Shown here one piece after another: positions 1 to 64,000 of a stretch of 64,000 bases of DNA (positions are counted from its first letter, which is position 1; every line of letters starts with the position of its first letter). The DNA comes from Synergistaceae bacterium (GTDB lineage: Bacteria > Synergistota > Synergistia > Synergistales > Aminobacteriaceae), in the NCBI GenBank assembly GCA_017443985.1, contig JAFSXR010000060.1:1-64000 (forward strand), read 5' to 3'. Made by a program: the position numbers and the translations under genes. The notes under the pieces are model-generated. The model searched no databases. It saw only the letters and a program-made list of their open reading frames with translations, and was not told the origin of the DNA.

Positions 1-1119
1 CAGTCCTTCAACAAACCATTTGAAACCTACCGGGACTTCGCATAATTTTCTGCCAATGCCTTCGGTTACGCGGTCAATGATTGAACTTGAGACGACAGTT
101 TTTCCGACGGCGGCATCTTTTCTCCATCCCGTCCTCGACGTGAATAAATGCTGAACCGCAACGGCGAGATAAGCGTTAGGATTCATTAAGCCCTGCGGAG
201 TTACTATTCCGTGTCTGTCGTAGTCCGTATCATTTCCGAAGGCGATGTCATAAGAATCTTTCAGCTTGATTAAATTTGCCATTGCGTAAGGCGACGAGCA
301 GTCCATTCTGATTTTTCCGTCATGGTCGGGCGGCATGAATGAGAACGTCGGATCTAAATTCGGATTGACGACTTCAAGATTTTTAATTCCGTAGATTTCC
401 GCGATCGGTTTCCAGTAATAAATCCCTGAACCGCCGAGAGGGTCCGCGCCGATGTGAAGTCCTGAACGCGCTATCGCTTCCATGTCGACGACGCTTGCAA
501 GTGCCTTGACGTAAGGGATAACAAAATCTTCAAAGTGAACGTTATCGAGCTTGATTGCTTTTTCAAACGGGACGCGCTTAATTGAGCTTACGCCGTTCTT
601 AATTAATTCGTTGGCGCGGTTTTGAATTTTGCTCGTGATTTCCGGTGAAGCAGGGCCTCCGCTTGGCGGGTCGTATTTAATTCCGCCGTCGGTCGGGGGA
701 TTGTGCGAGGGGGTGATGACCATTCCGTCGGCTGTCTTTTTGCCCGAACGGTTGTGAGCAAGAATAGCGCGTGAGACTACGGGCGTGGGAGTGGGCGCAA
801 AATTTTCCTGCAAAATTAATTCAACGCCGTTTGCTGCGAGAACTTCAACGCATGTTCTCATAGCAGGCTCTGAAAGCGCGTGAGTGTCGGCTCCGAGATA
901 AAGAGGTCCGGGAATTTTCTCGGCTGTCCTGTGTTCGTAGACAGCTTGAGCGATTGCCATAATATGCTCTTCGTTGAAGCTGTGAAGTGCCGAGCTTCCG
1001 CGATGCCCTGACGTTCCGAACGAAACCTGCTGGGTCTTTTCTGCCGGGTCTGGAACGAGCGTGTAGTAGTCGCTGATTAATGACGGAATATTAACGATTT
1101 TTTTTTCCTGCATGAACAT
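1..1119 (-). CDS. pgm: phosphoglucomutase, alpha-D-glucose-specific (N-terminal part, runs off window)
   Basis: Interconverts glucose-1-phosphate and glucose-6-phosphate in the cytoplasm. The minus strand is open from an ATG at 1119 to base 1, 373 codons with no stop. The N-terminal region contains FGTSGHRG, then the phosphoserine loop TPSHNPP followed by [14 protein letters not shown], and the metal site reads [15 protein letters not shown]. These match the E. coli Pgm family (about 546 aa) more closely than the ManB/GlmM type; FKWFVEGL at the edge continues that alignment. About one third of the protein, the C-terminal domain, lies outside the window. GGAGG at 1125-1129 lies 5 nt before the ATG at 1119 and 11 nt before an in-frame ATG at 1113, so either could be used. 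Confidence 0.93.
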
Positions 1120-1201
1120 AAAAACCTCCGTTCTTGATTCTAAAAAAATTATTCTTGGAAATTGAAAAGATTATATCAGGATTTAGCGATTAAAAAAATT
1201 T

Positions 1202-2293
1202 TTAATGATTTAATTTTTCCGCGTTGCAAGATTTACATAACATTCGAAGATTATCGGGCGTTGTGTGGCCTCCCTTGCTCCATGCAATTATATGATCGCC
1301 TTCCATTTCATCAAATTCAAAATGTTCTCCGCACCTTGCGCAAATTCCTTTTTGTTTTTCGTATTGAGTGCGTTTCTGTGTGTCAGTGAAGGCTCTGATT
1401 GATAAATGTTTTTCTTGGCCGTCTAATAAAAATTCATATATCCCGGATTTTTTCGTAACGTCATCATCGGCCATTAAAGCTGAAATTTTTTCTTCAAGTT
1501 CTGCAGGATTCAATTTTTTATCTTTATGATGATTATAATAAATTCCCCATTGAAGGCCTTTCATTTCTCTGCGGTATTTCGTGAAATTTTCTTTGACCCA
1601 GTTAATGACGCTTTGAAAATACAGCCACATTTCTTGAGCGTCGGGGTCGTGCTGATGACGCGCCATATACTCCTCAATATCTTTCACGCCGTCGCGCTCG
1701 GTGATCCATGAAATTACAGTTTCTAAATAATCCTGACGAATTGCGGAGCCGTTCAAATAATTTGCGGCAATTCCATATGCAGGGCAGCCGTGTTTGCTGA
1801 AATATTTTTTTGCATCAGAAAGCCATGAGCCTGTATAAATTGCGTTTCTCATTTCCTGCGCCGTAAGTCTTTCGCCCGCAATATTAATTATTCTGAACCA
1901 GTCTAATTTTTCGCGGTCTGTTCCCTCACAGACGTAGACATTTAATTTATAGTCAAGTATCTGTGATTTTTCTTCTTTGGTAAGAGTATTAAAAAGCATA
2001 TTATCAACGGTGAAATTACCGCTTAAAAATTGACAGATTGAAATAGTCCGCTGCTGTCCGTCCATCATTTCGTAGCCGTCTTCGGATTTTGCCCAATACA
2101 TGACATTGAGAGGAAAACCTTGTCTTACACTTCTGATAACATCGTCGCGCTGTTTATCTTTGTAAATAAATTCGCGCTGATATGCCGGGCGGACGTTTAA
2201 TTTTCCGCCGTAAGCCACAACGCCGTTTTCTGCGTTGTCCTCGTAACCGTCAAAGACTTCTGAAACTTTTACTTCGTGCATTTTGATTTTCAT
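1202..2293 (-). CDS. DUF262 (ParB-like nuclease fold) protein with C-terminal HNH endonuclease
   Basis: Probable DNA-cleaving defence effector. The N-terminal half is a DUF262/GmrS-like domain: RPAYQREFIY near residue 36, then the DGQQR motif at 78-82, the NTPase/nuclease signature of the family. The C-terminus is an HNH domain, with a CxxC pair at 318-321, the metal-binding D333-H334, N348 and a second CxxC at 353-356. Such DUF262-HNH proteins belong to the GmrSD/BrxU type of modification-dependent or phage-responsive nucleases. It is the last gene of a three-gene unit after an EcoRI-family adenine methyltransferase and a HicB-like protein. AAGGAA lies about 9 nt before the start. Cleavage specificity cannot be read from sequence; the domain assignment is firm, the defence role is inference. 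Confidence 0.85.
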   Translation of the reverse strand: MKIKMHEVKVSEVFDGYEDNAENGVVAYGGKLNVRPAYQREFIYKDKQRDDVIRSVRQGFPLNVMYWAKSEDGYEMMDGQQRTISICQFLSGNFTVDNMLFNTLTKEEKSQILDYKLNVYVCEGTDREKLDWFRIINIAGERLTAQEMRNAIYTGSWLSDAKKYFSKHGCPAYGIAANYLNGSAIRQDYLETVISWITERDGVKDIEEYMARHQHDPDAQEMWLYFQSVINWVKENFTKYRREMKGLQWGIYYNHHKDKKLNPAELEEKISALMADDDVTKKSGIYEFLLDGQEKHLSIRAFTDTQKRTQYEKQKGICARCGEHFEFDEMEGDHIIAWSKGGHTTPDNLRMLCKSCNAEKLNH

Positions 2294-2339
2294 GTTTAAT
2301 CGTTCCTTATTGTTAATTTATTTTCTCAATTCTGAAACA

Positions 2340-2522
2340 TCAATTCCAGCCTATTGAGAATACTTTTTCAGCATCTTCAAGATACAGTTCTACAGCTTCA
2401 CGAATATTTTTCATGAGTTCTTCAATACTTTCACCCTGCGAATAACAGCCGGGCAATTCCGAACATTCTCCCCAAAATCCGCCTTCCTGTTCGTCTTTAT
2501 GAATGATAATCGTATATTTCAT
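2340..2522 (-). CDS. HicB-family small protein (orphan antitoxin-like)
   Basis: A 60-residue protein with the partial RNase-H-like HicB fold: an N-terminal strand, the GGFWGECSELPGCYSQG segment that is the family signature, then a helix with EELMKNIREAVELYLED. HicB proteins normally neutralise the HicA mRNA interferase and may carry a DNA-binding tail; here there is neither a tail nor an adjacent hicA. Its ATG overlaps the TGA of the upstream methyltransferase (ATGA), with AAGGAG inside the last methyltransferase codons, so the two are translationally coupled. Its place between methyltransferase and nuclease suggests a regulator or immunity role in that island, but this is inference. Confidence 0.75.
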   Translation of the reverse strand: MKYTIIIHKDEQEGGFWGECSELPGCYSQGESIEELMKNIREAVELYLEDAEKVFSIGWN

Positions 2523-3577
2523 TTTTTTCTCCTTATTAAAATTCTCGCGTATGTCGCCTTGCCATTGATAGTTCCGTCTTTATCTTTTATAAGACCGTGT
2601 TTTTTTTCAGGAACGTTAGAATTTGTCCTAAAATCATTCGCGTTCAAAATTTCAAACTGATTCGGGTTATACTTGTCAAGAAAAGTAATCGGCACACCCA
2701 TAACGCCGTCATAGTCGCAGGGAATTTCTAAAACTCTACTGACTTCTATAGCGTCATAATTATCATACTTGGGATATTGCGCCGGATCTTCATAATATTT
2801 TCGATATAAAATAATTTCCTCGTTGCGCCGTTTGTGTTCAAGGTTAGTGAACCAGCACATATTGCCCATACTGCGGTATTTTTGCCCGGTTTCGTCCTGC
2901 CAGTAGCGTGTCGCTCGCGGTTCGTAGTATTTCGGTACTTTGAAAGATTTATCACCGTTAGTAATTCCAAGCCACATTTTATTTTGCATTATCAACGGGA
3001 AAATTTCCTTGTACGTTATTGCGTTTTGATTGCCAAGTATTATAAATTTCTTATCATACTCGATTAACTGTGCAACGTATTCGCGAAAAAGCGAGAACGG
3101 CGGATTAGTAACAACAATGTCGGCCTGCTTCAATAACTCAATGCACTCTTCACTCCTGAAGTCTCCGTCGCCCTTGAGTTTTTTTACAACACCCTTTTTA
3201 TTTTTCAAAAGCCATTCAACATCTGCAATATTCGCTGCACCGTCGCCGTTATAGTCTTCGAGTTCTATCATTATGGCAGTGTAAGGGGTACGTTCCTGCG
3301 GCGGCTTGTCCTCTTCAAACAAAGATAACTGCGTTTGAGCTATCGGACTCCTGACATAACAGGACGCTATCAATTTTTTTAACTTCAAGAAATTGAATCT
3401 CATTGCGAAAAATTTGAAAAAATTGCTTTCATACGGATCATCGCAGTTGCATAAAACCGTCTTGCCTTCAAAATAATTCTTATAATATTTAAGTTCGTCT
3501 TCAATGTCGCGAAGCTCTGTATAAAATTCGTCCTGCTTAGCCTTTGCCGCATCATTTAATGCTTTATTCTTAGCCAT
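2519..3577 (-). CDS. EcoRI-family adenine-specific DNA methyltransferase
   Basis: Transfers a methyl group from S-adenosylmethionine to adenine N6 in DNA. The catalytic motif IV is DIVVTNPPF (NPPF at 158-161). The N-terminal QDEFYTELRDIEDEL stretch and the CDDPYESNFFKFF segment (45-57) are typical of the EcoRI-methylase Pfam family; length 352 aa is normal. Strong ribosome site GGAGGG 8 nt before the ATG at 3577. First gene of the unit with a HicB-like protein and a DUF262-HNH nuclease. Whether it protects against that nuclease or marks DNA for it is not decidable from sequence. It is unlikely to be the partner of the restriction enzyme at 58.1 kb, whose relatives I associate with different recognition sites. 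Confidence 0.85.
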   Translation of the reverse strand: MAKNKALNDAAKAKQDEFYTELRDIEDELKYYKNYFEGKTVLCNCDDPYESNFFKFFAMRFNFLKLKKLIASCYVRSPIAQTQLSLFEEDKPPQERTPYTAIMIELEDYNGDGAANIADVEWLLKNKKGVVKKLKGDGDFRSEECIELLKQADIVVTNPPFSLFREYVAQLIEYDKKFIILGNQNAITYKEIFPLIMQNKMWLGITNGDKSFKVPKYYEPRATRYWQDETGQKYRSMGNMCWFTNLEHKRRNEEIILYRKYYEDPAQYPKYDNYDAIEVSRVLEIPCDYDGVMGVPITFLDKYNPNQFEILNANDFRTNSNVPEKKHGLIKDKDGTINGKATYARILIRRKK

Positions 3578-3654
3578 TACGATTTCCCTCCTTCAATTTT
3601 TTTTATTATATATCAATTTTTCTAAAAAGTATCTTGCCTCCTGATTTTAGCGAT

Positions 3655-3687
3655 AAAAAAAGAATGAAGAAAAAAACTTCCTCATTC
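3655..3687 (-). terminator. rho-independent terminator of the bamA-lpx operon
   Basis: Imperfect hairpin GAATGA/TCATTC extended by AAG/CTT with a 2-nt bulge (3662-3687), followed on the minus strand by six T at 3655-3660. It lies 20 nt past the lpxA stop. Confidence 0.65.
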
Positions 3688-3706
3688 CTTATTTTTCATT
3701 TGTGTG

Positions 3707-4495
3707 TTAATTTCCCCAGAACGTAACTCCGCGCTTTGTGCCTTCGTAAAATTCTATAATTCTTTGAATTTCGGGAATGTACTCTGATTTTTTGCTCACG
3801 GCTTCGTTAAATGCGTCAGTAAAGCGTTTCTCTTTATCGTAAAGATTTTTATAAAAATTATAAATTTCACGTCTCTTAACTGCGTCAATTCCTGCGCGTT
3901 CGAGGCCGACTTTGTTCAAGCCGTTTAATCTCAAAGGATCCCCCGACGCTAGCGTATAATGCGGAACATCTTTAACTACTCTGTACATTCCGCCGATCAT
4001 GCAGTATTCGCCGATTCTTACGAACTGATGAACTCCGGCCATGCCTCCAAATACCGTATGGCTTCCGACCTCAACAAAGCCCGACATGCCGACTTTATTT
4101 GCAATAGTTACGAAATCTCCGACATGGACATTATGTGCAAAGTGCACGCCGTCCATAATGAAACAGTCATTGCCGATTACTGTCTCGTTGCCCTCGCCGG
4201 TTGCGCGGTTGACGGTAACATTTTCCCTTAATAAATTATTGTCGCCTATCCTGACGTACGACACTTCGCCGTGAAAGCCATGATCCTGAGGCTCTCCGCC
4301 AATGGCAGTGTATTCACATATTTTGCAATTTTTTCCGATTGTTACATAGTCGTGAACACTAACATAGGCGAGTAAATTTGTTCCGTCTCCGATTTTTACT
4401 TTGTCTTCAATCAAACAGAACGGCCCTATCGAAACGCCGTTGCCTAATTCGGCTTTACTTGAGACTATTGCGGTAGGGTGTATTTTAACGCTCAC
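3707..4495 (-). CDS. lpxA: acyl-ACP--UDP-N-acetylglucosamine O-acyltransferase
   Basis: First committed-pathway acyltransferase of lipid A synthesis: moves a 3-hydroxyacyl chain from ACP to the 3-OH of UDP-GlcNAc in the cytoplasm. The 262-residue length equals E. coli LpxA. N-terminal two thirds show left-handed beta-helix hexapeptide repeats (VSIGPF, VKIGDG, VTIGKN and others). The HFAH segment places H121 where E. coli has catalytic H125. C-terminal helical domain includes RLNGLNKVGLERAG. ATG overlaps the fabZ stop (ATGA). Last gene of the lpxD-lpxC-fabZ-lpxA block; followed by a terminator. Confidence 0.97.
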   Translation of the reverse strand: MSVKIHPTAIVSSKAELGNGVSIGPFCLIEDKVKIGDGTNLLAYVSVHDYVTIGKNCKICEYTAIGGEPQDHGFHGEVSYVRIGDNNLLRENVTVNRATGEGNETVIGNDCFIMDGVHFAHNVHVGDFVTIANKVGMSGFVEVGSHTVFGGMAGVHQFVRIGEYCMIGGMYRVVKDVPHYTLASGDPLRLNGLNKVGLERAGIDAVKRREIYNFYKNLYDKEKRFTDAFNEAVSKKSEYIPEIQRIIEFYEGTKRGVTFWGN

Positions 4496-4968
4496 TTGTC
4501 CGCCTCCTCCTCGTTTTCTTTTTCTTTATTAAGAGTGTCGCTGATTATGAAAAGAAATTCAGCTTCCGCGACCTCTTCATCATCAACATAGCTGACGATT
4601 TTTGCTTTGCCCGACGTGCTGCGCTGCCTGAGAAGTTCGACTTTTGTAACAAGTTTGTCGCCCGGCCTGACGGGCCTCCTAAATCTGACTTTATCGGCTC
4701 CAGCGAAAAAGGCAATTTTATTTTTAGCCTCCTCGCCGAGTTTCAAGCCGACCATGACCGAAGCAACCTGCCCCATGCTCTCTAAAATCATTACGCCCGG
4801 CATAGTCGGATCGCCCGGAAAATGTCCCTGAAAGAAAGCCTCATTGATCGTAACGTTTTTATAGCCCGTTATGTGAGTGTCATCGTAATCTGTAATTCTA
4901 TCGACCATTAAAAACGGATAACGCTGCTTCAAAATTTTGCTGATTTCTTTTATGTCAAGTTCAGGCAT
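4492..4968 (-). CDS. fabZ: 3-hydroxyacyl-[acyl-carrier-protein] dehydratase FabZ
   Basis: Dehydrates 3-hydroxyacyl-ACP in fatty-acid elongation and so competes with LpxA/LpxD for the same substrate pool. Hot-dog fold signature QGHFPGDPTMPGVMILE carries the catalytic His and Glu. I chose ATG 4968 (product begins MPELDIKEISK); a GTG at 5007 keeps the frame open but lies upstream of the only good ribosome site, AAGGAG, 13 nt before 4968. The C-terminus is acidic (EKENEEEADK) and longer than usual. It sits between lpxC and lpxA, overlapping lpxA by 4 nt. Confidence 0.95.
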   Translation of the reverse strand: MPELDIKEISKILKQRYPFLMVDRITDYDDTHITGYKNVTINEAFFQGHFPGDPTMPGVMILESMGQVASVMVGLKLGEEAKNKIAFFAGADKVRFRRPVRPGDKLVTKVELLRQRSTSGKAKIVSYVDDEEVAEAEFLFIISDTLNKEKENEEEADK

Positions 4969-4993
4969 GGAAATTTTTATTCTCCTTTCAGAA

Positions 4994-5857
4994 TTATTGC
5001 CCGCCACAGCGGGTTGCCCTTAATTTTTCTGCCAATTTCAAATGAAGTTCATGACCGGCCCGGCATGCAATTATGTGAGCGTTTAACGGTCTGCCGATTG
5101 AAGCTAAATCGCCGATTAAATCAAGAACTTTGTGTCTTACAAATTCATTTTCCCAACGGAGTCCGCCCTTAGCTTGGATCTTTTCGCCGACTGCTATTGC
5201 GTTGTCGAGCGAACCGCCCAGTGCCATTCCGTGAGAACGCAGATAATTTATTTCCGACTCCATTGCGAAAGTCCGTGCGCTTGCGATATTTTCATAATAA
5301 TTTTTAGGCGAATGTTCATAATCAAAAATCTGTGCGCCTATAAAATCATATTCCACCGTATAAGTTATATAAAGCCTGTCGCTTGGAAATGCCGCGACAA
5401 ATCTTTTTTTATCTTCGGTTGAGACGATAACAGAATTATTAATTTTTAACCCCTCCGTCTCACTTTCTTGCGCCCCCTGACAAGGGGGAGAGGGCCATGA
5501 AATGGCGAGGGGGTTATCATCAACTGAATGTTTCAATATCTCCTCGCTTAAAATTTTTCCGCAGCCGTCAAGCGCGGGCATCTCTCCGCCCTTTACAGTA
5601 ATTCTTGCGCCCGACCATATGCCCATTCCCGTTAAAGCCGACAGAACATGCTCGCAGGTTTTAATTTTTGAGCCGTCAGGGAAAATATAATCGGAGCCGC
5701 GATTAGTTCCATTAAGCGCGAATTTGCTCAAAGGAAGCTCGTTATTTTCAGACCGCATTAAAATTTCTCCGCAGTCGTACGGCTCGATTAATAGCTCACA
5801 TTCTTTGCCTGAATGAAGTCCAAGCCCTTTTAATAATATTTTCCCGTTAAGCTTCAT
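4994..5857 (-). CDS. lpxC: UDP-3-O-acyl-N-acetylglucosamine deacetylase
   Basis: Zinc-dependent committed step of lipid A synthesis. From the ATG at 5857 the zinc ligands are visible as CEHVLSAL (H70) and VRHKVLDLIGDL (H242, D246), with the catalytic His in AGHELH (H269). This ATG overlaps lpxD by 11 nt; the frame stays open to a TTG at 5887 but the family normally begins near the chosen Met. Odd feature: residues about 114-137 (DNPLAISWPSPPCQG and onward) are not part of the usual LpxC core and are encoded by a G/C-rich palindromic segment (5447-5516), apparently an in-frame insertion. Catalytic residues are intact, so the enzyme is probably active. Confidence 0.95.
   Translation of the reverse strand: MKLNGKILLKGLGLHSGKECELLIEPYDCGEILMRSENNELPLSKFALNGTNRGSDYIFPDGSKIKTCEHVLSALTGMGIWSGARITVKGGEMPALDGCGKILSEEILKHSVDDNPLAISWPSPPCQGAQESETEGLKINNSVIVSTEDKKRFVAAFPSDRLYITYTVEYDFIGAQIFDYEHSPKNYYENIASARTFAMESEINYLRSHGMALGGSLDNAIAVGEKIQAKGGLRWENEFVRHKVLDLIGDLASIGRPLNAHIIACRAGHELHLKLAEKLRATRCGGQ
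5447..5516. repeat. in-frame palindromic element inside lpxC
   Basis: Three nested stems: outer arms TAACCCCTC (5447-5455) and GAGGGGGTTA (5507-5516), inner hairpin CCCCC/GGGGG (5473-5477 with 5484-5488, loop TGACAA), and GCCAT/ATGGC (5494-5498 with 5502-5506, 3-nt loop). G/C-rich against an AT-rich gene, length fits the reading frame. Resembles in concept the in-frame palindromic elements of Rickettsia. Confidence 0.7.
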
Positions 5858-6896
5858 TTTTTTGCATTGCGTCAACTTTTTTCTCAAGCAAGCGCAATTT
5901 CCGCGACATTATAGGCAGGTCTGCGGCGAGGACTAAAGCTCTCTTTGCGGCGTTGTGAGGACGCGCAGGGAAACCTGAAACTAAAGCTCCGGCTTCAATG
6001 TCATTCGTAACGCCCGTACGGCCTGCGAGTGTCGCACCTTTTCCGATCGTAACGTGGTCAGTAATTCCAACCTGAACAGAAACAGTAACGTAATCTTCAA
6101 GAATTGAACTTCCTGCAATTCCCGACATTGAGCAAATTATGCAGTGATTTCCGATTTGAACGTTATGGCCGATTTGAACGTGATTATCAATTTTTGTTCC
6201 GCTGCCGATTATAGTGTCGTGCATTGTGCCCCTGTCGATCGTCGTGCAGGCTCCTATCTCAACGTCGTCGCCGATCGTTACGCCTCCGGTCTGGGGAATT
6301 TTTACGACCGCGCCATTTTCGCGGACAAAGCCGAAGCCGTCGCACCCGATCACCGCGCCCGAATGAATGAGGCAGTTTTTTCCGACCTTTACGCCGGAAA
6401 GCAAAACGGCTTGTGACTCAATGACAGTATTATTTCCGACAAAAGAATTTTTCCCGACAAAAGCTCCTGCGTGAATTTCCGCGCCGTCCTCAATCACTGC
6501 GCCGCTTTCAACAACCGCACAAGCTCCGACATACGCTCCGCCTTTTATTTTTGCGTCCTGCGCAACTACAGCGGAGGGGTGAATGCCTTTTGGCTTTTCG
6601 ATCGGCTCAGAGAAAAGCGCGATTAATTTCGGCAGCAAAGCTCTCGGCCCGTCAGTGATTAAACCGTCGCGGCCCTGACCGTTCTCGCTCAAAAATAATT
6701 TTTCAGGCCCTGCAATGGGAATATCACGGCTTAAATTTTCGAGCTCTTTTTTCTCCCAGATTACGCAAAGAGAATTTTTATCAGCCTCTTCGGGCGATGC
6801 AATTCTGTTGATGATGTGCTTTGAATTTCCGGCTAAAGACACAGAAATTTTTTCGTTATTAAGTTTTTCACAAAGAGAAGCCAAAGTCATTTTCAT
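5847..6896 (-). CDS. lpxD: UDP-3-O-acylglucosamine N-acyltransferase
   Basis: Adds the second 3-hydroxyacyl chain, to the 2-amino group, in lipid A synthesis. The N-terminal uridine-binding domain (about 1-105) is followed by hexapeptide repeats (AKIKGG, AVIEDG, VKVGKN, VTIGDD, VQIGNH). KIDNHVQIGHNV contains the catalytic His of the family, and the C-terminus forms the short coiled coil typical of LpxD. Length 349 aa is standard. GGAGG lies 10 nt before ATG 6896. It follows an outer-membrane-protein gene after an 83-nt gap holding a heptad repeat array. Confidence 0.96.
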   Translation of the reverse strand: MKMTLASLCEKLNNEKISVSLAGNSKHIINRIASPEEADKNSLCVIWEKKELENLSRDIPIAGPEKLFLSENGQGRDGLITDGPRALLPKLIALFSEPIEKPKGIHPSAVVAQDAKIKGGAYVGACAVVESGAVIEDGAEIHAGAFVGKNSFVGNNTVIESQAVLLSGVKVGKNCLIHSGAVIGCDGFGFVRENGAVVKIPQTGGVTIGDDVEIGACTTIDRGTMHDTIIGSGTKIDNHVQIGHNVQIGNHCIICSMSGIAGSSILEDYVTVSVQVGITDHVTIGKGATLAGRTGVTNDIEAGALVSGFPARPHNAAKRALVLAADLPIMSRKLRLLEKKVDAMQKNEA

Positions 6897-6946
6897 GATA
6901 AAAATACCTCCAAAGAAAATTTATTTTTTATTTAATAATTTTTTTT

Positions 6947-6980
6947 AACTCCTGCCTCCTGCCTCCTAACTCCTGCCTGC
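6947..6980. repeat. heptanucleotide repeat array (STRR-like), locus 1
   Basis: About five units of ACTCCT/GCCTCCT-type heptamers, i.e. the complement of AGGAGTT/AGGAGGC, directly after the stop of the outer-membrane-protein gene. Confidence 0.8.
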
Positions 6981-8248
6981 TATAAGTACCACATTCCTTT
7001 TAAGCCTATTTTATCTTCGTCATCGCTGTAATAATAAATTTCCAGCGACATATGCTCGTCTATTCTATAGCCTAAAGCGGCTTCGTGAACGCCGAGTTCG
7101 GGACTATATCTCCATAAAGCATAGGGCCTGCGGATTTTTACAGGGCTGTATTGAACTCTGAAAAAATATTTATTTTCCGGCCATTGATTTTCAACACCTG
7201 CCCATAAATTTTCGAGTAATTCAATTCTCCCTCCCCACCTGTGAGTTACGCTGAAGTTATCTAGAGCTAAAATGACTTCCGCGTAAACTTCCGGGTGCAG
7301 TCTCCAATCCGGCCTAAAGCCGAAGAACGCGCCCAGCTCCGGGTAACGCCCCTCAATTCCGGCATAAGCCGACACCCATAATTGAAACATATAGTCGCGG
7401 CTGTCAACTCTGGCTTCAAGATCTGAAACTGTATCAGGCTTAAAATTTATCTTAACATCAGCGCGCAAATTTTCTACGGCGTGGCGATCCTCTAAAAATT
7501 CACGCGCAAATTTTTCTATATCGTCTCTGTGATTTTCAGCCCACTTCACGGGAACGCCGATTAACGGCGAGAACGCAGGAATTAATTTTGCTTCTAAATC
7601 GCTTCTGAACATTACGGGAATTGTGTGCGAATATAACGAAGGCTTTACGGCTAAAATCATTTTCGCGCTTGGCCTGAATGTTAAATTTATGAGCGTAGAG
7701 TCTTGAGAAATATAAATCTGCAAAGTAAATTCCCAGCCGGGTAATTTTTTATTTACAATTTTTCCGAGCTCCTCGCGCAATGCTTCATCGGCCCAAGTAA
7801 ATGCACTTTGCGGAAGATTTTTAATTAACTCAAAAATTTCTCCGTCCATGCCTTTAATGTCATTGTTAAACCATTCGAGGGCAAGCCCGCGAAGTTCGGG
7901 AGAGTTTAATTTTATTTCGGGCGCGATAATTTTTTCAGAGGCGTTAAAAAAAACAACAGGCTCGCGGCTGTCAGATATGTTTTTAATCTCAACGCCGTAG
8001 CCTGTGAATAATCTTGAGGCAACAAGAATTAAAGTTCCTTCCCTGTCGATGTTGACCTCTTCGGGAATTTCCGACCATACGGCATTGAGACTCCGAATAA
8101 CGGCAGGCTCAAGCCATTTCGGTATCCCTGAGACGGTCATGGCGCGGCAGGGGCGGACAAAAAAAACAAAAAAAATTAACGCAGCGGCTGCGCTAAAACA
8201 TTTCGCCGAAGCCAAAATATGTTCTGTTCTCGTCTTCACCTTTCGCAT
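6980..8248 (-). CDS. predicted outer-membrane beta-strand protein downstream of bamA
   Basis: I do not recognise a named family. From ATG 8248 the N-terminus has a charged stretch and a hydrophobic core (FSAAAALIFFVFFV) ending near CRAM, which looks like a signal peptide. The last 150 residues alternate hydrophobic and polar residues, with many aromatics (YAEVILAL, FFRVQYS, LEIYYYS), as in outer-membrane barrel strands. The start overlaps the end of bamA by over 50 nt; the frame is open to a GTG at 8257, so the exact start is uncertain. Its position between bamA and lpxD suggests an envelope role, possibly a patatin-less or surface-antigen-like barrel, but that is inference. Confidence 0.7.
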   Translation of the reverse strand: MRKVKTRTEHILASAKCFSAAAALIFFVFFVRPCRAMTVSGIPKWLEPAVIRSLNAVWSEIPEEVNIDREGTLILVASRLFTGYGVEIKNISDSREPVVFFNASEKIIAPEIKLNSPELRGLALEWFNNDIKGMDGEIFELIKNLPQSAFTWADEALREELGKIVNKKLPGWEFTLQIYISQDSTLINLTFRPSAKMILAVKPSLYSHTIPVMFRSDLEAKLIPAFSPLIGVPVKWAENHRDDIEKFAREFLEDRHAVENLRADVKINFKPDTVSDLEARVDSRDYMFQLWVSAYAGIEGRYPELGAFFGFRPDWRLHPEVYAEVILALDNFSVTHRWGGRIELLENLWAGVENQWPENKYFFRVQYSPVKIRRPYALWRYSPELGVHEAALGYRIDEHMSLEIYYYSDDEDKIGLKGMWYL

Positions 8249-9962
8249 AATCAACACGCAGATTGCCGAACGGGGTTTTGACTCTTACTCCGATCCCGTA
8301 GTCAGAGTGATAATTACTCCACTCAAATTTTTGATCAGCGTTGCCGATGTCATAGAAGCCCACGACGGACACAGCCGAACTTACGGGAACTCGAAGCTCA
8401 AAATTTCCTAAATACATGTTGCTTCCCTCGAATGAACGCGAATTATAACCGCGCAATGTGTTCATGCCTCCGAGCGAATATCTTGCGAAAGCCGGCAGCT
8501 CGTCCTTTGTTGCCGAGCCGATACGGAGACGCGCCGCAAATAATAACGGGTTTTCATCAGTCCAGCTTAAATCAGTATCGGCAAAGCCGTTCAAAATGCC
8601 ATTAAGAGACGCATAATATCTTGCCTGCGCCCAATATTTTAAGTAATCATATTCTCCTCCGAGTACCTTAACTGCCTGCTCTAAATTCGTATCTAAGACA
8701 AAGCCTTTAGGGTACGGAGCGTACTCGTCGCGCTTGTCCCACATTAATGAAAGCTCGACGGTCTGGTTTATTCCGTCCCAAGGGGTTAAATCGTCAATAT
8801 ATCCGGGTATGGCATTCTTAACGTCAGAGTATTTAGTATCTTCACGGCGAAGCGTTAAGAACCAGCTCCAATCCTCGTTTGAAAATTTTTTGCCGAAGCC
8901 TGCGAAAAACGACAAGCTTCTTTCGTCAAATTCAAATTGTCTGCGGCCCTGCCTGTAATAATATCTCTCGTCATAAGTTCTGTAGTTTACGCCGGCCCTC
9001 CAGCCGTATGTCTCGTAGTCCATGTAATTGCTTGCGAACGTCAGCCAGTATGAGGCTTCGTTGCCTTCGTTAAATCCGACTTCAAAATTAACTCCGCGTC
9101 CGAATAAATTTGTGTCGCTATAAGTTAAGCCGCCGGACATTCCGCTTTCAGTTCCGTAAGCTAGGTTGAGTCCCACCGAAGCCGTGCGCTTTTCCTTGAC
9201 GGTCAAAATTAAATCTACGGTGCTGTCGTCGTCTTCAGGAACGTCAAAACCGACGTTGACATCTTCAAAAAATCCAAGCCCCTGCAATTTTCCTAAATGA
9301 TGACGGAATTTCGTTACGTTGAAAATATCGCCCTTCTTGAGTTTTAATTCGCGGCGGATTACGTAAGTTTTTGTCTTTCTGTTTCCTTGAATGATAATGT
9401 CCCCGATACGCGGCTCAAGAATTGTTACGTAAATATTTCCTTCTTGAATTTGAACGTCGGACACACGCGCCATAACGTAGCCGTCCTTGTGATAATGTTC
9501 CTGTATTCTGTCTAAATCATTGCGGAAGAATACGCGGTTAAAGACAGTCCCTTCCTGCGAAAAAACTTCTTTCATTAACTGCTCTGTCGTATACAACGTG
9601 TTGCCGGTGAAATTAATTGAGGCTATCGTCGGATTTTCCTGCACGGAAAAAACTACGGCAGCGCCAAGATCATCGGGCCTTATGTCAACGTCAACATAAG
9701 AAAAAAATCCCTGATTATAAATCGACTCGATGTCCGTCTGAATTTTTTCGCGGCTTAAAATCGAGCCCGGCTTCGTGTCAACGACATTCAAAATATATTC
9801 GGAAGCTATGTTGGGATTTCCGATAACTCCGACCGTCGTAACCTTCACTTCCGGCGGCTTCGGCGCAATATCTTCTGACTCATCATCAGAAAACGCACAA
9901 ACCGGAATAAAAATCAGAGCCAATGTTATTACTAAAAACAAAAATTTATTTCTTGCTGCCAC
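8193..9962 (-). CDS. bamA: outer membrane protein assembly factor BamA (short form)
   Basis: Central Omp85 insertase. Signal peptide with core FLFLVITLALIFIPVCAF. POTRA-like repeats follow: VKVTTVGVIGNPNI (about 38-110), TIASINFTGN (about 112-185), RIGDIIIQGN (about 186-262), that is about three instead of the five of E. coli, explaining 589 aa rather than about 800. The C-terminal half is the barrel; LGGMNTLRGYNSRSFEG contains the conserved (V)RGY/F lid motif and the protein ends in a terminal Phe (FGFGEMF), the usual barrel recognition signal. It lies in a minus-strand operon after a sigma factor and a one-TM protein, 16 nt behind the latter. Confidence 0.95.
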   Translation of the reverse strand: MAARNKFLFLVITLALIFIPVCAFSDDESEDIAPKPPEVKVTTVGVIGNPNIASEYILNVVDTKPGSILSREKIQTDIESIYNQGFFSYVDVDIRPDDLGAAVVFSVQENPTIASINFTGNTLYTTEQLMKEVFSQEGTVFNRVFFRNDLDRIQEHYHKDGYVMARVSDVQIQEGNIYVTILEPRIGDIIIQGNRKTKTYVIRRELKLKKGDIFNVTKFRHHLGKLQGLGFFEDVNVGFDVPEDDDSTVDLILTVKEKRTASVGLNLAYGTESGMSGGLTYSDTNLFGRGVNFEVGFNEGNEASYWLTFASNYMDYETYGWRAGVNYRTYDERYYYRQGRRQFEFDERSLSFFAGFGKKFSNEDWSWFLTLRREDTKYSDVKNAIPGYIDDLTPWDGINQTVELSLMWDKRDEYAPYPKGFVLDTNLEQAVKVLGGEYDYLKYWAQARYYASLNGILNGFADTDLSWTDENPLLFAARLRIGSATKDELPAFARYSLGGMNTLRGYNSRSFEGSNMYLGNFELRVPVSSAVSVVGFYDIGNADQKFEWSNYHSDYGIGVRVKTPFGNLRVDYAKGEDENRTYFGFGEMF

Positions 9963-9978
9963 TTAAAAATCTCTCCCT

Positions 9979-10566
9979 TTATTGAACTTTTATCACGGAG
10001 CTGTTATTTTTCAAAGCTCTCTGGCCCGTCTGCATGAGCGAGAAAACTTTGTCATAAGCTACGGTCTTTTGAGTCCCCTCTGACGCTCTCGTCTTGGCCT
10101 GAATTATTTTTTCAGATGACGGAGCCGCAGATTTTTTTATGTTCGCAGTTTTAACGGCGGCTTTCTTGGGCTTCGCGTTATTTACTGCGCTAATGTCATT
10201 ATTAATTTTTTCCTCGCGGATTATTACTATCGGTTCGGCGAGAGTTATCTCGCTTTTTTTATTAACGGCCGCAGGGGCTTGAACTTCTTTTGAAATCGGA
10301 AACACAGCCAGCAAAACTATGAGGACGGCAAGCGAAGCCACGCGCGAAAAATTTATGACTCTCGAAAAAATTTTGCTGCCCGATTGATTTTTGGGCTCTA
10401 AGATTGCCCAGACATCAAGCCTTAAATTTTCGAGATCAGCCCGTGCGCACTCAGCGTCCATCAAAGCATTCTCCATAGCTCCGGAACTGTAAGACTTCTT
10501 TAATCTTTCAAGCCAGCGGATTATCCCCGCAACTTTTTTATCAACTAATACAGCGGTTTGTTTCAA
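9979..10566 (-). CDS. single-pass membrane protein of unknown function, between sigma factor and bamA
   Basis: 195 residues. A helical, charged cytoplasmic-looking N-terminal part (1-70, with RWLERLKKSYSSGAMENALMDAE) precedes one membrane segment (about 75-91, VASLAVLIVLLAVFP), then a low-complexity Lys/Ala-rich tail (AKPKKAAVKTANIKKSAAPS). No family recognised. It starts 13 nt after the sigma factor gene, an arrangement typical of membrane anti-sigma proteins; I see no zinc-binding HxxxCxxC motif, so that role is only a hypothesis. Confidence 0.6.
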   Translation of the reverse strand: MKQTAVLVDKKVAGIIRWLERLKKSYSSGAMENALMDAECARADLENLRLDVWAILEPKNQSGSKIFSRVINFSRVASLAVLIVLLAVFPISKEVQAPAAVNKKSEITLAEPIVIIREEKINNDISAVNNAKPKKAAVKTANIKKSAAPSSEKIIQAKTRASEGTQKTVAYDKVFSLMQTGQRALKNNSSVIKVQ

Positions 10567-10579
10567 AAATTATTTCCTC

Positions 10580-11140
10580 CTAAAATGCACCTTCAAGGCC
10601 GAGCCAGCCGCGAATTTTCGTTATAGCTGCCCTTCTGAGCCTGTATACATGACTTATATCTAATTTTTTTTCTGCGGCGACTTCTTTCGGTTTTTTGCCC
10701 TCAAAGAACAAAGCCGAGACTATTTCAGCTTCGCGGCCCTCAAGTTTAGAAATGCTCTGGGCAACGTCGAGCCACTCCTCGCCGCTTTCATCGTCGTCGT
10801 TATTATCTTCAGCGATCTGCAGCCATTCATCAGGGACGGGCAGCGGAGCTTTTTTCTCGCCCCGTTCAAGCATGTTGATAATCTGTCCGTGAATTTTATG
10901 ATAAGCATAAGTTGAAAACTTAAATTCTCTCTCCGGCTCAAATTTATCGACGGCGTTAATCAAAGCCAGCATTCCCTCTTGAATAATATCCTGTTTTAAT
11001 TCCGTGTCGCTTACGTGAATTTTTCCTGCGATCCAGAAAACAAGCGGCCTGTACGCGACTATAAGCTCTTCGCGTGCTTCCATGTCGCCATTAGAACATA
11101 AATGCCACAAATTTTTTTCCCGCTCAGGCTCGAGGCTCAT
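10580..11140 (-). CDS. sigma-70 family RNA polymerase sigma factor
   Basis: 186 residues with region 2 (QDIIQEGMLALINAVDKFEPE then FKFSTYAYHKIHGQII, about 60-95) and region 4 helix-turn-helix (EGKKPKEVAAEKKLDISHVYRLR, about 150-175). A short acidic linker (EDNNDDDESGEEW) replaces region 3. The FSTYAYHKI form of region 2.3 resembles the SigH/FliA/SigB groups more than classical ECF factors. Its ATG overlaps the stop of the phosphatase gene (ATGA) and it is followed by a one-TM protein and bamA-lpx genes, so it may govern envelope biogenesis. That link is inference from gene order. Confidence 0.88.
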   Translation of the reverse strand: MSLEPEREKNLWHLCSNGDMEAREELIVAYRPLVFWIAGKIHVSDTELKQDIIQEGMLALINAVDKFEPEREFKFSTYAYHKIHGQIINMLERGEKKAPLPVPDEWLQIAEDNNDDDESGEEWLDVAQSISKLEGREAEIVSALFFEGKKPKEVAAEKKLDISHVYRLRRAAITKIRGWLGLEGAF

Positions 11141-11811
11141 AAATCATTTTCCCCCCAGACAGGCAAATTTTCTCCTAACTTTCCGGCGCGGACGTGAAGA
11201 TCATCATTCGCAAAGACCAAGCAGGGCCTTCCGTGCCGCATTTCAACTCCGCTCATCGCGCAGTTCGATACGTCCATGTTCCAAACTTTGTGGGGATTTA
11301 AGCCGAGAAAGACAGCGTACAAAGCTCTCATTACTCCGCCGTGAGAGACAACGACGATGCGTTTATAAGAGCCCTGCAAAAAAGTTTTTACTGCTATTGA
11401 GAGACGCACATATAATTTTTCCCAAGTCTCTGCGCCGTCAGGAGGATAAAAAAACGGATCAGACCTCCAGCGCGAGAAAGTACTGCTCTGCTCTTTCTGA
11501 AGCTGAGGGATCGATTCGCCCTCCCAAGCGGCAAAATTTATTTCTTCAAGTTCGGGAAGTATCACGGGGGTTAAGTTATGATATTCAGCAATCGCTGACG
11601 CAGTGTAATAGGCACGGTCTAAAGGGCTTGTATAAATAATTTCGGGCGGCCATGATGACAGCCTCGCTGCTAAGGCGTGCGCCTGACGTTTACCCTCTTC
11701 AGTCAGCTTCGTGTTTGTTCTGCCTTGAAAGCGATATTGCATATTCCATTCTGTCTGTCCGTGCCTTGCTAAAATTATTCGGCGGTGCTGGTCATTTTCC
11801 GTCAGGTTCAT
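11137..11811 (-). CDS. histidine phosphatase (phosphoglycerate mutase-like / CobC-like)
   Basis: Histidine phosphatase superfamily. RRIILARHGQTEWN at the N-terminus contains the catalytic RHG; YTSPLDRAYYTA is the second arginine motif; SHGGVMRALY holds the second catalytic His, and an E in the WEGE segment is the probable acid. Length 224 aa suits GpmB/CobC-type enzymes; substrate (phosphoglycerate, alpha-ribazole phosphate or another) cannot be decided. It is the first gene of the long minus-strand envelope operon, about 60 nt behind an extended -10 promoter at 11879-11887. Confidence 0.85.
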   Translation of the reverse strand: MNLTENDQHRRIILARHGQTEWNMQYRFQGRTNTKLTEEGKRQAHALAARLSSWPPEIIYTSPLDRAYYTASAIAEYHNLTPVILPELEEINFAAWEGESIPQLQKEQSSTFSRWRSDPFFYPPDGAETWEKLYVRLSIAVKTFLQGSYKRIVVVSHGGVMRALYAVFLGLNPHKVWNMDVSNCAMSGVEMRHGRPCLVFANDDLHVRAGKLGENLPVWGENDL

Positions 11812-11878
11812 GATACCTTCCCTTCGTTTTTACAATTTTTTATTTTAATAATTTCTTTTAACGATTTTGTTCTAAGCA

Positions 11879-11887
11879 ATTATAGCA
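11879..11887 (-). promoter_or_regulatory. extended -10 promoter of the envelope operon
   Basis: TGCTATAAT on the minus strand, about 60 nt before the phosphatase start; no good -35. Confidence 0.55.
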
Positions 11888-11934
11888 TTTTTACGGATAA
11901 TTAAAATTTACCGGTAGGGCAAAAAATTTTTTTG

Positions 11935-11943
11935 TGTTATAAT
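11935..11943 (+). promoter_or_regulatory. hisZ: extended -10 promoter upstream of hisZ (distal)
   Basis: TGTTATAAT. If used, the hisZ leader would be about 226 nt and would include repeat element A. Confidence 0.45.
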
Positions 11944-11981
11944 ACTTTCATCAAGTTCAAAATTCAGACAAGATCATTTTT

Positions 11982-12112
11982 CTACAACTACATTTACACC
12001 TACAAAAATTTTCAAATTTTTTTGACCTCATAAAATTTTACGGCGGAACTTTCAAAAATAGAATCAAAAATTTTTTTCAGCCTCTTTGAAAAATTTTGGG
12101 CCCATTAAAATT
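11982..12112 (+). repeat. AT-rich element, copy A (upstream of hisZ)
   Basis: Shares with copy B (upstream of clpB) the blocks ACTACATTTACACCTACA and AATAGAATCAAAAATTTTTT in the same order and similar spacing, and with copy C (upstream of mrdA) AATAGA(A/G)TC plus GCCTCTT. All three face the downstream gene in the same orientation. Confidence 0.65.
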
Positions 12113-12136
12113 TTTTGCTTTCAAACTTTTAGAGCG

Positions 12137-12145
12137 TGATATTAT
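12137..12145 (+). promoter_or_regulatory. hisZ: proximal -10 of hisZ
   Basis: TGATATTAT 30 nt before the start codon, with a weak TTGCTT 19 nt upstream; the ribosome site CGGAGAG follows at about 12160. Confidence 0.4.
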
Positions 12146-12175
12146 TTTTAGAAAAAAAAACGGAGAGACGAAAGC

Positions 12176-13024
12176 ATGTTGAATTTAAGACTTAGGCCCG
12201 AAGAAAAAGCCGCCTTAAAATTACGGAGCCTTTATGAAAATTACGGCTATTCTTTTTACAGAATGAGCAGGTTTGAAGAATATGATTTTTACGCCGACAA
12301 AAAAGATTTCCTGACTTCAAAAAATATCCTCACTTTCACCGACACTAACGGAAAATTAATGGCACTGCGCCCGGACGTTACGCTCTCGATAATCAGGCAC
12401 ATAAAAAATTCTGAGAGCGTCCAGAAATTTTATTATGATGAAAAAGTCTACAGGGTTCCCAAAAATGCCGGGACATTCCGCGAAATTTCTCAGGCCGGCG
12501 TTGAATGTGTAGGCAGCCTGACGGGCGAAAATATCCGCGAAATTTTAGAGCTCGCTTTGTTAAGCCTCAAGACCTTAGCTGACGGGAAAAAATATATTCT
12601 TGACGTTGCGAACGCCGGGATTATTGCGGAACTGTTAAAAGAAAATTCAAATAAAAAAGAAATTTTGAAATGTATCGCCGCAAAAAATATTCACGGCTTA
12701 AAAAATTTTAACGCGCCCGAAAAAATTACTGACTTAATGAAAATTGACGGCAGCATAAAAAATTCTTTGAACGAAATTGACAGCAGCACTGCAAAAATTA
12801 TTAACTCGCTCGAAAATTATCACGGCGAAATAAAAATTGACTTCTCAGCCGTAAATAATTTGAATTATTACAACGGGATTGTTTTTCGCGGCTTCATCGA
12901 GGGAATCCCGGAAAGCATTTTATCGGGCGGACAGTACGACGGATTAATGGCCTCAATGGGACAGAAAAATTCAAAGGCTATCGGCTTTGCCGTTTATCTT
13001 GACTCAATCAGGAATGAGGAATGA
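12176..13024 (+). CDS. hisZ: ATP phosphoribosyltransferase regulatory subunit
   Basis: Histidyl-tRNA-synthetase paralogue that activates the short form of HisG. The class II aaRS-like fold is visible: LMALRPDVTLSIIRH (motif 2 region) and YDEKVYR, with YYNGIVFRGF and GGQYDGLMASMG near the C-terminus replacing the HisRS histidine-binding loop. The 282-aa length lacks the tRNA anticodon-binding domain. CGGAGAG sits about 10 nt before the ATG. It precedes hisG by 4 nt, the usual HisZ-HisG partnership. Confidence 0.92.
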   Translation: MLNLRLRPEEKAALKLRSLYENYGYSFYRMSRFEEYDFYADKKDFLTSKNILTFTDTNGKLMALRPDVTLSIIRHIKNSESVQKFYYDEKVYRVPKNAGTFREISQAGVECVGSLTGENIREILELALLSLKTLADGKKYILDVANAGIIAELLKENSNKKEILKCIAAKNIHGLKNFNAPEKITDLMKIDGSIKNSLNEIDSSTAKIINSLENYHGEIKIDFSAVNNLNYYNGIVFRGFIEGIPESILSGGQYDGLMASMGQKNSKAIGFAVYLDSIRNEE

Positions 13025-13028
13025 AAAA

Positions 13029-13637
13029 ATGATTAATATTGCGCTTCCTAAGGGGAGACTTGGCGAAAAAGTTTATAAATTATTTGCTGCGGCAGGCTAT
13101 GAATTTCCCGGCATGTTGGACAATAACAGAAAACTCGTCTTTGAAAACGAAGAATTAAATATGCGCTGCTTCTGGGTAAAGCCGTTTGATGTTCCTGTCT
13201 ACGTTGAGCGCGGAACGGCGGACATCGGCGCGGCCGGCAAAGATATTCTGCTCGAAAGAAATCCTGACGTTTACGAACTTTTAGACTTGAAGGCGGGATT
13301 TTGCAGAATGGCTGTGGCGGCGAAAAATAATTTTCAGGACGACCCTGAAAAAATTTTGAAAGTCGCTACGGAATTTCCGAACATTGCAAAAAATTATTAT
13401 TCGAGCATCGGACGCGAGATTGATATTATCACGCTTCGAGGATCGCTTGAGCTTGCCCCCGTGCTTGGCCTTTCTGACGTTATTGTTGACATTGTCGAGA
13501 CGGGGACGACACTGCGCGAAAATAATTTAAGCGTCATAAATTTCATCGAGGATTTAAGCGCGAGATTAATTGCAAACAAGTCCGCATATAAATTCAAAGG
13601 AAATATTATTGACGAGATAATTAGAAAAGTGAGTTAG
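13029..13637 (+). CDS. hisG: ATP phosphoribosyltransferase, short form (catalytic)
   Basis: Catalyses the first step of histidine synthesis, ATP + PRPP to phosphoribosyl-ATP. Begins MINIALPKGRLGEKV, the canonical N-terminus; the longer frame from 12987 is discarded because GAGGAA lies 5-9 nt before 13029. DIGAAGKDILLE and the PRPP loop DIVETGTTLREN are present; 202 residues, lacking the ACT-like regulatory domain of the long form, consistent with hisZ dependence. Its stop overlaps, convergently, the last codon region of cobA/hemD by 4 nt. Confidence 0.95.
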   Translation: MINIALPKGRLGEKVYKLFAAAGYEFPGMLDNNRKLVFENEELNMRCFWVKPFDVPVYVERGTADIGAAGKDILLERNPDVYELLDLKAGFCRMAVAAKNNFQDDPEKILKVATEFPNIAKNYYSSIGREIDIITLRGSLELAPVLGLSDVIVDIVETGTTLRENNLSVINFIEDLSARLIANKSAYKFKGNIIDEIIRKVS

Positions 13638-15049
13638 GAATTTACACAAGCGTTAAAAATTTCTTCGACCGAAGCTTTTTTCGCGGTTATAACGTCAGCA
13701 AAGCCGCAGTGCCCGGCTTCTTCGGCAGTCTGCCGCCCGATACATACGGCCTTTTGAACGCGGCTTGGGTCTGCGGACGCGCAGAAGCCTTTTACAGTTG
13801 AAGCCGACGTGAATATTATGATGTCAATAAATTTTGGAACGTGATTTAATTTTACGAAATCAGTTTTATAAATACAAATTTCATCATAAGAAATTTTATT
13901 TTTCTGAAAAATTTTTGCTATTTCCGGCGTGCCGTCCAAAGCTCTGAAAGTTAGGAGTGAGGAGTTAGGAGTTAGGAGTTTAACTAACCCTTCAGCTAAA
14001 TTTTCTCCGTCAAAAATTTCCGGGACAAAATCAACTCTCAAGCCGTGAAGTTTCAGAGCCTCCGCCGTAGCCTGACCGATCGCGGTGATTTTAGCATTGC
14101 CCAATTCCCTAACATCGCGGCCGCTGTCGCGCAGTAACTCAAAAAAAGCCTCAACTCCCGTAACGCTCGTGAAAGCAGCCCAAGAGTAGCCCGAAATATT
14201 TTTATTATCTAACGAATTTTTAATCACGCTCGTTTTTATCGTCGGCATTATGATAACTTCCGCGCCTGCGTCCCTTAACATAGCCGCTAATTTTTCAGAA
14301 CGCCCGGCCGGTCTTGTGATTAAAATTTTTTTGTCGCGGAGGGGCAAATTTTTCCGCCAGTCTAAATTTAATTCAGCGACTTTCCCGACAAGAATTACAG
14401 CCGGCGGATTAATTTTTTTGCATGACTGACTTAAATTTTTCAGCGGAGTTTTTATAATTTTCTGCCGTGCCGTAGTTCCGTTCGAGATTATTGCGCAAGG
14501 CATATCGGGCGAAAATTTTTCGAGCAGTTTTGTTTGAAGTTCTTTTGAATTTCCAACGCCCATTAAAAAAATTGCGGTCGCGTCATTAAAATCAGGAATT
14601 AAATTATTTTTGTCGTGAGCCGTGAAAATATTAACGCCGCTTGAAAAATTTCTGTGAGTCGGCGGAACTCCGGCCCACGCCGGGACAGCAAGAGCAGAGC
14701 TCACGCCCGGCACGACTTCAAAATTTAATCCTGCATTAATTATCGCTTGAGCCTCTTCGCCTCCGCGCCCGAATAAAAAACTATCTCCGCCCTTGAGCCT
14801 TACGATATTTTTATTTTTATCGCTCATGGCCTTCGTGATGATTAAATTTTCAATTTCGCGCTGTGAAATTTTATGAGAGCCTGCAATTTTCCCGGCGTCA
14901 ATCTTCTCTGCCGTCTCGGGTATCATTGCTAAAATTCCGTCGCCCACGAGCCTGTCATAAATCACAACGTCAGCTCTTGATAAAATTTCACAGCCTCTTA
15001 ACGTTAATAAGCCTGCATCGCCCGGCCCTGCGCCTAGTAAAAAAATCAT
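13634..15049 (-). CDS. cobA-hemD: fused uroporphyrinogen-III C-methyltransferase / uroporphyrinogen-III synthase
   Basis: Two-domain enzyme of the siroheme/cobalamin branch. N-terminal SUMT (about 1-235): FLLGAGPGDAGLLTLRG, VIYDRLV, VRLKGGDSFLFGRGGEEA, VVPGVSSALAVPAWAGVPPTHR, all SAM-binding or substrate motifs. C-terminal HemD (about 240-471) cyclises hydroxymethylbilane: ILITRPAGRSEKLA and FTSVTGVEAFF. A heptad array (13950-13980) is translated in frame inside HemD, in the TPNSSLLTF segment. ATG overlaps the hemC stop (ATGA). The fusion and gene order hemC-cobA/hemD are known from clostridial-type anaerobes. Confidence 0.93.
   Translation of the reverse strand: MIFLLGAGPGDAGLLTLRGCEILSRADVVIYDRLVGDGILAMIPETAEKIDAGKIAGSHKISQREIENLIITKAMSDKNKNIVRLKGGDSFLFGRGGEEAQAIINAGLNFEVVPGVSSALAVPAWAGVPPTHRNFSSGVNIFTAHDKNNLIPDFNDATAIFLMGVGNSKELQTKLLEKFSPDMPCAIISNGTTARQKIIKTPLKNLSQSCKKINPPAVILVGKVAELNLDWRKNLPLRDKKILITRPAGRSEKLAAMLRDAGAEVIIMPTIKTSVIKNSLDNKNISGYSWAAFTSVTGVEAFFELLRDSGRDVRELGNAKITAIGQATAEALKLHGLRVDFVPEIFDGENLAEGLVKLLTPNSSLLTFRALDGTPEIAKIFQKNKISYDEICIYKTDFVKLNHVPKFIDIIIFTSASTVKGFCASADPSRVQKAVCIGRQTAEEAGHCGFADVITAKKASVEEIFNACVNS
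13950..13980. repeat. heptanucleotide repeat array inside hemD domain, locus 2
   Basis: GTTAGGA GTGAGGA GTTAGGA GTTAGGA GTT: four and a half units, translated in frame on the minus strand. Confidence 0.85.
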
Positions 15050-15921
15050 GATTGAAAAATCCCTTCTGCTAAATTTATTCCTAGAATGTCAGCATTTTTT
15101 ATGTCGTCAGATAAAATATTTTTATAAAATTTTCCTGATTTCTCGTCAATATAAAGACCCGTCAAAAAAATTTTTCCTCCTTCAATACGTGCATAAGCCC
15201 CTACAGGAACGTTACAGCCTGCGTTCAACGCACGTGCAAAATTTCTTTCAGCAATGGCGCAAAATTTTGAGTCTTTGTCGTTCACGCAGTCAAGATAAAA
15301 ATAATCCTCGCCGGCTCTTCCCTGACAAGCTAAAATTCCCTGACCCGGAGCCGGTAAAATTTCGTCAACGCTGAAAAATTTTTTTATTCTATCCGTGAGG
15401 CCAAGACGTTCAAGCCCGGCAGCAGCAAGAACAAGCCCGTAAAATTCCCCATCGTCGAGCCGCTTTAATCTCGTATTAATATTTCCGCGAACGGGAATAA
15501 TTTTTTTCTCAGGAAAAATTTTTTCAAGCTGTAATCTTCGCCTCAATGACGACGAGCCTATAAAAAACTTCCTACTTCCTACTTCCTCCCTCCTACTTGT
15601 AACTAAAGCGTCTCTGGGGTCGGCGCGTTTTGAATAAGCTACGACAGGCAGATTTTTATTTATATTCGCCGGTAAATCTTTGAGGCTGTGAACGGCGAAA
15701 TCAATTTCATGATTTAGCAAAGCCTTCTCAAGTTCAAGCGTGAACATTCCTTTAATGCCTTGAGGGTCTGACGAGAAAGGAGCCATATTTTTATCGCCGG
15801 AAGTTTTAATTTTTATTATGGAAATTTCAGCGTCCGGGTAAAATTTCAAAATACCGTCCGAGATTATTTTTGTCTGGGCAAGTGCGAGAGGGCTTGACCT
15901 CGTTCCGATTTTTATTTTCAA
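15046..15921 (-). CDS. hemC: hydroxymethylbilane synthase (porphobilinogen deaminase)
   Basis: Polymerises four porphobilinogens. IKIGTRSSPLALAQT at the N-terminus, FAVHSLKDLP, SSLRRRLQLE and the dipyrromethane-cofactor cysteine in NAGCNVPVGAYA are all present. Slightly shorter than the usual 305-310 aa at the C-terminus. The segment TSRREEVGSRKFF just before the SSLRR motif is encoded by a heptad repeat array (15567-15599), apparently an in-frame insertion into a surface loop. First gene of the minus-strand hemC-cobA/hemD pair. Confidence 0.95.
   Translation of the reverse strand: MKIKIGTRSSPLALAQTKIISDGILKFYPDAEISIIKIKTSGDKNMAPFSSDPQGIKGMFTLELEKALLNHEIDFAVHSLKDLPANINKNLPVVAYSKRADPRDALVTSRREEVGSRKFFIGSSSLRRRLQLEKIFPEKKIIPVRGNINTRLKRLDDGEFYGLVLAAAGLERLGLTDRIKKFFSVDEILPAPGQGILACQGRAGEDYFYLDCVNDKDSKFCAIAERNFARALNAGCNVPVGAYARIEGGKIFLTGLYIDEKSGKFYKNILSDDIKNADILGINLAEGIFQS
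15567..15599. repeat. heptanucleotide repeat array inside hemC, locus 3
   Basis: ACTTCCT ACTTCCT ACTTCCT CCCTCCT ACTTG on the plus strand, read in frame on the minus strand as part of HemC. Confidence 0.85.
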
Positions 15922-16057
15922 GTTTATTTTCCTTTGTTTTATTATGATTAAAAAACAGAAATAATTTTAGCAGTCGGGTAAAAAAAATACTTTTAATTTT
16001 TTATTTCAAAGTTTATAATATTTTTAATAAAAATTTTTCAGAAAGGACATGGAAATA

Positions 16058-16086
16058 TTGACAGATTCAATGAACATCGCTAAAAT
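16058..16086 (+). promoter_or_regulatory. sigma-70 promoter of the zinc-ribbon/SPFH locus
   Basis: TTGACA (16058-16063), a 17-nt spacer and TAAAAT (16081-16086): the best classical promoter in the window. Transcription would begin near 16093, about 70 nt before the first gene. Confidence 0.7.
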
Positions 16087-16163
16087 AGTTCAGCCGTTAC
16101 AGCACTAACTGTATATAAATTTTCATTCCCAGTCAAAAATTTTAATTTGCGGGGGATTTCGTC

Positions 16164-16748
16164 ATGGTGAACGTTATCTGCCCCAAGTGTCCAAACTGCG
16201 GTGCGCCCGTTGAAAACGACGTTAAACGCTGCGAATATTGCAATTCTCCGATTATAATCACGTCCTTTGCGGATTCTTTTCAGCTACCCGACATCAATAA
16301 ATATACTTCGGCTTATAAAGGTGCTTTGACTTCTGCGCCTGATGACCCAAATTTGAACGCCGCTATAGGCTTCTGCTATATGCGCCTGAAAATGTACAGC
16401 CAAGCGCGGACATGTTTCCAAAAAGCCATTGACGGAGGTCTGATAAACGCCGATACATTTTTTTACACGGCTGTTTGTCTGCTTGACGGAAAGAAAGCAT
16501 TTTTAGCCAAACGCCCGACGATAGACAAAATTCAGGAACTTATCGAAGCGGCCCGCGCCATTGAAGATAAAGGCATTTACGCATATTTTCATGCTTACAT
16601 TAAATTCGATTATTTCAAGCGGAAATCTTTAATCACGAGTCCGAATTACGTTGAACTCTTGAGGAAAGCTCAACGGCTCGGCGTTTCGGAACATGACATC
16701 GGGATTCTATTTGACCTTTTGAGAGTTGAAAGGCCAAGTGAATTATAA
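16164..16748 (+). CDS. zinc-ribbon and TPR-like protein
   Basis: N-terminal zinc ribbon: CPKCPNCG followed by RCEYCNSP (residues 6-30), giving two CxxC knuckles. Residues about 45-130 form TPR-like helices (PDDPNLNAAIGFCYMRLKMYSQARTCFQKAI). No catalytic motif. GGGGGA lies 8 nt before the ATG. It opens a plus-strand locus with a two-TM protein, a coiled-coil tail-anchored protein, an SPFH protein that also ends in zinc ribbons, and a NudC-type hydrolase. The shared zinc ribbons suggest the products assemble together; function unknown. Confidence 0.75.
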   Translation: MVNVICPKCPNCGAPVENDVKRCEYCNSPIIITSFADSFQLPDINKYTSAYKGALTSAPDDPNLNAAIGFCYMRLKMYSQARTCFQKAIDGGLINADTFFYTAVCLLDGKKAFLAKRPTIDKIQELIEAARAIEDKGIYAYFHAYIKFDYFKRKSLITSPNYVELLRKAQRLGVSEHDIGILFDLLRVERPSEL

Positions 16749-16777
16749 AAATTTTTTAGAAAGGCGGTAAAAGTTTT

Positions 16778-17461
16778 ATGGATTATTCAAAAAATTTGCT
16801 TTATTTTACAGGCAAAGGCAGTACTGGTTTAATGAGTTTTGGTGGAATTTTAGCACTCGGTGGAGTGATGTGTTTCGTCGGTGCTAATGGTTCACCTATT
16901 GCAGGATGTGTCTTTCTTGCATTAGGTATGTGGGCAGCCAGCGCAGGTATGCAAAAATGGCCTGTGAGCGATTCTGATTATGACAAAGCGGTCAAAGATT
17001 ATTTGTCAAATTTGAAGTCGATTGCGCTTGACAAACTCGGCGTTGATGAAAGCGAAGTCAGCGAAGTCGCTCCGATTATTTTGGGCGGCTACGAATTTGA
17101 AGGCGTTGACCGTGTCAGAAAAGGCGAAGACGGAAAGTGGCGCAGTAACATTTATAAAGTCGTTGCGCTTTTCTTTTCACCGCATGAACTTCACGGCTAC
17201 ACGATGAGATTCAATACGTTACGCGATGAAAAGACCGAAGGAACGGACGTTTATTTCTATCAGGACATAGTTTCTGCCTCGACTACATCATTAACAATCA
17301 AAACGACGGTTGATGGCAAGGAAATAACGGTCAATCCCGAAGCCTTTAAGCTCACAACAAAGGGCGGATCGTCTTTCACGGTCAACCTGTTAGACTCTGC
17401 ATACGGCCAGCAATCTGTCAAAGCCATGCGTGCATTGTTACGCGAAAAGAAACAGGCTTAA
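16778..17461 (+). CDS. two-TM membrane protein of unknown function
   Basis: Two adjacent membrane segments near the N-terminus (LMSFGGILALGGVMCFVGA and AGCVFLALGMWAASAGM), then a soluble domain of about 170 residues of mixed alpha/beta pattern. No named family recognised. It lies 29 nt behind the zinc-ribbon gene with GAAAGGCGG as ribosome site, so is probably cotranscribed with it and part of the same envelope-associated unit. Confidence 0.65.
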   Translation: MDYSKNLLYFTGKGSTGLMSFGGILALGGVMCFVGANGSPIAGCVFLALGMWAASAGMQKWPVSDSDYDKAVKDYLSNLKSIALDKLGVDESEVSEVAPIILGGYEFEGVDRVRKGEDGKWRSNIYKVVALFFSPHELHGYTMRFNTLRDEKTEGTDVYFYQDIVSASTTSLTIKTTVDGKEITVNPEAFKLTTKGGSSFTVNLLDSAYGQQSVKAMRALLREKKQA

Positions 17462-17508
17462 AAAAATCCCTAACTCCTCAAACTCTTCACTGCTTTTTCT
17501 GCTCCTCT

Positions 17509-17517
17509 TGTTATAAT
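17509..17517 (+). promoter_or_regulatory. extended -10 promoter before the coiled-coil gene
   Basis: TGTTATAAT, 43 nt before the ATG at 17561; gives the second half of the SPFH locus its own promoter. Confidence 0.5.
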
Positions 17518-17560
17518 TTTATAAAAAGAGAAAATAAATTTTAACAGGAGAAAAATTACC

Positions 17561-18364
17561 ATGCCCGACGAGTTAGACCCGACTACGGCGCGGCTTGTTT
17601 CAGAGTTAAGCGCGAGTATTCTGCCTACGCTTTCAAAGTCTCTGAACTCTGCCATACGCACCGAAGATTTTATAAATGCCATTGACCGTACTAACATGAT
17701 TTCGCAGGATTTAAGAAATCAAATAGAAAAATCAATACGTTCAGGAATTGATGACAACCGCGCAGCCCGAAGCATGATGATGCAGTCAATGCGCAACGTG
17801 TTCGATGAAATTTCATTGTTGAGAAAAACTCTTGATAAAGTTCCCGAAGCAATAGAGGCGGCAGTAAAAAGCAACGCGCCCGAAGATAATAACAGCACCG
17901 AAATTTTAACCGAACTGGCGCGGATTTCCGAGTTAATTAACGAGCTCATAACCGGCATAAGAATGTTCAGCGAAGTTTACGCGCAGGACAAAGAGCAAAA
18001 AAATTCTGAGGCCGTGAACGTAAGCTCATTCAGCGACGAGAACGCGACGAGGCTCGAAAAATTATTGAACTCATCATTGCCGGGACTTGAGGGACTTGTC
18101 AAAGCCCACGAGAAAGCGCAGAGCCATGAGCTTGAGGAATTTTCAAAAGAAATTTCAGCCCTTCATAAAGAAAACGACAAGACAATAATTTTTAAGATTA
18201 AAGAAGCAATCAGCGAAGAACTAGAAAAACATTCAGAAGAAATAATTTCGCGTTGCAATGAAGAAATAGAAGCACGCAGCGAAAAAAATTTATTTTTCTT
18301 GAAAATCGTTGCAGGAATTTCGGGCGCGTGTTTAATTTTATCGCTGATTAAAATTTTTATATAA
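17561..18364 (+). CDS. coiled-coil protein with C-terminal membrane anchor
   Basis: 267 residues, almost entirely helical with heptad-like spacing of hydrophobics and many Glu/Lys (HELEEFSKEISALHKEND; ISEELEKHSEEIISRCNEE), ending in a hydrophobic tail FFLKIVAGISGACLILSLI that should anchor it in the membrane. CAGGAG lies 11 nt before the ATG. No family recognised. Position in the SPFH locus suggests a scaffold or membrane-organising role, by inference only. Confidence 0.65.
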   Translation: MPDELDPTTARLVSELSASILPTLSKSLNSAIRTEDFINAIDRTNMISQDLRNQIEKSIRSGIDDNRAARSMMMQSMRNVFDEISLLRKTLDKVPEAIEAAVKSNAPEDNNSTEILTELARISELINELITGIRMFSEVYAQDKEQKNSEAVNVSSFSDENATRLEKLLNSSLPGLEGLVKAHEKAQSHELEEFSKEISALHKENDKTIIFKIKEAISEELEKHSEEIISRCNEEIEARSEKNLFFLKIVAGISGACLILSLIKIFI

Positions 18365-18382
18365 TGCTTGGGAGTGATAAAA

Positions 18383-18661
18383 ATGTCTTATGTAACTTTA
18401 AGTATTGATGATGAGTTAAAAGATGCCTCAGAGAAACTTTTTAATGAGCTTGGATTTAGTTTTTCATCAGTGATAAATGCGTTCCTGCGTCAGGCTGTCC
18501 GTGAGCAGGAAGTGTCCTTTAGATTGAAATTGAAAGAGCCTGAATTGAGGAGCTGGGCACTTACTGAAAAAATACTTGAAGACTCTGAAAATAACACAGG
18601 TATTCACGGACCGTTTTCAAGTTTTGAAGAATTGATGAGGGATATTCATGCTGAATCTTGA
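18383..18661 (+). CDS. DinJ/RelB-family antitoxin
   Basis: Ribbon-helix-helix antitoxin: MSYVTLSIDDELKDASEKLF then GFSFSSVINAFLRQAVRE, the DNA-binding fold of RelB/DinJ, with a C-terminal toxin-binding tail. ATG 18383 is preferred over the TTG at 18368 because GGGAG lies 8 nt upstream of 18383. Overlaps the toxin gene by 14 nt, the usual antitoxin-first arrangement. Expected to repress its own promoter together with the toxin. Confidence 0.88.
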   Translation: MSYVTLSIDDELKDASEKLFNELGFSFSSVINAFLRQAVREQEVSFRLKLKEPELRSWALTEKILEDSENNTGIHGPFSSFEELMRDIHAES

Positions 18662-18926
18662 ATACCAGACACAGTTCAAAAAAGATATGAAAACAATCAT
18701 AAAGAGAGGACTTGACATAAATTTATTAAAAAAAGTTGTTGACATGCTTCAAAATAGCGAAAAACTCCCTGAAGTTTATCGGTATCATCAATTATCTGGC
18801 CGTTGGAGCGGTTATAGGGATTGCCATATAAAAAGCGATTGGATTTTGATTTACGAGGTAATAGAAGAAGCTAACACGTTACGGCTTGTAAGAACCGGCT
18901 CACATTCGGATATTGGCCTTGCATGA
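18648..18926 (+). CDS. YafQ-family mRNA interferase toxin
   Basis: RelE-superfamily ribosome-dependent endoribonuclease. The C-terminal half HQLSGRWSGYRDCHIKSD followed by WILIYEV and VRTGSHSDIG matches YafQ, including the histidines and aspartate of its active site (H of HQLSG, H/D of CHIKSD, H of GSHSD). 92 aa is normal. Paired with the DinJ-like antitoxin immediately upstream and inserted in the SPFH locus. Confidence 0.88.
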   Translation: MLNLEYQTQFKKDMKTIIKRGLDINLLKKVVDMLQNSEKLPEVYRYHQLSGRWSGYRDCHIKSDWILIYEVIEEANTLRLVRTGSHSDIGLA

Positions 18927-18986
18927 AAGCAAATAGGCTGTGAAATATAATATAAAAATGTTAAATTGAAGGAGGAAAAATAAAAA

Positions 18987-20099
18987 ATGGCAATAATTCA
19001 AATTGTTCAATGGGACGATAAATTAAATTCAAATGACGTTCTAGCGTGGCGTTACGTTGACAGCAAAAACCTCGCAAAGAGCGACGAGCTTGGCAACTGG
19101 ACGCAGTTAATAGTCCGCGAAAATCAGGAGGCTATTTTATTCCGCGACGGTCAGGCGTTAGACTTATTCAGAGCAGGAAGGCACTCTTTATCGACTGATA
19201 ACATTCCTATGTTAAGACGGCTGATTAATATTCCGACGGGCGGCGAGAGTGCTTTCAAGGCTGGCATATGGTTCGTAAATAAAGTCAATGTTCTCGATAT
19301 TAAATGGGGAACTCCCACGCCGATTTTATTAAAAGACCCGGAGTATCAAATTCCGATTTATGTCCGCGCCTTCGGTCAGTTCGGTCTGCGCGTGAACGAG
19401 AGCAGGCAGTTTGTTTTGAAGCTCGCCGGAAATAAAACGGAACTCACACGCGGCGACATTGAAAATTATTTTAAGGGGTTAATTCTTTCTCGAATGGGCG
19501 ATATGATTTCAACCTACATAGCCCACAAAAAAATTAATATCTTCGAGATTAATTCATATCTTGAGGACATGTCGAACGAGGCCGTTGAAAAAATCCGTCC
19601 TGAGTTTATGAACTTCGGAATTGAACCGCTGAATTTTTATTTCGGCTCGGTGAACATAAACGACGAGGACGAGGGCATTAAAAAACTCAAAGCCGCAATG
19701 AGCGAACGGGCAAGCATGAACGTTATCGGCTATAACTATCAGCAGCAAAGATCCTTTGACGTTCTCGAAGCAGCAGCGAAAAACGAGGGCGGCTCTTCAT
19801 TAATCGGTGCAGGCGTCGGGCTCGGCGCAGGAATGGGAATGGCCGGGCCTATCGGTCAAATGGCCGCGCAGATGAACACATACATAAATCCGCAGGCTCA
19901 AGCCCAGCAGCCCTCGCAGCCTGTTGCCTCTTCAACTACAACTCCTAACTCATCTATCTGTCCCAACTGCGGTCAGCCTGTTATTAACGGTGCTAAATTC
20001 TGTCCCAACTGCGGAGCGAGATTAGCGTGTCCGAACTGCGGAAATGCTTTGATACCCGGCGCAAAATTCTGCCCGAACTGCGGAAATAAAATAGCCTAA
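18987..20099 (+). CDS. SPFH-domain (virion-core-like, YdjI-type) protein with C-terminal zinc ribbons
   Basis: Residues about 30-230 form an SPFH/band-7 domain of the YdjI subgroup (LIVRENQEAILFRDGQALD, DPEYQIPIYVRAFGQFGLRV). A Gly/Ala-rich linker (GAGVGLGAGMGMAGP) and a Gln/Pro/Thr stretch lead to tandem zinc ribbons at the C-terminus (CPNCGQPV, CPNCGARL, CPNCGNAL, CPNCGNKI). SPFH proteins oligomerise on membranes. GGAGG lies 9-10 nt before the ATG. Neighbours are zinc-ribbon, TM and coiled-coil proteins and NudC. Confidence 0.85.
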   Translation: MAIIQIVQWDDKLNSNDVLAWRYVDSKNLAKSDELGNWTQLIVRENQEAILFRDGQALDLFRAGRHSLSTDNIPMLRRLINIPTGGESAFKAGIWFVNKVNVLDIKWGTPTPILLKDPEYQIPIYVRAFGQFGLRVNESRQFVLKLAGNKTELTRGDIENYFKGLILSRMGDMISTYIAHKKINIFEINSYLEDMSNEAVEKIRPEFMNFGIEPLNFYFGSVNINDEDEGIKKLKAAMSERASMNVIGYNYQQQRSFDVLEAAAKNEGGSSLIGAGVGLGAGMGMAGPIGQMAAQMNTYINPQAQAQQPSQPVASSTTTPNSSICPNCGQPVINGAKFCPNCGARLACPNCGNALIPGAKFCPNCGNKIA

Positions 20100-20104
20100 G
20101 AGCC

Positions 20105-20866
20105 ATGTTAATTTTTTGCAAGGATAAAATATTAGTTAAAGATGCCTCGTTTGATTTTGACGAGAATTATATTCTTGAACGAGGCAATATAAACATCATC
20201 AACACGTCAAAAAATCTTCCTGACATATGGCAGACTATGCCTTCATGGGCTGACGTTGACATGATTGAAAGTTTCCTGCGCGGCGAGAAGCTTATCTCAA
20301 TCCGCGAAATGTTAGGCTTATGCAGCGACGAGGGCAAAGCCGTAATCAGCAAAGCATGGCAGTTCCGTAACTGGTTCAAGAATATTTTTTACTGTTCTCA
20401 CTGCGGAGGGAGGCTCTCACCGAGCGAAAAGGACTTCGGCAGAATTTGCGACGACTGCGGAACGGAATTTTACGCCCCGATGTCTCCGGCAGTAATAACG
20501 GCGGTCGAAAAGCACGGAAAATTACTGCTCGCTCACAACGTCGCATGGAATAACGACAGGTACAGCATAATAGCAGGCTTCGTTGAGCCCGGCGAAAGAC
20601 TCGAGGACGCTGTAAGGCGCGAAATACGCGAAGAAGTTTCAATCGAGGTCAAAAATATAAAATACTTCGGCTCGCAGACTTGGCCGTTCCCTAATTCGTT
20701 AATGCTGGGCTTCACGGCTGAATACGACAGCGGAGAAGTAAAGCCCGACGGTGCAGAAATATCACACGCTGATTTCTTTACGCCTTATGAAATCCGCAAC
20801 ATGAACATTCCCGACAGTGCAAGCATAGCGCGCAAATTGATAGATAATTTTCTCGACACGCATTAA
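20105..20866 (+). CDS. nudC: NudC-type NAD(H) pyrophosphatase / RNA de-NADding Nudix hydrolase
   Basis: Hydrolyses the pyrophosphate of NADH and, in the known NudC, removes NAD caps from RNA. A four-Cys zinc ribbon (C97, C100, C115, C118) precedes a full Nudix box at 158-180 (GFVEPGERLEDAV, REIREEV). The NudC-specific motif SQTWPFPNS is at 190-198 (family SQPWPFPxS, with Thr for Pro). 253 aa is normal. It starts 5 nt after the SPFH gene and is the last gene of that locus. Confidence 0.92.
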   Translation: MLIFCKDKILVKDASFDFDENYILERGNINIINTSKNLPDIWQTMPSWADVDMIESFLRGEKLISIREMLGLCSDEGKAVISKAWQFRNWFKNIFYCSHCGGRLSPSEKDFGRICDDCGTEFYAPMSPAVITAVEKHGKLLLAHNVAWNNDRYSIIAGFVEPGERLEDAVRREIREEVSIEVKNIKYFGSQTWPFPNSLMLGFTAEYDSGEVKPDGAEISHADFFTPYEIRNMNIPDSASIARKLIDNFLDTH

Positions 20867-20872
20867 ATTTTG

Positions 20873-20881
20873 TGCTATATT
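20873..20881 (+). promoter_or_regulatory. infC: extended -10 promoter of infC operon
   Basis: TGCTATATT just past nudC; transcription from about 20888 gives a leader of about 155 nt carrying the attenuator below. Confidence 0.5.
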
Positions 20882-20887
20882 TTCGCG

Positions 20888-21044
20888 TGGCTCTCCCGAT
20901 CGGTTTTCGTACTGACGGGGTAAATCAAGAAGCTAAATCACTCTGAATCTATACATACGCATATAACGTCAGGGTAGCTTGATTAGGGCCGCCCTGATTT
21001 TTTTATGCATCGCTGCGGCAGAAGAATGAAAAGGAGGAGAAATA
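20888..21044 (+). promoter_or_regulatory. infC-rpmI-rplT leader with attenuator and possible pseudoknot (L20-leader-like)
   Basis: CTGACG (20912-20917) can pair with CGTCAG (20967-20972), and AATCAAG (20923-20929) with CTTGATT (20978-20984); in this order the two stems form an H-type pseudoknot. TCAGGG (20969-20974) can instead pair with CCCTGA (20992-20997), followed by seven T: an intrinsic terminator that competes with the first stem. This is the arrangement expected for L20-mediated attenuation in front of infC-rpmI-rplT. Confidence 0.65.
20969..21005 (+). terminator. attenuator hairpin in infC leader
   Basis: TCAGGG/CCCTGA stem followed by a T tract, 40 nt before the infC start; exclusive with the antiterminator stem at 20912-20972. 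Confidence 0.6.
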
Positions 21045-21569
21045 TTGCCCGGCAACGAAGAAAACGCCCCGCGCGTTAATTATGAAATAACTTCACCGCA
21101 AGTTTTATTAGTTGATGAAAACGGGGTTAAGGTGGGTATCACCAGCACTAACGAAGCCATTAATATGGCACATGAACAGAACCTCGACTTAGTTGAGGTT
21201 GCTCCGATGGCACAGCCTCCCGTGTGCAGGATTATGGATTACGGGAAGTACCGCTATCAGTTACAAAAGAAAGAAAAGGACGCACGCAAGAAGCAGAAAG
21301 TTCAAGCCCTGAAGGAAATCAAAATGCGCCCGAAAATTGACGAGCACGATTTTGATTTTAAGACGAAGGCCGTGAGGACTTTTTTAGAGAGCGGACACAG
21401 AGTAAAAGTCTCGGTGTTTTTCAGAGGCCGCGAGATGTCTTTTCTTGAGAGAGGCGAGGAAGTATTGAACCGCGTCATGGCAGAGTGCGAGGACGTTGGA
21501 AAATGCGAGTCCAAGCCCATGATGGAAGGGCGTTACATGAGGCTTCTATTAACACCGCTAAAGAGTTAA
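21045..21569 (+). CDS. infC: translation initiation factor IF-3
   Basis: Prevents premature 50S joining and proofreads the start codon. N-domain ITSPQVLLVDENGVKVG and the linker-C domain (KEIKMRPKIDEHDFDFK, VKVSVFFRGREMSF) are typical; 174 aa. The start is a TTG at 21045, 7 nt after GGAGG; no ATG is nearby. A non-ATG start is characteristic of infC, where IF-3 discriminates against it and so limits its own synthesis. First gene of infC-rpmI-rplT-pheST. Confidence 0.97.
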   Translation: MPGNEENAPRVNYEITSPQVLLVDENGVKVGITSTNEAINMAHEQNLDLVEVAPMAQPPVCRIMDYGKYRYQLQKKEKDARKKQKVQALKEIKMRPKIDEHDFDFKTKAVRTFLESGHRVKVSVFFRGREMSFLERGEEVLNRVMAECEDVGKCESKPMMEGRYMRLLLTPLKS

Positions 21570-21597
21570 AAATCTTGAAAGGAGAAAAAATTTTCAA

Positions 21598-21801
21598 ATG
21601 GCAAAGCAGAAATTAAAATCACACAGCGGCGCAAAGAAAAGATTTTTCAAAACCGCTTCGGGCAAATTCGCGTATCGCAAGTGCAGCAGGTCGCATATTC
21701 TTGTTCACAAGAAGCCGTCAAGAATGCGCAGACTTAAAGAAACAGGCTACGTAACGGAAACTTTAACCGAGCAGATGAGACATTTGCTCCCCTATGATTA
21801 A
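21598..21801 (+). CDS. rpmI: 50S ribosomal protein L35
   Basis: 67-aa basic protein starting MAKQKLKSHSGAKKRFFKT, with the RSHILVHKK segment of L35. GAAAGGAG upstream. Between infC and rplT as in nearly all bacteria. Confidence 0.97.
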   Translation: MAKQKLKSHSGAKKRFFKTASGKFAYRKCSRSHILVHKKPSRMRRLKETGYVTETLTEQMRHLLPYD

Positions 21802-21825
21802 TTATTTTGAAAGGAGTATTAAATC

Positions 21826-22176
21826 ATGAGAGTTAAAGGCGCATCAGCAAGCGACAAGAAACGCGAGAAACTATTTAAGATTACAAAAGGCTACTGGGGA
21901 CAGCGCAAAAACGTTTACCGCAGGGCGCGTGAGGCATTTTTAGCGGCACTGTCAAGAGCATACGTCGACCGCAAACGCAAGAAGCGCGACTTCCGCAGAT
22001 TATGGATCACCCGTATCAGCGCGGCCGTCAGAGCTGAAGGAATGAGCTACAGCGTATTCATGAACGGTCTGAAAAAAGCCGGAATTAATATGAACAGAAA
22101 GATGCTTTCAGAGCTTGCCATTCATGACGCAAACGCATTCAGAGAGCTTGTCGAAAAGGCGAAGGCTGTGAAATAA
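21826..22176 (+). CDS. rplT: 50S ribosomal protein L20
   Basis: 116 aa, MRVKGASASDKKREKLFK, KGYWGQRKNVYRRAREA and RRLWITRISAAVRAEGMSYS are family hallmarks. Early assembly protein of the 50S subunit and the likely effector of the leader attenuator. Its stop shares bases with the pheS ATG (TAATG). Confidence 0.97.
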   Translation: MRVKGASASDKKREKLFKITKGYWGQRKNVYRRAREAFLAALSRAYVDRKRKKRDFRRLWITRISAAVRAEGMSYSVFMNGLKKAGINMNRKMLSELAIHDANAFRELVEKAKAVK

Positions 22177-23255
22177 TGCCCGAACTGGAAGGATTAAATA
22201 TTAATGCCGTAAAAGAAAATTTCAACGCGGCGTTAAAAGCAGTTACAAATTTAGCAGGACTTGATGATTTACGTGTAAGATTTACCGGTAAGAAGGGAGA
22301 TCTTACACTTTTATTAAGATCGCTTGGAAAACTTCCTGCCGAGCTACGAAAAGAAGCCGGCCTCGAATTAAATAAATTACGAGATGAAATTGAAAATAAG
22401 ATTGAGTTAGCACGTCAAAAAATCCGCGACGCTGAAAACGAAAAGAAAGAAATCGATGAGCGCATTGACGTAACACTGCCTGAAAAGGGACGCACCGCCG
22501 GAGCCTTTCACCCCGTAATGCAGACCATGCACGAGATAGTTAATATAATGCAGGGCTTGGGCTATTCAGTCGCAACAGGGCCGGAAAAAGAAGAAGAATT
22601 TTATAATTTCGAGTGTCTCAATGTTCCCTCATGGCACCCGGCCCGCGACATGCAGGACACTTTTTATTTTCCTGACGGAACTTTATTACGAACTCATACA
22701 TCGCCCGTGCAGATTCGTTCCATGCTGAAATACGGTGCGCCGCTTAGAATAATTTGTCCCGGAAAAGTTTACAGGCGCGACAACGACACGACACACTCTC
22801 CGATGTTTAATCAAATGGAGGGGTTATTGATCGATAAAAATGTCCCCTTCAGCGTCATGAAAGGCACAATGTCGGAAATGTTAAACGCCTTCTTCGGACG
22901 CAGTCTGAAATACAGATTTCGCGCAAGCTATTTCCCTTTCACCGAGCCTTCAATGGAGCTTGATATAGAGTGCGTAGAGTGTTCAGGGCATGACGAACAC
23001 TGCCGCGTATGTCATGGAACGGGCTGGCTTGAAGTCGTGGGAATGGGTATGGTACATCCGAACGTAATACGTGCCGGGAAGATTGACCCGGAAATTTATA
23101 ACGGCTTTGCTTTTGGTATCGGCCTTGACCGCATGGCGATGCTTAAATATGGAATTTCGGATTTAAGATTATTATTTGACGGCAATATTTCTTATTTCAT
23201 GTCGGGCTTTAATTCAGGTAAGAGTGAGGAGGCAGGAGGTAGTAAGTCATGTTAG
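22176..23255 (+). CDS. pheS: phenylalanine--tRNA ligase alpha subunit
   Basis: Catalytic subunit of the (alpha-beta)2 enzyme. N-terminal coiled coil (about 1-90), then class II motifs: motif 2 around RIICPGKVYRRDNDTTHSP and motif 3 GIGLDRMAMLKYG. The Zn-like CVECSGHDEHCRVCHG insertion (about 268-283) is seen in some PheS. The last ten residues (SGKSEEAGGSKSC) are encoded by a degenerate heptad array, which extends the C-terminus beyond the normal end. Overlaps pheT by 7 nt. Confidence 0.96.
   Translation: MPELEGLNINAVKENFNAALKAVTNLAGLDDLRVRFTGKKGDLTLLLRSLGKLPAELRKEAGLELNKLRDEIENKIELARQKIRDAENEKKEIDERIDVTLPEKGRTAGAFHPVMQTMHEIVNIMQGLGYSVATGPEKEEEFYNFECLNVPSWHPARDMQDTFYFPDGTLLRTHTSPVQIRSMLKYGAPLRIICPGKVYRRDNDTTHSPMFNQMEGLLIDKNVPFSVMKGTMSEMLNAFFGRSLKYRFRASYFPFTEPSMELDIECVECSGHDEHCRVCHGTGWLEVVGMGMVHPNVIRAGKIDPEIYNGFAFGIGLDRMAMLKYGISDLRLLFDGNISYFMSGFNSGKSEEAGGSKSC
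23219..23246. repeat. degenerate heptad array at 3' end of pheS, locus 4
   Basis: GTAAGAG TGAGGAG GCAGGAG GTAGTAAG; provides the pheS C-terminal codons and the ribosome-binding region of pheT. Confidence 0.6.
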
Positions 23256-25657
23256 TTTCATGGGAATTATTAAAAAATTTCATTGACATTGAGCCTTTAG
23301 ATTTAACTCCCGAAGCACTTGCCGAGCGTTTAACTTTTTCAGGAGCTGAAGTCGAGGGAATTACATACACCGCCGGCAAAATAAAGGGCGTTGTCGCGGC
23401 ACGCATTGACGCTCTTGAACCTCACCCGACCGAGAAAAAATATTTAGTCGCTCATCTTAATACGGGCACCGGCGAACATGTCTGCGTTACAAGCGCGACG
23501 AACGTCAAGAAAGGCGATTTAGTTTTTTATGCGGGAGCCGGAGCAGTCCTGCCAAACGGAATGGAACTCGGCACGAGAGATTTTCACGGCGTAGAGAGTT
23601 TCGGAATGATGTTATCAGCCGAAGAGCTTGGCCTTCATGATGTCGATGATCCGTCAGGGCTTTTAATTCTGCCTACTGACGCTAGGCCGGGCGACAAAGC
23701 CGAAAATTTATATCATATAGGCGACGTTATTTTAGATGTCTCGATAACTCCTAATCGCGGCGATTTATTAAGCATTCTGGGAATGGCACGAGAGATTAAA
23801 GGCTTATATCCTAAGTCAGTATTAAACACTCCCGAATGGCTCACCCCCTTAAAACAAGATAAAGAATGGCCCGAAGAGTTCGGAAATATATCGCTTCCTG
23901 ACAAGGGCTGCTTGTGTTACCGTCTTGGCCTCGCGACTGGCGCAAAAATGGCTCCGTCTCCGCTTACGATAAAAATTGACTTGGCCCACTTGGGAATGAG
24001 GCCGATTATTAACGCCGTTGACGTTACTAATTACGTTATGATGATGCTGGGACAGCCTCTGCACGCCTTTGACTTAAATACTTTGCCTGCGCGTGAAATT
24101 ACCGTGAGAGCGGCTCATGAAAATGAAAAAATGATGACGCTTGACGGCAAAGAGAGATTATTAACAGAGAAGGACATGTTAATAACGAGCGGCGGAGAGG
24201 CCATAGCCTTAGCAGGCGTTATGGGCGGAGAGCAGACAGGCATTAATGACGACACAAGCACAATAGTTATAGAGAGCGCGTGCTTCTCGCCGATCAGGGT
24301 CGGCCATACCTCAAGAAGATTAGGGATAAATTCAGAGGCCGCTTTCAGATTTTCAAGAACTGTTGACCCGAATTTAAGCAGGACGGCTTTGCTTGCCGCT
24401 ACGAATTTAATTAAAGAATGGTGCGGAGCTGAAGTCGATTACAGGCCGTTATTTGCTGAGAATGAAATCAGCGAGCCCAAGCCCGTTAAATTAACGCGCA
24501 AAAAATTATCGACTTATTTATCGTGGGACAACATGAGCGAGGCCGAGAAAATTCTTGACGGCTTCGGAATTAAATATATTAAGGGCAATAATGACGAAAA
24601 AATATTCATGCCTCCGACTTCGCGCCCTGATATTACGATTGAGGAAGATTTAATCGAAGAAGTAGGACGCTTCATAGGCTACAACGATGTCGCTGAAAAG
24701 TTGCCCGGAGAACTTCCGAGACGCGCCGATATAGGAATGGGCATGGAGCTTTCAGGCTTCGTGAGAAATTCTTTAATCGCACGCGGATATACTGAAGTCG
24801 TTACGTATAGCTTTTTGCCCGAAGATTTCCCGGAGAAATTGAGGCTCTCAAGCGATGACGTTCGGGCAAAGCCGCTGAAAATCGCCAACCCTATAAGCCG
24901 CGACCAGATGGCAATGAGAACAACCCTACTGCCCGGACTTTTAACAGGATTGAAGACGGCTATAACTTCAGGCTGGCGCGACCCCGTGAGGATTTTTGAG
25001 CAGGGAAAAATATTTTTATTTGACAACACCGAAATTGAACACGTCGCAGGAATTTTATTTAACGGTGCCGATACTCGTTCGCCGTTCGATAACAGAGCCG
25101 AGAATTTTTATAATATTAAAGCCGACGTTGAAGCGTTGATAATGTCGCGTGGGTTTGTTCCCGTTTTCAAAGCAGGCCAAGAGCCCTTTACCCACGCAGG
25201 ACAGACCGCAGATATTTTCGTGAATAAAAATAAAATCGGTTTTGTTGCGCGGTTGAAGCCGGCTATAGAGCAGGAACTTGACGCTAGCGGCGTATATGCC
25301 TTTGAGATTGATTTAACACTGCTAGCGAATAAGAACAAGCCTGTTTTCACACCGTCGAGTCAATTCCCTGCATCGTTCCGCGATATTTCGCTCTTAGTGT
25401 CGATTGACAGGAGCAATGACGAAGTTATGAAGGACATTAGCGCTTCAGTCAGCGAGGCCGCAGGAAATGAACTGACGCTCGAAAAATTGAGGCTCTTTGA
25501 TATTTATGAAGGTAAAGGTATTCCCGAAGGCTTTAGGAGCCTTGCGTATTCTTTGGCTTACCGTTCGCACGATAGGACGCTGAAAGACGAGGAAGTCGAG
25601 CAGGTTCATAACAACGTCCGCGAGAGTCTGAAGAGAAAAGGCTACGTTATCCGCTAA
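23249..25657 (+). CDS. pheT: phenylalanine--tRNA ligase beta subunit
   Basis: Domains in order: tRNA-binding EMAP-like domain (KGVVAARIDALEPHPTEKK, about 42-155), B3/B4 editing domain (about 210-390, with INAVDVTNYVMMMLGQPLHAFD), B5 (KLTRKKLSTYLSW), catalytic-like fold, and C-terminal ferredoxin-like anticodon domain (SSQFPASFRDISLLVS). 802 aa is typical. Translationally coupled to pheS by the 7-nt overlap. Confidence 0.97.
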   Translation: MLVSWELLKNFIDIEPLDLTPEALAERLTFSGAEVEGITYTAGKIKGVVAARIDALEPHPTEKKYLVAHLNTGTGEHVCVTSATNVKKGDLVFYAGAGAVLPNGMELGTRDFHGVESFGMMLSAEELGLHDVDDPSGLLILPTDARPGDKAENLYHIGDVILDVSITPNRGDLLSILGMAREIKGLYPKSVLNTPEWLTPLKQDKEWPEEFGNISLPDKGCLCYRLGLATGAKMAPSPLTIKIDLAHLGMRPIINAVDVTNYVMMMLGQPLHAFDLNTLPAREITVRAAHENEKMMTLDGKERLLTEKDMLITSGGEAIALAGVMGGEQTGINDDTSTIVIESACFSPIRVGHTSRRLGINSEAAFRFSRTVDPNLSRTALLAATNLIKEWCGAEVDYRPLFAENEISEPKPVKLTRKKLSTYLSWDNMSEAEKILDGFGIKYIKGNNDEKIFMPPTSRPDITIEEDLIEEVGRFIGYNDVAEKLPGELPRRADIGMGMELSGFVRNSLIARGYTEVVTYSFLPEDFPEKLRLSSDDVRAKPLKIANPISRDQMAMRTTLLPGLLTGLKTAITSGWRDPVRIFEQGKIFLFDNTEIEHVAGILFNGADTRSPFDNRAENFYNIKADVEALIMSRGFVPVFKAGQEPFTHAGQTADIFVNKNKIGFVARLKPAIEQELDASGVYAFEIDLTLLANKNKPVFTPSSQFPASFRDISLLVSIDRSNDEVMKDISASVSEAAGNELTLEKLRLFDIYEGKGIPEGFRSLAYSLAYRSHDRTLKDEEVEQVHNNVRESLKRKGYVIR

Positions 25658-25666
25658 AATTAAGAG

Positions 25667-25703
25667 TAGTCCCTCCGCAGTACGCAGAGGGGCTAAAATT
25701 TTG
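25667..25703 (+). terminator. terminator after pheT
   Basis: TAGTCCCTC (25667-25675) pairs with GAGGGGCTA (25687-25695), one G-U, followed by AAAATTTT. It is just past the pheT stop and overlaps the 3' end of the convergent small membrane protein gene, so may act both ways. Confidence 0.75.
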
Positions 25704-25935
25704 CCTGATTTCTATTTTTTTGAAAGTTTTTCATGAATAGCCACGCCTGCCATATTCCGAAGCCCGTTATTAATGGAATTGCTGAGAGCGAAATAAAAAT
25801 ATTAAAGCCGTTTTCTGAAAGCCAGCCTGAACACCACACGCTCAAAAAAGCATAGCCGGCGATGACGAGCCCGGCCGACAAAACTTTTCCGAACATAAAA
25901 ACATCTTTAAGACCGTTAAAATTATTTTTTTTCAT
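25693..25935 (-). CDS. small two-TM protein (AtpI/AtpZ-like?)
   Basis: 80 residues with two membrane segments (VLSAGLVIAGYAFLSVWCSGW and IFISLSAIPLITGFGIWQAWLFM). The spacing, and the glycines in the second helix, are reminiscent of the small AtpI/AtpZ-like subunit family, but no ATP synthase genes are near, so I leave it unnamed. It lies 3 nt behind rsmG on the same strand. Confidence 0.65.
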   Translation of the reverse strand: MKKNNFNGLKDVFMFGKVLSAGLVIAGYAFLSVWCSGWLSENGFNIFISLSAIPLITGFGIWQAWLFMKNFQKNRNQAKF

Positions 25936-25938
25936 TTT

Positions 25939-26586
25939 TCATTCCCAAAATTTTTTATTGCTTGCGAGTCCCGGCCTTCGGGGAAAATTTTTAGGACATG
26001 GCGAAATTTTTTCCCACGTTACTATGCATTTTGAAGAACTTTCATCGCCGTAGAAATTCAATGACGGCGTTCTAAGGCCAAGCCTGCGCCATTTATCATT
26101 AACTTCTGAAATTTCCTCGTGAACTTTTTCGCCCTTGAAAGTTAAAATCTTTCCGCCGGTTTTCACTAAAGGCGATAATAATTCCGCCGTAACTCCTGCC
26201 GAAGCTAAGGCACGCGCTCCGGCCAAGTCAAATTCTTCACGGTGCAACGCAGCAAAATCTTCGCTTCTTGAGCAAATTATATTCATGTTTTTAATTTCAA
26301 GAGCCTCAACAAATTCGCGCACTGCTTCGCATTTTTTATTAATGCTGTCGAGCAAAGTTATATTCAAGTCCGGCCTGTAGACCGCCCACACAACGCCGGG
26401 CAGACCTCCGCCGCTTCCAACGTCAATAATTTTTCCTGAGGCCGGCAAAAATTTTAACGAAGGCTCGCAGTCAAGAATTTGAAGATTAAAAATTTCTTCC
26501 GCTCCTCTTGTTCCCGTGAGCCTTGCGCGTTTGCAGTCCGCTAATAATTCGGCGTATTTATATAACGTGGATTTTTGAGGGCTCAT
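25939..26586 (-). CDS. rsmG: 16S rRNA (guanine527-N7)-methyltransferase RsmG
   Basis: SAM-dependent methylation of G527 in the 530 loop. Motif I IIDVGSGGGLPGVV, then TLLDSINKKCEAVREFVEAL, SRSEDFA and GARALASAGVTAELLSPLVKTGGK match GidB/RsmG throughout. 215 aa. Its start overlaps the end of the nitroreductase gene by 29 nt. Confidence 0.95.
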   Translation of the reverse strand: MSPQKSTLYKYAELLADCKRARLTGTRGAEEIFNLQILDCEPSLKFLPASGKIIDVGSGGGLPGVVWAVYRPDLNITLLDSINKKCEAVREFVEALEIKNMNIICSRSEDFAALHREEFDLAGARALASAGVTAELLSPLVKTGGKILTFKGEKVHEEISEVNDKWRRLGLRTPSLNFYGDESSSKCIVTWEKISPCPKNFPRRPGLASNKKFWE

Positions 26587-27052
26587 AGCGGTCTTCCTGC
26601 GAGTGTTTATTTTTGGGATAGCCTACTGGAATCATCGTGAAAGCTCTGAAATTTTCAGGCAGTTTTAATATTTCTTCAACTGCTTTCATTCTGTCCTCGT
26701 GTGGAGCAATTCCCAGCATGACTGCGCCAAGCCCTAACTCTTTGGATTCGAGCAAAATATTTTCAGTCGCTATCGCCATGTCGATTTGGACCATAGCAGG
26801 AGCGGCTAGGTCATTAGTTCTGTAGCACGGAACAATGACGACGGGAGCATTTTTTGCCGGCGTTGCGTAGGGCGTAACCTGTGAAAGTTTTTCGATTATA
26901 TTTTTGTCAGTCGTAACGTAAAATTCCCAAGGCTGTTGATTTACTGCCGATGGAGCTGCCATTGCGGCGCGTAAAATTTTCACGATTAAACCGTTTGGAA
27001 CTTCTTTATCTTCAAACTGACGGACGCTTACTCGGCTAAATATTGCGTTCAT
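26558..27052 (-). CDS. nitroreductase-family FMN protein
   Basis: NAD(P)H-dependent flavin reductase fold: MNAIFSRVSVRQFEDKEV at the N-terminus, APSAVNQQPWEFYV (FMN contact), and ENILLESKELGLGAVMLGI. The 164-aa form from ATG 27052 is typical of the small clostridial group; GGAGG is 8 nt upstream. The frame is open further to 27205 but that would overlap the HEPN gene by more than 150 nt. Substrate not predictable. Confidence 0.9.
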   Translation of the reverse strand: MNAIFSRVSVRQFEDKEVPNGLIVKILRAAMAAPSAVNQQPWEFYVTTDKNIIEKLSQVTPYATPAKNAPVVIVPCYRTNDLAAPAMVQIDMAIATENILLESKELGLGAVMLGIAPHEDRMKAVEEILKLPENFRAFTMIPVGYPKNKHSQEDRYEPSKIHVI

Positions 27053-27470
27053 TAATTTTTCCTCCATTTCTGCCCCAACGTGATTGTAAGTATGGGCGTA
27101 TTGTCTCAATAAATTTTTGAGCATCATAAATTTGCATTTGCGCTTTCTCAGCAGGCAGTTGATAAAAATCTGCATAATCTGCGTGAGTTCTCGTTCTAAA
27201 GGCAAATCTCACGATGTCTGAGAGACTTGTATCAAAGATTTTTGTTTTTATATAAGTACGTCCAAAATAAGAAATTAAACTAGAATGCTTTGAAGATTCA
27301 AAACCATCAAGCGCACTAATTGACCACATAGCATAAAATATTGCATAATAAGACCTACTTGCAGAACCGTTAGGATCACCAAAATCAAGAATATTTTGAG
27401 CCGTTTTTATTGCGCCCTCTGCACGTTCAAAACGGTACTTTGATAAATCTAAGCGGCTTTTTTCGTCCAT
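27036..27470 (-). CDS. HEPN-domain protein (toxin of HEPN-MNT pair)
   Basis: All-helical HEPN domain: SASRSYYAIFYAMWSISAL and the C-terminal RTHADYADFYQL followed by AQKFIETIRPYLQS, as in the nucleotidyltransferase-associated HEPN family. The R/H/D residues in RTRTHADY are at the presumed RNase site. 144 aa. Overlaps the upstream MNT gene by 22 nt, the standard HEPN-MNT toxin-antitoxin order reversed relative to some known pairs. Confidence 0.85.
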   Translation of the reverse strand: MDEKSRLDLSKYRFERAEGAIKTAQNILDFGDPNGSASRSYYAIFYAMWSISALDGFESSKHSSLISYFGRTYIKTKIFDTSLSDIVRFAFRTRTHADYADFYQLPAEKAQMQIYDAQKFIETIRPYLQSRWGRNGGKINERNI

Positions 27471-27817
27471 AACTCTATTCCTTCCTCATCAATATTAAAA
27501 TAAAGTGGTATAGTAAAGAGCCATTCGTAAAAGCGTTTTTCATCAATCGTCAAAATTGAAAAAAGGGTGTCATATTTTAAGTCCATAGGCGTAAAAGCCC
27601 TGTCTAAATTGTCCTCTTCTCTCCAATCAAGTTTTCTTTTTGTCAGCACCGCAATATCGACATCAGACTCCCAAGTGTTATCGCCGCGAGCTACTGAACC
27701 GTAAAGAATTATTTTTACAACATCATCGCCAAGCACTGACAAAATAGCTTTAACAACGTCATCAAAAATTTCTTTATCGTCAAGCGTTATTTTGCGTGGC
27801 AAAGTAATATCTTCCAT
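27449..27817 (-). CDS. MNT-type minimal nucleotidyltransferase (antitoxin)
   Basis: Pol-beta superfamily minimal nucleotidyltransferase: KIILYGSVARGDNTWESDVDIAV carries the GSxxRG and SDxD metal motifs. In studied pairs the MNT protein AMPylates and silences the HEPN RNase. 122 aa. First gene of the pair, downstream of hisB and separated from it by a heptad array. Confidence 0.87.
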   Translation of the reverse strand: MEDITLPRKITLDDKEIFDDVVKAILSVLGDDVVKIILYGSVARGDNTWESDVDIAVLTKRKLDWREEDNLDRAFTPMDLKYDTLFSILTIDEKRFYEWLFTIPLYFNIDEEGIELWTKKAA

Positions 27818-27825
27818 TTTCCCCC

Positions 27826-27853
27826 CTACCTCCTCACTCCTAACTCCTACCTG
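27826..27853. repeat. heptanucleotide repeat array, locus 5
   Basis: ACCTCCT CACTCCT AACTCCT ACCTG between the hisB stop and the MNT start codon. Confidence 0.8.
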
Positions 27854-28441
27854 TTATATAACTCCTTTTGTTGAAGGAATTTCGTTTTTGTATTCAGGAT
27901 TGATTTTAACGGCTTGGGCGATGCTCCTTGCGGCGGCCTTGAAAGCACATTCGATTATGTGATGAGCGTTACTACCTGCGAATTGTTTGAAGTGCAGAGT
28001 GCAAAGAGAATTTCTCACGAAGCCCAGCCAAAATTCCTGCGCAAGTTCCGTATCAAAATTTCCGACCTTTTGTGCGTTAATATTGATGTCCCAGTTGAGG
28101 TAGGCACGCCCGGAAAAATCAATCGCTGTCAAAATTAAAGCCTCGTCCATCGGCAGAATAATATTTCCGTAGCGCGTTATGCCTTTTTTATCGCCGAGTG
28201 CCTGCAAAAATGCCTGCCCTAAACAAATTCCAACGTCCTCGACTGTGTGATGATAATCTACTTCAACATCGCCGGAGCAGTTTATTATTAAGTCAAAGCG
28301 TCCGTGCGCCGCGAACAGTGTCAGCATATGATCAAGAAATCCGCAGCCCGTTTTAATTTTATTTTGCCCCGTGCCGTCAAGTTCTAGAAAAATTTTTATC
28401 TGTGTCTCTTTTGTGGCGCGTGAAATTTCTGCCTGTCTCAT
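27854..28441 (-). CDS. hisB: imidazoleglycerol-phosphate dehydratase
   Basis: Sixth step of histidine synthesis. GTGQNKIKTGCGFLDHMLTLFAAHGRF, YHHTVEDVGICLGQA and SNAHHIIECAFKAAARSI give the manganese-binding histidines/glutamates of the monofunctional enzyme; 195 aa is standard. ATG overlaps the hisC stop. Confidence 0.97.
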   Translation of the reverse strand: MRQAEISRATKETQIKIFLELDGTGQNKIKTGCGFLDHMLTLFAAHGRFDLIINCSGDVEVDYHHTVEDVGICLGQAFLQALGDKKGITRYGNIILPMDEALILTAIDFSGRAYLNWDININAQKVGNFDTELAQEFWLGFVRNSLCTLHFKQFAGSNAHHIIECAFKAAARSIAQAVKINPEYKNEIPSTKGVI

Positions 28442-29523
28442 TGCCTCACAACTCCTTCAATGGCTTCAAGAAAAATTTTCATCTGTTCGGGCGTGCCTAT
28501 TGTAATTCGATTAAAATTTGTAATTCTTTCGGGCCGTGAAAAATGCCTTATCATTATTTTTTTTCGCTTGAGTTCCTCAAAAATTTTTTCGCCGCTGATT
28601 TTTTCATGACGGGCAAATAAAAAATTAGCCGACGAGTCCAAAACTTCAAAGCCAATTTCACGCAAATTATTTTTTGTATCGTCTCTTATTTTTTTTATGA
28701 TGTCAATATTTTTTTGCGTGCCCTCCTCGTCCTCAAGGACCGCAAGAGCTACGGCCTGCGTCATTGCATTAATATTATAAGGCGTGATTGTGTTCTTGAT
28801 GTTGTTCATATCCCTTGCTATATCCTCGCAGGTCATGCACCAGCCGAGCCGGGCTCCGGCCATTGAGCGCGACTTTGAGAACGTCCGAACGACGATTAAA
28901 TTTTTATATTTGTGTATTAAATTTTTCGCGCTCCCGTCTCCCTGCCTGCCGGACAGGCAAGCGAAGTCGATATATGCCTCGTCAATTATTATGAGGCTGT
29001 CGGGATTTTGATTGATGATTTCCTCAACGTCTTTTAATTCCAAAAAAATTCCCGTCGGCGCGTTAGGGTTTGTAATAATAATCGTCCGTCCGTTAAAATT
29101 TTTATAATCATCGGGATTTATTCTGAAATTTTCATCGAGCGGAACGGTTACAAAATCAACGCCGTGAAATTTTGCCAAGATTTTATAAAACGAGTACGTT
29201 ATATCAGGGAAGGCAGCGCCGTGTTCACAGAAGGCCATGAAAATAAAATTTAATATCTCGTCGGAGCCGTTGCCAAAAACTATTTCAGAAGGCTTTACGT
29301 TCATTAAGTCCGAAAGTTTTTCGCGCAGTTTTGTGCAGTCAGGGTCAGAATAAAAATTCAAAGTCCCTGCAGCTTTTTTTGCGCAGTCCATAACTTTTTC
29401 AGAAAGTTGAAAAGGCGACTCGTTAGTATTCAAACGAATATAGCCGCCGTTCATACTCTCAAGCTCTCCGCTTGTGTCGTAAGGGTCGAGTGAATTAAAT
29501 TTTGAATGTAAAAATCTGCTCAT
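28438..29523 (-). CDS. hisC: histidinol-phosphate aminotransferase
   Basis: PLP-dependent transaminase of histidine synthesis. RLNTNESPF, GNGSDEILNFI, NPNAPTG, DEAYIDFA and the PLP-lysine motif RTFSKSRSMAGARLGW are present. Between DEAYIDFA and NLIHKYKN there are roughly eight extra residues (CLSGRQGDGSA) encoded by a G/C-rich inverted repeat (28943-28959), so a small in-frame insertion is likely. Only hisC and hisB are here; hisZ-hisG are 14 kb away. Confidence 0.95.
   Translation of the reverse strand: MSRFLHSKFNSLDPYDTSGELESMNGGYIRLNTNESPFQLSEKVMDCAKKAAGTLNFYSDPDCTKLREKLSDLMNVKPSEIVFGNGSDEILNFIFMAFCEHGAAFPDITYSFYKILAKFHGVDFVTVPLDENFRINPDDYKNFNGRTIIITNPNAPTGIFLELKDVEEIINQNPDSLIIIDEAYIDFACLSGRQGDGSAKNLIHKYKNLIVVRTFSKSRSMAGARLGWCMTCEDIARDMNNIKNTITPYNINAMTQAVALAVLEDEEGTQKNIDIIKKIRDDTKNNLREIGFEVLDSSANFLFARHEKISGEKIFEELKRKKIMIRHFSRPERITNFNRITIGTPEQMKIFLEAIEGVVRQ
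28931..28966. repeat. in-frame palindromic insert inside hisC
   Basis: TGCCTG (28943-28948) and CAGGCA (28954-28959) form a 6-bp stem with a 5-nt loop; on the coding strand the segment continues with GGGAGACGGGAGC, resembling GTGAGACGGAGG of the lpxC insert. It adds residues in a loop of HisC. Confidence 0.55.
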
Positions 29524-29532
29524 TATTTTTTC

Positions 29533-31002
29533 CTAAATCTTAAAAGGAATTTCAGGAAGCGTCAATTTTTGTTGAGGCTTATAAATTCCCGTCTCTGTCA
29601 AATTCTCGTTAATCTTTCCTTCGAGGTCCTGCAGGTCTCCGACGGCGTGAGCAGCAACTACAGCATTAAGAGCCAACGCTCCGCCGGTCTTTAACGTAAC
29701 TGTCTCGGCTTGAATCATGTCGGCCTTAATTTGATTCCATAGCGGGTCTTTGCTTCCGCCTTCGGTGATTATAACGCGGTCAACAGGAGTTCCGGCCTTG
29801 CGCGAACGTTCAGCGATCTCTGAATATTCTCCTGCGATTGCCTCAAGAACTGCACGCCACAAAATAAATTGGTTAGTGTTCATGGTCATGTTTATGAAAC
29901 AGCCGTGAACATCGCGGAAGCCTTCAGGGCCTCCCGTCAGCCATGCCAAAAATCTTACGCCTTCAGAGCCGTTCGGAAGTTTTGAGGCTCCGTCGCTGAG
30001 ATATTTATAATAACTGTCGTCGCCCGGCCTGTTGCAGACGTTATCCCTGAACCAGCGCAGAGCAAGTCCGCCCGTTCTTACAAAGCCCCAATAAAAATAA
30101 GTGCCCGGCAAAGTTCCCGAATTAAAAATTAATCCGCTGCCCTTTTTGCTCAGACCCGGAATAATTCCGCCCGTCGAGATGCAGAACATTGAACACGTCC
30201 CTGCAACGTCAACGGCGTGGCCCGGTTCATAAACTCCGCAGGCCAGAAGAGACTGCATTGTGTCTCCTGCCCCTGCGCAGATTTTTATTCCTTCGGGCAG
30301 TCCCGTAAGCTCCGCGCATTCTTTTGAGAGAGTGCCGATTACGTCATAAGGCTTTTTAATTTCGGGCATTAATTTTTTATCAATTCCAAGAATTTTTAAC
30401 TGCTCGTCCGACCATTCTTTTTTAATGACGTTGTAGCCAAGCCCCCAGCCCGACATCGCGCCCCAGTCTATGAAAGCGTCATCGGCCTTTAATCCTGCAA
30501 GCCTCATCAAAATATACGGGGCATTGTGAACAAATTTTTTAACGTCTTTAATATTCGGCGAATTTTTTATCAGCCATCTTGCGTGCATTGCGGGGAACAA
30601 GCAAAGCGGTTCAGGGTTGCCCGTCTCCTCTGCCCATATGCCAAGATTTAATTTTGCAAGCTCGTCCGCGTCCTCTTGAGTTCTTGAGTCAAGATAATTT
30701 ATATAAGGCGTTATCGCTATGCCTTCCTCATTAATTCCGGCAATGCCGCAGATAATTCCATCGCCCATTATTGCGCGTATTGAATTAACATCTAAATTTT
30801 TTTCGCGCATTATTTCAACACAGCGTCCCGCGCCCTTTAATACAAGTTCAAAATATTCATGGACGTTCATTTGTACCCAGCCGCTTTGAGGATAATATAA
30901 GGTCGTGGGATTTACGGCGGCAGCCGCCTGTTTCCCTTCTTCATCATAAACTGCAACTTTAACGCTCTGTGTTCCTGCGTCAAAGCAAAGATAATAATTC
31001 AT
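29533..31002 (-). CDS. FGGY-family carbohydrate kinase (xylulokinase-like)
   Basis: ATP-dependent sugar kinase. CFDAGTQSVKVAVYDEEG at the N-terminus is the phosphate-1 loop, GAGDTMQSLLACGVYEPG and EGGSKDPLWNQIKADM form the adenosine-binding part of the second actin-like lobe. 489 aa fits xylulokinase/gluconokinase/erythritol kinase types; exact sugar not predictable. GGAGGTG lies about 9 nt before the ATG. No sugar isomerase or transporter is adjacent. Right neighbour is the AT-rich RiPP island, separated by a strong inverted repeat. Confidence 0.88.
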   Translation of the reverse strand: MNYYLCFDAGTQSVKVAVYDEEGKQAAAAVNPTTLYYPQSGWVQMNVHEYFELVLKGAGRCVEIMREKNLDVNSIRAIMGDGIICGIAGINEEGIAITPYINYLDSRTQEDADELAKLNLGIWAEETGNPEPLCLFPAMHARWLIKNSPNIKDVKKFVHNAPYILMRLAGLKADDAFIDWGAMSGWGLGYNVIKKEWSDEQLKILGIDKKLMPEIKKPYDVIGTLSKECAELTGLPEGIKICAGAGDTMQSLLACGVYEPGHAVDVAGTCSMFCISTGGIIPGLSKKGSGLIFNSGTLPGTYFYWGFVRTGGLALRWFRDNVCNRPGDDSYYKYLSDGASKLPNGSEGVRFLAWLTGGPEGFRDVHGCFINMTMNTNQFILWRAVLEAIAGEYSEIAERSRKAGTPVDRVIITEGGSKDPLWNQIKADMIQAETVTLKTGGALALNAVVAAHAVGDLQDLEGKINENLTETGIYKPQQKLTLPEIPFKI

Positions 31003-31022
31003 TTAGAAAAAAACACCTCCGA

Positions 31023-31069
31023 AACAAAATTATATACTAAAAACTCCTATTATAATGGAGTTTTTAGTA
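31023..31069 (-). terminator. terminator of the RiPP maturation operon
   Basis: Perfect 13-bp stem TACTAAAAACTCC/GGAGTTTTTAGTA (31035-31047 with 31057-31069, 9-nt loop), 75 nt past the radical SAM stop. On the minus strand it is followed by a T-rich tract (AATTTTGTTT). It also marks the left edge of the AT-rich island. Confidence 0.7.
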
Positions 31070-31143
31070 CGTAATATAAATTTATAAAAGGAGTTTGGCT
31101 ATTGTTAAGTTTATTTTTTTGATTATCTTACTTAAAATATTTT

Positions 31144-32262
31144 TTATGTATTCGTAAGAGCAATATTTATGTTTGTGCGATATTTATCATATTTGCGTTT
31201 AGAAAATTCTTCAGTCCTTAATAAAGAAAGCTCACAATATTCTTTACACGGTTTCGTATAGCTTCCAGTCGAAAGGTAGTTTATTATTGGACATGGACTA
31301 CATATATGTATTCTCGGACATTTTGCACACACATAATCTTGTGGAGCTACCATGTAAGCATACTCTTCAATATACTTTTGCCATATATAGCTAAGATCAT
31401 GCTCCATAATATTATAGGATTTTAGGCGCATTTTATTACATGGACTTACATAACCTAAACTATCTATATAACATAAAGTTGAAGCCACATTACAGGTAAA
31501 AACAGGTACTTTATCAGCGTTTATAAAACAATTATCATTACAAATATTATTAGCGAATACTCTGATTGTCTGTTCATATTGAGTTTCAATAGACAAAATC
31601 TCTTCATTTGCAAGGCGATGTTTTATTGCCTCACTACTCCCCTGTAACGTTGGAAATATTTCAAAATTATATTTGAATTTTCCTCCGTTTTGTATAGCAA
31701 AATCTTCAGCTTCGAAAAAATCCATATAATTTTCTCTTAGTCCAATGAATTTAAGTTCCATATCGAGATCAGCGTTTCGTAACATGTTTACTCCAGCTAG
31801 AAATTTTTCAAAACTTCCTCTAATACCTGTAACCCTTTCATATGTTCTAGCAGATATACCATAAACACTAATACTAACTGTTGCAGGAGGATATTCTTCA
31901 AAAATTTTTACTATCTCAGGAGTAAGCATAGTAATATTAGTTAATAACTCTATGATAAAACCCTTTTTTTTAGCGTAAACATAGATATCTGAAAAATCTG
32001 CCCTACTCAAAATTTCTCCACCTGTCATATAAAGCACAAGAATACCAGCATCAAAAAGTTTATCAATAATGAATTTCCACTTATCTGTAGGTAATAATTG
32101 TTGAGTCGGGTAATCTTTCATATAACAATGGACACACTGTAAATTACATTTAGGTGTGAGTTCAAGTCCTGCTACAAACGGATGACGAATTTTTTCCCAA
32201 TATTTAAGCTGAGTATCTTGTATTGACGAATATACCCCTCTGCTTAATTCTTCATCTCGCAT
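31144..32262 (-). CDS. radical SAM/SPASM peptide maturase
   Basis: 372 residues. The radical SAM cluster motif is CNLQCVHC (C39, C43, C46), followed by the SAM-binding MTGGEIL (79-85). The C-terminal SPASM domain has cysteines at 241, 245, 257, 264, 275, 312, 315, 321, 324, 339 and 343, including YVSPCNK and CAKCPRIHICSPC, enough for two auxiliary [4Fe-4S] clusters. SPASM enzymes modify short ribosomal peptides (thioether, cyclophane and related C-X bonds). Last gene of a three-gene minus-strand operon; starts 19 nt inside the PqqD-like gene with AAGGAG 11 nt upstream. Codon use is strongly AT-biased compared with flanking genes. Reaction on this substrate is not predictable. Confidence 0.9.
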   Translation of the reverse strand: MRDEELSRGVYSSIQDTQLKYWEKIRHPFVAGLELTPKCNLQCVHCYMKDYPTQQLLPTDKWKFIIDKLFDAGILVLYMTGGEILSRADFSDIYVYAKKKGFIIELLTNITMLTPEIVKIFEEYPPATVSISVYGISARTYERVTGIRGSFEKFLAGVNMLRNADLDMELKFIGLRENYMDFFEAEDFAIQNGGKFKYNFEIFPTLQGSSEAIKHRLANEEILSIETQYEQTIRVFANNICNDNCFINADKVPVFTCNVASTLCYIDSLGYVSPCNKMRLKSYNIMEHDLSYIWQKYIEEYAYMVAPQDYVCAKCPRIHICSPCPIINYLSTGSYTKPCKEYCELSLLRTEEFSKRKYDKYRTNINIALTNT

Positions 32263-32552
32263 TTATGTATCCACTCCTTATTTATAAGTTCTTTTACAAA
32301 ATTATTAACATCTGACAAAATTTCTTCATGTTTTACTTTTGTGTTAGGATCAAGTTTTGTCTCAAGTTCTATAGTAATATCTTCAACCGTGAATTGTTTA
32401 CGTCCTACGATTGAAGATAAAATAGCATAAGCAATTTCATTAAGACGATCGATATTTCTATTTCGATAAAAATATTTGTCATGTATATCTATGACAAAAT
32501 ATATTCCAGCGATATTACGCAAAACAAGTCCCTCCTTAACTTCATATATCAT
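32244..32552 (-). CDS. PqqD-like RiPP recognition element protein
   Basis: 102 residues with the winged-helix-type PqqD fold: N-terminal strands (EGLVLRNIAGIYFVIDIH), helix with RLNEIAYAILSSIVG, and a wing/helix region (FTVEDITIELETKL, ILSDVNNFVKELINKEWI). Stand-alone PqqD proteins bind the leader of a precursor peptide and hand it to the radical SAM enzyme. GGAGGAG lies 6 nt before ATG 32552. Overlaps the unknown 293-aa gene by 11 nt and the maturase by 19 nt, so the three are translationally coupled. Confidence 0.85.
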   Translation of the reverse strand: MIYEVKEGLVLRNIAGIYFVIDIHDKYFYRNRNIDRLNEIAYAILSSIVGRKQFTVEDITIELETKLDPNTKVKHEEILSDVNNFVKELINKEWIHKCEMKN

Positions 32553-33423
32553 TATTATCTCCTCCTACAAAAGGTTTACAATAAATATTAATGCTCATCA
32601 TGTTATTTGTATCACAACCAAGAGAAAACTCACGAAGAAATAATCTATTTTGTCGTATTAGTTTCTTGACATTTTGTCTTTGAGATTGTTCAATCATCAT
32701 AAAATTAAAAATTTTGTCTAACAATGTATCAATATTGACTGTATTTTCAGTTATAATGAAATATATTTTATATTTTGTTTCCCCAGTTTGCTTATCATAA
32801 TTCCAAGAAACCATATAAACATGAACCCCTAATTTAACGTAATCTTTTGCCTCTAAAACCAATTTTTTATATATAGTAATTCCACTTTCAGAAATTATTT
32901 TCAGAGCTTCTTCATCTAAAAACAACATAGAACCTTCATGATTCTCATAAAACATTCTAAAATACAATTTCAAGCAATCATAAGTAGTATATTTATTTTC
33001 AAAACCGATAAACCATATACCTTGAGACAAATAATTATCTTTTCTTCGTTCAAGAGAAAAATACTCCATTGCTTTCTGCTCATAATCCTTATCTAACCAA
33101 TTTTGTATTATTAAAAAACGAGGATCATGCTCAGAAATATTACGAAGCTTATATTCATAAGAATATTTAATGTCGCTAGAATATTTTGTACTATGAAACA
33201 GTACTAAATTATCATTTACAAGGAAAGAAGTCGTATCAAAAGAGCGTAAAAAAGACAAAGGCGTGTTATCACCTGCCAGAAGATTATTAATATAAAAAGA
33301 GGTCTTAATACCATTTAAGGATATATTAAATGCGATATAATCTAATACACCTTTCTTTTCAATGTTAGGAATTAAACTTTGCATATGACTAAAATCATAA
33401 AATAAATTATTACTAGCAATCAT
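32542..33423 (-). CDS. unknown RiPP-cluster protein
   Basis: 293 residues from ATG 33423 (GGAG 8 nt upstream; a GTG at 33432 is less likely). No family recognised. No signal peptide or membrane segment. Pattern is alpha/beta with several long hydrophobic strands near the C-terminus (KLYFRMFY, HVYMVSWNYD, KYKIYFIITEN, SLGCDTNNMMSINIYC), a layout that loosely recalls ABBA-fold prenyltransferases, but no motif proves it. Peptide chaperone or second tailoring enzyme are other options. First gene of the maturation operon; AT-rich, heavy use of ATA and AGA codons. Confidence 0.75.
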   Translation of the reverse strand: MIASNNLFYDFSHMQSLIPNIEKKGVLDYIAFNISLNGIKTSFYINNLLAGDNTPLSFLRSFDTTSFLVNDNLVLFHSTKYSSDIKYSYEYKLRNISEHDPRFLIIQNWLDKDYEQKAMEYFSLERRKDNYLSQGIWFIGFENKYTTYDCLKLYFRMFYENHEGSMLFLDEEALKIISESGITIYKKLVLEAKDYVKLGVHVYMVSWNYDKQTGETKYKIYFIITENTVNIDTLLDKIFNFMMIEQSQRQNVKKLIRQNRLFLREFSLGCDTNNMMSINIYCKPFVGGDNNDI

Positions 33424-33460
33424 AAAATGCACTCCTTTTTAATTTATTATTTTAATATAA

Positions 33461-33466
33461 AGTATA
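33461..33466 (-). promoter_or_regulatory. candidate -10 of RiPP maturation operon
   Basis: TATACT on the minus strand about 38 nt before ATG 33423; no clear -35. Divergent from the precursor promoter. Confidence 0.35.
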
Positions 33467-33512
33467 TAAGAAATCAAATCATTACATCTCTAAATAAAAT
33501 AATTACTCATCC

Positions 33513-33540
33513 TTGAAAGATATTATTTTTATGATAAAAT
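33513..33540 (+). promoter_or_regulatory. promoter of the precursor peptide gene
   Basis: TTGAAA (33513-33518), 16-nt spacer, TGATAAAAT extended -10 (TAAAAT 33535-33540). Start near 33547, about 30 nt before the ATG. A dedicated promoter allows the substrate to be made in excess over the enzymes. Confidence 0.65.
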
Positions 33541-33577
33541 TATAAAAATAATATATGGAAAGGAAGTGTTGATTAAT

Positions 33578-33703
33578 ATGGCTTACAGTAAACCTGAGAT
33601 TACTACTATTAAAATTGAGCAACAAGAAGTTTCTTATGACAGCGATCAAGCTTCTGGTTGCCAGAGTTCTTGTTGCTTCACCAGAGAAAGTAGCTCTTGG
33701 TAG
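33578..33703 (+). CDS. Cys-rich RiPP precursor peptide (41 aa)
   Basis: Short ORF divergent from the maturation operon, with AAGGAAG 11 nt before the ATG. N-terminal leader begins MAYSKPEITTIKIEQQEV, the KPxIxxIxIE type seen in leaders bound by PqqD-like elements. The C-terminal core after about residue 25 holds C28, C32 and C33, is rich in Ser/Gln, and ends in Trp41 (CCFTRESSSW in short). Own promoter and own terminator. The three cysteines make a sactipeptide/ranthipeptide-type thioether product the first guess; the FTR triplet (34-36) also fits an aromatic-X-Arg cyclophane site. No cleavage site such as double Gly is obvious and no transporter gene is next to it. Confidence 0.8.
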   Translation: MAYSKPEITTIKIEQQEVSYDSDQASGCQSSCCFTRESSSW

Positions 33704-33737
33704 TATTTAGTTGATATAATTGAACGTTAGTTTTAGG

Positions 33738-33763
33738 GAGGGGGCTGTAATGCGTCCTCTTTT
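33738..33763 (+). terminator. terminator of precursor gene
   Basis: GAGGGGGC/GCGTCCTC stem (8 positions, one G-U and one mismatch), loop TGTAAT, followed by TTTT; 35 nt past the precursor stop. Confidence 0.6.
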
Positions 33764-33807
33764 ATATTGATTATTCTCCAGCATAAACGTAGAGCTATTG
33801 TAAGTTT

Positions 33808-34065
33808 CTACTTACTATCAAATCTATGGTAAGTTGAAGTACTCAAAAGCAACGGGAAGCGCGAAATCGCATGACTTGTCGCTGACGTTATCGCGTCGAG
33901 CCCAAGTTTCTCAAGCTCGCTTGAAGTTTGCCCTGTCTCACCTGCATAAAATTCCGCCCACGTCATATCCGTTGTAGCGTAATAGTCGGCGGCGCAGCTG
34001 ATACTCGATAATGAGAGAATAAAAATAAAAATTACTGTAAAGAAAAACTTTTTACTTTTACCCAT
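33808..34065 (-). pseudogene. short secreted protein, probably truncated remnant
   Basis: 85 residues: signal peptide (FFFTVIFIFILSLSSISCA), then DYYATTDMTWAEFYAGETG and LGLDAITSATSHAISRF. From memory, such a TWAEFYAGE/DAxSSAT N-terminus heads much longer secreted proteins in Synergistota-like genomes; here the frame diverges and stops soon after, next to the AT-rich RiPP island. Ribosome site AAGGAG is intact. It could also be a genuine small secreted protein; I give the remnant reading moderate weight. Confidence 0.5.
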
Positions 34066-34163
34066 ATAAAATTACATCTCCTTATAAAAATTTGTTAGAG
34101 AATTAAAACATAAAAAGTTTGTGGGGTCAAATAAAATTTTCTTGATAATTTTTATTTTTTAAT

Positions 34164-35876
34164 TTAATGTGAAAGTAAATGAGCGAGCATTTGTCCGACT
34201 AGGGGAGCCGCAACGCTGCTTCCGTGCTTACCTGCCTCGACGACCGCGACGGCCGCATATTTAGGGTCGTCAACGGGAGCGTAGCCTGCGAACAAAGCGT
34301 GGTCATCGCCGTGAGAATTTAGAGCCGTTCCCGTCTTTCCTGCAACGCTGACACCGAAACGCCCTGCCCTTGAGCCCGTTCCGCGACTGACAACGTAATC
34401 AAGACCCTTTTGAACGATCGCTAATTTTTCTTTATTTATTCCTATGTCTTCGGGAAGTTTATAGCCTTTTTGATTTAAGTGGGGCGTTACCATTTTTCCG
34501 CCGTTAGCTATGCAGGCATATACACGCGCAATTTGCAGCGGTGTCATCAGCACATAGCCCTGACCGATAGAATAATTGACGGTGTCGCCGTTCAGCCAAG
34601 CAGTTTTGAATCGCCGCATCTTCCATTCAGGCCCGGCGATATTTCCTCCGCTTTCTCCGGGAATGTCAATTCCTGTCGGCTCTCCTAAATGAAATTTTCT
34701 TCCCCATTTTATTAATCTGTCAATCCCTGCACGCAAGCCGACCTGATAAAAATAAACGTCGCACGAATGCTGCAACGCTCCGAGAACATTCAAGCCGCCG
34801 TGCCCGGAATGTTTCCAGCATTTGAAGAGATGCGCGCCCATTCGCAAGCCTCCGCGACATGAAATTACTGTTGAAGCTGTTATGACATTTTCTTCAAGAG
34901 CCGCAATCGACATAAACGCCTTAAAAGTACTCGCAGGGGGATAAACTCCGGCCATTGCCCTGTCAAGCATGGGGCGGTCAGGATTATTTATAATTGCGTT
35001 CCATTCGCGGCCGGACACTCCCCAAGTTAAAGGGTTATTATCGTAAACGGGGCTTGATGCCATTGCAAGCACCGCGCCCGTCTTAACGTCAAGAACGACA
35101 ATCGCGCCCTTCTGTCCTCTTAAAAGTTCGACAGCTAATTTCTGCGCGCCCATGTCCAACGTTAAATAAATATCCTCGCCCTTAACCGCCGGAGATTCGT
35201 CAATAGTCCTGACTTTTCGTCCGCGTGCGTCAACTTCAAGAGACTCTTGGCCCGGCTGCCCCCTTAAAATTTCTTCGTATGAACGTTCTATTCCCGACTT
35301 GCCTATTAAATCTCCTGCCATGTAGCCGTCTTCTGTCCGTGCTTCTAATTCTTTCTCTGAAATTTCGCTGACGTAGCCCAAAATATTTGCGGCCATGCTC
35401 CCGGCCGGATACGTTCTGCGCCACACGCTTAACGGGAATAATTCGTGAGGAAATTCGTAATCGGCTACTAACTCCGCCATCTGCGGCATGGTCAGGTTAG
35501 GAACGATCTTCATTACGCGGTAAGGAGCCATTCTCTGTTGTTTTATGGTCTTTTCTAAATCCGGGACTGTTATCGGTATTCCGTGCCGTCTCAATATTTT
35601 GCTAAGGTGTTCAAGTTTTTCGGGGGTGTTCAAGTCTAAAGGGTAGCCCATAATATTAAATGTAGTGTCATTGATCGCCAGCGGCAGTCCGTTGCGGTCA
35701 AAAATTTCTCCGCGAGGCGCGGGCGTTCTTATCATTCTGAGCCTGTTGTTGTGGGCAAGCCGGATATATTTGTCGCCCTGAGCCACCTGACATAAATACA
35801 AGCCCCCTATGAGAATTAATATTGAGAGCGTTATTAAGTATAAAAATAATTTTAATCTTTCGTCTATGACTTCCAT
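34164..35876 (-). CDS. mrdA: penicillin-binding protein 2 (cell elongation transpeptidase)
   Basis: Class B PBP for the elongasome. N-terminal membrane anchor (LFLYLITLSILILIGGLYL), pedestal domain with RTPAPRGEIFDRNG, YPAGSMAANILGYV and GKSGIERSYEEILRG, then transpeptidase motifs: SxxK in PPASTFKAF, SxD in HSCDVYFYQ, and KTG in AGKTGTALNS. 570 aa. The typical partners mreBCD and rodA are not adjacent. No ribosome site before ATG 35876, and a TGCTATAAT promoter ends 8 nt upstream, so the transcript may be leaderless. Confidence 0.95.
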   Translation of the reverse strand: MEVIDERLKLFLYLITLSILILIGGLYLCQVAQGDKYIRLAHNNRLRMIRTPAPRGEIFDRNGLPLAINDTTFNIMGYPLDLNTPEKLEHLSKILRRHGIPITVPDLEKTIKQQRMAPYRVMKIVPNLTMPQMAELVADYEFPHELFPLSVWRRTYPAGSMAANILGYVSEISEKELEARTEDGYMAGDLIGKSGIERSYEEILRGQPGQESLEVDARGRKVRTIDESPAVKGEDIYLTLDMGAQKLAVELLRGQKGAIVVLDVKTGAVLAMASSPVYDNNPLTWGVSGREWNAIINNPDRPMLDRAMAGVYPPASTFKAFMSIAALEENVITASTVISCRGGLRMGAHLFKCWKHSGHGGLNVLGALQHSCDVYFYQVGLRAGIDRLIKWGRKFHLGEPTGIDIPGESGGNIAGPEWKMRRFKTAWLNGDTVNYSIGQGYVLMTPLQIARVYACIANGGKMVTPHLNQKGYKLPEDIGINKEKLAIVQKGLDYVVSRGTGSRAGRFGVSVAGKTGTALNSHGDDHALFAGYAPVDDPKYAAVAVVEAGKHGSSVAAPLVGQMLAHLLSH

Positions 35877-35884
35877 AAAAAGGC

Positions 35885-35893
35885 ATTATAGCA
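35885..35893 (-). promoter_or_regulatory. mrdA: extended -10 of mrdA
   Basis: TGCTATAAT on the minus strand, its last base 8 nt from the ATG; predicted start within 1-3 nt of the initiation codon. Confidence 0.55.
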
Positions 35894-35901
35894 TTTTGAG
35901 C

Positions 35902-35932
35902 AGGTAGGAGTTAGGAGGTAGGAGGTAGGAAG
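35902..35932. repeat. heptanucleotide repeat array, locus 6
   Basis: AGGT AGGAGTT AGGAGGT AGGAGGT AGGAAG, upstream of mrdA. Confidence 0.85.
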
Positions 35933-35937
35933 TTTTT

Positions 35938-36082
35938 TATGCGGTCCCGGAAAATTTTGAAGAGGCAGAAATTTTTTTGACACGCCCGAAAAATTTTGCG
36001 ACTCTATTTTTTTAATTTGCTCTGTGAAATTTTGTGAAAGCTAAAAAATTTTGAAGTCTTTGTAGTCCCCATTGTAGTCCCC
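35938..36082 (-). repeat. AT-rich element, copy C (upstream of mrdA)
   Basis: On the minus strand shows GACTACAATGGGGACTACA, then AAAATAGAGTC(G)CAAAATTTTT, then GCCTCTTCAAAATTTT. Blocks and order match copy A near hisZ; more divergent than copy B. Oriented toward mrdA. Confidence 0.5.
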
Positions 36083-36187
36083 AAAAATAATTTCCTCATG
36101 AAATTTTTTTGACTTTAATTTTTTTTGAATAGAATAAAAATATTCTAGCACGAAATTTTTTCACTGCCTCGCTCTTAATTCACAAAA

Positions 36188-36196
36188 TGCTATAAT
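36188..36196 (+). promoter_or_regulatory. extended -10 of the nucleoside kinase gene
   Basis: TGCTATAAT, 38 nt before the ATG at 36235. Confidence 0.55.
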
Positions 36197-36234
36197 CTCG
36201 AATAGATTTTATTTTTTTATAAGGAGTTTAATTA

Positions 36235-37914
36235 ATGGCATTTACAGTCTGCGTATTAACGCCGGCAGCTAAAAGAGATACTTACGTCGCAAGTTACATA
36301 GCAGGAGAAACTCCCGTAACGGGCCACGATGTTATGAGCGAAATGATAACGAAGCACGACATGCCCCAGCGAAGAGTTATAGCGTGGTTCGTGAATAATT
36401 ATACCCGTCCGCTTGACTGGATCGTTGACGAGGACGCAACGGTCGAATTTATACCGACGACTTCTCCGACGGGACAAAGAATTTATAAAAGGTCTTTAGG
36501 TTTTATTTTAACGATAGCGTGTGCGCGTGTGCTTGGGAAAAAAGCAATTTTGCGCCACTCGATCGCCGAGAGCAATTACTGGGAATTTGAGGACAGAGCA
36601 GTAACTCAAGCCGACATAGATAAAATAAAACTCGAAATGAATGAAATAATCCGGCGCGATTCGCCCATAGTCCGGGAAATTTTAACGATAGACAAGGCCC
36701 GGAGAGTTTTTCAGCGTCAGGGCGAGCCCGAAATAGCAGAGCTTTTTGTCCGCGCTAATCTTGACCCCGTTGAAGTCTACCGCTGCGGAGAACGCTACGG
36801 ATATTTTTGCGGCGGGCCTCTGGCATCATCAACGGGAATTTTGAGAATGTTCGACATAATTTTATACGAGCAGGGAATGCTGTTGAGATCTCCTAATTCA
36901 GAATCGCCCGAAGAAATTCCTGAATTAAAACTTGAGCCCTCAATGGGAAAAATATTTTTTGACTATGCCCACTGGCTTCAAATTCTTGACTTAAATTACT
37001 TAAATAAACTTCATCACAGAGTTACTGAAGGAAGGATACAGGAGCTGATATTAATTGCCGAAGCTTTCCACTCGCAGAGGCTTGGAAATATCGCCGAAGA
37101 CATAGCCTCGCGGCCTGTTAATTTCGTAACGATTGCAGGGCCTTCGGGGTCGGGCAAGACAACTTTTTCAGAAAGATTAAAAGTTCAGCTGATGGTCTGC
37201 GGAAAAACGCCGGTAACTCTGCCGCTTGATAATTATTTCAAAGAACGCGAGGACTCTCCGAGAGACGAGACCGGCGAATACGATTACGAACGCCTTGACG
37301 CGCTCGACTTGGATCTGCTCGAAGATAATTTAGTCAGAATGTTGGCCGGCGAAGAAGTTATAACTCCCGTTTATAATTTTATAAAGGGCATGAAAGAACC
37401 GGGCAAAGTCATAAAATTAAAGCCCTCCGATGTTCTTATAATGGAGGGTATTCACGGACTGAACGACAGAATTTTAGCAATGCTCCCGGACGACAAACGC
37501 TACGGAATTTTTGTGTCGCCCTTGACGGGAATTTGCATTGACCCTCACAACAGGACGAGTACCGGCGACAACAGATTACTGCGCCGAATAATCCGCGATT
37601 ACAGGACGAGAGGCAAGAGTGCGCAGGTTACTTTAGAAGTTTATCCGAAAGTCATAAGGGGCGCGAAAAAATATATTTTCCCCTACAGAAGCAGAGCCAA
37701 CGCGATTTTTAATTCAGCACTGCCGTACGAACTCGGAGTCTTGAAACCGTACGTCGAGCCTTTATTGCATACCGTCGATGAAAATTCTTCGGTGTTCAGC
37801 GAGGCTTTGAGGCTGTTAAATATTCTGCGCTTCGTCCCGGCTTTGAACAATGACGGAATACCTAATAATTCAGTCATTCGTGAATTTATAGGCGGAAGCT
37901 GTCTTGACGTTTAG
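36235..37914 (+). CDS. nucleoside (uridine) kinase with ThrRS-like N-terminal region
   Basis: P-loop kinase domain in the second half: IAGPSGSGKTTFSERLK (Walker A), PLDNYFKERED and IMEGIHGLND match uridine kinase/phosphoribulokinase families. The N-terminal 280 residues resemble the TGS/second-additional-domain region of threonyl-tRNA synthetase found in the long bacterial nucleoside kinases of this type (559 aa). It probably phosphorylates uridine or another nucleoside; the N-terminal domain's role is unknown. AAGGAG lies 10 nt before the ATG. Confidence 0.88.
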   Translation: MAFTVCVLTPAAKRDTYVASYIAGETPVTGHDVMSEMITKHDMPQRRVIAWFVNNYTRPLDWIVDEDATVEFIPTTSPTGQRIYKRSLGFILTIACARVLGKKAILRHSIAESNYWEFEDRAVTQADIDKIKLEMNEIIRRDSPIVREILTIDKARRVFQRQGEPEIAELFVRANLDPVEVYRCGERYGYFCGGPLASSTGILRMFDIILYEQGMLLRSPNSESPEEIPELKLEPSMGKIFFDYAHWLQILDLNYLNKLHHRVTEGRIQELILIAEAFHSQRLGNIAEDIASRPVNFVTIAGPSGSGKTTFSERLKVQLMVCGKTPVTLPLDNYFKEREDSPRDETGEYDYERLDALDLDLLEDNLVRMLAGEEVITPVYNFIKGMKEPGKVIKLKPSDVLIMEGIHGLNDRILAMLPDDKRYGIFVSPLTGICIDPHNRTSTGDNRLLRRIIRDYRTRGKSAQVTLEVYPKVIRGAKKYIFPYRSRANAIFNSALPYELGVLKPYVEPLLHTVDENSSVFSEALRLLNILRFVPALNNDGIPNNSVIREFIGGSCLDV

Positions 37915-37925
37915 GAGTTAGGGAT
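37912..37925. repeat. short heptad repeat (two units), locus 7
   Basis: TTAGGAG TTAGGGA directly after the kinase stop. Confidence 0.5.
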
Positions 37926-37995
37926 TTTACATTCAATAAATTCTAGATTAAAATAATCGGAATGAATTTTTTTAAGAAAGGTGAGATTCAATATT

Positions 37996-38925
37996 ATGGT
38001 AACTAAAAAAACTTTTCGCTTTGTCGTTGCAGTGTTGATGCTTTGCGCGTTAATGTCTTCGTGTGCTTTCGCTGCGTTAGCTCCCAGAGCAATTCATGGC
38101 GGCGTTTTAGGCTATCTTGGGACAACTGAAGACGAATTTCAGGCTGCCGTTGATAATTTCAGCAGAATGTTGCCTGCGTTCTCTTTCGGCTTAAATAATA
38201 GTCCTTTAGCTCAGGAGTACGTAGAATTTTTAATAGCGTTCAGAGATCATCGCCACATCATTCATTTTTATGATAATTTGACTTCAATGTTAATGGCTCT
38301 TAACTCCGGGCGCGTTGATGAAATTTCATTGCCTGAAAGCACGGCAAGATACGTTATGAGGAGCGACCCTGCTTACAGGATACTTTTCACGATTCGTATG
38401 CCCTCAGCAATTTCTTTCGGTTTCCGCGCTGAAGACACGGGGCTTTGCGGAGATTTCAGCAAAGTTATCGAAGCCATGAAAGAGGACGGGACTTTGAAAG
38501 CCCTTGAGGAAAAATACATCAATAACGCTGATAAAAATCCTGAGGCAGTTGCCTTTGAAAATTTCGGTGAGGACGCAGGAAAAATAACAATCGCTATTAC
38601 AGGCGACATGCCTCCGATCGATTTCGTAGCTGAAGACGGAAATCCCGCAGGCTATAACACCGCAGTATTATCTGAAATAGGCAAGAGGCTGAAGAAAAAC
38701 ATTAACGTTATAAACATCGAGGCCGGTGCGCGTTCATCAGCTCTCGTTTCAGGAAAAGCCGACGTAATTTTCTGGTATCGTTCGACAAAGGGAATGGACA
38801 TTCCTGAAGAAACCGGCTTCAAGGGAGAAAATCCTCTTAACGCCGCAATAAAAGACTCTACAGAGGGCGTTATTCTTTCAACTCCTTATTACGAGTGGGA
38901 AAGAACTTTAATGCTCACGAAATAA
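37996..38925 (+). CDS. periplasmic solute-binding protein, family 3-like
   Basis: Signal peptide (FVVAVLMLCALMSSCAFA) and two alpha/beta lobes; GKITIAITGDMPPIDFVAEDGNPAGYNTAVLSEIG is the classic family-3 amino-acid binding start, here in the second half of the protein, and the first half has an SBP-like RDHRHIIHFYDN region with LEEKYINN. Start at ATG 37996 because AAAGGTGAG lies upstream; the GTG at 37981 is within it. No ABC permease genes are adjacent, so it may serve a distant transporter or a sensor. Confidence 0.75.
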   Translation: MVTKKTFRFVVAVLMLCALMSSCAFAALAPRAIHGGVLGYLGTTEDEFQAAVDNFSRMLPAFSFGLNNSPLAQEYVEFLIAFRDHRHIIHFYDNLTSMLMALNSGRVDEISLPESTARYVMRSDPAYRILFTIRMPSAISFGFRAEDTGLCGDFSKVIEAMKEDGTLKALEEKYINNADKNPEAVAFENFGEDAGKITIAITGDMPPIDFVAEDGNPAGYNTAVLSEIGKRLKKNINVINIEAGARSSALVSGKADVIFWYRSTKGMDIPEETGFKGENPLNAAIKDSTEGVILSTPYYEWERTLMLTK

Positions 38926-38949
38926 TTTAGCGCATTGAAAATTAATTTT

Positions 38950-38986
38950 AGCGGTGTCGTTTTTTAGCGGCACTGCTATTTTTTTT
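38950..38986 (+). terminator. terminator after the solute-binding protein gene
   Basis: AGCGGTGTCG (38950-38959) pairs with CGGCACTGCT (38968-38977) including two G-U pairs; followed by eight T. Confidence 0.8.
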
Positions 38987-39025
38987 GTAATATAATAAAT
39001 TTTATTCTTTAGGGAGTGAATTTTT

Positions 39026-39970
39026 ATGGATATTGAATATTTACTTTTTCTTCAAAATTTCAGAAACAGCATTAACGACGCTTTGACGCCGTTTATGGAG
39101 GCCATTTCGTTTTTCGCTGTCAACTATATAATTCTTTTGCCTGCGTTTCTTTACTGGTGCATTGATAAAAGAAAAGGTCTCTTTGTTTTTTTTGCGATGA
39201 AAATAAGCCATTTAATTAACGCAGTGGTAAAACTTACGGCCTGCGTGTACCGTCCTTGGATTAGGGACGCGAGAGTCCTTCCGGCCGGAAATGCAATAGA
39301 GACGGCGACGAGCTATTCATTCCCCAGCGGTCATACTATGATGTTAGTTCCCATTTACGGAAGTTTAGCGATCTTCACGAAAAAAAGAAAACTGCTTTGC
39401 TCTTTGTTTATTTTAGCGGCAGTGCTCACAATGTTCTCAAGAAATTATCTCGGAGTTCATACGCCGCAGGACGTTCTAGTCGGCTGTGTGCTGGGAATTT
39501 TGGCAATTTACATTACGAGCCGCGTATTCAAATATATTGAGGCTTACCCTGAAAAAGAAAATAAAGTCATGGCAGTAATATTTATTATAGCTCTCGCAGG
39601 CTTGATCTATGTTAATTTGAAGTCCTATCCGATGGATTACGTCAACGGAAAATTATTAGTTGACCCGAATAAAATGACGATAGACGCATGGGGCGACATA
39701 GGCGGCTTGATGGCTTTAATCGTTATGTACTACATAGAAAAACGCTTCGTGAAATTTTCCGTAACCGGTTTGAACTCAAAAGGCGTTGTGCTCGGCTTAA
39801 TAGGCTTAATTCCTTTGGCCTTTATGATTTACGGGCTGAAGCCGATAATCGTCAGCTTCACTGGAGCGCATTTAGGCCGCATGATTTATGAGACCATGCT
39901 GACATTTTATATCATTGTGCTGTGGCCGGCAGTGTTGAAAATGTTTGCAGGGGGAAAAGAAAAAGTATGA
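39026..39970 (+). CDS. PAP2-family membrane phosphatase
   Basis: Membrane-bound acid phosphatase fold, candidate undecaprenyl-pyrophosphate or lipid phosphatase. The three active-site motifs are KLTACVYRP (KX6RP), YSFPSGHTM (PSGH) and SRNYLGVHTPQDV (SRX5HX3D). About seven membrane segments; a C-terminal extension of three extra helices makes it 314 aa, longer than plain PAP2 proteins. GGGAG is 9 nt before the ATG. Confidence 0.9.
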   Translation: MDIEYLLFLQNFRNSINDALTPFMEAISFFAVNYIILLPAFLYWCIDKRKGLFVFFAMKISHLINAVVKLTACVYRPWIRDARVLPAGNAIETATSYSFPSGHTMMLVPIYGSLAIFTKKRKLLCSLFILAAVLTMFSRNYLGVHTPQDVLVGCVLGILAIYITSRVFKYIEAYPEKENKVMAVIFIIALAGLIYVNLKSYPMDYVNGKLLVDPNKMTIDAWGDIGGLMALIVMYYIEKRFVKFSVTGLNSKGVVLGLIGLIPLAFMIYGLKPIIVSFTGAHLGRMIYETMLTFYIIVLWPAVLKMFAGGKEKV

Positions 39971-40092
39971 TATTATACGGAAAAGCGCAGCTCGTTTCCT
40001 TCCCATAACGGCAGGAATATTCTTGCGGCTTATTGATAATAGATAATACATAGACTAAAAATAAATCTTCGTGCGAAGGAGCAATAAAAATT

Positions 40093-42039
40093 TTGGAAAA
40101 TAATTATATTATAGAGTCAGAAATAGCCGTACTTTTTTTAAGCGTAATTCTTTGCGTATATCTTCAGCTGATTTATTCCGGAACTTCATCAGAAAAGCGC
40201 GGTCTGCTGCGTTATTGTTACATGGCAGCTTTCAGCGGCGTTGTCGATGTAGTTTATTCAATAGTTATGGCAGCGAACGGCGGCTATTCGCTGGAAATAA
40301 AATATTTATGCTCGCTCGCGTGGCAGATTTCAAACTGCGGAGTTTACTTTATGTTCATGCGCTACATTGCAGGCTTCGGCATGAACACTCCGTCAAAAAG
40401 AAAAATGCTTTACGCTCAGAATATCGCACTCGGAATTTATTTTTATCTTCAATTAATAGGACTTTTCACCGGCGCAAATCTTTCAATTTCTCCCGACCGC
40501 TCCGGGCTTTCAACAGGTGCCTTATATGATCTCCTCAGCAAGGGTTTTTTAGCAATATGGTCCGCGTGGACATGGAGCGAGCTTTACATATACCGCAGAG
40601 CCTTCACAAACGGTCAGATGTGGGCCTTAGTCATAAATCTGATCGTGTCGTGGGGCATTCAATTTGCGCAGTCTCAATTCTTCCCGGAAATTCCTGTTAA
40701 TTTCATAATAATTTCGGTTAATTTATATTATTACTTCTTCCTTCTTGAGACACCGGCTTACAGAGAACTTGAAAAAACCCTATCGAGGCTCCGCAAGGCT
40801 AAAGAAATCGCCGACGAGGCCAACGAGACAGCTATAGCGGCTGACGCGGCGAAGAGCGAATTTTTAGCGAACATGTCCCACGAAATCCGAACGCCTCTGA
40901 CAACGATTTTAGGAATGGACGAGGTAATTTTGCGTAAATACGAGGCCGGCCCGATTTATGAATACGCAAGAGACATTCAAAGCGCAGGAAATACTTTGCT
41001 TCACATTATCAACGATATTTTAGACTTTTCAAAAATCGAATCGGGACAGCTTGAATTAGCATCAAGAAATTATGATTTAGGCCAGGTCCTCAGGGACGTG
41101 GACAACATGATAAAAATCAGAGCCGAGCAGAAAGGCCTGAAGTATATAACACAGATTGACGACTCTTTGCCTGATGAACTCTTCGGCGACAGAATACGAG
41201 TTCATCAAATAATGGTAAATATTCTCAACAACGCCGTAAAATATACTAAAAAAGGCAGCGTAAAATTTGTTTTAACCGGCGTAAAAGGCGATGACCCTTC
41301 ATCAATCGTTCTGCATATCACTGTAACTGATACGGGAATTGGCATTCATGCGGAGGATATTCCAAAATTATTCAAGTCGTTCAGCAGGATCGACGCGAAA
41401 GAAACGCACAATATAGAGGGCACCGGGCTCGGCCTTGCGATAACGGGGCGGCTTATTGAGCTTATGGGCGGAAGCGTTGAGGTAACTTCGACTTACGGCA
41501 GTGGCTCGACGTTCCATGTAGTAATTCCGCAGAAGATAGTCGGCACAAAAACTATCAGGGATTACGAGCTTGAGGCCACTCACAAAAAGAAAGAGGCGCG
41601 GAAAATCTTAAAAGCACCTAGCGCACGTGTTTTAATCGTCGATGACAACGACATGAACAGAATAGTTTTGAGGTCGTTAATGAAAGAAACTGAAGTAAAA
41701 ATCGATGATGCTGAGGGCGGCGAGCAGTGTCTTGAAAAGATAAAGAAAAATTCATACGATGTAATTTTAATGGATTACATGATGCCGAGAATGGACGGCA
41801 AAGAGACATTAGCTCACATAAAGGAAATGCCCGACGCGCCCGGAGCAAAAGCAAAAGTTATCGTCTGCACCGCAAACGCGCTTGTTGGTGTAAGAGCTGA
41901 ATTATTGTCAGCAGGTTTTGATGATTTTCTAAGTAAGCCTGTGAACGGCGCGGAGCTTGAAGAAATGCTAATAAAATATATTCCTCCCGAAAAAATTACT
42001 CAAGGGGGGGTACAGATAGATGCTGACGTACGGATATAA
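40093..42039 (+). CDS. hybrid sensor histidine kinase with membrane sensor and receiver
   Basis: About seven membrane segments (1-220), a short coiled coil, HisKA with NMSHEIRTPLTTILGMDE (phospho-His H263), HATPase (NILNNAVKYTKKG, DTGIGI, GTGLGLAI, GSGSTF), and a C-terminal receiver (VLIVDDNDMNR, phospho-Asp in LMDYMMP). Lacks an HPt domain. Start is a TTG at 40093, 12 nt after GGAG, with a CTTC/GAAG hairpin around the ribosome site. Overlaps the next kinase gene by 20 nt; the two are paralogues. Confidence 0.9.
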   Translation: MENNYIIESEIAVLFLSVILCVYLQLIYSGTSSEKRGLLRYCYMAAFSGVVDVVYSIVMAANGGYSLEIKYLCSLAWQISNCGVYFMFMRYIAGFGMNTPSKRKMLYAQNIALGIYFYLQLIGLFTGANLSISPDRSGLSTGALYDLLSKGFLAIWSAWTWSELYIYRRAFTNGQMWALVINLIVSWGIQFAQSQFFPEIPVNFIIISVNLYYYFFLLETPAYRELEKTLSRLRKAKEIADEANETAIAADAAKSEFLANMSHEIRTPLTTILGMDEVILRKYEAGPIYEYARDIQSAGNTLLHIINDILDFSKIESGQLELASRNYDLGQVLRDVDNMIKIRAEQKGLKYITQIDDSLPDELFGDRIRVHQIMVNILNNAVKYTKKGSVKFVLTGVKGDDPSSIVLHITVTDTGIGIHAEDIPKLFKSFSRIDAKETHNIEGTGLGLAITGRLIELMGGSVEVTSTYGSGSTFHVVIPQKIVGTKTIRDYELEATHKKKEARKILKAPSARVLIVDDNDMNRIVLRSLMKETEVKIDDAEGGEQCLEKIKKNSYDVILMDYMMPRMDGKETLAHIKEMPDAPGAKAKVIVCTANALVGVRAELLSAGFDDFLSKPVNGAELEEMLIKYIPPEKITQGGVQIDADVRI

Positions 42040-43948
42040 CGTGTGGATAGAAGCCACAGTAATTCCGTTTCTAGGAATTTTAGCGGCTTTTCTCTACATT
42101 CGCTACGGCACAAAAGCTGAAGTAAATAAACGTTTTAGGCTTTTGGCATTTTCGACGTTTGCTGCGGCGTTATTGGAGGTTGCCTCAACGCTTTTAATAG
42201 ACGGCTGGGGACATCGGCACGCTGTAAATTTAACCGTCAGGACGATTTATTATGCGGCTGTAAATTTCAATGCCTATCACTTAATGCGCTATGTTGAAGC
42301 CTTTGTGAGAGTTGAAGATAAAAAATTTGACTCTTTCAACAAAGTTTTAATTATCTCAAGTCTTGTAATGTTAGCGTTGAATTTAGTGCCGGGTATCTCA
42401 GGATTTTTCTTTGTAATATCAAGCGAAGGCGGTTTGTCTCGCGGTGCATATAACACTTTGTGGCGAAGCGTTTATGTTTTATATTTTGTAGCGATGGCGT
42501 TGTGGCTTCAAGTTACTCATAGGCAGTATTACACTGCGAAATCGCAATATATAGTATTAAATTCTCTTGTTGCTCTCTTAATATTAGCGAACGTTGTGCA
42601 GTATCTTTTTGTAAGGACAGTTTTATTCAGTTACGCTGTGGCTTGCGTAGTGTTATTCGTAACGTTTTTTTACTACGAAGCTCCGGCCTACCGCCAAATG
42701 AATACAGTTGAAAAAGAACTTGAAGACGCAAGAGTTTTAGTTGAACGCTCAACAAAGATCACTAACGCTGCGAACAGGGCCAAGAGCGATTTTCTCGCCA
42801 ACACATCGCACGAAATAAGGACACCAATGAACGCCATTTTAGGCATGAACGAGATGATTTTGAAGGAGAGCAAAGACCCGGAAATTCATCAAGCAGCTCT
42901 AGATATTCGCAAGGCCGGCAACCATTTATTATCAATCATCAATAATATTTTGGATATTTCAAAAATCGAGTCCGGCAAAATGGAGCTTTACAGGACAGAT
43001 TATCATCTTTGGCATTTACTGCGCGACATTGAAGAGGGCCATTTTGAGGCCATTCACGATAAAAAACTTGAGTTTATTCTTGACGTTGATAAAAATTTGC
43101 CGGAGCATTTATACGGTGATGAAGACAGGCTGCGTCAGGTTATAGATAATCTGATTGAAAACGCCGTGAAATATACAAATAAGGGCAAAGTAATTTTAAG
43201 CGTCAGTGGCAGCACCGAAAGCCATTCGAGAGTGAAATTAATAATATCCGTAAAAGATACCGGGATAGGCATAAAGCAGGAGGACATAGGCAAATTATTT
43301 GTGTCTTTTGAGCGCGTAAATTTGAGCGAGACGCAGAATATTCAAGGTGCCGGTCTTGGTCTTACGCTAATAAAATATTTGATGGAGCTGATGGGCGGAA
43401 AGATAACGGCTGAAAGCGAATACGGCAAGGGGAGCACTTTCACTGTAGAGCTGTCGCAGTCATTAGCTCAGGAGGGTTTTCAGGGCAGCATAAAAGAATA
43501 CGAAGCCATGCTGGCTCATGAACATGAAAAATCACGCAGCGACGACCGTCCTTTCACATGTCCTAACGCAAAAATATTGGTAGTTGATGACACGCCGGTT
43601 AATCTTGTTGTTGCAAGGGGAATGCTGAAAGATTTTAAGGCGCATGTAAAAACGGCTGAAAGCGGCAAAGAATGTTTAGAACTGCTGAAAAATGATGCTT
43701 ACGACATCGTATTTTTAGATCACAAAATGCCCGAAATGGACGGAATAGAAACGTTGAACGCAGCAAGAGAAATTGACGGGCCTTCGAGGCTTGCAAAGTA
43801 TATAGCTCTGACAGCAAACTCTGGAGCTGGCCTAAGAGAAGAATATATTTCGCTGGGTTTCAGCGATTATTTACCAAAGCCAATAAAATCTGATGCAATG
43901 AAAAAAATTTTAGCAGAGTATTTACCTGAAAGTCTGAAAATAAGATGA
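42020..43948 (+). CDS. hybrid sensor histidine kinase, paralogue of preceding gene
   Basis: Same architecture as its neighbour: about seven membrane segments (1-220), HisKA NTSHEIRTPMNAILGMNE (H264), HATPase (LIENAVKYTNKG, DTGIGI, GAGLGLTL), receiver (ILVVDDTPVN, phospho-Asp in FLDHKMPEMDG). GGGGGG lies 9 nt before ATG 42020 inside the preceding gene. Tandem duplication likely; sensor halves differ more than kinase halves, suggesting different inputs. Confidence 0.9.
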   Translation: MLTYGYNVWIEATVIPFLGILAAFLYIRYGTKAEVNKRFRLLAFSTFAAALLEVASTLLIDGWGHRHAVNLTVRTIYYAAVNFNAYHLMRYVEAFVRVEDKKFDSFNKVLIISSLVMLALNLVPGISGFFFVISSEGGLSRGAYNTLWRSVYVLYFVAMALWLQVTHRQYYTAKSQYIVLNSLVALLILANVVQYLFVRTVLFSYAVACVVLFVTFFYYEAPAYRQMNTVEKELEDARVLVERSTKITNAANRAKSDFLANTSHEIRTPMNAILGMNEMILKESKDPEIHQAALDIRKAGNHLLSIINNILDISKIESGKMELYRTDYHLWHLLRDIEEGHFEAIHDKKLEFILDVDKNLPEHLYGDEDRLRQVIDNLIENAVKYTNKGKVILSVSGSTESHSRVKLIISVKDTGIGIKQEDIGKLFVSFERVNLSETQNIQGAGLGLTLIKYLMELMGGKITAESEYGKGSTFTVELSQSLAQEGFQGSIKEYEAMLAHEHEKSRSDDRPFTCPNAKILVVDDTPVNLVVARGMLKDFKAHVKTAESGKECLELLKNDAYDIVFLDHKMPEMDGIETLNAAREIDGPSRLAKYIALTANSGAGLREEYISLGFSDYLPKPIKSDAMKKILAEYLPESLKIR

Positions 43949-44009
43949 GAAATTAATAGTTATACTAATGGGAAATTTTTATTTTTTCACGAAAGGAAAA
44001 AAGTTTTAC

Positions 44010-45671
44010 ATGTTCAATGAAAATAATTGTATAACACTTGATAAAATCTCCGCGAACATGCCCGGCGCACTGCTTGTCTATAAAGCCAATGAAACTGAAG
44101 ATATTATCTTTGCAAGCGAAGAAATTGCAAAAATTTTTGAATGTAGTTCTGTTCAAGATTTCATAAAATTCACAGGCGGAAGTTTCATAACAATAGTTTA
44201 TCCTGAGGATATTGACGAAGTTGAAAGCATAATCAAAAAACAAATTCAAAACTCAAACGGTTATGACTACGTAACTTACAGAATAATCACCAAAAACGGC
44301 AACATCAAAAAAATTGAAGACTGGGGACATCTTGTCCATGATGAAGAACTCGGAGATTTGTTTTATGTTTATCTTCATGACATGGTTTTACGTGAAAATC
44401 TCACGGAAATTTCCGGCAGAACAAGCCTTCCTGAGCCTCATGCAAACATGATAGACGAGCTGACCGGACTCGTTAATATGAAAGCGTTTAGGCTGCAAGC
44501 TCCTGATAAAATAAAGGACTTTTTCAAGCGCGGCGGCCAGCCTCACTGCGTTTACTTCAACATCAGAAACTTTCATACTTACAACGAAACATACGGATTT
44601 ACGGGCGGCGACAGAATGTTAAAATCAATCGCAAGAATTTTACAGGAGACTTTCCCGTTCGGCTTAGTATCCCGTTTTGGCGAGGATCATTTTGCAGTTA
44701 TAACTGTTCAAGAAGATTTAATCGACCGCATAAACCGCATGAGCATAAGGGTTAATAATATCAGGCGCGGCGTTGTTGTTGAGATAAAGGCCGGAATTTA
44801 TACAATAAAAGATAAAAGCCTTGATATAAGCGTCATTTGCGATTGTGCAAAACTTGCATGTGATAATATCAAACATGATTACGGGACTGTAGCGCGATTT
44901 TATGACGGAAAAATGGACGAACAAGCACATTTGCAGGAATATATCGTAAGCACGTTTCAGCAGGCTATCGATGAAGAAAGGATTAAAGTATATCTTCAGC
45001 CTGTTATCGATGTTAAGACAGGCAAAACGGCCTCAGCGGAGGCTCTGACGCGGTGGGAAGACCCAAAATACGGTCAATTTTCTCCGTTAAATTATATTTT
45101 TGTGCTTGAGGAGCAGCACTTAATTCACAGGCTCGACAGTTACGTAATCAACAAAGTTTGTGAAGAATTAAAGCGGCAAAAAGATAACGGAAGAGAAGTT
45201 GTGCCGGTGTCGCTAAATCTTTCGCGCTTAGACTTTGAATTAACTGATGTTGTGAAAGTTATCGAAGATGCTGTAGAAAGAAACGGAATATCGCACGATA
45301 TGTTGAGGTTTGAACTAACTGAAAGCCTAATCGCTGTTGACATGGACGCAATGAAGCACGAGGCCGACAGATTAAGGGCACACGGTTTTAACGTATGGAT
45401 GGACGCTTTTGGAGCCGGGTATTCTTCGTTGAAAGTTCTTAAAGATTTTTCGCTGGACGGCCTGAAGATCGACATGGACATGATAAAATCGGTCGATAAC
45501 AAACGCGCAAACATAATTATTTCTGCAGTAATAGAGATGGCAAAAAAATTGGGTATACCGGCACTCTCAAAAGGCGTTGAAACGCGAGAACAGCTAGATT
45601 TTCTAAAGAGCGTTGGCTGTGATTTAGCGCAGGGATTTCTATTCGGACGGCCTGAACCTATACAACAATAA
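44010..45671 (+). CDS. PAS-GGDEF(degenerate)-EAL protein
   Basis: N-terminal PAS-like domain (about 1-125), a GGDEF fold in which the signature is altered (SRFGEDHFAV instead of RxGGDEF), and an EAL domain (SAEALTRWEDPKYG). In the EAL part the usual DDFGTG loop is DAFGAG and the AEGVET motif is SKGVET, so cyclic-di-GMP cleavage is probably lost or weak. Likely a c-di-GMP receptor or protein-interaction module. Start at 44010 chosen for upstream AAAGGAAA; an ATG at 43968 lacks a ribosome site. Lies 6 nt before polA. Confidence 0.85.
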   Translation: MFNENNCITLDKISANMPGALLVYKANETEDIIFASEEIAKIFECSSVQDFIKFTGGSFITIVYPEDIDEVESIIKKQIQNSNGYDYVTYRIITKNGNIKKIEDWGHLVHDEELGDLFYVYLHDMVLRENLTEISGRTSLPEPHANMIDELTGLVNMKAFRLQAPDKIKDFFKRGGQPHCVYFNIRNFHTYNETYGFTGGDRMLKSIARILQETFPFGLVSRFGEDHFAVITVQEDLIDRINRMSIRVNNIRRGVVVEIKAGIYTIKDKSLDISVICDCAKLACDNIKHDYGTVARFYDGKMDEQAHLQEYIVSTFQQAIDEERIKVYLQPVIDVKTGKTASAEALTRWEDPKYGQFSPLNYIFVLEEQHLIHRLDSYVINKVCEELKRQKDNGREVVPVSLNLSRLDFELTDVVKVIEDAVERNGISHDMLRFELTESLIAVDMDAMKHEADRLRAHGFNVWMDAFGAGYSSLKVLKDFSLDGLKIDMDMIKSVDNKRANIIISAVIEMAKKLGIPALSKGVETREQLDFLKSVGCDLAQGFLFGRPEPIQQ

Positions 45672-45677
45672 ATAAAG

Positions 45678-48074
45678 ATGAACGGACAAAAAACTTTTTT
45701 AATTATTGACGGTCATGGCTGGGCATATCGCGGTTATTATGCCTTAAAAGCAAACCTCACGGCTCCGGACGGTACGCCTACAAAAATGTTAGTAGGAGCT
45801 ATGAATGCGCTGTTCAAAGTTCAAAAAGAGATACAACCCGATTGTACTGTTATAGTTTTTGATGCCGAAGGAAAAACTTTTCGCCATGAACTTTTGCCTG
45901 ATTACAAAGCCACAAGGGAAAAGACTCCCGATGATTTTAGGGTACAGTTACCGATACTTAAAGATTTATTAAAATTTTCCGGCTATGAAATTATTTCTCG
46001 CAAAGGTGTTGAAGCTGACGATGTTATCGCGTCGCTTGCAAGATGCACACAAAAGGAAGGACATCACGCTGTAATTTTTACATCGGATAAAGATTTTTTT
46101 CAGCTTTTAGGAACAGGCATAACAGTGCTGCGTCCAATTTCTAAGGGAAATACAAAAATCTATGATGTTTCGGCTTTTGTGGAAGAATACAAATTTATGC
46201 CGTCATCAATGGCTGATTTTTTAGCAATCGCAGGAGACAGCGTAGATAATATCAAAGGCGTTGAGGGTATTGGCGATGACGGAGCTAAAAAAATGCTTGC
46301 TCAATTTCCGACTATTGAAGAAATTTACAGAAATATAGATAAAATCGATACGAGAAATAAAAACAGACTAAAAGCCTTCGGAATTGAAAAAACTTTATGG
46401 ATACGCGAAAATTTAATAAAACTTCGAGACAATCTTTTTGATAATGATACAAATATTCTTGATGAGTGTCTGAATTTCAAGCCGGATATTGAAAAAGCAG
46501 TTGAACTTGCTGAACGTCTCGCGCTGAAAAAAGTTCTTGAACATCTTAAAAAAAATCCTGATGATGATAAAGAAACTTCGGAACACTCAACAAAAATTAG
46601 CTCTCCTTTGCCAGCATTTTCAAATAAAAAAATAGAATTTATTAAGCCTGAATGTGATTTACTGACTCTAGATTTCAAGAACGAACTAAAAGACAATACA
46701 CAAAAATTTGCAGATAATCCAAAAATTTGGGACTTAAAGACTGCTTATTACATGATCCACCCGGACACAACAGGCAAAAAATTTCCTGAGCTTCTCGAAA
46801 AATTACAATATAAAGATGAAATTGATAACTTAGCCGGAAAACTTGAGGGCGAAATATTTTCTTATGACGGGCTCCACGAAGTTATGACGGAAATTGATTT
46901 GCCTTTAATACCCGTGTTAAATTGCATGGAAGAACACGGCGTGAGAATTGAACACGAAAAATTTTCGCTCGTTCAAAAAGAGCTTGAGGAAAAAATTTTA
47001 GGAATAGAGGCGGAAGTTACAAATGATGCCGGCGTTGACATTAACGTTAATTCGCCCAAACAGGTTTCATGGCTTTTATTTGAGCGTCTCGGCTTTACGC
47101 CTGAGACAAAAACTAAAGGCAAAACTTCTTATTCGACTGACGCGGCAGTGCTTGAAAAATTATCGAAACTTCCTAACGGAAAAATTCCGGCCTTAATCTT
47201 AGAACATAGAGAATTAGCGAAAATGCTGTCGGGCTTTGTTATGCCTCTTCAAAAAGCCGCAGACTCCGACGGAATTATTCACACTACATTTTTGCCGGCC
47301 TCAACAGGTACAGGACGCTTGAGCAGCAGAGATCCGAACCTGCAAAATATTCCGGCCTACGGAAATTGGGCAGAGAAAATTAAATCGGGATTAATCCCCG
47401 TTGAGCCTGGAAATATTTTTGTCTCGGCAGATTATTCGCAAATTGAATTGCGCGTGCTTGCTTACATGTCGGGCGAAGAAAAATTAATCGAGGCTTTCAA
47501 AAATCAACGCGACATTCATACGGAGACGGCCTCATGGGTTTTTGACACCGAGCCTGAATTTGTTACGCCTGAGCTTAGAAGAGCCGCAAAGATGATTAAC
47601 TTCGGGCTGCTTTACGGCATGAGTTCATTCGGGCTTGCTGAAAGGCTTGGAACATCGCGCAGGGAAGCGGCTGAAATCATGAAAAAATATTTTGACGCTC
47701 TGCCTGAAATTCAAAACTTTCTCGAAATTATAGTAAACGACGCAAAGGAGCGCGGCTATTCACGGACGTTAGCAGGAAGAATCAGACCCGTTAATGAAAT
47801 TCCGGCGTGGGGGGCGGCTCTCGACAGGGCTTTAATAAATTCTCCCGTGCAGGGAACTGCGGCGGACATTGCGCGGCGTGCCATGATCAAATTTGCTGAA
47901 AAAGTTCCGGGAAAATTATTTTTACAGGTTCATGACTCGCTTGTCTGCGAATGTTCGGAGAAAGAAGCCGGAGAAATTGCGGATACATTAAGCGAAATTA
48001 TGAAATCTTCCGGCGGCGAAATAAATCATCTCGAAGTTCAAATTAAAAGCGGTAAATCTTTATGTGATGTGTGA
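45678..48074 (+). CDS. polA: DNA polymerase I
   Basis: N-terminal 5'-3' exonuclease/FEN domain (LLIDGHGWAYRGYYALKA style start, GVEADDVIASLA, GDSVDNIKGVEGIG). C-terminal polymerase: motif A VSADYSQIELRVLAYMSG, O-helix RRAAKMINFGLLYGMS, motif C LQVHDSLVCE. The region between (about 300-430) is only about 120 residues and lacks a visible DxE exonuclease motif, so proofreading is absent; total 798 aa against about 930 in E. coli. Starts 6 nt after the GGDEF/EAL gene. Confidence 0.95.
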   Translation: MNGQKTFLIIDGHGWAYRGYYALKANLTAPDGTPTKMLVGAMNALFKVQKEIQPDCTVIVFDAEGKTFRHELLPDYKATREKTPDDFRVQLPILKDLLKFSGYEIISRKGVEADDVIASLARCTQKEGHHAVIFTSDKDFFQLLGTGITVLRPISKGNTKIYDVSAFVEEYKFMPSSMADFLAIAGDSVDNIKGVEGIGDDGAKKMLAQFPTIEEIYRNIDKIDTRNKNRLKAFGIEKTLWIRENLIKLRDNLFDNDTNILDECLNFKPDIEKAVELAERLALKKVLEHLKKNPDDDKETSEHSTKISSPLPAFSNKKIEFIKPECDLLTLDFKNELKDNTQKFADNPKIWDLKTAYYMIHPDTTGKKFPELLEKLQYKDEIDNLAGKLEGEIFSYDGLHEVMTEIDLPLIPVLNCMEEHGVRIEHEKFSLVQKELEEKILGIEAEVTNDAGVDINVNSPKQVSWLLFERLGFTPETKTKGKTSYSTDAAVLEKLSKLPNGKIPALILEHRELAKMLSGFVMPLQKAADSDGIIHTTFLPASTGTGRLSSRDPNLQNIPAYGNWAEKIKSGLIPVEPGNIFVSADYSQIELRVLAYMSGEEKLIEAFKNQRDIHTETASWVFDTEPEFVTPELRRAAKMINFGLLYGMSSFGLAERLGTSRREAAEIMKKYFDALPEIQNFLEIIVNDAKERGYSRTLAGRIRPVNEIPAWGAALDRALINSPVQGTAADIARRAMIKFAEKVPGKLFLQVHDSLVCECSEKEAGEIADTLSEIMKSSGGEINHLEVQIKSGKSLCDV

Positions 48075-48150
48075 TTTTTTTCACTATATGCTAAAATTTA
48101 ATTCGTGAAAAATACGGAGAAGAAATTAGTGATGATTTATGAATGAAAAA

Positions 48151-48180
48151 AATTCCTAATCCCTAATTCCTAATCCCTAG
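48151..48180. repeat. heptanucleotide repeat array, locus 8
   Basis: AATTCCT AATCCCT AATTCCT AATCCCT AG between polA and the PpiD-like gene. Confidence 0.8.
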
Positions 48181-48212
48181 TTAAAAATTAAGAGAGAGGG
48201 TTTTTATATACC

Positions 48213-49850
48213 ATGTTAGATTTCCTGCGCAAACAAATGAAATGGGTTATGGCAATAGTCGTCGTTGCTTTCCTGCTTTCAACGTTTTTTATGTACGAAG
48301 GCGGAACAAGACGCAAGCCGACCCGCAACGCCGACGGCACTATGAGCGATTACGAAGTCGCGCAGATTAACGGACGCTCTTTTATGCGTTCAGAACTTGA
48401 GCAGAGGCTTAGAAGCTATCTTGGCACATTCAGCTCGCGCAATACGGCCTCGCTTGACATGCCGGCACTTTATCAGACAGTTCTCAATCAGGCCGTGCTT
48501 GAGTCTCAGCTTCTTAAAGAAATTGATGAACAGGGAATTAGAGTTTCCGATGCTGAAGCTGAAGAGGCCATGAAAAATTATGCTGACACATATTATCCTA
48601 CACGCGAGACTTTTTATCAGGCTCTTGCCCAGTCAGGAATTAAAGTTGAAGATTATAAAAGAAATTTAGCGCGGCAGATAGCGGTTGACCGCTTAATGAA
48701 TAATGCCGTAGGCGAGATTAACATCAGCGAGGACAAAGCCGTAGAATTTTATGATTCGATGAAAGAATTATTTTTCACGAAGCCCGAAGGCTTTATGGTG
48801 CATATGGCAGACTTCAAAACGAGTGCTGACGCTGAAGCCTTCAGAGAAAAATTAGTCGGCGGCGCAAGCTGGGACGTTATAGCCTCTAGTGATGCTGTAA
48901 ATTCAGATGACGTAATTAATATTACAAAAGAGCCCGTATTCCTTCCGTCAAACGCTCTGAGATTAGGAACGTTCACCGTTTTAGCATCGCTTGATATTTC
49001 CGAGCCTAGCGAGGTGCTTAATGTTTCAAGTTTTGATTTTGCTGTCGTAATGAAAACCAGCAGCGTTGACAAAGTTGTCAGACCTTATGATGAAGTCAGC
49101 GGCGATATAAGAAATCTTTTAACTCAAGAGGAACAGCGCGTGAGACTGGCAAAATATAATGAGACTTTGACGGCTAAAGCCAATATCGTCATCAATGACA
49201 AGGAATTATTTGAACGCCCTGCGGTATCTGACGACACAGAAGCAGAGCCGGAAATTACTCTTGAAGGCATCAGCGAAGATGTAACGCCCGAAGCAGTTGA
49301 AGAAGTTAAGGACGAGGCCAAGCCAGAAGAAATTAAATCGGAAGACACTCCTGCATCCGTTGAAGCTCCTGCGGAAGTCAAAGCTGAAGAAGAAGTGAAG
49401 GAAGAAGCAACGACTGAAGAGCCGACAAAATCCGAAGAAGCTCAGAAAGTTTCTGAAGCAGTTGAAGAAGTTAAGGACGAGGCCAAGCCAGAAGAAATTA
49501 AATCGGAAAACACTCCTGCACCCGTTGAAGCTCCTGCGGAAGTCAAAGCTGAAGAAGAAGTGAAGGAAGAAGTAACGACTGAAGAGCCGGCGAAATCCGA
49601 AGAAGCTCCGAAAGTTTCTGAAGCAGTTGAAGAAGTTAAGGACGAGGCTAAACCCGAAGAAATTAAATCGGAAAACACTCCTGCACCCGTTGAAGCTCCT
49701 GCGGAAGTTAAAGCTGAAGAAGAAGTGAAGGAAGAAGTAACGACTGAAGAGCCGACGAAATCCGAAGAAGCTCCGAAAGTTTCTGAAGCAGTTGAAGAAG
49801 TTAAGGACGAGCCCACGCCCGAAGAAATTAAATCAGAAGACAAAAATTAA
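48213..49850 (+). CDS. PpiD/SurA-like membrane-anchored chaperone with repetitive acidic tail
   Basis: N-terminal membrane anchor (WVMAIVVVAFLLSTFFMY) followed by a SurA-N-type helical domain (about 45-175) and a parvulin-like segment without convincing catalytic residues (about 180-330). From residue about 360 the protein is a Glu/Lys/Pro/Ala-rich periplasmic tail of three near-identical 55-residue repeats plus a partial fourth (AVEEVKDEAKPEEIKSE opening each). Probably assists folding of outer-membrane proteins together with BamA; the tail may span or bind the cell wall, by inference. Confidence 0.8.
   Translation: MLDFLRKQMKWVMAIVVVAFLLSTFFMYEGGTRRKPTRNADGTMSDYEVAQINGRSFMRSELEQRLRSYLGTFSSRNTASLDMPALYQTVLNQAVLESQLLKEIDEQGIRVSDAEAEEAMKNYADTYYPTRETFYQALAQSGIKVEDYKRNLARQIAVDRLMNNAVGEINISEDKAVEFYDSMKELFFTKPEGFMVHMADFKTSADAEAFREKLVGGASWDVIASSDAVNSDDVINITKEPVFLPSNALRLGTFTVLASLDISEPSEVLNVSSFDFAVVMKTSSVDKVVRPYDEVSGDIRNLLTQEEQRVRLAKYNETLTAKANIVINDKELFERPAVSDDTEAEPEITLEGISEDVTPEAVEEVKDEAKPEEIKSEDTPASVEAPAEVKAEEEVKEEATTEEPTKSEEAQKVSEAVEEVKDEAKPEEIKSENTPAPVEAPAEVKAEEEVKEEVTTEEPAKSEEAPKVSEAVEEVKDEAKPEEIKSENTPAPVEAPAEVKAEEEVKEEVTTEEPTKSEEAPKVSEAVEEVKDEPTPEEIKSEDKN
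49293..49847 (+). repeat. 165-bp tandem repeats in PpiD-like gene
   Basis: Units begin at 49293, 49458, 49623 and a 60-nt partial at 49788. Unit length 165 nt (55 codons) keeps frame, units differ at only a few positions, which implies recent expansion and probable copy-number variation between strains. Confidence 0.92.
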
Positions 49851-49855
49851 TCATT

Positions 49856-49874
49856 AATTCCTAACTCCTAACTC
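49856..49874. repeat. heptad repeat, locus 9
   Basis: AATTCCT AACTCCT AACTC just after the PpiD-like gene. Confidence 0.6.
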
Positions 49875-49956
49875 TTTTCCAAAATTCTCACTCCCTGATA
49901 AATAAAGTAAGCTATTGAACGTTGTTGAGCTTCTGCATTAGTAAGGCCGCGAATTG

Positions 49957-49965
49957 TGTTATACT
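49957..49965 (+). promoter_or_regulatory. asd: extended -10 of asd
   Basis: TGTTATACT, 30 nt before the TTG start at 49996; rules out the longer reading frame beginning at 49954. Confidence 0.5.
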
Positions 49966-49995
49966 TTTCAGAAAATTTTTAGGAGTGAAGAAAAG

Positions 49996-51084
49996 TTGCA
50001 GAAAAAATTACGTGTCGGCGTTCTCGGTGCTACGGGAATGGTCGGTCAGCGTTTTATTCAAATTCTCCATAATCACGAGTGGTTTGATATTAAAGTCATA
50101 GCCGCGTCACCGAACAGTAAGGGCAAGACTTACGACGAAGCAGTCGCGGGCCGCTGGCTTCTCGATGAAGAAATCCCGGAAAACGTCAAAAATATGAGAC
50201 TTCACGATGTCAATGACGTTAAGGGAATTTCTGAAGAAGTTGATTTTGTTTTCAGTGCGGTCAACATGTCAAAAGACGAGATTAAAGCGATCGAAGAGGC
50301 CTACGCGAAATCAGAGACCCCTGTAGTTTCTAATAACAGTGCGCACCGTTGGACCCCTGATGTCCCCATGATAATCCCTGAAATTAATCCTGAACACGCG
50401 GAAATTATTAATGCCCAGAAAAAAAGATTAGGAACTTCACGCGGATTTATAGCAGTAAAACCGAACTGCTCAATACAAAGCTACGCTCCGGCTTTTGCGG
50501 CGTGGCGCGAGTTTGAACCGTATGAAGCAATCGTTACGACTTATCAGGCAATTTCGGGAGCAGGAAAAAATTTCAATACTTGGCCCGAAATGGTCGGCAA
50601 CGTCATTCCGTTTATAGGCGGCGAGGAAGAAAAGAGCGAGAAAGAACCGCTGAGGATTTTCGGAAAAATTTCAGGAGGCGAAATAATCCCGGCAAAGGAG
50701 CCTGTAATTTCTGCACAATGCGTAAGAATACCCGTGCTTTACGGACACACGGCGGCGGCCTTCGTGAAATTCAGAAAAGCTCCACCGAGCAAAGAAATTT
50801 TAATTGAAAAGCTAAATAATTTCAGGGGCGTTCCGCAGGAAGCTAAATTTCCTACAGCTCCGAAACAGTTTATAAAATATTTTGAGGAAGACAACAGACC
50901 TCAAGTCGCGCTTGATGTTAATTATGAGCACGGAATGGGCGTAACGATCGGCAGGCTTCGTCAGGATAATATTTACGATTGGAAATTTATCGGGCTTTCT
51001 CATAATACTTTGAGAGGCGCGGCCGGCGGTGCTGTTGAATGTGCGGAACTTCTTGTCCATCAAAAATATATTGAGGCAAAATAA
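49996..51084 (+). CDS. asd: aspartate-semialdehyde dehydrogenase (archaeal/fungal-type)
   Basis: Reduces aspartyl phosphate to aspartate semialdehyde, for threonine, methionine and lysine/peptidoglycan. RVGVLGATGMVGQRFIQIL is the NADP site, KPNCSIQSYAPA contains the catalytic Cys, and GAGKNFNTWPEM and HGMGVTIGRLR belong to the archaeal/yeast-type group rather than the E. coli type. Start TTG 49996 follows GGAG by 10 nt and fits the promoter at 49957. Hom starts 1 nt after its stop. Confidence 0.94.
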   Translation: MQKKLRVGVLGATGMVGQRFIQILHNHEWFDIKVIAASPNSKGKTYDEAVAGRWLLDEEIPENVKNMRLHDVNDVKGISEEVDFVFSAVNMSKDEIKAIEEAYAKSETPVVSNNSAHRWTPDVPMIIPEINPEHAEIINAQKKRLGTSRGFIAVKPNCSIQSYAPAFAAWREFEPYEAIVTTYQAISGAGKNFNTWPEMVGNVIPFIGGEEEKSEKEPLRIFGKISGGEIIPAKEPVISAQCVRIPVLYGHTAAAFVKFRKAPPSKEILIEKLNNFRGVPQEAKFPTAPKQFIKYFEEDNRPQVALDVNYEHGMGVTIGRLRQDNIYDWKFIGLSHNTLRGAAGGAVECAELLVHQKYIEAK

Positions 51085-51085
51085 A

Positions 51086-52108
51086 ATGATAAACATTGCA
51101 ATTTTAGGACTTGGGACAGTAGGCGGCGGTGTCGCTGAAGTCATTGAAAAAAATCAGCTCGAAATAAAAAAAGTTTTGGGCGAAGATCTACACGTCAAAT
51201 ATATTCTCGACATTCGAGACCTGCCCGGCGTTGTCAAAGATATAAACACAATCATCAACGACCCTGATATTAAAGTCGTCTGCGAAACAATGGGAGGCAA
51301 AGAACCTGCCTACACTTACACGCATTTAGCATTAGAGCACGGCATTTCCGTCTGCACTTCAAATAAAGAACTCGTTGACGCTCACGGCGTGGAATTAAGC
51401 GCAATAGCTCGCGATCATCATTGCAGTTATTTATTTGAAGCGAGCGTCGGCGGAGGTATTCCGCTCTTGAGGACAATACGCGAGGCCTGCGGACATGAAA
51501 AAATTTCAAAGATCGCAGGGATTTTGAACGGCACTTGCAATTATATTTTAACGAACATGAAAGCCGGAAGAGACTTTGCGGACGTTCTCAAAGAAGCTCA
51601 AGAAAAGGGCTTTGCCGAAAGAAATCCGGCGGCTGACGTTGAGGGCCACGACACAGCAAGAAAAATTGCTATCCTTGCGTCGATGGTATCGGGCAAAAAA
51701 TTTTCTTATGAGCAGGTTTCCTGCGAGGGCATCACGAATATTACTCCCGAAGATTTTGCCGAAGCCGAAGCAAAAGGAATGTCGATAAAGCTGCTAGGAG
51801 TTTATGACGCTGAAAATAACAGCGTGCTCGTAGCTCCGCATTTAATCCCGAAAGAACACGCGCTTTATAACGTCAACGGAGTTTTCAATGGAATTTTAAT
51901 TCACGGCAACATGGTTGATGATTTAATGTTCTACGGAAGGGGCGCAGGAAAACTTCCGACAGCCAGCGCGGTTGTCTCTGACGTTATCGAATGTGCAAAG
52001 AACATCGGAAAAAATATCAACAACAACTTCGCCGACTTGGAGCCTGCTAACGTCAATAAAGCTCCCGAAAAACCGCAGGGGCAGAAATTTAGAGTACTAG
52101 ACAGTTAG
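51086..52108 (+). CDS. hom: homoserine dehydrogenase
   Basis: Reduces aspartate semialdehyde to homoserine. NAILGLGTVGGGV-type N-terminus (MINIAILGLGTVGGGVAEV), TSNKELV, EASVGGGIPLLRTI, GILNGTCNYILT and AERNPAADVEGHD are family motifs. 340 residues: no C-terminal ACT regulatory domain, so feedback by threonine is probably absent or weak. ATG 51086 with GAGG upstream; the long frame from 51029 lies inside asd. Confidence 0.96.
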   Translation: MINIAILGLGTVGGGVAEVIEKNQLEIKKVLGEDLHVKYILDIRDLPGVVKDINTIINDPDIKVVCETMGGKEPAYTYTHLALEHGISVCTSNKELVDAHGVELSAIARDHHCSYLFEASVGGGIPLLRTIREACGHEKISKIAGILNGTCNYILTNMKAGRDFADVLKEAQEKGFAERNPAADVEGHDTARKIAILASMVSGKKFSYEQVSCEGITNITPEDFAEAEAKGMSIKLLGVYDAENNSVLVAPHLIPKEHALYNVNGVFNGILIHGNMVDDLMFYGRGAGKLPTASAVVSDVIECAKNIGKNINNNFADLEPANVNKAPEKPQGQKFRVLDS

Positions 52109-52167
52109 GAGGTAGGAATTAGGAGTTAGGAATTAAAAAACTTCCTGCCTCCTCCCTCCTAACTCCA
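52104..52167. repeat. paired heptad arrays forming a large hairpin between hom and lysC, locus 10
   Basis: GTTAGGAGGTAGGAATTAGG and onward (52104-52134) is followed after 6 nt by its approximate reverse complement (52141-52167). As RNA this folds into a long imperfect stem and could terminate or attenuate transcription ahead of lysC. Confidence 0.75.
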
Positions 52168-52178
52168 ACTTGAATAAA

Positions 52179-53495
52179 ATGATTAAGGTTGTTAAATTTG
52201 GCGGAAGTTCATTAGCCGACGCGAAACAATTTCAAAAAGTCAGCAACATAATTCACAGCGACGAGTCAAGAGTTTTTGTCGTTCCCTCAGCACCCGGAAA
52301 AAGATATAATGCAGACATAAAAGTTACGGATCTTTTGTACGAATGTTACGAGCTTGCAGCCGCCGGGAAAAATATTTATGAGCCGTTCTTGGCCGTCAAG
52401 GACAGATATAACGAGATAATTCAGGGACTTGGCCTAAATTTTTCGTTGAAAGACGCTTTTGACGGGATAGAAAATAAATTACTTCAATCGCCCGAAAAAG
52501 ATTACACTGCTTCACGCGGAGAGTATCTCAACGGCTTAATAATGGCAAATTTTTTGGGCTATGATTTTATTGATGCGGCGGACGTGATTTTTTTTGACGA
52601 GCACGGAAATTTTGACGCGGTTAAAACAAATTCTATTTTGTCGGCTGAACTTGCAAAGCATGAACGCGCAGTCGTGCCGGGATTTTACGGAACGGACTTT
52701 GACGGAAAAATAAAAACTTTTTCACGCGGAGGCTCCGACATAACCGGCTCAATCGTAGCGGCAGCGTGCCGGGCTGTCGTTTACGAGAACTGGACGGACG
52801 TTTCAGGACTTTTGATGGCCGACCCTCATATAGTTTCAAACCCTGCCGTCATGAAAAGCATAACTTACAGAGAATTAAGAGAGCTTGCTTACATGGGCGC
52901 AAGCGTAATTCACGAGGACGCTATTTTTCCTGTTAAGAAGGCCGGGATCCCTATTAACATTCGCAACACTAACAGGCCCGAAGACAGCGGAACATGGATC
53001 GTCGAAAACACGGCGCGCCGTTCAAAATATACGATAACGGGAATAGCAGGACGGAAAAATTTTTGTTCAATCGTGATTGCAAAAGATTTAATGCACTCGC
53101 AGCCGGATTTTTATAGAAAAGTCGTGCAGTGCTTTGAAGAAAAAAATATTCCGCTTGAGCATATACTATCCGGCATTGACACGATGACTGTTATTGTTCA
53201 CGAGAGCAAATTTATCGAGCATGAGCAGGAAGTTTTGCGCCGTATCACAAAATTAGCGCAGCCGGAGTCGCTTGAGGTCGAGTCGGGAATTTCTTTAATA
53301 GCGGTCGTAGGCCGGTGCATGAAGTCTCAAGCCGGTACAGCCGCAAAAATTTTCAGCTCGCTGGCCGACGCAAGAATTAACGTCCGCATGATCGATCAGG
53401 GAGCTTCGGAATTAAATATAATCGTGGGAGTTCTTAACGAAGATTTTGAGCGCGCTATAAGATCAATTTATCACATTTTTGTTGATGTTATCTGA
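52179..53495 (+). CDS. lysC: aspartate kinase
   Basis: Phosphorylates aspartate, first step of the pathway of which asd and hom are the next. MIKVVKFGGSSLADAKQFQK start, FSRGGSDITGSIVAAA, ENWTDVSGL (substrate/ATP sites), and tandem ACT domains at the C-terminus (SIVIAKDLM, ISLIAVVGRCMKS with GTAAKIFSSL). 438 aa. Start is ATG 52179; a TTG at 52170 is open in frame. No ribosome site is visible because the heptad hairpin ends just upstream, which may affect translation. Confidence 0.95.
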   Translation: MIKVVKFGGSSLADAKQFQKVSNIIHSDESRVFVVPSAPGKRYNADIKVTDLLYECYELAAAGKNIYEPFLAVKDRYNEIIQGLGLNFSLKDAFDGIENKLLQSPEKDYTASRGEYLNGLIMANFLGYDFIDAADVIFFDEHGNFDAVKTNSILSAELAKHERAVVPGFYGTDFDGKIKTFSRGGSDITGSIVAAACRAVVYENWTDVSGLLMADPHIVSNPAVMKSITYRELRELAYMGASVIHEDAIFPVKKAGIPINIRNTNRPEDSGTWIVENTARRSKYTITGIAGRKNFCSIVIAKDLMHSQPDFYRKVVQCFEEKNIPLEHILSGIDTMTVIVHESKFIEHEQEVLRRITKLAQPESLEVESGISLIAVVGRCMKSQAGTAAKIFSSLADARINVRMIDQGASELNIIVGVLNEDFERAIRSIYHIFVDVI

Positions 53496-53539
53496 ATAAC
53501 TAACACACACATAATTTTTTTGAAAAGGAGAAAATTTTT

Positions 53540-54097
53540 ATGCCACAAGATATTTTAGTCATTGACTGTCAGTATGATTTCATCGACGGGACTCTTGCCT
53601 GCCTTCATTCTGACAAGGCCGTAAAAAATATAATCGCCCTCATTAATTCAAAGCCCGGCGCAAGAATTTTTTACTCCGCCGACAATCACAGCATAAATCA
53701 CTGCAGTTATATTCAAAACGGCGGAACGTGGCCGGTACACTGCCAAGCAGGCACTCACGGCGCGGAAATTCACGAGGATTTTTATTCTGACGTTAAAGAC
53801 CCTTTACAGCGTCCTAACGAAGAAAATATTTATTACAAGGGCGAAAATGACGCGCTCGAAGAATATTCAGCCTTTAACGCAAAAAATAAAGCGGGCCGCG
53901 AAATTAATCAGGACATCGGCAGCGACGTTTTAGCCTGTGGAATTGCTAGCGAGTTCTGCGTCCGTGAAAGCGTCTTAGCTTTGTTAAAGTCCGGGCGTTC
54001 TGTTGAAGTTGATGAGAATCTGCTCGGCTGGGTCGATGAAAAAAATCATCGTAAAAATCTCGAAGAATTAAAAACTTTGGGAGTAAAAATTTCATGA
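53540..54097 (+). CDS. isochorismatase-family hydrolase, probable nicotinamidase
   Basis: Cysteine hydrolase fold. The aspartate in VIDCQYDFIDG, lysine in YYKGEND and cysteine in GIASEFCVRESVLALL form the Asp-Lys-Cys triad, with metal ligands suggested by SADNHSINHCS. TWPVHCQAGTHGAE is typical of PncA nicotinamidases, which feed nicotinate into NAD salvage. 185 aa. AAAGGAG lies 10 nt before the ATG. Overlaps the HAD gene by 4 nt. Confidence 0.85.
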   Translation: MPQDILVIDCQYDFIDGTLACLHSDKAVKNIIALINSKPGARIFYSADNHSINHCSYIQNGGTWPVHCQAGTHGAEIHEDFYSDVKDPLQRPNEENIYYKGENDALEEYSAFNAKNKAGREINQDIGSDVLACGIASEFCVRESVLALLKSGRSVEVDENLLGWVDEKNHRKNLEELKTLGVKIS

Positions 54098-54705
54098 TCT
54101 CAACAATAATTTTTGACATCGGCAACGTTTTAATTGACTTCGACTGGCAAGGCTTCATGGAAAGAGAATTTCCCGGCGCGGACAAAAATTTAATTGACAG
54201 GCTTGACGAGGCCGTATGGGGCAGCGGACGCTGGGACAGGCTCGACGCTGGCGACGAACCTGAAAAAGTTTTTAGGAGCATAATTGACTACGCCCCCGAA
54301 CACGAAAAAGAATTGCGGAAAATTTTTGAGAACGTCGGCGACACCCTCAAAAGGCGCGCTTCGACTCCGGCATGGCTCAAAGAAATGAAAGCGAGAGGCT
54401 ACAGACTGCTTTATCTCTCGAATTATTCACGCTACGTAATGGAAAAAAATCCCGAAGTTTTAGATTTTCTGCCGCTGCTTGACGGCGGAGTTTTTTCCTG
54501 CGACGTGAAATTAATCAAGCCCGACCCAAAAATTTATGAGTGCATAATAAAAAAATATAATCTCGTGCCGAGTGAGTGCGTTTTCATTGACGATTTAGAA
54601 AAAAATGTAAACGCCGCGAAAAAAATCGGCTTTCATGCTATTCAGTTTATAACATTCAAACAAGTTCAAGAGGACTTGAATAAATTTTTAACGGAGGAAA
54701 AATAA
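54094..54705 (+). CDS. HAD-superfamily phosphatase (YihX-like)
   Basis: Motif I FDIGNVLIDFDW (Gly in place of the second Asp, as in the YihX/epoxide-hydrolase-N group), motif II LLYLSNYS, motif III Lys in KLIKPDPKIY and motif IV FIDDLEKNVNAA. 203 aa; helical cap C1. Probably a sugar-phosphate or nucleotide phosphatase. ATGA overlap with the nicotinamidase gene suggests cotranscription. Confidence 0.87.
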   Translation: MISTIIFDIGNVLIDFDWQGFMEREFPGADKNLIDRLDEAVWGSGRWDRLDAGDEPEKVFRSIIDYAPEHEKELRKIFENVGDTLKRRASTPAWLKEMKARGYRLLYLSNYSRYVMEKNPEVLDFLPLLDGGVFSCDVKLIKPDPKIYECIIKKYNLVPSECVFIDDLEKNVNAAKKIGFHAIQFITFKQVQEDLNKFLTEEK

Positions 54706-54707
54706 AA

Positions 54708-55208
54708 ATGCAGAAAATTCGCTGGAACTTTTATATCACAGGAGGAATTTTAATTCTTCTCGGTGCTTTGACGTTTTTTTATCCGCTTGAAGCAATAATG
54801 ACGGTCGGTTTATTTATCGGCTGCGGCCTTGTTGCGTCAGGCTTGAATTATTTTTCGGGATTTTATTTTTTTGGGCTTAAAAGATTTATCGCGCTTGGCC
54901 TCTTGGATTTTATTGCGGGCGTGATAATGATTGCGCAGCCGGGAATTTCGGCGTTCTTTATGCCTTATGTAATAGGCTTGTGGTTTTTGCTGACGGGTAT
55001 TTCAAGAATGTGCGCGGCGTTTTGGCTCGGCGGTGCAGAAGTTCGCGGCTGGTGGTACATGTTAATTGACGGCATAGCTTTAATAATTTTTGCGTTCGCG
55101 ATGTTCGCTGCGCCGTTAATAAGTTCGATCTCGCTCATGATGCTTTTAGCAGGAATTTTAATCGCGTCAGGAGTGCTCTCGATTTTCGAGGGACGTTTAG
55201 TCAGGTAG
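54708..55208 (+). CDS. DUF308/HdeD-like membrane protein
   Basis: 166 residues with six membrane segments, paired as in the HdeD family (ILILLGALTFFYPLEAIMTVG, LLDFIAGVIMIAQPGISAFF, DGIALIIFAFAMFAAP, LMMLLAGILIASGVLSIFEG). HdeD relates to acid resistance in E. coli; role here unknown. Starts 2 nt after the HAD gene. Confidence 0.85.
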   Translation: MQKIRWNFYITGGILILLGALTFFYPLEAIMTVGLFIGCGLVASGLNYFSGFYFFGLKRFIALGLLDFIAGVIMIAQPGISAFFMPYVIGLWFLLTGISRMCAAFWLGGAEVRGWWYMLIDGIALIIFAFAMFAAPLISSISLMMLLAGILIASGVLSIFEGRLVR

Positions 55209-55290
55209 GAGTTAGGAAGTAGGAAGTTTTTGTTAGGCAAAAGCTATCTTCAAAAATCATGCATTACCTCCTACCTCCTAATTCCTAATT
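55203..55290. repeat. paired heptad arrays between convergent genes, locus 11
   Basis: AGGTAGGAGTTAGGAAGTAG (55203 onward to 55227) and its approximate complement TTACCTCCTACCTCCTAATT (55264-55290) flank 36 nt. The hairpin lies between the convergent DUF308 and clpB genes and could end both transcripts. Confidence 0.75.
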
Positions 55291-57870
55291 GAAAATAAGT
55301 TCTCCGGCTTTTACGTCAACATTAACGACAGCTTTCTCCCTAATTCCTCCTGCGATTAATGCGCGTGCCAGTTTCGTCTCTACGTTGTGAGTTATATATC
55401 TCTTCAGCGGCCTCGCCCCGTAAACGGGATCATAGCCTGCCGACGCAATGAAGCTCAAAGCCTCATCAGTGAAATTCAATTCTATTTGACGGTCTGCAAG
55501 TCTTTCAGAAAGATGACCGAGCAAAATTTTCACGATTTCTTTCACTTCGTCTTGACTTAACGGTTTGAAGAAAACTATATCGTCAACCCTGTTCAAAAAT
55601 TCCGGCCTGAAGTGTTCGCGCAACGCCTGCATGACTTCTTCACGAGCAGAAAGAGAAATCATGCCTCCGACAATTCCCTCAAGCAAAGCCTGCGAGCCGA
55701 TATTACTCGTCATAATTATTACGGTGTTCTTAAAATCAACGACGCGCCCATGACTGTCTGTAACTCTTCCGTCATCGAGGACCTGAAGCAAAATATTAAA
55801 GACATCGGGGTGAGCCTTTTCGATCTCGTCAAATAAAATTACGCTGTACGGCCTGCGCCTGACTGCTTCGGTTAATTGTCCGCCCTCGTCATAGCCGACG
55901 TATCCGGGAGGAGCTCCGACTAAGCGCGATACGGAGTGCTTCTCCATATATTCGCTCATGTCGATTCTTATCATGTTGTCCTCGCTGTCGAATAAAGCTT
56001 CAGCTAATGTCCGGGCAAGTTCCGTTTTTCCGACACCTGTCGGGCCAAGAAATATAAACGAACCGATCGGGCGTTTCGGGTCTTTAATTCCGCTTCTTGC
56101 TCTTAAAACTGCATCGGCAACTAAAGTAACGGCCTCGTCCTGACCGACTACGCGCTTGTGTAAAATTTCGTCGAGCTTCAATAATTTTTCGCGTTCGCCC
56201 TCCAGTAATCTATTAACAGGAATACCTGTCCAGCGGCTTACGAAGTCGGCTATCTCGTCCTCCGTAACAACCTCGCGCAGTAATTTTTTCTCGTCAGGTT
56301 TTGCGGAGTCGGCTTTAACTTTTTCCTTCGCCATTAAAACATTTTCGAGCTCGCGTAATTTTCCGTAGCGTAATTCAGCGGCTTTGCTTAAATCATATGC
56401 GCGCTCGGCTTTTTCAATTTCGGCCTTAATATTTTCAATTTCGGCGCGTAAATCTCTGATCCCTGCGATCGATTTTTTCTCAGCTTCATATTGAGCGCGT
56501 AAGGTGTCGGCTTCGGCGCGTGCCTCCTGCAATTCTTTCTGAAGAGCTTTTAATCTCTCCTTGCTTGCCTCGTCCTCTTCGTGCTTCAACGCGGCCTCTT
56601 CGATTTCAAGCTGTAAAACTTTTCTTGAGGCGTTATCAAGTTCCGTAGGCTGCGAATCAATTTCCGTCCTAATCATTGCGCAGGCTTCGTCAACTAAATC
56701 AATAGCTTTGTCAGGCAAAAATCTGTTCGTGATGTATCTGTTCGACAACACCGCCGCAGCTACAAGAGCATTATCGCGGATAGATACGCCGTGATGAGCC
56801 TGTAACTTTTCGCTTATGCCTCTTAAAATTGAAATAGTGTCCTCGACTGTCGGCTGTTCAACGTCAACTGGCTGAAAGCGTCTTGCTAATGCCGCGTCCT
56901 TCTCAATATATTTCCTGTATTCGTCAACTGTTGTCGCGCCAATGCAGTGAAGTTCTCCGCGTGCCAGCATAGGCTTTAACATGTTGCCTGCATCGACGGC
57001 TCCTTCGGCGGCTCCGGCTCCTACTATAGTATGAAGCTCATCAATGAATAATAAAATTCTTCCGTCGCTGTTTTTAATTTCATTGAGTACGGCTTTCAAT
57101 CTTTCTTCAAATTCACCGCGATATTTAGCACCTGCAACGAGCGAGCCCATATCGAGCGCAAAAACTGTCCTGTCCTTCAAACCTTCTGGGACATCTCCGC
57201 GCACAATTCTTTGAGCCAAGCCCTCAACGATTGCCGTTTTTCCTACGCCGGGATCGCCGATTAGGACGGGATTATTTTTAGTCTTGCGCGACAAAATTCT
57301 GATCACTCTGCGAATTTCATCATCACGACCTATAACGGGGTCGAGTTTGCCGTTCTTAGCCGCTTGAACTAAATCACGCCCGTACTTTTCAAGAGCTTCA
57401 TAAGTCGCTTCCGGGTCCGCGCTCTGAACACGCTGAGAGCCTCTGACTTCGGTCAGCACTTTCAAAAATTTTTCTTCTGTTACGTTAAATTCTTTCAATG
57501 ACTTTGAAATATTTATCATAGCCATGAATAAATGCTCAACCGAAATATATTCGTCTTTGAGATTTTTTGCGAACTCTCCGGCCTTTGTGAAAACATTTTC
57601 AAGTCTGTTAGTTATGTAAATTTTTCCCTGCTCAACTCCGCCGCCGGTAACTCTCGGAATTTTTGCAAGTTCTTCTTCAACGGATTTTTCCAGCATATCC
57701 GCGTTAATGTCCATTTTCTTTAATAATTGAGGTATAAGTCCGCCGTTGTCTTTAATTAAAGCTAAGAGCAAGTGCTCCGCGTCGACCTGCTGATGATTAT
57801 ATTCCGACGCTGTAGCCTGAGCGGCCGCCAGAGCCTCCTGACTCTTTCGCGTTAATTTGTTCATGTCCAT
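55285..57870 (-). CDS. clpB: ATP-dependent chaperone ClpB
   Basis: Hsp100 disaggregase. N-domain ([18 protein letters not shown], about 1-145), first AAA+ with [15 protein letters not shown], coiled-coil middle domain (about 405-520), second AAA+ with [18 protein letters not shown] and the arginine finger region, and C-terminal D2-small domain. 861 aa is standard. GGGAG lies 9 nt before the ATG. Element copy B sits about 90 nt upstream, where a heat-shock control element would be expected; no CIRCE inverted repeat was seen. Confidence 0.97.
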
Positions 57871-57944
57871 AATTTTTCACTCCCTTATAAAATTCTTAAC
57901 TAACTTTGACTAATTTTAGAACTGCTTAAAAAATTTTTCAATCC

Positions 57945-58055
57945 TTAAATTTTTTTTCGCGCAAAAAATTTTTGATTCTATTTTTTTTATCAGGCTCGTA
58001 AAAATTTATGGACGCTTAAAAAAATAAAAATTTTTGTAGGTGTAAATGTAGTGGT
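57945..58055 (-). repeat. AT-rich element, copy B (upstream of clpB)
   Basis: On the minus strand: ACTACATTTACACCTACA, AAATTT tracts, then AAATAGAATCAAAAATTTTT. Nearly identical in these blocks to copy A before hisZ, same orientation toward the gene, similar distance (about 90 nt) to the start codon. Confidence 0.65.
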
Positions 58056-58093
58056 AAAAAAAACAGTCCCGAAAAAAATTTTCGAGAACTGTT
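58056..58093 (-). terminator. terminator of the restriction-enzyme gene
   Basis: AACAGT/ACTGTT plus CGAAAA/TTTTCG stem with an internal loop (58062-58093), followed on the minus strand by six or more T. Confidence 0.75.
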
Positions 58094-58126
58094 CTTTCAG
58101 AAATTTTATCAGATGACGTGATTATA

Positions 58127-58855
58127 TCACGTATATTTATGCTTTATATTTTTCCACAGCGGCATGAAAATTTCTTTGCCGTAATAATTTTTATAAGCCC
58201 GCTTAAATTTTTTCTCCCATTGAGAAGCGCGGCAGTACATTTTTGAATCCATGTATAAACTTTCCCGGAAGGCCGACAAAAAATCTTCGAGGCAGTCAAA
58301 AACTTTCGAGACTTTTCTTCGTGCATACCAGCTGCACGGGCGTATTTCGTTAGCGATTCCGTCCTTGAACTGCACGGTCAGCGGCCACTCTGCCATAGTT
58401 TTCGTGATCTCCCAGATTTTTTTCAGCCATATGTCCGAAATTCTCAGCATGCCGGTAGCATCGTTCAATACGTAGCCGAAAATTAAATAGTCCGCGTCAA
58501 GGTGCCACGGACGCTCGATTAAATCCCTAGCAAAAAATTCAAACGCCGCGATGCTGAATCTTGGATTGTCGGCACAGTTGAAGGCTTTTATCTCAAGCCA
58601 GTCTTTCCTCAAATTTTTTTTGTTGAGATAAATATCAGGCGGCATTTGAGGTATCGGATTAGCCATAAAATCAAAACGGCTTCTTCTCAGCCACTCGCCG
58701 ACCCACGCTTGAATGACATCGCCTATAACATCGCGTCTTTTTATAGCAACGTCTATGTCGCCTAGCTGAAATTTTATGAAGCCGCCGAGCGATTTAATTC
58801 TATAATCAAGAATAAGTATCTTGTAGAGTTCCCGTGCTGTGATTACGTTTGCCAT
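58127..58855 (-). CDS. type II restriction endonuclease-like protein (HaeII/NgoBV-like), no adjacent methyltransferase
   Basis: PD-(D/E)XK nuclease signature: PPDIYLNKKN, then EIK in DWLEIKAFN. Also DADYLIFGY and DIWLKKIWEITKTMAEWPL, which from memory belong to the HaeII/NgoBV-type restriction enzymes. I use ATG 58855; the frame is open to 58915 but a plus-strand argG promoter and a minus-strand TGATAATAT lie there. No methyltransferase is adjacent: clpB on one side, argG on the other. Family assignment moderate; specificity unknown. Confidence 0.7.
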   Translation of the reverse strand: MANVITARELYKILILDYRIKSLGGFIKFQLGDIDVAIKRRDVIGDVIQAWVGEWLRRSRFDFMANPIPQMPPDIYLNKKNLRKDWLEIKAFNCADNPRFSIAAFEFFARDLIERPWHLDADYLIFGYVLNDATGMLRISDIWLKKIWEITKTMAEWPLTVQFKDGIANEIRPCSWYARRKVSKVFDCLEDFLSAFRESLYMDSKMYCRASQWEKKFKRAYKNYYGKEIFMPLWKNIKHKYT

Positions 58856-58903
58856 GTCTTTATTGCTGATTATTTCACCCTGTTTCACCGTGAAAATTTC
58901 GTG

Positions 58904-58912
58904 TGATATTAT
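58904..58912 (+). promoter_or_regulatory. argG: extended -10 of argG
   Basis: TGATATTAT, 44 nt before the argG ATG. No ArgR-type operator was recognised. Confidence 0.45.
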
Positions 58913-58956
58913 CATATTGAAAATTAATTTTTTCCAGAAAGAAGGATTTTTTTTAC

Positions 58957-60189
58957 ATGCCCGAAAAAAAAGGAAAAGCAGTACTCGCCTACAGCGGAGG
59001 GCTTGACACTTCCGTAGCTGTCATGTGGCTCACCGAACAGGGCTATGACGTTATAACAATGACTGCCGATGTCGGTCAAAAAGACGTAGACTTACAGGCG
59101 GCGAAATCAAAAGCTCTTCACAGCGGAGCTGTTAAGGCGTATATATTCGACCTCAAAAAAACTTTTGTTGAAAATTATGTTTATCCTTCGTTGAAAGCCA
59201 ACGCGATGTATCAGGGAACTTATCCGCTTGTCTCGGCACTGTCGCGTCCGTTAATCGCAAAGACCCTTGTTGACATTGCAAACAAAGAAGGAGCTGTCGC
59301 CGTTGCACACGGCTGCACAGGCAAAGGCCAGGACCAGGTTAGGATTGAAGTCTGCGCAACGGCGTTAAATCCTAAAATAAAAGTCCTTGCGCCCGTCCGC
59401 GATTGGCACTTCACACGCGAGGCCGAGATTGAATACGCTGCAAAGCACGGAATACCCGTAAGGGCTACTGCGGCTTCACCGTACAGCACTGACGATAATT
59501 TATGGGGACGTTCAATCGAGTGCGGACTGCTCGAAGACCCGTGGAACGAACCGCCTGAGGACGCTTACGAGATGACCTCGAACCCGATCGAGGGCCCGGA
59601 CGCTCCGGAATTTATTGAGATCAGCTTTGAGGGAGGCTTGCCTGTTGCTATCAATGGCGAAAGAATGAACGGCGTTGAATTAATCCAGAAGCTAAATAAA
59701 ATCGCCGGCCGTCATGGCATAGGGCGCGTCGATATGATTGAGGACAGGCTCGTAGGCTTTAAGTCCCGCGAAGTTTATGAGTGTCCCGGCTCGACTGCGT
59801 TATTAGCGGCTCATAGGGCTATGGAGACTTTGACGCTTGATAAGCAGGTCTTGAAAACAAAGCGCGAACTTGAGACAAGATTTGCCGAACTTACATACGA
59901 GGGCTACTGGTTCTCGCCTCTGCGCGATGCCATAAACGCTTTCATGAATGACACGCAAAAATATGTCAACGGCACTGTAAAAATGCGTTTGTTCAAAGGT
60001 CAGGCCGTTGTTCGCGGCTTAAAGACCTCGAAGAGCATTTACAGGCACGACCTAGCGACTTATTCCGAAGGCGATGCGTTTGATCATTCGGCGGCTGTAG
60101 GCTTCATTAACATCTGGGGACTTCCCGTCAGAACATGGACATCAACATGGCCGCGTCAGGACGAAGCAGAAATTCCTATTGAAGCGTAA
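58957..60189 (+). CDS. argG: argininosuccinate synthase
   Basis: Joins citrulline and aspartate with ATP. AVLAYSGGLDTSVAVMWL is the N-type PP-loop; AHGCTGKGQDQVR and TAASPYSTDDNLWGRSIECG are the citrulline/aspartate sites. 410 aa. Neighbouring argH is not in the window. Followed by a terminator containing heptad units. Confidence 0.97.
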   Translation: MPEKKGKAVLAYSGGLDTSVAVMWLTEQGYDVITMTADVGQKDVDLQAAKSKALHSGAVKAYIFDLKKTFVENYVYPSLKANAMYQGTYPLVSALSRPLIAKTLVDIANKEGAVAVAHGCTGKGQDQVRIEVCATALNPKIKVLAPVRDWHFTREAEIEYAAKHGIPVRATAASPYSTDDNLWGRSIECGLLEDPWNEPPEDAYEMTSNPIEGPDAPEFIEISFEGGLPVAINGERMNGVELIQKLNKIAGRHGIGRVDMIEDRLVGFKSREVYECPGSTALLAAHRAMETLTLDKQVLKTKRELETRFAELTYEGYWFSPLRDAINAFMNDTQKYVNGTVKMRLFKGQAVVRGLKTSKSIYRHDLATYSEGDAFDHSAAVGFINIWGLPVRTWTSTWPRQDEAEIPIEA

Positions 60190-60216
60190 AATTAAAAGTG
60201 TGATATAATTATCTAC

Positions 60217-60246
60217 GAGGAGTTAGGAAGGAATTAGGGAGTTGGG
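60217..60246. repeat. heptad repeat array, locus 12
   Basis: AGGAGTT AGGAAGG AATTAGGGAGTT; its last units form the left arm of the argG terminator. Confidence 0.65.
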
Positions 60247-60272
60247 TTTTTGCTCAGCTCCTTAATTTTTTT
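60232..60272 (+). terminator. terminator after argG
   Basis: AATTAGGGAGTTGG pairs with CAGCTCCTTAATT (several G-U), loop rich in T, followed by eight T. Confidence 0.7.
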
Positions 60273-61279
60273 TATAATTCATGGAGCGAAGGGTCAGGGA
60301 TAACGTCAGCCTCAAAAAATTTTTTTCGAGTCCATGAATTTTTCCCGGCCATTGCGATCATGACGGCGTTGTCCGTGCAGCGTTTCAATTCCGGGAGCCA
60401 GGCGCGGAAATTTTTATTATTTTTCAGGGCCTCGCGCAGCGCGCTGTTAGCCGACACTCCGCCCGAAGCAGAAACTTTTTTAATGCCCGTGATTTTTACG
60501 GCTAAATTTATTTTTGCGGTCAAAGCCTCCGTTACGGATTTTTGAAACGACGCACATAAATCATCAATGGGAATTTCTTTGCCTTCGTTTTCAAATTTTT
60601 TTACCTGCCATAATAAAGCCGTCTTCAAACCGCTGAAGCTAAATTCTATTTTATCAGTATTTTTTAGCGGCACTGGGAAATTAAATGCGTGAGGGTTTCC
60701 AATTTTTGCTCGCCTGTCAATTTCCGGGCCGCCCGGATATTTTAGGCCGAGTATTCTCGCGGCTTTGTCGTAGGCTTCTCCGGCTGCGTCGTCGCGCGTC
60801 TGTCCGATCAGTTCATAATTTCCGAACGAATTTACTTTTATAATCTCCGTGTGTCCTCCCGACACTATGAGAGACAAAAACGGCGGCTCTAAATCCTGAG
60901 CATCAACTAACGGCGCGAACAGGTGCCCCTCAAGATGATTAACGCCGATTAACGGAACACCCCAGACCTGAGAGAGAGCCTTCGCGGTCTGCACGCCGAC
61001 TATTAAAGAGCCCATGAGGCCGGGCCCTCGTGTTACGGCAATTAAATCTAATTCGCGCCCTGAAATATTAATTTCTTTTAATGCGGCATTAACTAAAGGC
61101 AATAAATTTTCTAAATGCTTTCTTGCGGCAAATTCCGGGATAACTCCCCCGAAGCGCGAATGGTCTTTAATTTGACTCGAAAGAAATTCGCACAAGACTT
61201 CGTTGTCATTTCTAAGAACAGCCACGCCGGTATCGTCGCAGCTCGTCTCAATTCCGAGCGTCAAAAAATTTTTATTCAT
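60272..61279 (-). CDS. tsaD: tRNA N6-adenosine threonylcarbamoyltransferase
   Basis: Installs the t6A37 modification with TsaB/C/E. LGIETSCDDTGVAVL at the N-terminus, VNHLEGHLFAPL (metal-binding HxEGH), LIVSGGHTEI and GGVSANSALRE are all family motifs; 335 aa. Overlaps the NlpC/P60 gene by 8 nt; last gene of the minus-strand group beginning with the serpin. Confidence 0.97.
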   Translation of the reverse strand: MNKNFLTLGIETSCDDTGVAVLRNDNEVLCEFLSSQIKDHSRFGGVIPEFAARKHLENLLPLVNAALKEINISGRELDLIAVTRGPGLMGSLIVGVQTAKALSQVWGVPLIGVNHLEGHLFAPLVDAQDLEPPFLSLIVSGGHTEIIKVNSFGNYELIGQTRDDAAGEAYDKAARILGLKYPGGPEIDRRAKIGNPHAFNFPVPLKNTDKIEFSFSGLKTALLWQVKKFENEGKEIPIDDLCASFQKSVTEALTAKINLAVKITGIKKVSASGGVSANSALREALKNNKNFRAWLPELKRCTDNAVMIAMAGKNSWTRKKFFEADVIPDPSLHEL

Positions 61280-62558
61280 TTACGATAATATACTCTTTCA
61301 TTTCAAAAATATCAGTGCTTATTGTTTTTCCTGACGGCCTGTAGCCTTCGTCATTAATTAATTGCACGGCAGGTTTATATTTTCCGGGAGTTTCATAAAA
61401 ATAATTCGGAGCGTATTCGCTGTCTCTCGCTGAATAAACAAAACGCCATAGGGCTATATCCTCGCTTATAGTCATTGAGATTTCTTTATGCTCTATGCCT
61501 TCGGGATAAATCACCGCTCTGTTGGGGGCGTAACCGTCAACACGAACATAAAAGCGGTATCCAGTTTTATCTCCTGATGTAAAAGGAGCCGAGTAAAATT
61601 CTTTTATCTCTAATTTTTCCGGGCTGTAAGGAAAAACTGTTCCGAACGTATTAATTGCGGACGGCCTTGCCAGATCTTCCCTGTAATCTTCGTCGCCTGA
61701 AATCATTGAATTTATGACGGTGCTAAAGTCCCTGCCGTTAGCATGAATAAATTTTCCGTTGCCGAGATACATTCCCACGTGACCGCTCCAGTGTATTGTA
61801 TCGCCTGTTTTCAGTGCCTTTAATGTTTCGAGAGTATGATTATCATCTGAAGTTCCTTTGATGTGCTTTAATGCAATAGGAAAACCGTATTTCGGCCTCG
61901 AATTTCTGAAAACTTCAAGCCCGTTTAGGTTATAAGCCATGTGAACAAGACCTGAGCAGTCAATGCCTTCGGGAGTTCTTCCGCCCCAGCGGTAAGACGT
62001 GCCCAGATATAATTTTGCGTCATCGGCGAGATTTTTGCGTGTCTGTTCTTCTCCGTAAGCGTTCCATGTTCTTATAGGACGTACTAAGGGACTGCGGACC
62101 CAGCCTTTAACTTTCCCGAATAATTGAGCTTCCACGTAGCGATCATCTTCGGAATTTACCTGGCCTATTTTAAGATATGCTCCTCTTGGAAGAGTAATCA
62201 GAGGCGGAAAAGACGAAGTTCTAGGCTCGGACTGAATGTCGGCGAACGGGGCGATAACCTGATGAGTTACTAAATTTTTCCATTCTTCAGCGACGCTCTT
62301 ATACACTAATTTAATATTTTTTTCGTCTATAGGGTCATAGCCGTAAGACATCTCAATAAAAACTCTGTCTTCAGATAAAATTACATTCCCCGTCATTCCG
62401 TAAACAACGTCATTATTTCGGGTTCCGCCGGGCGCAAATAACGGAGCTGAAGGAGCAGTTACGACCGCCATTATGTCCTCGTGTCTGCTTTCAGCAAAAA
62501 CGGGAAGCAAAGAGCAGAAAATAAACGTCAGCAGTAAAAAAATTTTCCCTTTCTTCAA
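61272..62558 (-). CDS. secreted NlpC/P60 peptidase with SH3-like domain
   Basis: Signal peptide (IFLLLTFIFCSLLPVFA). Residues about 90-165 look like SH3b (ITLPRGAYLKIGQVNSEDDRY, KGWVRSPLVRP). NlpC/P60 catalytic domain: GIDCSGLVHMAY (Cys), WSGHVGMYLG (His) and FIHANG. C-terminal Ig-like region follows (about 320-425). Likely cleaves gamma-D-glutamyl-diamino acid bonds in peptidoglycan. Upstream of tsaD, overlapping by 8 nt. Confidence 0.88.
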   Translation of the reverse strand: MKKGKIFLLLTFIFCSLLPVFAESRHEDIMAVVTAPSAPLFAPGGTRNNDVVYGMTGNVILSEDRVFIEMSYGYDPIDEKNIKLVYKSVAEEWKNLVTHQVIAPFADIQSEPRTSSFPPLITLPRGAYLKIGQVNSEDDRYVEAQLFGKVKGWVRSPLVRPIRTWNAYGEEQTRKNLADDAKLYLGTSYRWGGRTPEGIDCSGLVHMAYNLNGLEVFRNSRPKYGFPIALKHIKGTSDDNHTLETLKALKTGDTIHWSGHVGMYLGNGKFIHANGRDFSTVINSMISGDEDYREDLARPSAINTFGTVFPYSPEKLEIKEFYSAPFTSGDKTGYRFYVRVDGYAPNRAVIYPEGIEHKEISMTISEDIALWRFVYSARDSEYAPNYFYETPGKYKPAVQLINDEGYRPSGKTISTDIFEMKEYIIVNE

Positions 62559-62580
62559 TAAAACGACCTCCTAAAAATTT

Positions 62581-62763
62581 TTACATGAAAGAATTATCTT
62601 CGACAAATTCAGGCCACGAATGATTTACAAAATCGTCATAGCTGTCAAAAATCGGCGGCTGCATTGTCTCATCATTGAAAATAAATCTTTCAAAGCCGTT
62701 CAACGCAAGTTCGCCGAACCATAATTTATTATCACACTCGCGATTGTGAGAGAACATTAACAT
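62581..62763 (-). CDS. small protein of unknown function
   Basis: 60 residues, acidic and aromatic-rich (FGELALNGFERFIFND; PPIFDSYDDFVNHSWPEF), no membrane segment or known motif. AAGGAG lies 10 nt before ATG 62763, which supports translation. Between the serpin and NlpC/P60 genes on the same strand, close spacing. Confidence 0.55.
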   Translation of the reverse strand: MLMFSHNRECDNKLWFGELALNGFERFIFNDETMQPPIFDSYDDFVNHSWPEFVEDNSFM

Positions 62764-62793
62764 AAAAAATTTTCTCCTTCTTAAACTTAGAGC

Positions 62794-63978
62794 CTATAGC
62801 CCAAAGGTTTGACGGCCGGCAAATAAAATCGTCCCCGTGTAATTATCAAGAATAAAATATCTGAACGGGTGATCCGCGTGAAATTCTGCCTGCGGTTTTT
62901 TTACCGGAGCTATCGCCGTAGCCTTCATCATTTTTATGGCCGTCGCCGCAGCCGCTTCGGTCTTCTCTTCGTCAACGTCAATAAAAGTTTTGTGAATTAC
63001 AGCGTCAATTTTTAATTTCTCGTCGGCAGTCATTCCTGAGAAGTCAGCAAAATCCGAGAACGCTAATTTAATTCCAAGCGCATCGAATAAATCTTTAAGC
63101 TCATAACTTTTTTCAATTTTGAATTTCGGCAGCCATAAATCAACTTCATATTCGCTCATAGAGTCCAGCAGATTTTTGAAAATATCCGCGTCGAGCGTAA
63201 TTGGCTTTGCGCCGTCCTCAAGCGTCCCGGGGTAGCCTGCAGTCTTAGGAGGCAGGAAAACGATTAACGAAAATCTTCCGCCCTTATACGGAATTTTTAT
63301 AATTTTGCTGCCGTCTCTTTCAGCGTAAAGAAAATCGCCGTGCTTTTTCATCATCGTAACCTTATCAACTATGCAGCCGTCTGAAAAAAAATCTTCTTCA
63401 GACGTAAATTTTTTGTTAAATTTCGATTCCCATTCGGCATTAAAATAAACCGCGTTCGTCAAAATCATCTGAGTATCAGGCTCAAGTTGTTGAAGTAAGT
63501 TCAAAATTTTCCCGTTAGTTTTTTCGCTGACCCATGCATTAATTTTTTTGCGCGACGCTTCAGTCTTATTAAGAAAATCAAGTTTCTGCGCACTGCTTTT
63601 ATAATTCAACAATAAAATATCTTTGTAAGCGTCTTTAAGTTTCAATCCGTTCCGAAGCCACACGCGGTTTGCAGCTGAGAAGGCTTTTTCAACTTCAAAG
63701 TCCTGCATTAATTCTCCGAGCTGTGAATGAATCTGCGCAGTAAAGCCTAAATTTTCTTCAATCTCGCGTGCGGTATTGCCCTCTGCTCCGGCGTAGGCCA
63801 TTCCGAAAGCTGAAAGAATACTGTACGGAGAAAAGAAATATTCGCCGTTTTCATATTCCAATATTTTTGCGGCATTGAAGGCAAAATTATTAATGCTCTC
63901 CGTCGCCGTTGAGGCAAACGAGTGCGCCGAAAAAATTAAAATTAATGACAAAGATAAAATTATTTTTAACATCTTCAT
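62794..63978 (-). CDS. secreted serpin (serine protease inhibitor)
   Basis: Signal peptide (MLKIILSLSLILIFSAHSFA). Serpin core: FFSPYSILSAFGMAYAGAEG, ILTNAVYFNAEWESKF, VDLWLPKFKIE, HADHPFRYFILDNYTGTILFAG. The reactive-centre hinge is EEKTEAAAAT (337-346), inhibitory type except that the usual Gly at P15 is Lys339. If Thr340 is P14, the scissile bond is about A353-T354, pointing to elastase-like proteases; this is inference. 394 aa. AAGGGAG lies 8 nt before the ATG. Head of a minus-strand group. Confidence 0.93.
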   Translation of the reverse strand: MKMLKIILSLSLILIFSAHSFASTATESINNFAFNAAKILEYENGEYFFSPYSILSAFGMAYAGAEGNTAREIEENLGFTAQIHSQLGELMQDFEVEKAFSAANRVWLRNGLKLKDAYKDILLLNYKSSAQKLDFLNKTEASRKKINAWVSEKTNGKILNLLQQLEPDTQMILTNAVYFNAEWESKFNKKFTSEEDFFSDGCIVDKVTMMKKHGDFLYAERDGSKIIKIPYKGGRFSLIVFLPPKTAGYPGTLEDGAKPITLDADIFKNLLDSMSEYEVDLWLPKFKIEKSYELKDLFDALGIKLAFSDFADFSGMTADEKLKIDAVIHKTFIDVDEEKTEAAAATAIKMMKATAIAPVKKPQAEFHADHPFRYFILDNYTGTILFAGRQTFGL

Positions 63979-64000
63979 AAAAAAATCTCCCTTCTAAACA

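Follow-up and report, generated by a model that had tools for sequence, protein, structure and literature searches.

A compact RiPP island of a Synergistaceae bacterium encoding a radical SAM/SPASM maturase and a likely ABBA-fold prenyltransferase

Layout and surroundings of the island

The window, i.e., the whole stretch of 64,000 nucleotides that was analysed, carries a 2.7-kb island composed of a three-gene operon and a divergent 41-codon peptide gene (Table 1). The operon encodes, in this order, a 293-aa protein, a PqqD-like protein and a radical SAM/SPASM enzyme; the overlaps between adjacent genes measure 11 and 19 bases, and each gene is preceded by a good ribosome-binding site. Coordinates and translations place all four genes where a preliminary description of this DNA had put them. 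The PqqD-like protein matches PF05402 (28.6 bits, cut-off 23.4) and the radical SAM enzyme matches both PF04055 (78.2 bits, cut-off 29.5) and PF13186 (22.9 bits, cut-off 21.5). With C39-x3-C43-x2-C46 and further cysteines at positions 257, 275, 312, 315, 321, 324, 339 and 343, the latter enzyme has both the CxxxCxxC motif and the SPASM cysteine set.

Table 1. Positions of the island features within the window
Feature	Position	Strand	Basis
12-bp inverted repeat about 75 bases past the radical SAM gene, possible operon terminator	31037-31068	-	by eye; absent from the terminator scan
Radical SAM/SPASM peptide maturase, 372 aa	31144-32262	-	PF04055 and PF13186, alignments, tree
PqqD-like RiPP recognition protein, 102 aa	32244-32552	-	PF05402
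293-aa protein, likely ABBA-fold prenyltransferase (K152-x-Y154, K219-x-Y221)	32542-33423	-	structure models
Promoter-like site (TTGAAA, 16, TAAAAT, TG before it) upstream of the precursor	33513-33540	+	scan
Precursor peptide, 41 aa	33578-33703	+	leader motif, ungapped G865 homology
Terminator-like hairpin 3' of the precursor	33736-33763	+	scan

The G+C content of individual island features is 17-40% versus 47-48% in the flanking kinase and PBP2 genes, and the island seems to have been acquired horizontally. It is flanked by genes for an FGGY sugar kinase and PBP2 and by an 85-aa frame without a family. In agreement with the earlier observation, a profile search of ten frames in the interval 25.9-40.0 kb revealed no transporter or protease adjoining the island, the nearest transport-related frame among the ten being a solute-binding protein at 37981-38925. 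No word of at least 9 bases is shared between 30900-31150 and 33650-34150. When an empty site was sought in six genomes of the same genus, the sugar kinase was present in all six, and in the stretches taken neither an island gene nor PBP2 was found beside it, so that no empty insertion site can be defined. The peptide gene had also been credited with its own promoter and terminator. Terminator-like hairpins number 4 in 3.3 kb versus 0.9 expected. Promoter-like sites are not above chance (17 found versus 19.6 expected), and the site at 33513-33540 alone is no evidence.

The precursor peptide and its homologue in a second genome

The precursor (MAYSKPEITTIKIEQQEVSYDSDQASGCQSSCCFTRESSSW; GGAAAGGAAG lies upstream of its start, and GTG and TTG codons slightly further upstream are possible alternative starts) carries the KPxIxxIxIE leader, the core cysteines C28, C32 and C33 and the terminal W41, all as previously described. 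Its leader residues Y3-S-K-P6-E-I8 fit the [Y/W]xxPx[L/V/I/F/A] motif of lasso and LPP leaders, which is described as the motif bound by RiPP recognition domains (PMC13381572), although the island genes include no lasso cyclase or kinase. On both strands of the 64 kb, it is the sole short frame that combines an aromatic-or-His-xxPx-hydrophobic leader with at least two later cysteines and a ribosome-binding site. At E 1, it matches no NCBIfam family and thus no named sactipeptide family; NF050043 (SSH RaS-RiPP precursor), for which loci L004 and L034 are positive, does not match it either.

Among 391 genomes of the class of an Oscillospiraceae genome, a single one, G865, matched at E 1e-40. Its locus (G865:C33) encodes on one strand a 314-aa counterpart of the 293-aa protein, a precursor, a second radical SAM enzyme, a PqqD protein (PF05402, 40.2 bits), a SPASM-type radical SAM enzyme and, at the operon end, an isopentenyl-diphosphate isomerase (NF002995, 135.3 bits, cut-off 127; TIGR02150, 116.2 bits, cut-off 105.8), which has no gene in the window island. 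From the second radical SAM gene to the isomerase gene, neighbours overlap by 14 bases or are separated by 3 and 2 bases. The SPASM-type enzyme of G865 has its cysteine set in common with the window enzyme and gives no PF13186 match at E 1. The G865 precursor, 36 aa long, aligns to that of the window without gaps, with Met1, P6, E14, Y20, S26, S30, C32 and C33 identical in both; the BLOSUM62 score of the pair was reached by none of 20,000 shuffles and the identity count by 72. The G865 leader has F where the window has Y, each peptide contains a single Trp (W41 in the window, W29 in G865), and the C-termini differ except for C32, C33 and the aromatic residue 34. The radical SAM enzymes of the two loci are sisters in the phylogenetic tree (99/100).

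Because the G865 homologue aligns without a gap, lies in a similar neighbourhood and is accompanied by a sister radical SAM enzyme, the 41-codon gene is, judging by sequence comparison, one that encodes a real peptide. A frame that is not a gene could be as short as this one and be accompanied by promoter-like sites that do not exceed chance, but a conserved, positioned homologue and a unique motif match in 64 kb make this explanation extremely improbable. That G865 has a homologue of the short gene in comparable surroundings also supports a compact RiPP island whose precursor is Cys-rich, as proposed in the preliminary description, where relatives lacking a conserved short gene had been named in advance as counter-evidence.

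The sister pair sits within an 18-row radical SAM clade (99/99), and 13 of its 16 other members have a precursor with a [Y/W]xxPx[hydrophobic] leader nearby. By these sequence criteria the leader and the radical SAM enzyme belong to a wide PqqD/SPASM clade; the model of PapB, the maturase type of ranthipeptides, gives the window maturase 45.1 bits (cut-off 340). Matches to viperin and PDC-M38B in PADLOC were taken as general fold similarity.

The gene set was found in two genomes only. Single-protein scans with the 293-aa protein revealed no relatives in viral_contigs, genome_contigs or plasmids, its 314-aa counterpart matched nothing in plasmids or phages at E 1, and viral_contigs gave no match with the radical SAM enzyme alone or with the pair profile. 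Matches were absent from 299 genomes of the class of a Streptococcus genome (E 1e-50) and from 210 genomes of the order of a Lachnospiraceae genome (E 1e-45); a further 325 genomes yielded one at E 1e-45, the genome of L026, which was already among the loci compared, and a less sensitive 293-aa query yielded none in 397 at E 1e-4, these four sets being samples of larger groups. Two smaller sets, which are not samples, gave one match each (1/51 and 1/38), both being G865 itself. Three of 16 genomes (E 0.0027 to 0.22) and L086 gave weak matches to the 293-aa protein; these were rejected because one stretch has four stops and the L094 and L086 frames resemble other enzymes, which we take, by reading, to be a release-factor methyltransferase and a prephenate dehydrogenase fusion.

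The 293-aa protein as a predicted prenyltransferase

The 293-aa protein had been left unassigned, and at the level of sequence families it still is: no family was found above cut-off in Pfam or NCBIfam, none was listed in PHROGs or PADLOC, and no prenyltransferase profile in Pfam or NCBIfam supports that identity. The latter two collections presumably include a cyanobactin prenyltransferase model; at E 10, they returned only GOLD_2 (0.14) and CPT_N (0.27), both under cut-off, and no cyanobactin prenyltransferase. In PDB sequence searches, the 293-aa protein had no match, the 314-aa protein of G865 had a glycosidase as its best match (E 0.019), and the best E for both proteins together was 0.76. 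The two proteins align with a score of 79, while unrelated proteins among 781 frames reach 80 and 89, and pairwise alignment statistics alone thus do not prove their homology.

ABBA prenyltransferases consist of five alpha-beta-beta-alpha units that form a ten-stranded barrel with basic residues binding the diphosphate. Two AlphaFold models of the 293-aa protein, which are not independent because they represent the same protein, are both poor (mean pLDDT 39.9 and 38.4), and Foldseek searches with both produced no match at E 0.001 and had unrelated top rows, e.g., Cas12f. VIA-align, which simply re-ranks the Foldseek candidates, filled ranks 1-5 of the model 1 list with ABBA-fold prenyltransferases (best 3o2k FtmPT1, Z 5.1, 3.7 A, 114 residues) and likewise ranks 1-14 of the model 2 list, where they represent ten different proteins (FtmPT1, Z 6.7, 4.8 A, 184 residues; AmbP3 5.8, FgaPT2 5.6, PagF 5.0, PatF 4.8, KgpF 4.6). 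Every Z is below 8, rows 11-14 of the second list are tied with its first unrelated row (Z 4.3), and LimF stands at rank 20. The 293-aa protein contains four K-x-Y motifs versus 1.65 expected, of which K152-x-Y154 and K219-x-Y221 fall in alignment columns of K-x-Y in the G865 protein and two are unshared. In FgaPT2, Y189 and Y261 are presumably the partner tyrosines of Lys187 and Lys259. These lysines are described as binding DMAPP (PMC11443524). Because of the VIA-align top ranks, the two shared K-x-Y motifs and the isomerase in the G865 operon, the 293-aa protein is most likely, as far as such models can tell, an ABBA-barrel prenyltransferase. The gene combination, which could not be placed before, is thereby narrowed to a wide PqqD/SPASM clade plus a likely ABBA prenyltransferase. 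Prenylation, the unusual part, was absent from the preliminary description.

Poor models and the lack of a sequence family would also suit an immunity protein, a protease-like partner or a scaffold in a sactipeptide- or ranthipeptide-type island making thioethers only. Sactipeptides are characterised by thioethers from the Cys sulfur to an alpha-carbon, ranthipeptides by thioethers to a carbon other than alpha. Three cysteines and a SPASM enzyme agree with such an island, as does the Elusimicrobiales locus L058, which has a MAYNKPEI leader and a weak match to the StsA sactipeptide family (E 1.6e-5, 24.7 bits, cut-off 42). However, prenyltransferases top the structural lists of both models and the G865 operon includes an isopentenyl-diphosphate isomerase, and we consider this alternative unlikely.

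Proposed pathway and related systems

It is fairly probable, in our view, that the island encodes an acquired RiPP pathway in which radical SAM cysteine cross-links are combined with ABBA prenylation, probably of the single Trp. The PqqD-like protein would bind the YxxPxI leader and deliver the precursor to the radical SAM/SPASM enzyme for cross-linking of the C-terminal core from C28, C32 and C33, most likely through thioethers. The 293-aa protein would then prenylate the peptide with a C5 or C10 group, most likely on W41 (W29 in G865), although the acceptor may alternatively be Tyr, Cys or another residue, and host enzymes would carry out leader removal and release. The product may be a lipidated signal or a bacteriocin. 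The prenyltransferase could instead target a small molecule or a RiPP-derived cofactor, with the peptide degraded as for PQQ or mycofactocin. ABBA enzymes are described as often accepting small aromatics (PMC3485228), and PqqD and a SPASM enzyme with no transporter adjoining the island would be in line with this; the neighbouring frames searched include no peptidase or dehydrogenase, however, and beyond C32, C33 and the aromatic residue 34 the C-terminal ends of the two precursors are not alike, which leaves this scenario quite improbable.

Whether cross-linked and prenylated peptides of this kind form a new RiPP class, prenylated radical-SAM peptides, is in our judgment an evenly balanced question; in such a class, one leader and one PqqD would serve both the SPASM enzyme and a diverged non-cyanobacterial ABBA family, and some clusters would have their own isopentenyl-diphosphate isomerase for donor supply. 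If the proposed pathway is correct, radical SAM cross-linking and prenylation would yield a rigid, membrane-seeking peptide from three small enzymes and add a prenyltransferase family invisible to sequence profiles; the size of the system permits its rebuilding on one plasmid.

Prenylated RiPPs described so far include cyanobactins, lanthipeptides, lasso peptides and ComX-like peptides, and no RiPP joining radical SAM cross-linking with prenylation was found among the matches listed in the open-access literature. The MppC-prenylated lanthipeptide is described as having a thioether macrocycle, Trp prenylation by an ABBA enzyme and a required leader, but also a lanthionine synthetase instead of a radical SAM enzyme, a cyanobacterial origin and a Nif11-like leader (PMC12715784). 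The cyanobactin enzymes PagF, PatF, KgpF and LimF have the ABBA barrel predicted for the 293-aa protein and act on peptides, whereas the frames searched around the island include no cyanobactin-type protease or YcaO. ComQ/ComX and PalQ/PalX also lipidate Trp on a short RiPP, PalQ using a C-terminal one, but the enzyme is of the isoprene-synthase type and the PalQ cluster as described is without a radical SAM enzyme (PMC10853753). SSH-type radical-SAM RiPPs (NF050043; a Macrococcoides plasmid, Streptococcus) resemble the island in PqqD, a radical SAM enzyme with SPASM-type cysteines and a precursor of about 40 aa with a KKPxI-type leader, and differ in having two radical SAM enzymes, an ABC transporter, another core and a separate tree clade; no prenyltransferase-like gene was found in them by profile. 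The YxxP-leader PqqD/SPASM systems of Kiritimatiellota, Chloroflexota, Acidobacteriota, Verrucomicrobiota and Nitrospira fall in the same tree clade as the island and combine a leader of approximately YxKPxLxxIELxxEEVxxxGC with a PqqD-like gene and a SPASM-type enzyme, but their cores are longer and profiles reveal no prenyltransferase-like gene. In one of these loci, L014, genes resembling those for HprK kinase and signal peptidase are also present, each scoring below its NCBIfam cut-off; L013 has the same two by reading.

Layout and origin of the island

The preliminary description of a compact RiPP island, comprising a radical SAM/SPASM enzyme, a PqqD-like protein, a 293-aa protein and a divergent 41-codon precursor gene, was accurate wherever its gene details could be checked, with all four genes found at the places reported. 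Overlaps of 11 and 19 bases join the three enzyme genes, and good ribosome-binding sites precede all four genes. No genes for leader removal or export are encoded in the island.

Coordinates of the island genes, an adjacent frame and clusters around radical SAM relatives
Feature	Sequence	Positions	Strand
Radical SAM/SPASM enzyme	window	31144-32262	minus
PqqD-like protein	window	32244-32552	minus
293-aa protein	window	32542-33423	minus
Precursor gene, 41 codons	window	33578-33703	plus, divergent from enzyme genes
85-aa frame	window	33808-34065	minus
SSH-type cluster	L004, Macrococcoides bohemicum plasmid NZ_CP079985.1	4445-8521	
Radical SAM and YxxP precursor	L013	2356-5584	
Radical SAM and YxxP precursor	L014	50-2828	
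MAYNKPEI... precursor and radical SAM	L058, Elusimicrobiales	5440-7014	
PqqD-like frame and two radical SAM genes	L027, Lachnospiraceae	4717-7407	

The G+C content of the island genes (radical SAM, 32%; PqqD, 28%; 293-aa gene, 26%; precursor, 40%) is below the 47-48% of the flanking sugar kinase and PBP2 genes. The 293-aa protein was matched at E 0.01 in one of 81 family genomes and the radical SAM enzyme at E 1e-35 in one of 185 phylum genomes, in both cases the window's own genome (1.69 Mb, 76 contigs, 75% complete). These results fit acquisition of the island from elsewhere; no empty insertion site could be defined by comparison with six same-genus genomes. The 85-aa frame, located between the island and the PBP2 gene, has a signal-peptide-like start and no family, and may be a remnant.

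The precursor and the radical SAM clade

The 41-codon frame is a genuine precursor gene and is conserved. The leader (Y-S-K-P-E-I) matches the [Y/W]xxPx[L/V/I/F/A] motif that is bound by discrete recognition domains in lasso and LPP peptides (PMC13381572), and the precursor gene is the sole short frame in the 64-kb window with this motif, at least two later Cys and a ribosome-binding site. When the leader scan was extended to the surroundings of the best 80 of at least 446 radical SAM relatives in the genome collection, 22 frames were found in 174 kb near the enzyme versus 14 in 480 kb farther away. Nineteen of the 22 share the enzyme's strand, and we judged 18 of these credible and one (L072) a chance occurrence. 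Several of the leaders approximate YxKPxLxxIELxxEEVxxxGC, which resembles YSKPEITTIKIEQQEVSYDSDQASGC of the window.

The closest related cluster is that of G865, the only one of 391 genomes, sampled from the class to which an Oscillospiraceae genome belongs, with a radical SAM match at E 1e-40 (E 4.6e-64, 33% identity). Its genes, all on a single strand, encode a 314-aa protein, a peptide of 36 aa (MKFEMPTLQILVHEEAARIYGKETCSTDWSGCCYNG), another radical SAM, PqqD, a radical SAM with SPASM-type Cys and a type 1 isopentenyl-diphosphate isomerase. Next to the cluster are a phage-type integrase and a serine recombinase. The G865 enzyme has the SPASM-type Cys set in common with the window enzyme, but lacks a PF13186 listing. 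The alignment of the two peptides is ungapped, with Met1, Pro6, Glu14, Tyr20, Ser26, Ser30, Cys32 and Cys33 identical; in shuffle tests the alignment score was reached by none of 20,000 and the identity count by 72 of 20,000.

A tree was built from 40 radical SAM proteins (35 from the 80 loci, two from Macrococcoides, one further from Streptococcus, and those of the window and G865); the last two are sisters (99/100) within an 18-row clade (99/99), where the next fork is supported at only 85/88 and the branch of L027 is long. A YxxP-type precursor accompanies 13 of the 16 other clade rows and is absent from the scan list for L015, L027 and L035. The observation in the preliminary description is confirmed, and its interpretation, which had left the combination unplaced, is sharpened: the island belongs to a broad RiPP clade of the YxxP/PqqD/SPASM type and probably includes a prenyltransferase gene.

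The 293-aa protein and a proposed pathway

The 293-aa protein has no convincing match in Pfam (best E 0.14, below cut-off), NCBIfam, PHROGs or PADLOC, and its 314-aa G865 counterpart has none in Pfam or NCBIfam. Ahead of any fold search, the strands KLYFR, KYKIYFI and SINIYCKP were read as similar to those of the ABBA barrel of prenyltransferases. AlphaFold models of the protein are poor (mean pLDDT 39.9 alone, model 1; 38.4 with the G865 row, model 2) and show helix-hairpin-helix elements at residues 183-284. Foldseek returned nothing at E 0.001 for either model, the first rows being unrelated proteins; CdpNPT stood at rank 49 for model 1, and for model 2 chains of CdpNPT, NphB (CL190) and EpzP were distinguished by low rmsd and higher probability. 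In VIA-align, ranks 1-5 for model 1 and ranks 1-14 for model 2 are exclusively ABBA prenyltransferases; for model 2, FtmPT1 reaches Z 6.7 across 184 residues and the top-scoring unrelated row 4.3. A Z below 8 is individually no proof, the program only re-orders Foldseek candidates and both models derive from one protein. Lower prenyltransferase rows tie with unrelated ones. Because the same fold tops both lists, these models suggest that the 293-aa protein is probably an ABBA prenyltransferase.

This reading is also favored by the G865 isomerase, since that enzyme makes DMAPP. Against it counts the sequence similarity of the 293-aa and 314-aa proteins, which is no better than that of the top-scoring chance pairs in a set of 781 frames; their kinship is argued from place, size and colinearity. 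The donor-binding lysines of FgaPT2 have partner tyrosines. K152-x-Y154 and K219-x-Y221 of the 293-aa protein, two of four K-x-Y motifs observed versus 1.65 expected by composition, occupy the same alignment columns as K-x-Y motifs of the 314-aa protein; the other two are not common to G865. Lys187 and Lys259 of FgaPT2 are described as binding the prenyl donor (PMC11443524).

In the pathway that we propose, PqqD would present the precursor leader, the SPASM enzyme would link core Cys, by analogy as thioethers, and the prenyltransferase would modify the core, most likely at Trp, of which each of the window and G865 peptides has one. The ABBA enzyme MppC prenylates Trp of a lanthipeptide, prefers the macrocyclized peptide and requires the leader (PMC12715784). 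The main rival acceptor is Tyr20, which is conserved in both peptides. We did not find an ABBA prenyltransferase paired with a RiPP of the radical SAM kind in the literature searched (titles and abstract beginnings among the papers listed, mostly without subscription papers), which is not proof of absence. Passages of PMC8120280, PMC12703449 and PMC11002830 treat radical SAM enzymes separately from prenyltransferases, and the main text of a 2026 review of peptide prenylation does not contain 'radical SAM' (PMC13290415). A member of a radical SAM RiPP clade with a probable prenyltransferase is a variant worth testing at the bench.

Related loci

Several other arrangements were seen around the radical SAM relatives. 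The SSH-type radical-SAM RiPP cluster of L004, found also at L034, has an NF050043 precursor over cut-off, PqqD, two radical SAM enzymes and an ABC transporter, and is plasmid-borne in Macrococcoides. The L013 and L014 clusters, which adjoin an HprK-like kinase and a signal-peptidase-like gene, recall LPP clusters but differ from them in carrying a radical SAM; a PqqD-like gene was seen in L013. The L058 precursor, with a weak StsA sactipeptide match (E 1.6e-5, below cut-off), adjoins a 468-aa radical SAM whose N-terminal extension may be PqqD-like. At L027, a 74-aa frame that reads as PqqD-like is flanked by the two radical SAM genes, the second with an additional C-terminal part of ~150 aa. 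A Gly/Cys-rich precursor family, approximately PYxxPxLxxVxLxxEQAILxxCSL, accompanies window-type radical SAM enzymes at L022, L028, L030, L033, L037 (Nitrospira) and L036 (Nitrospiraceae).
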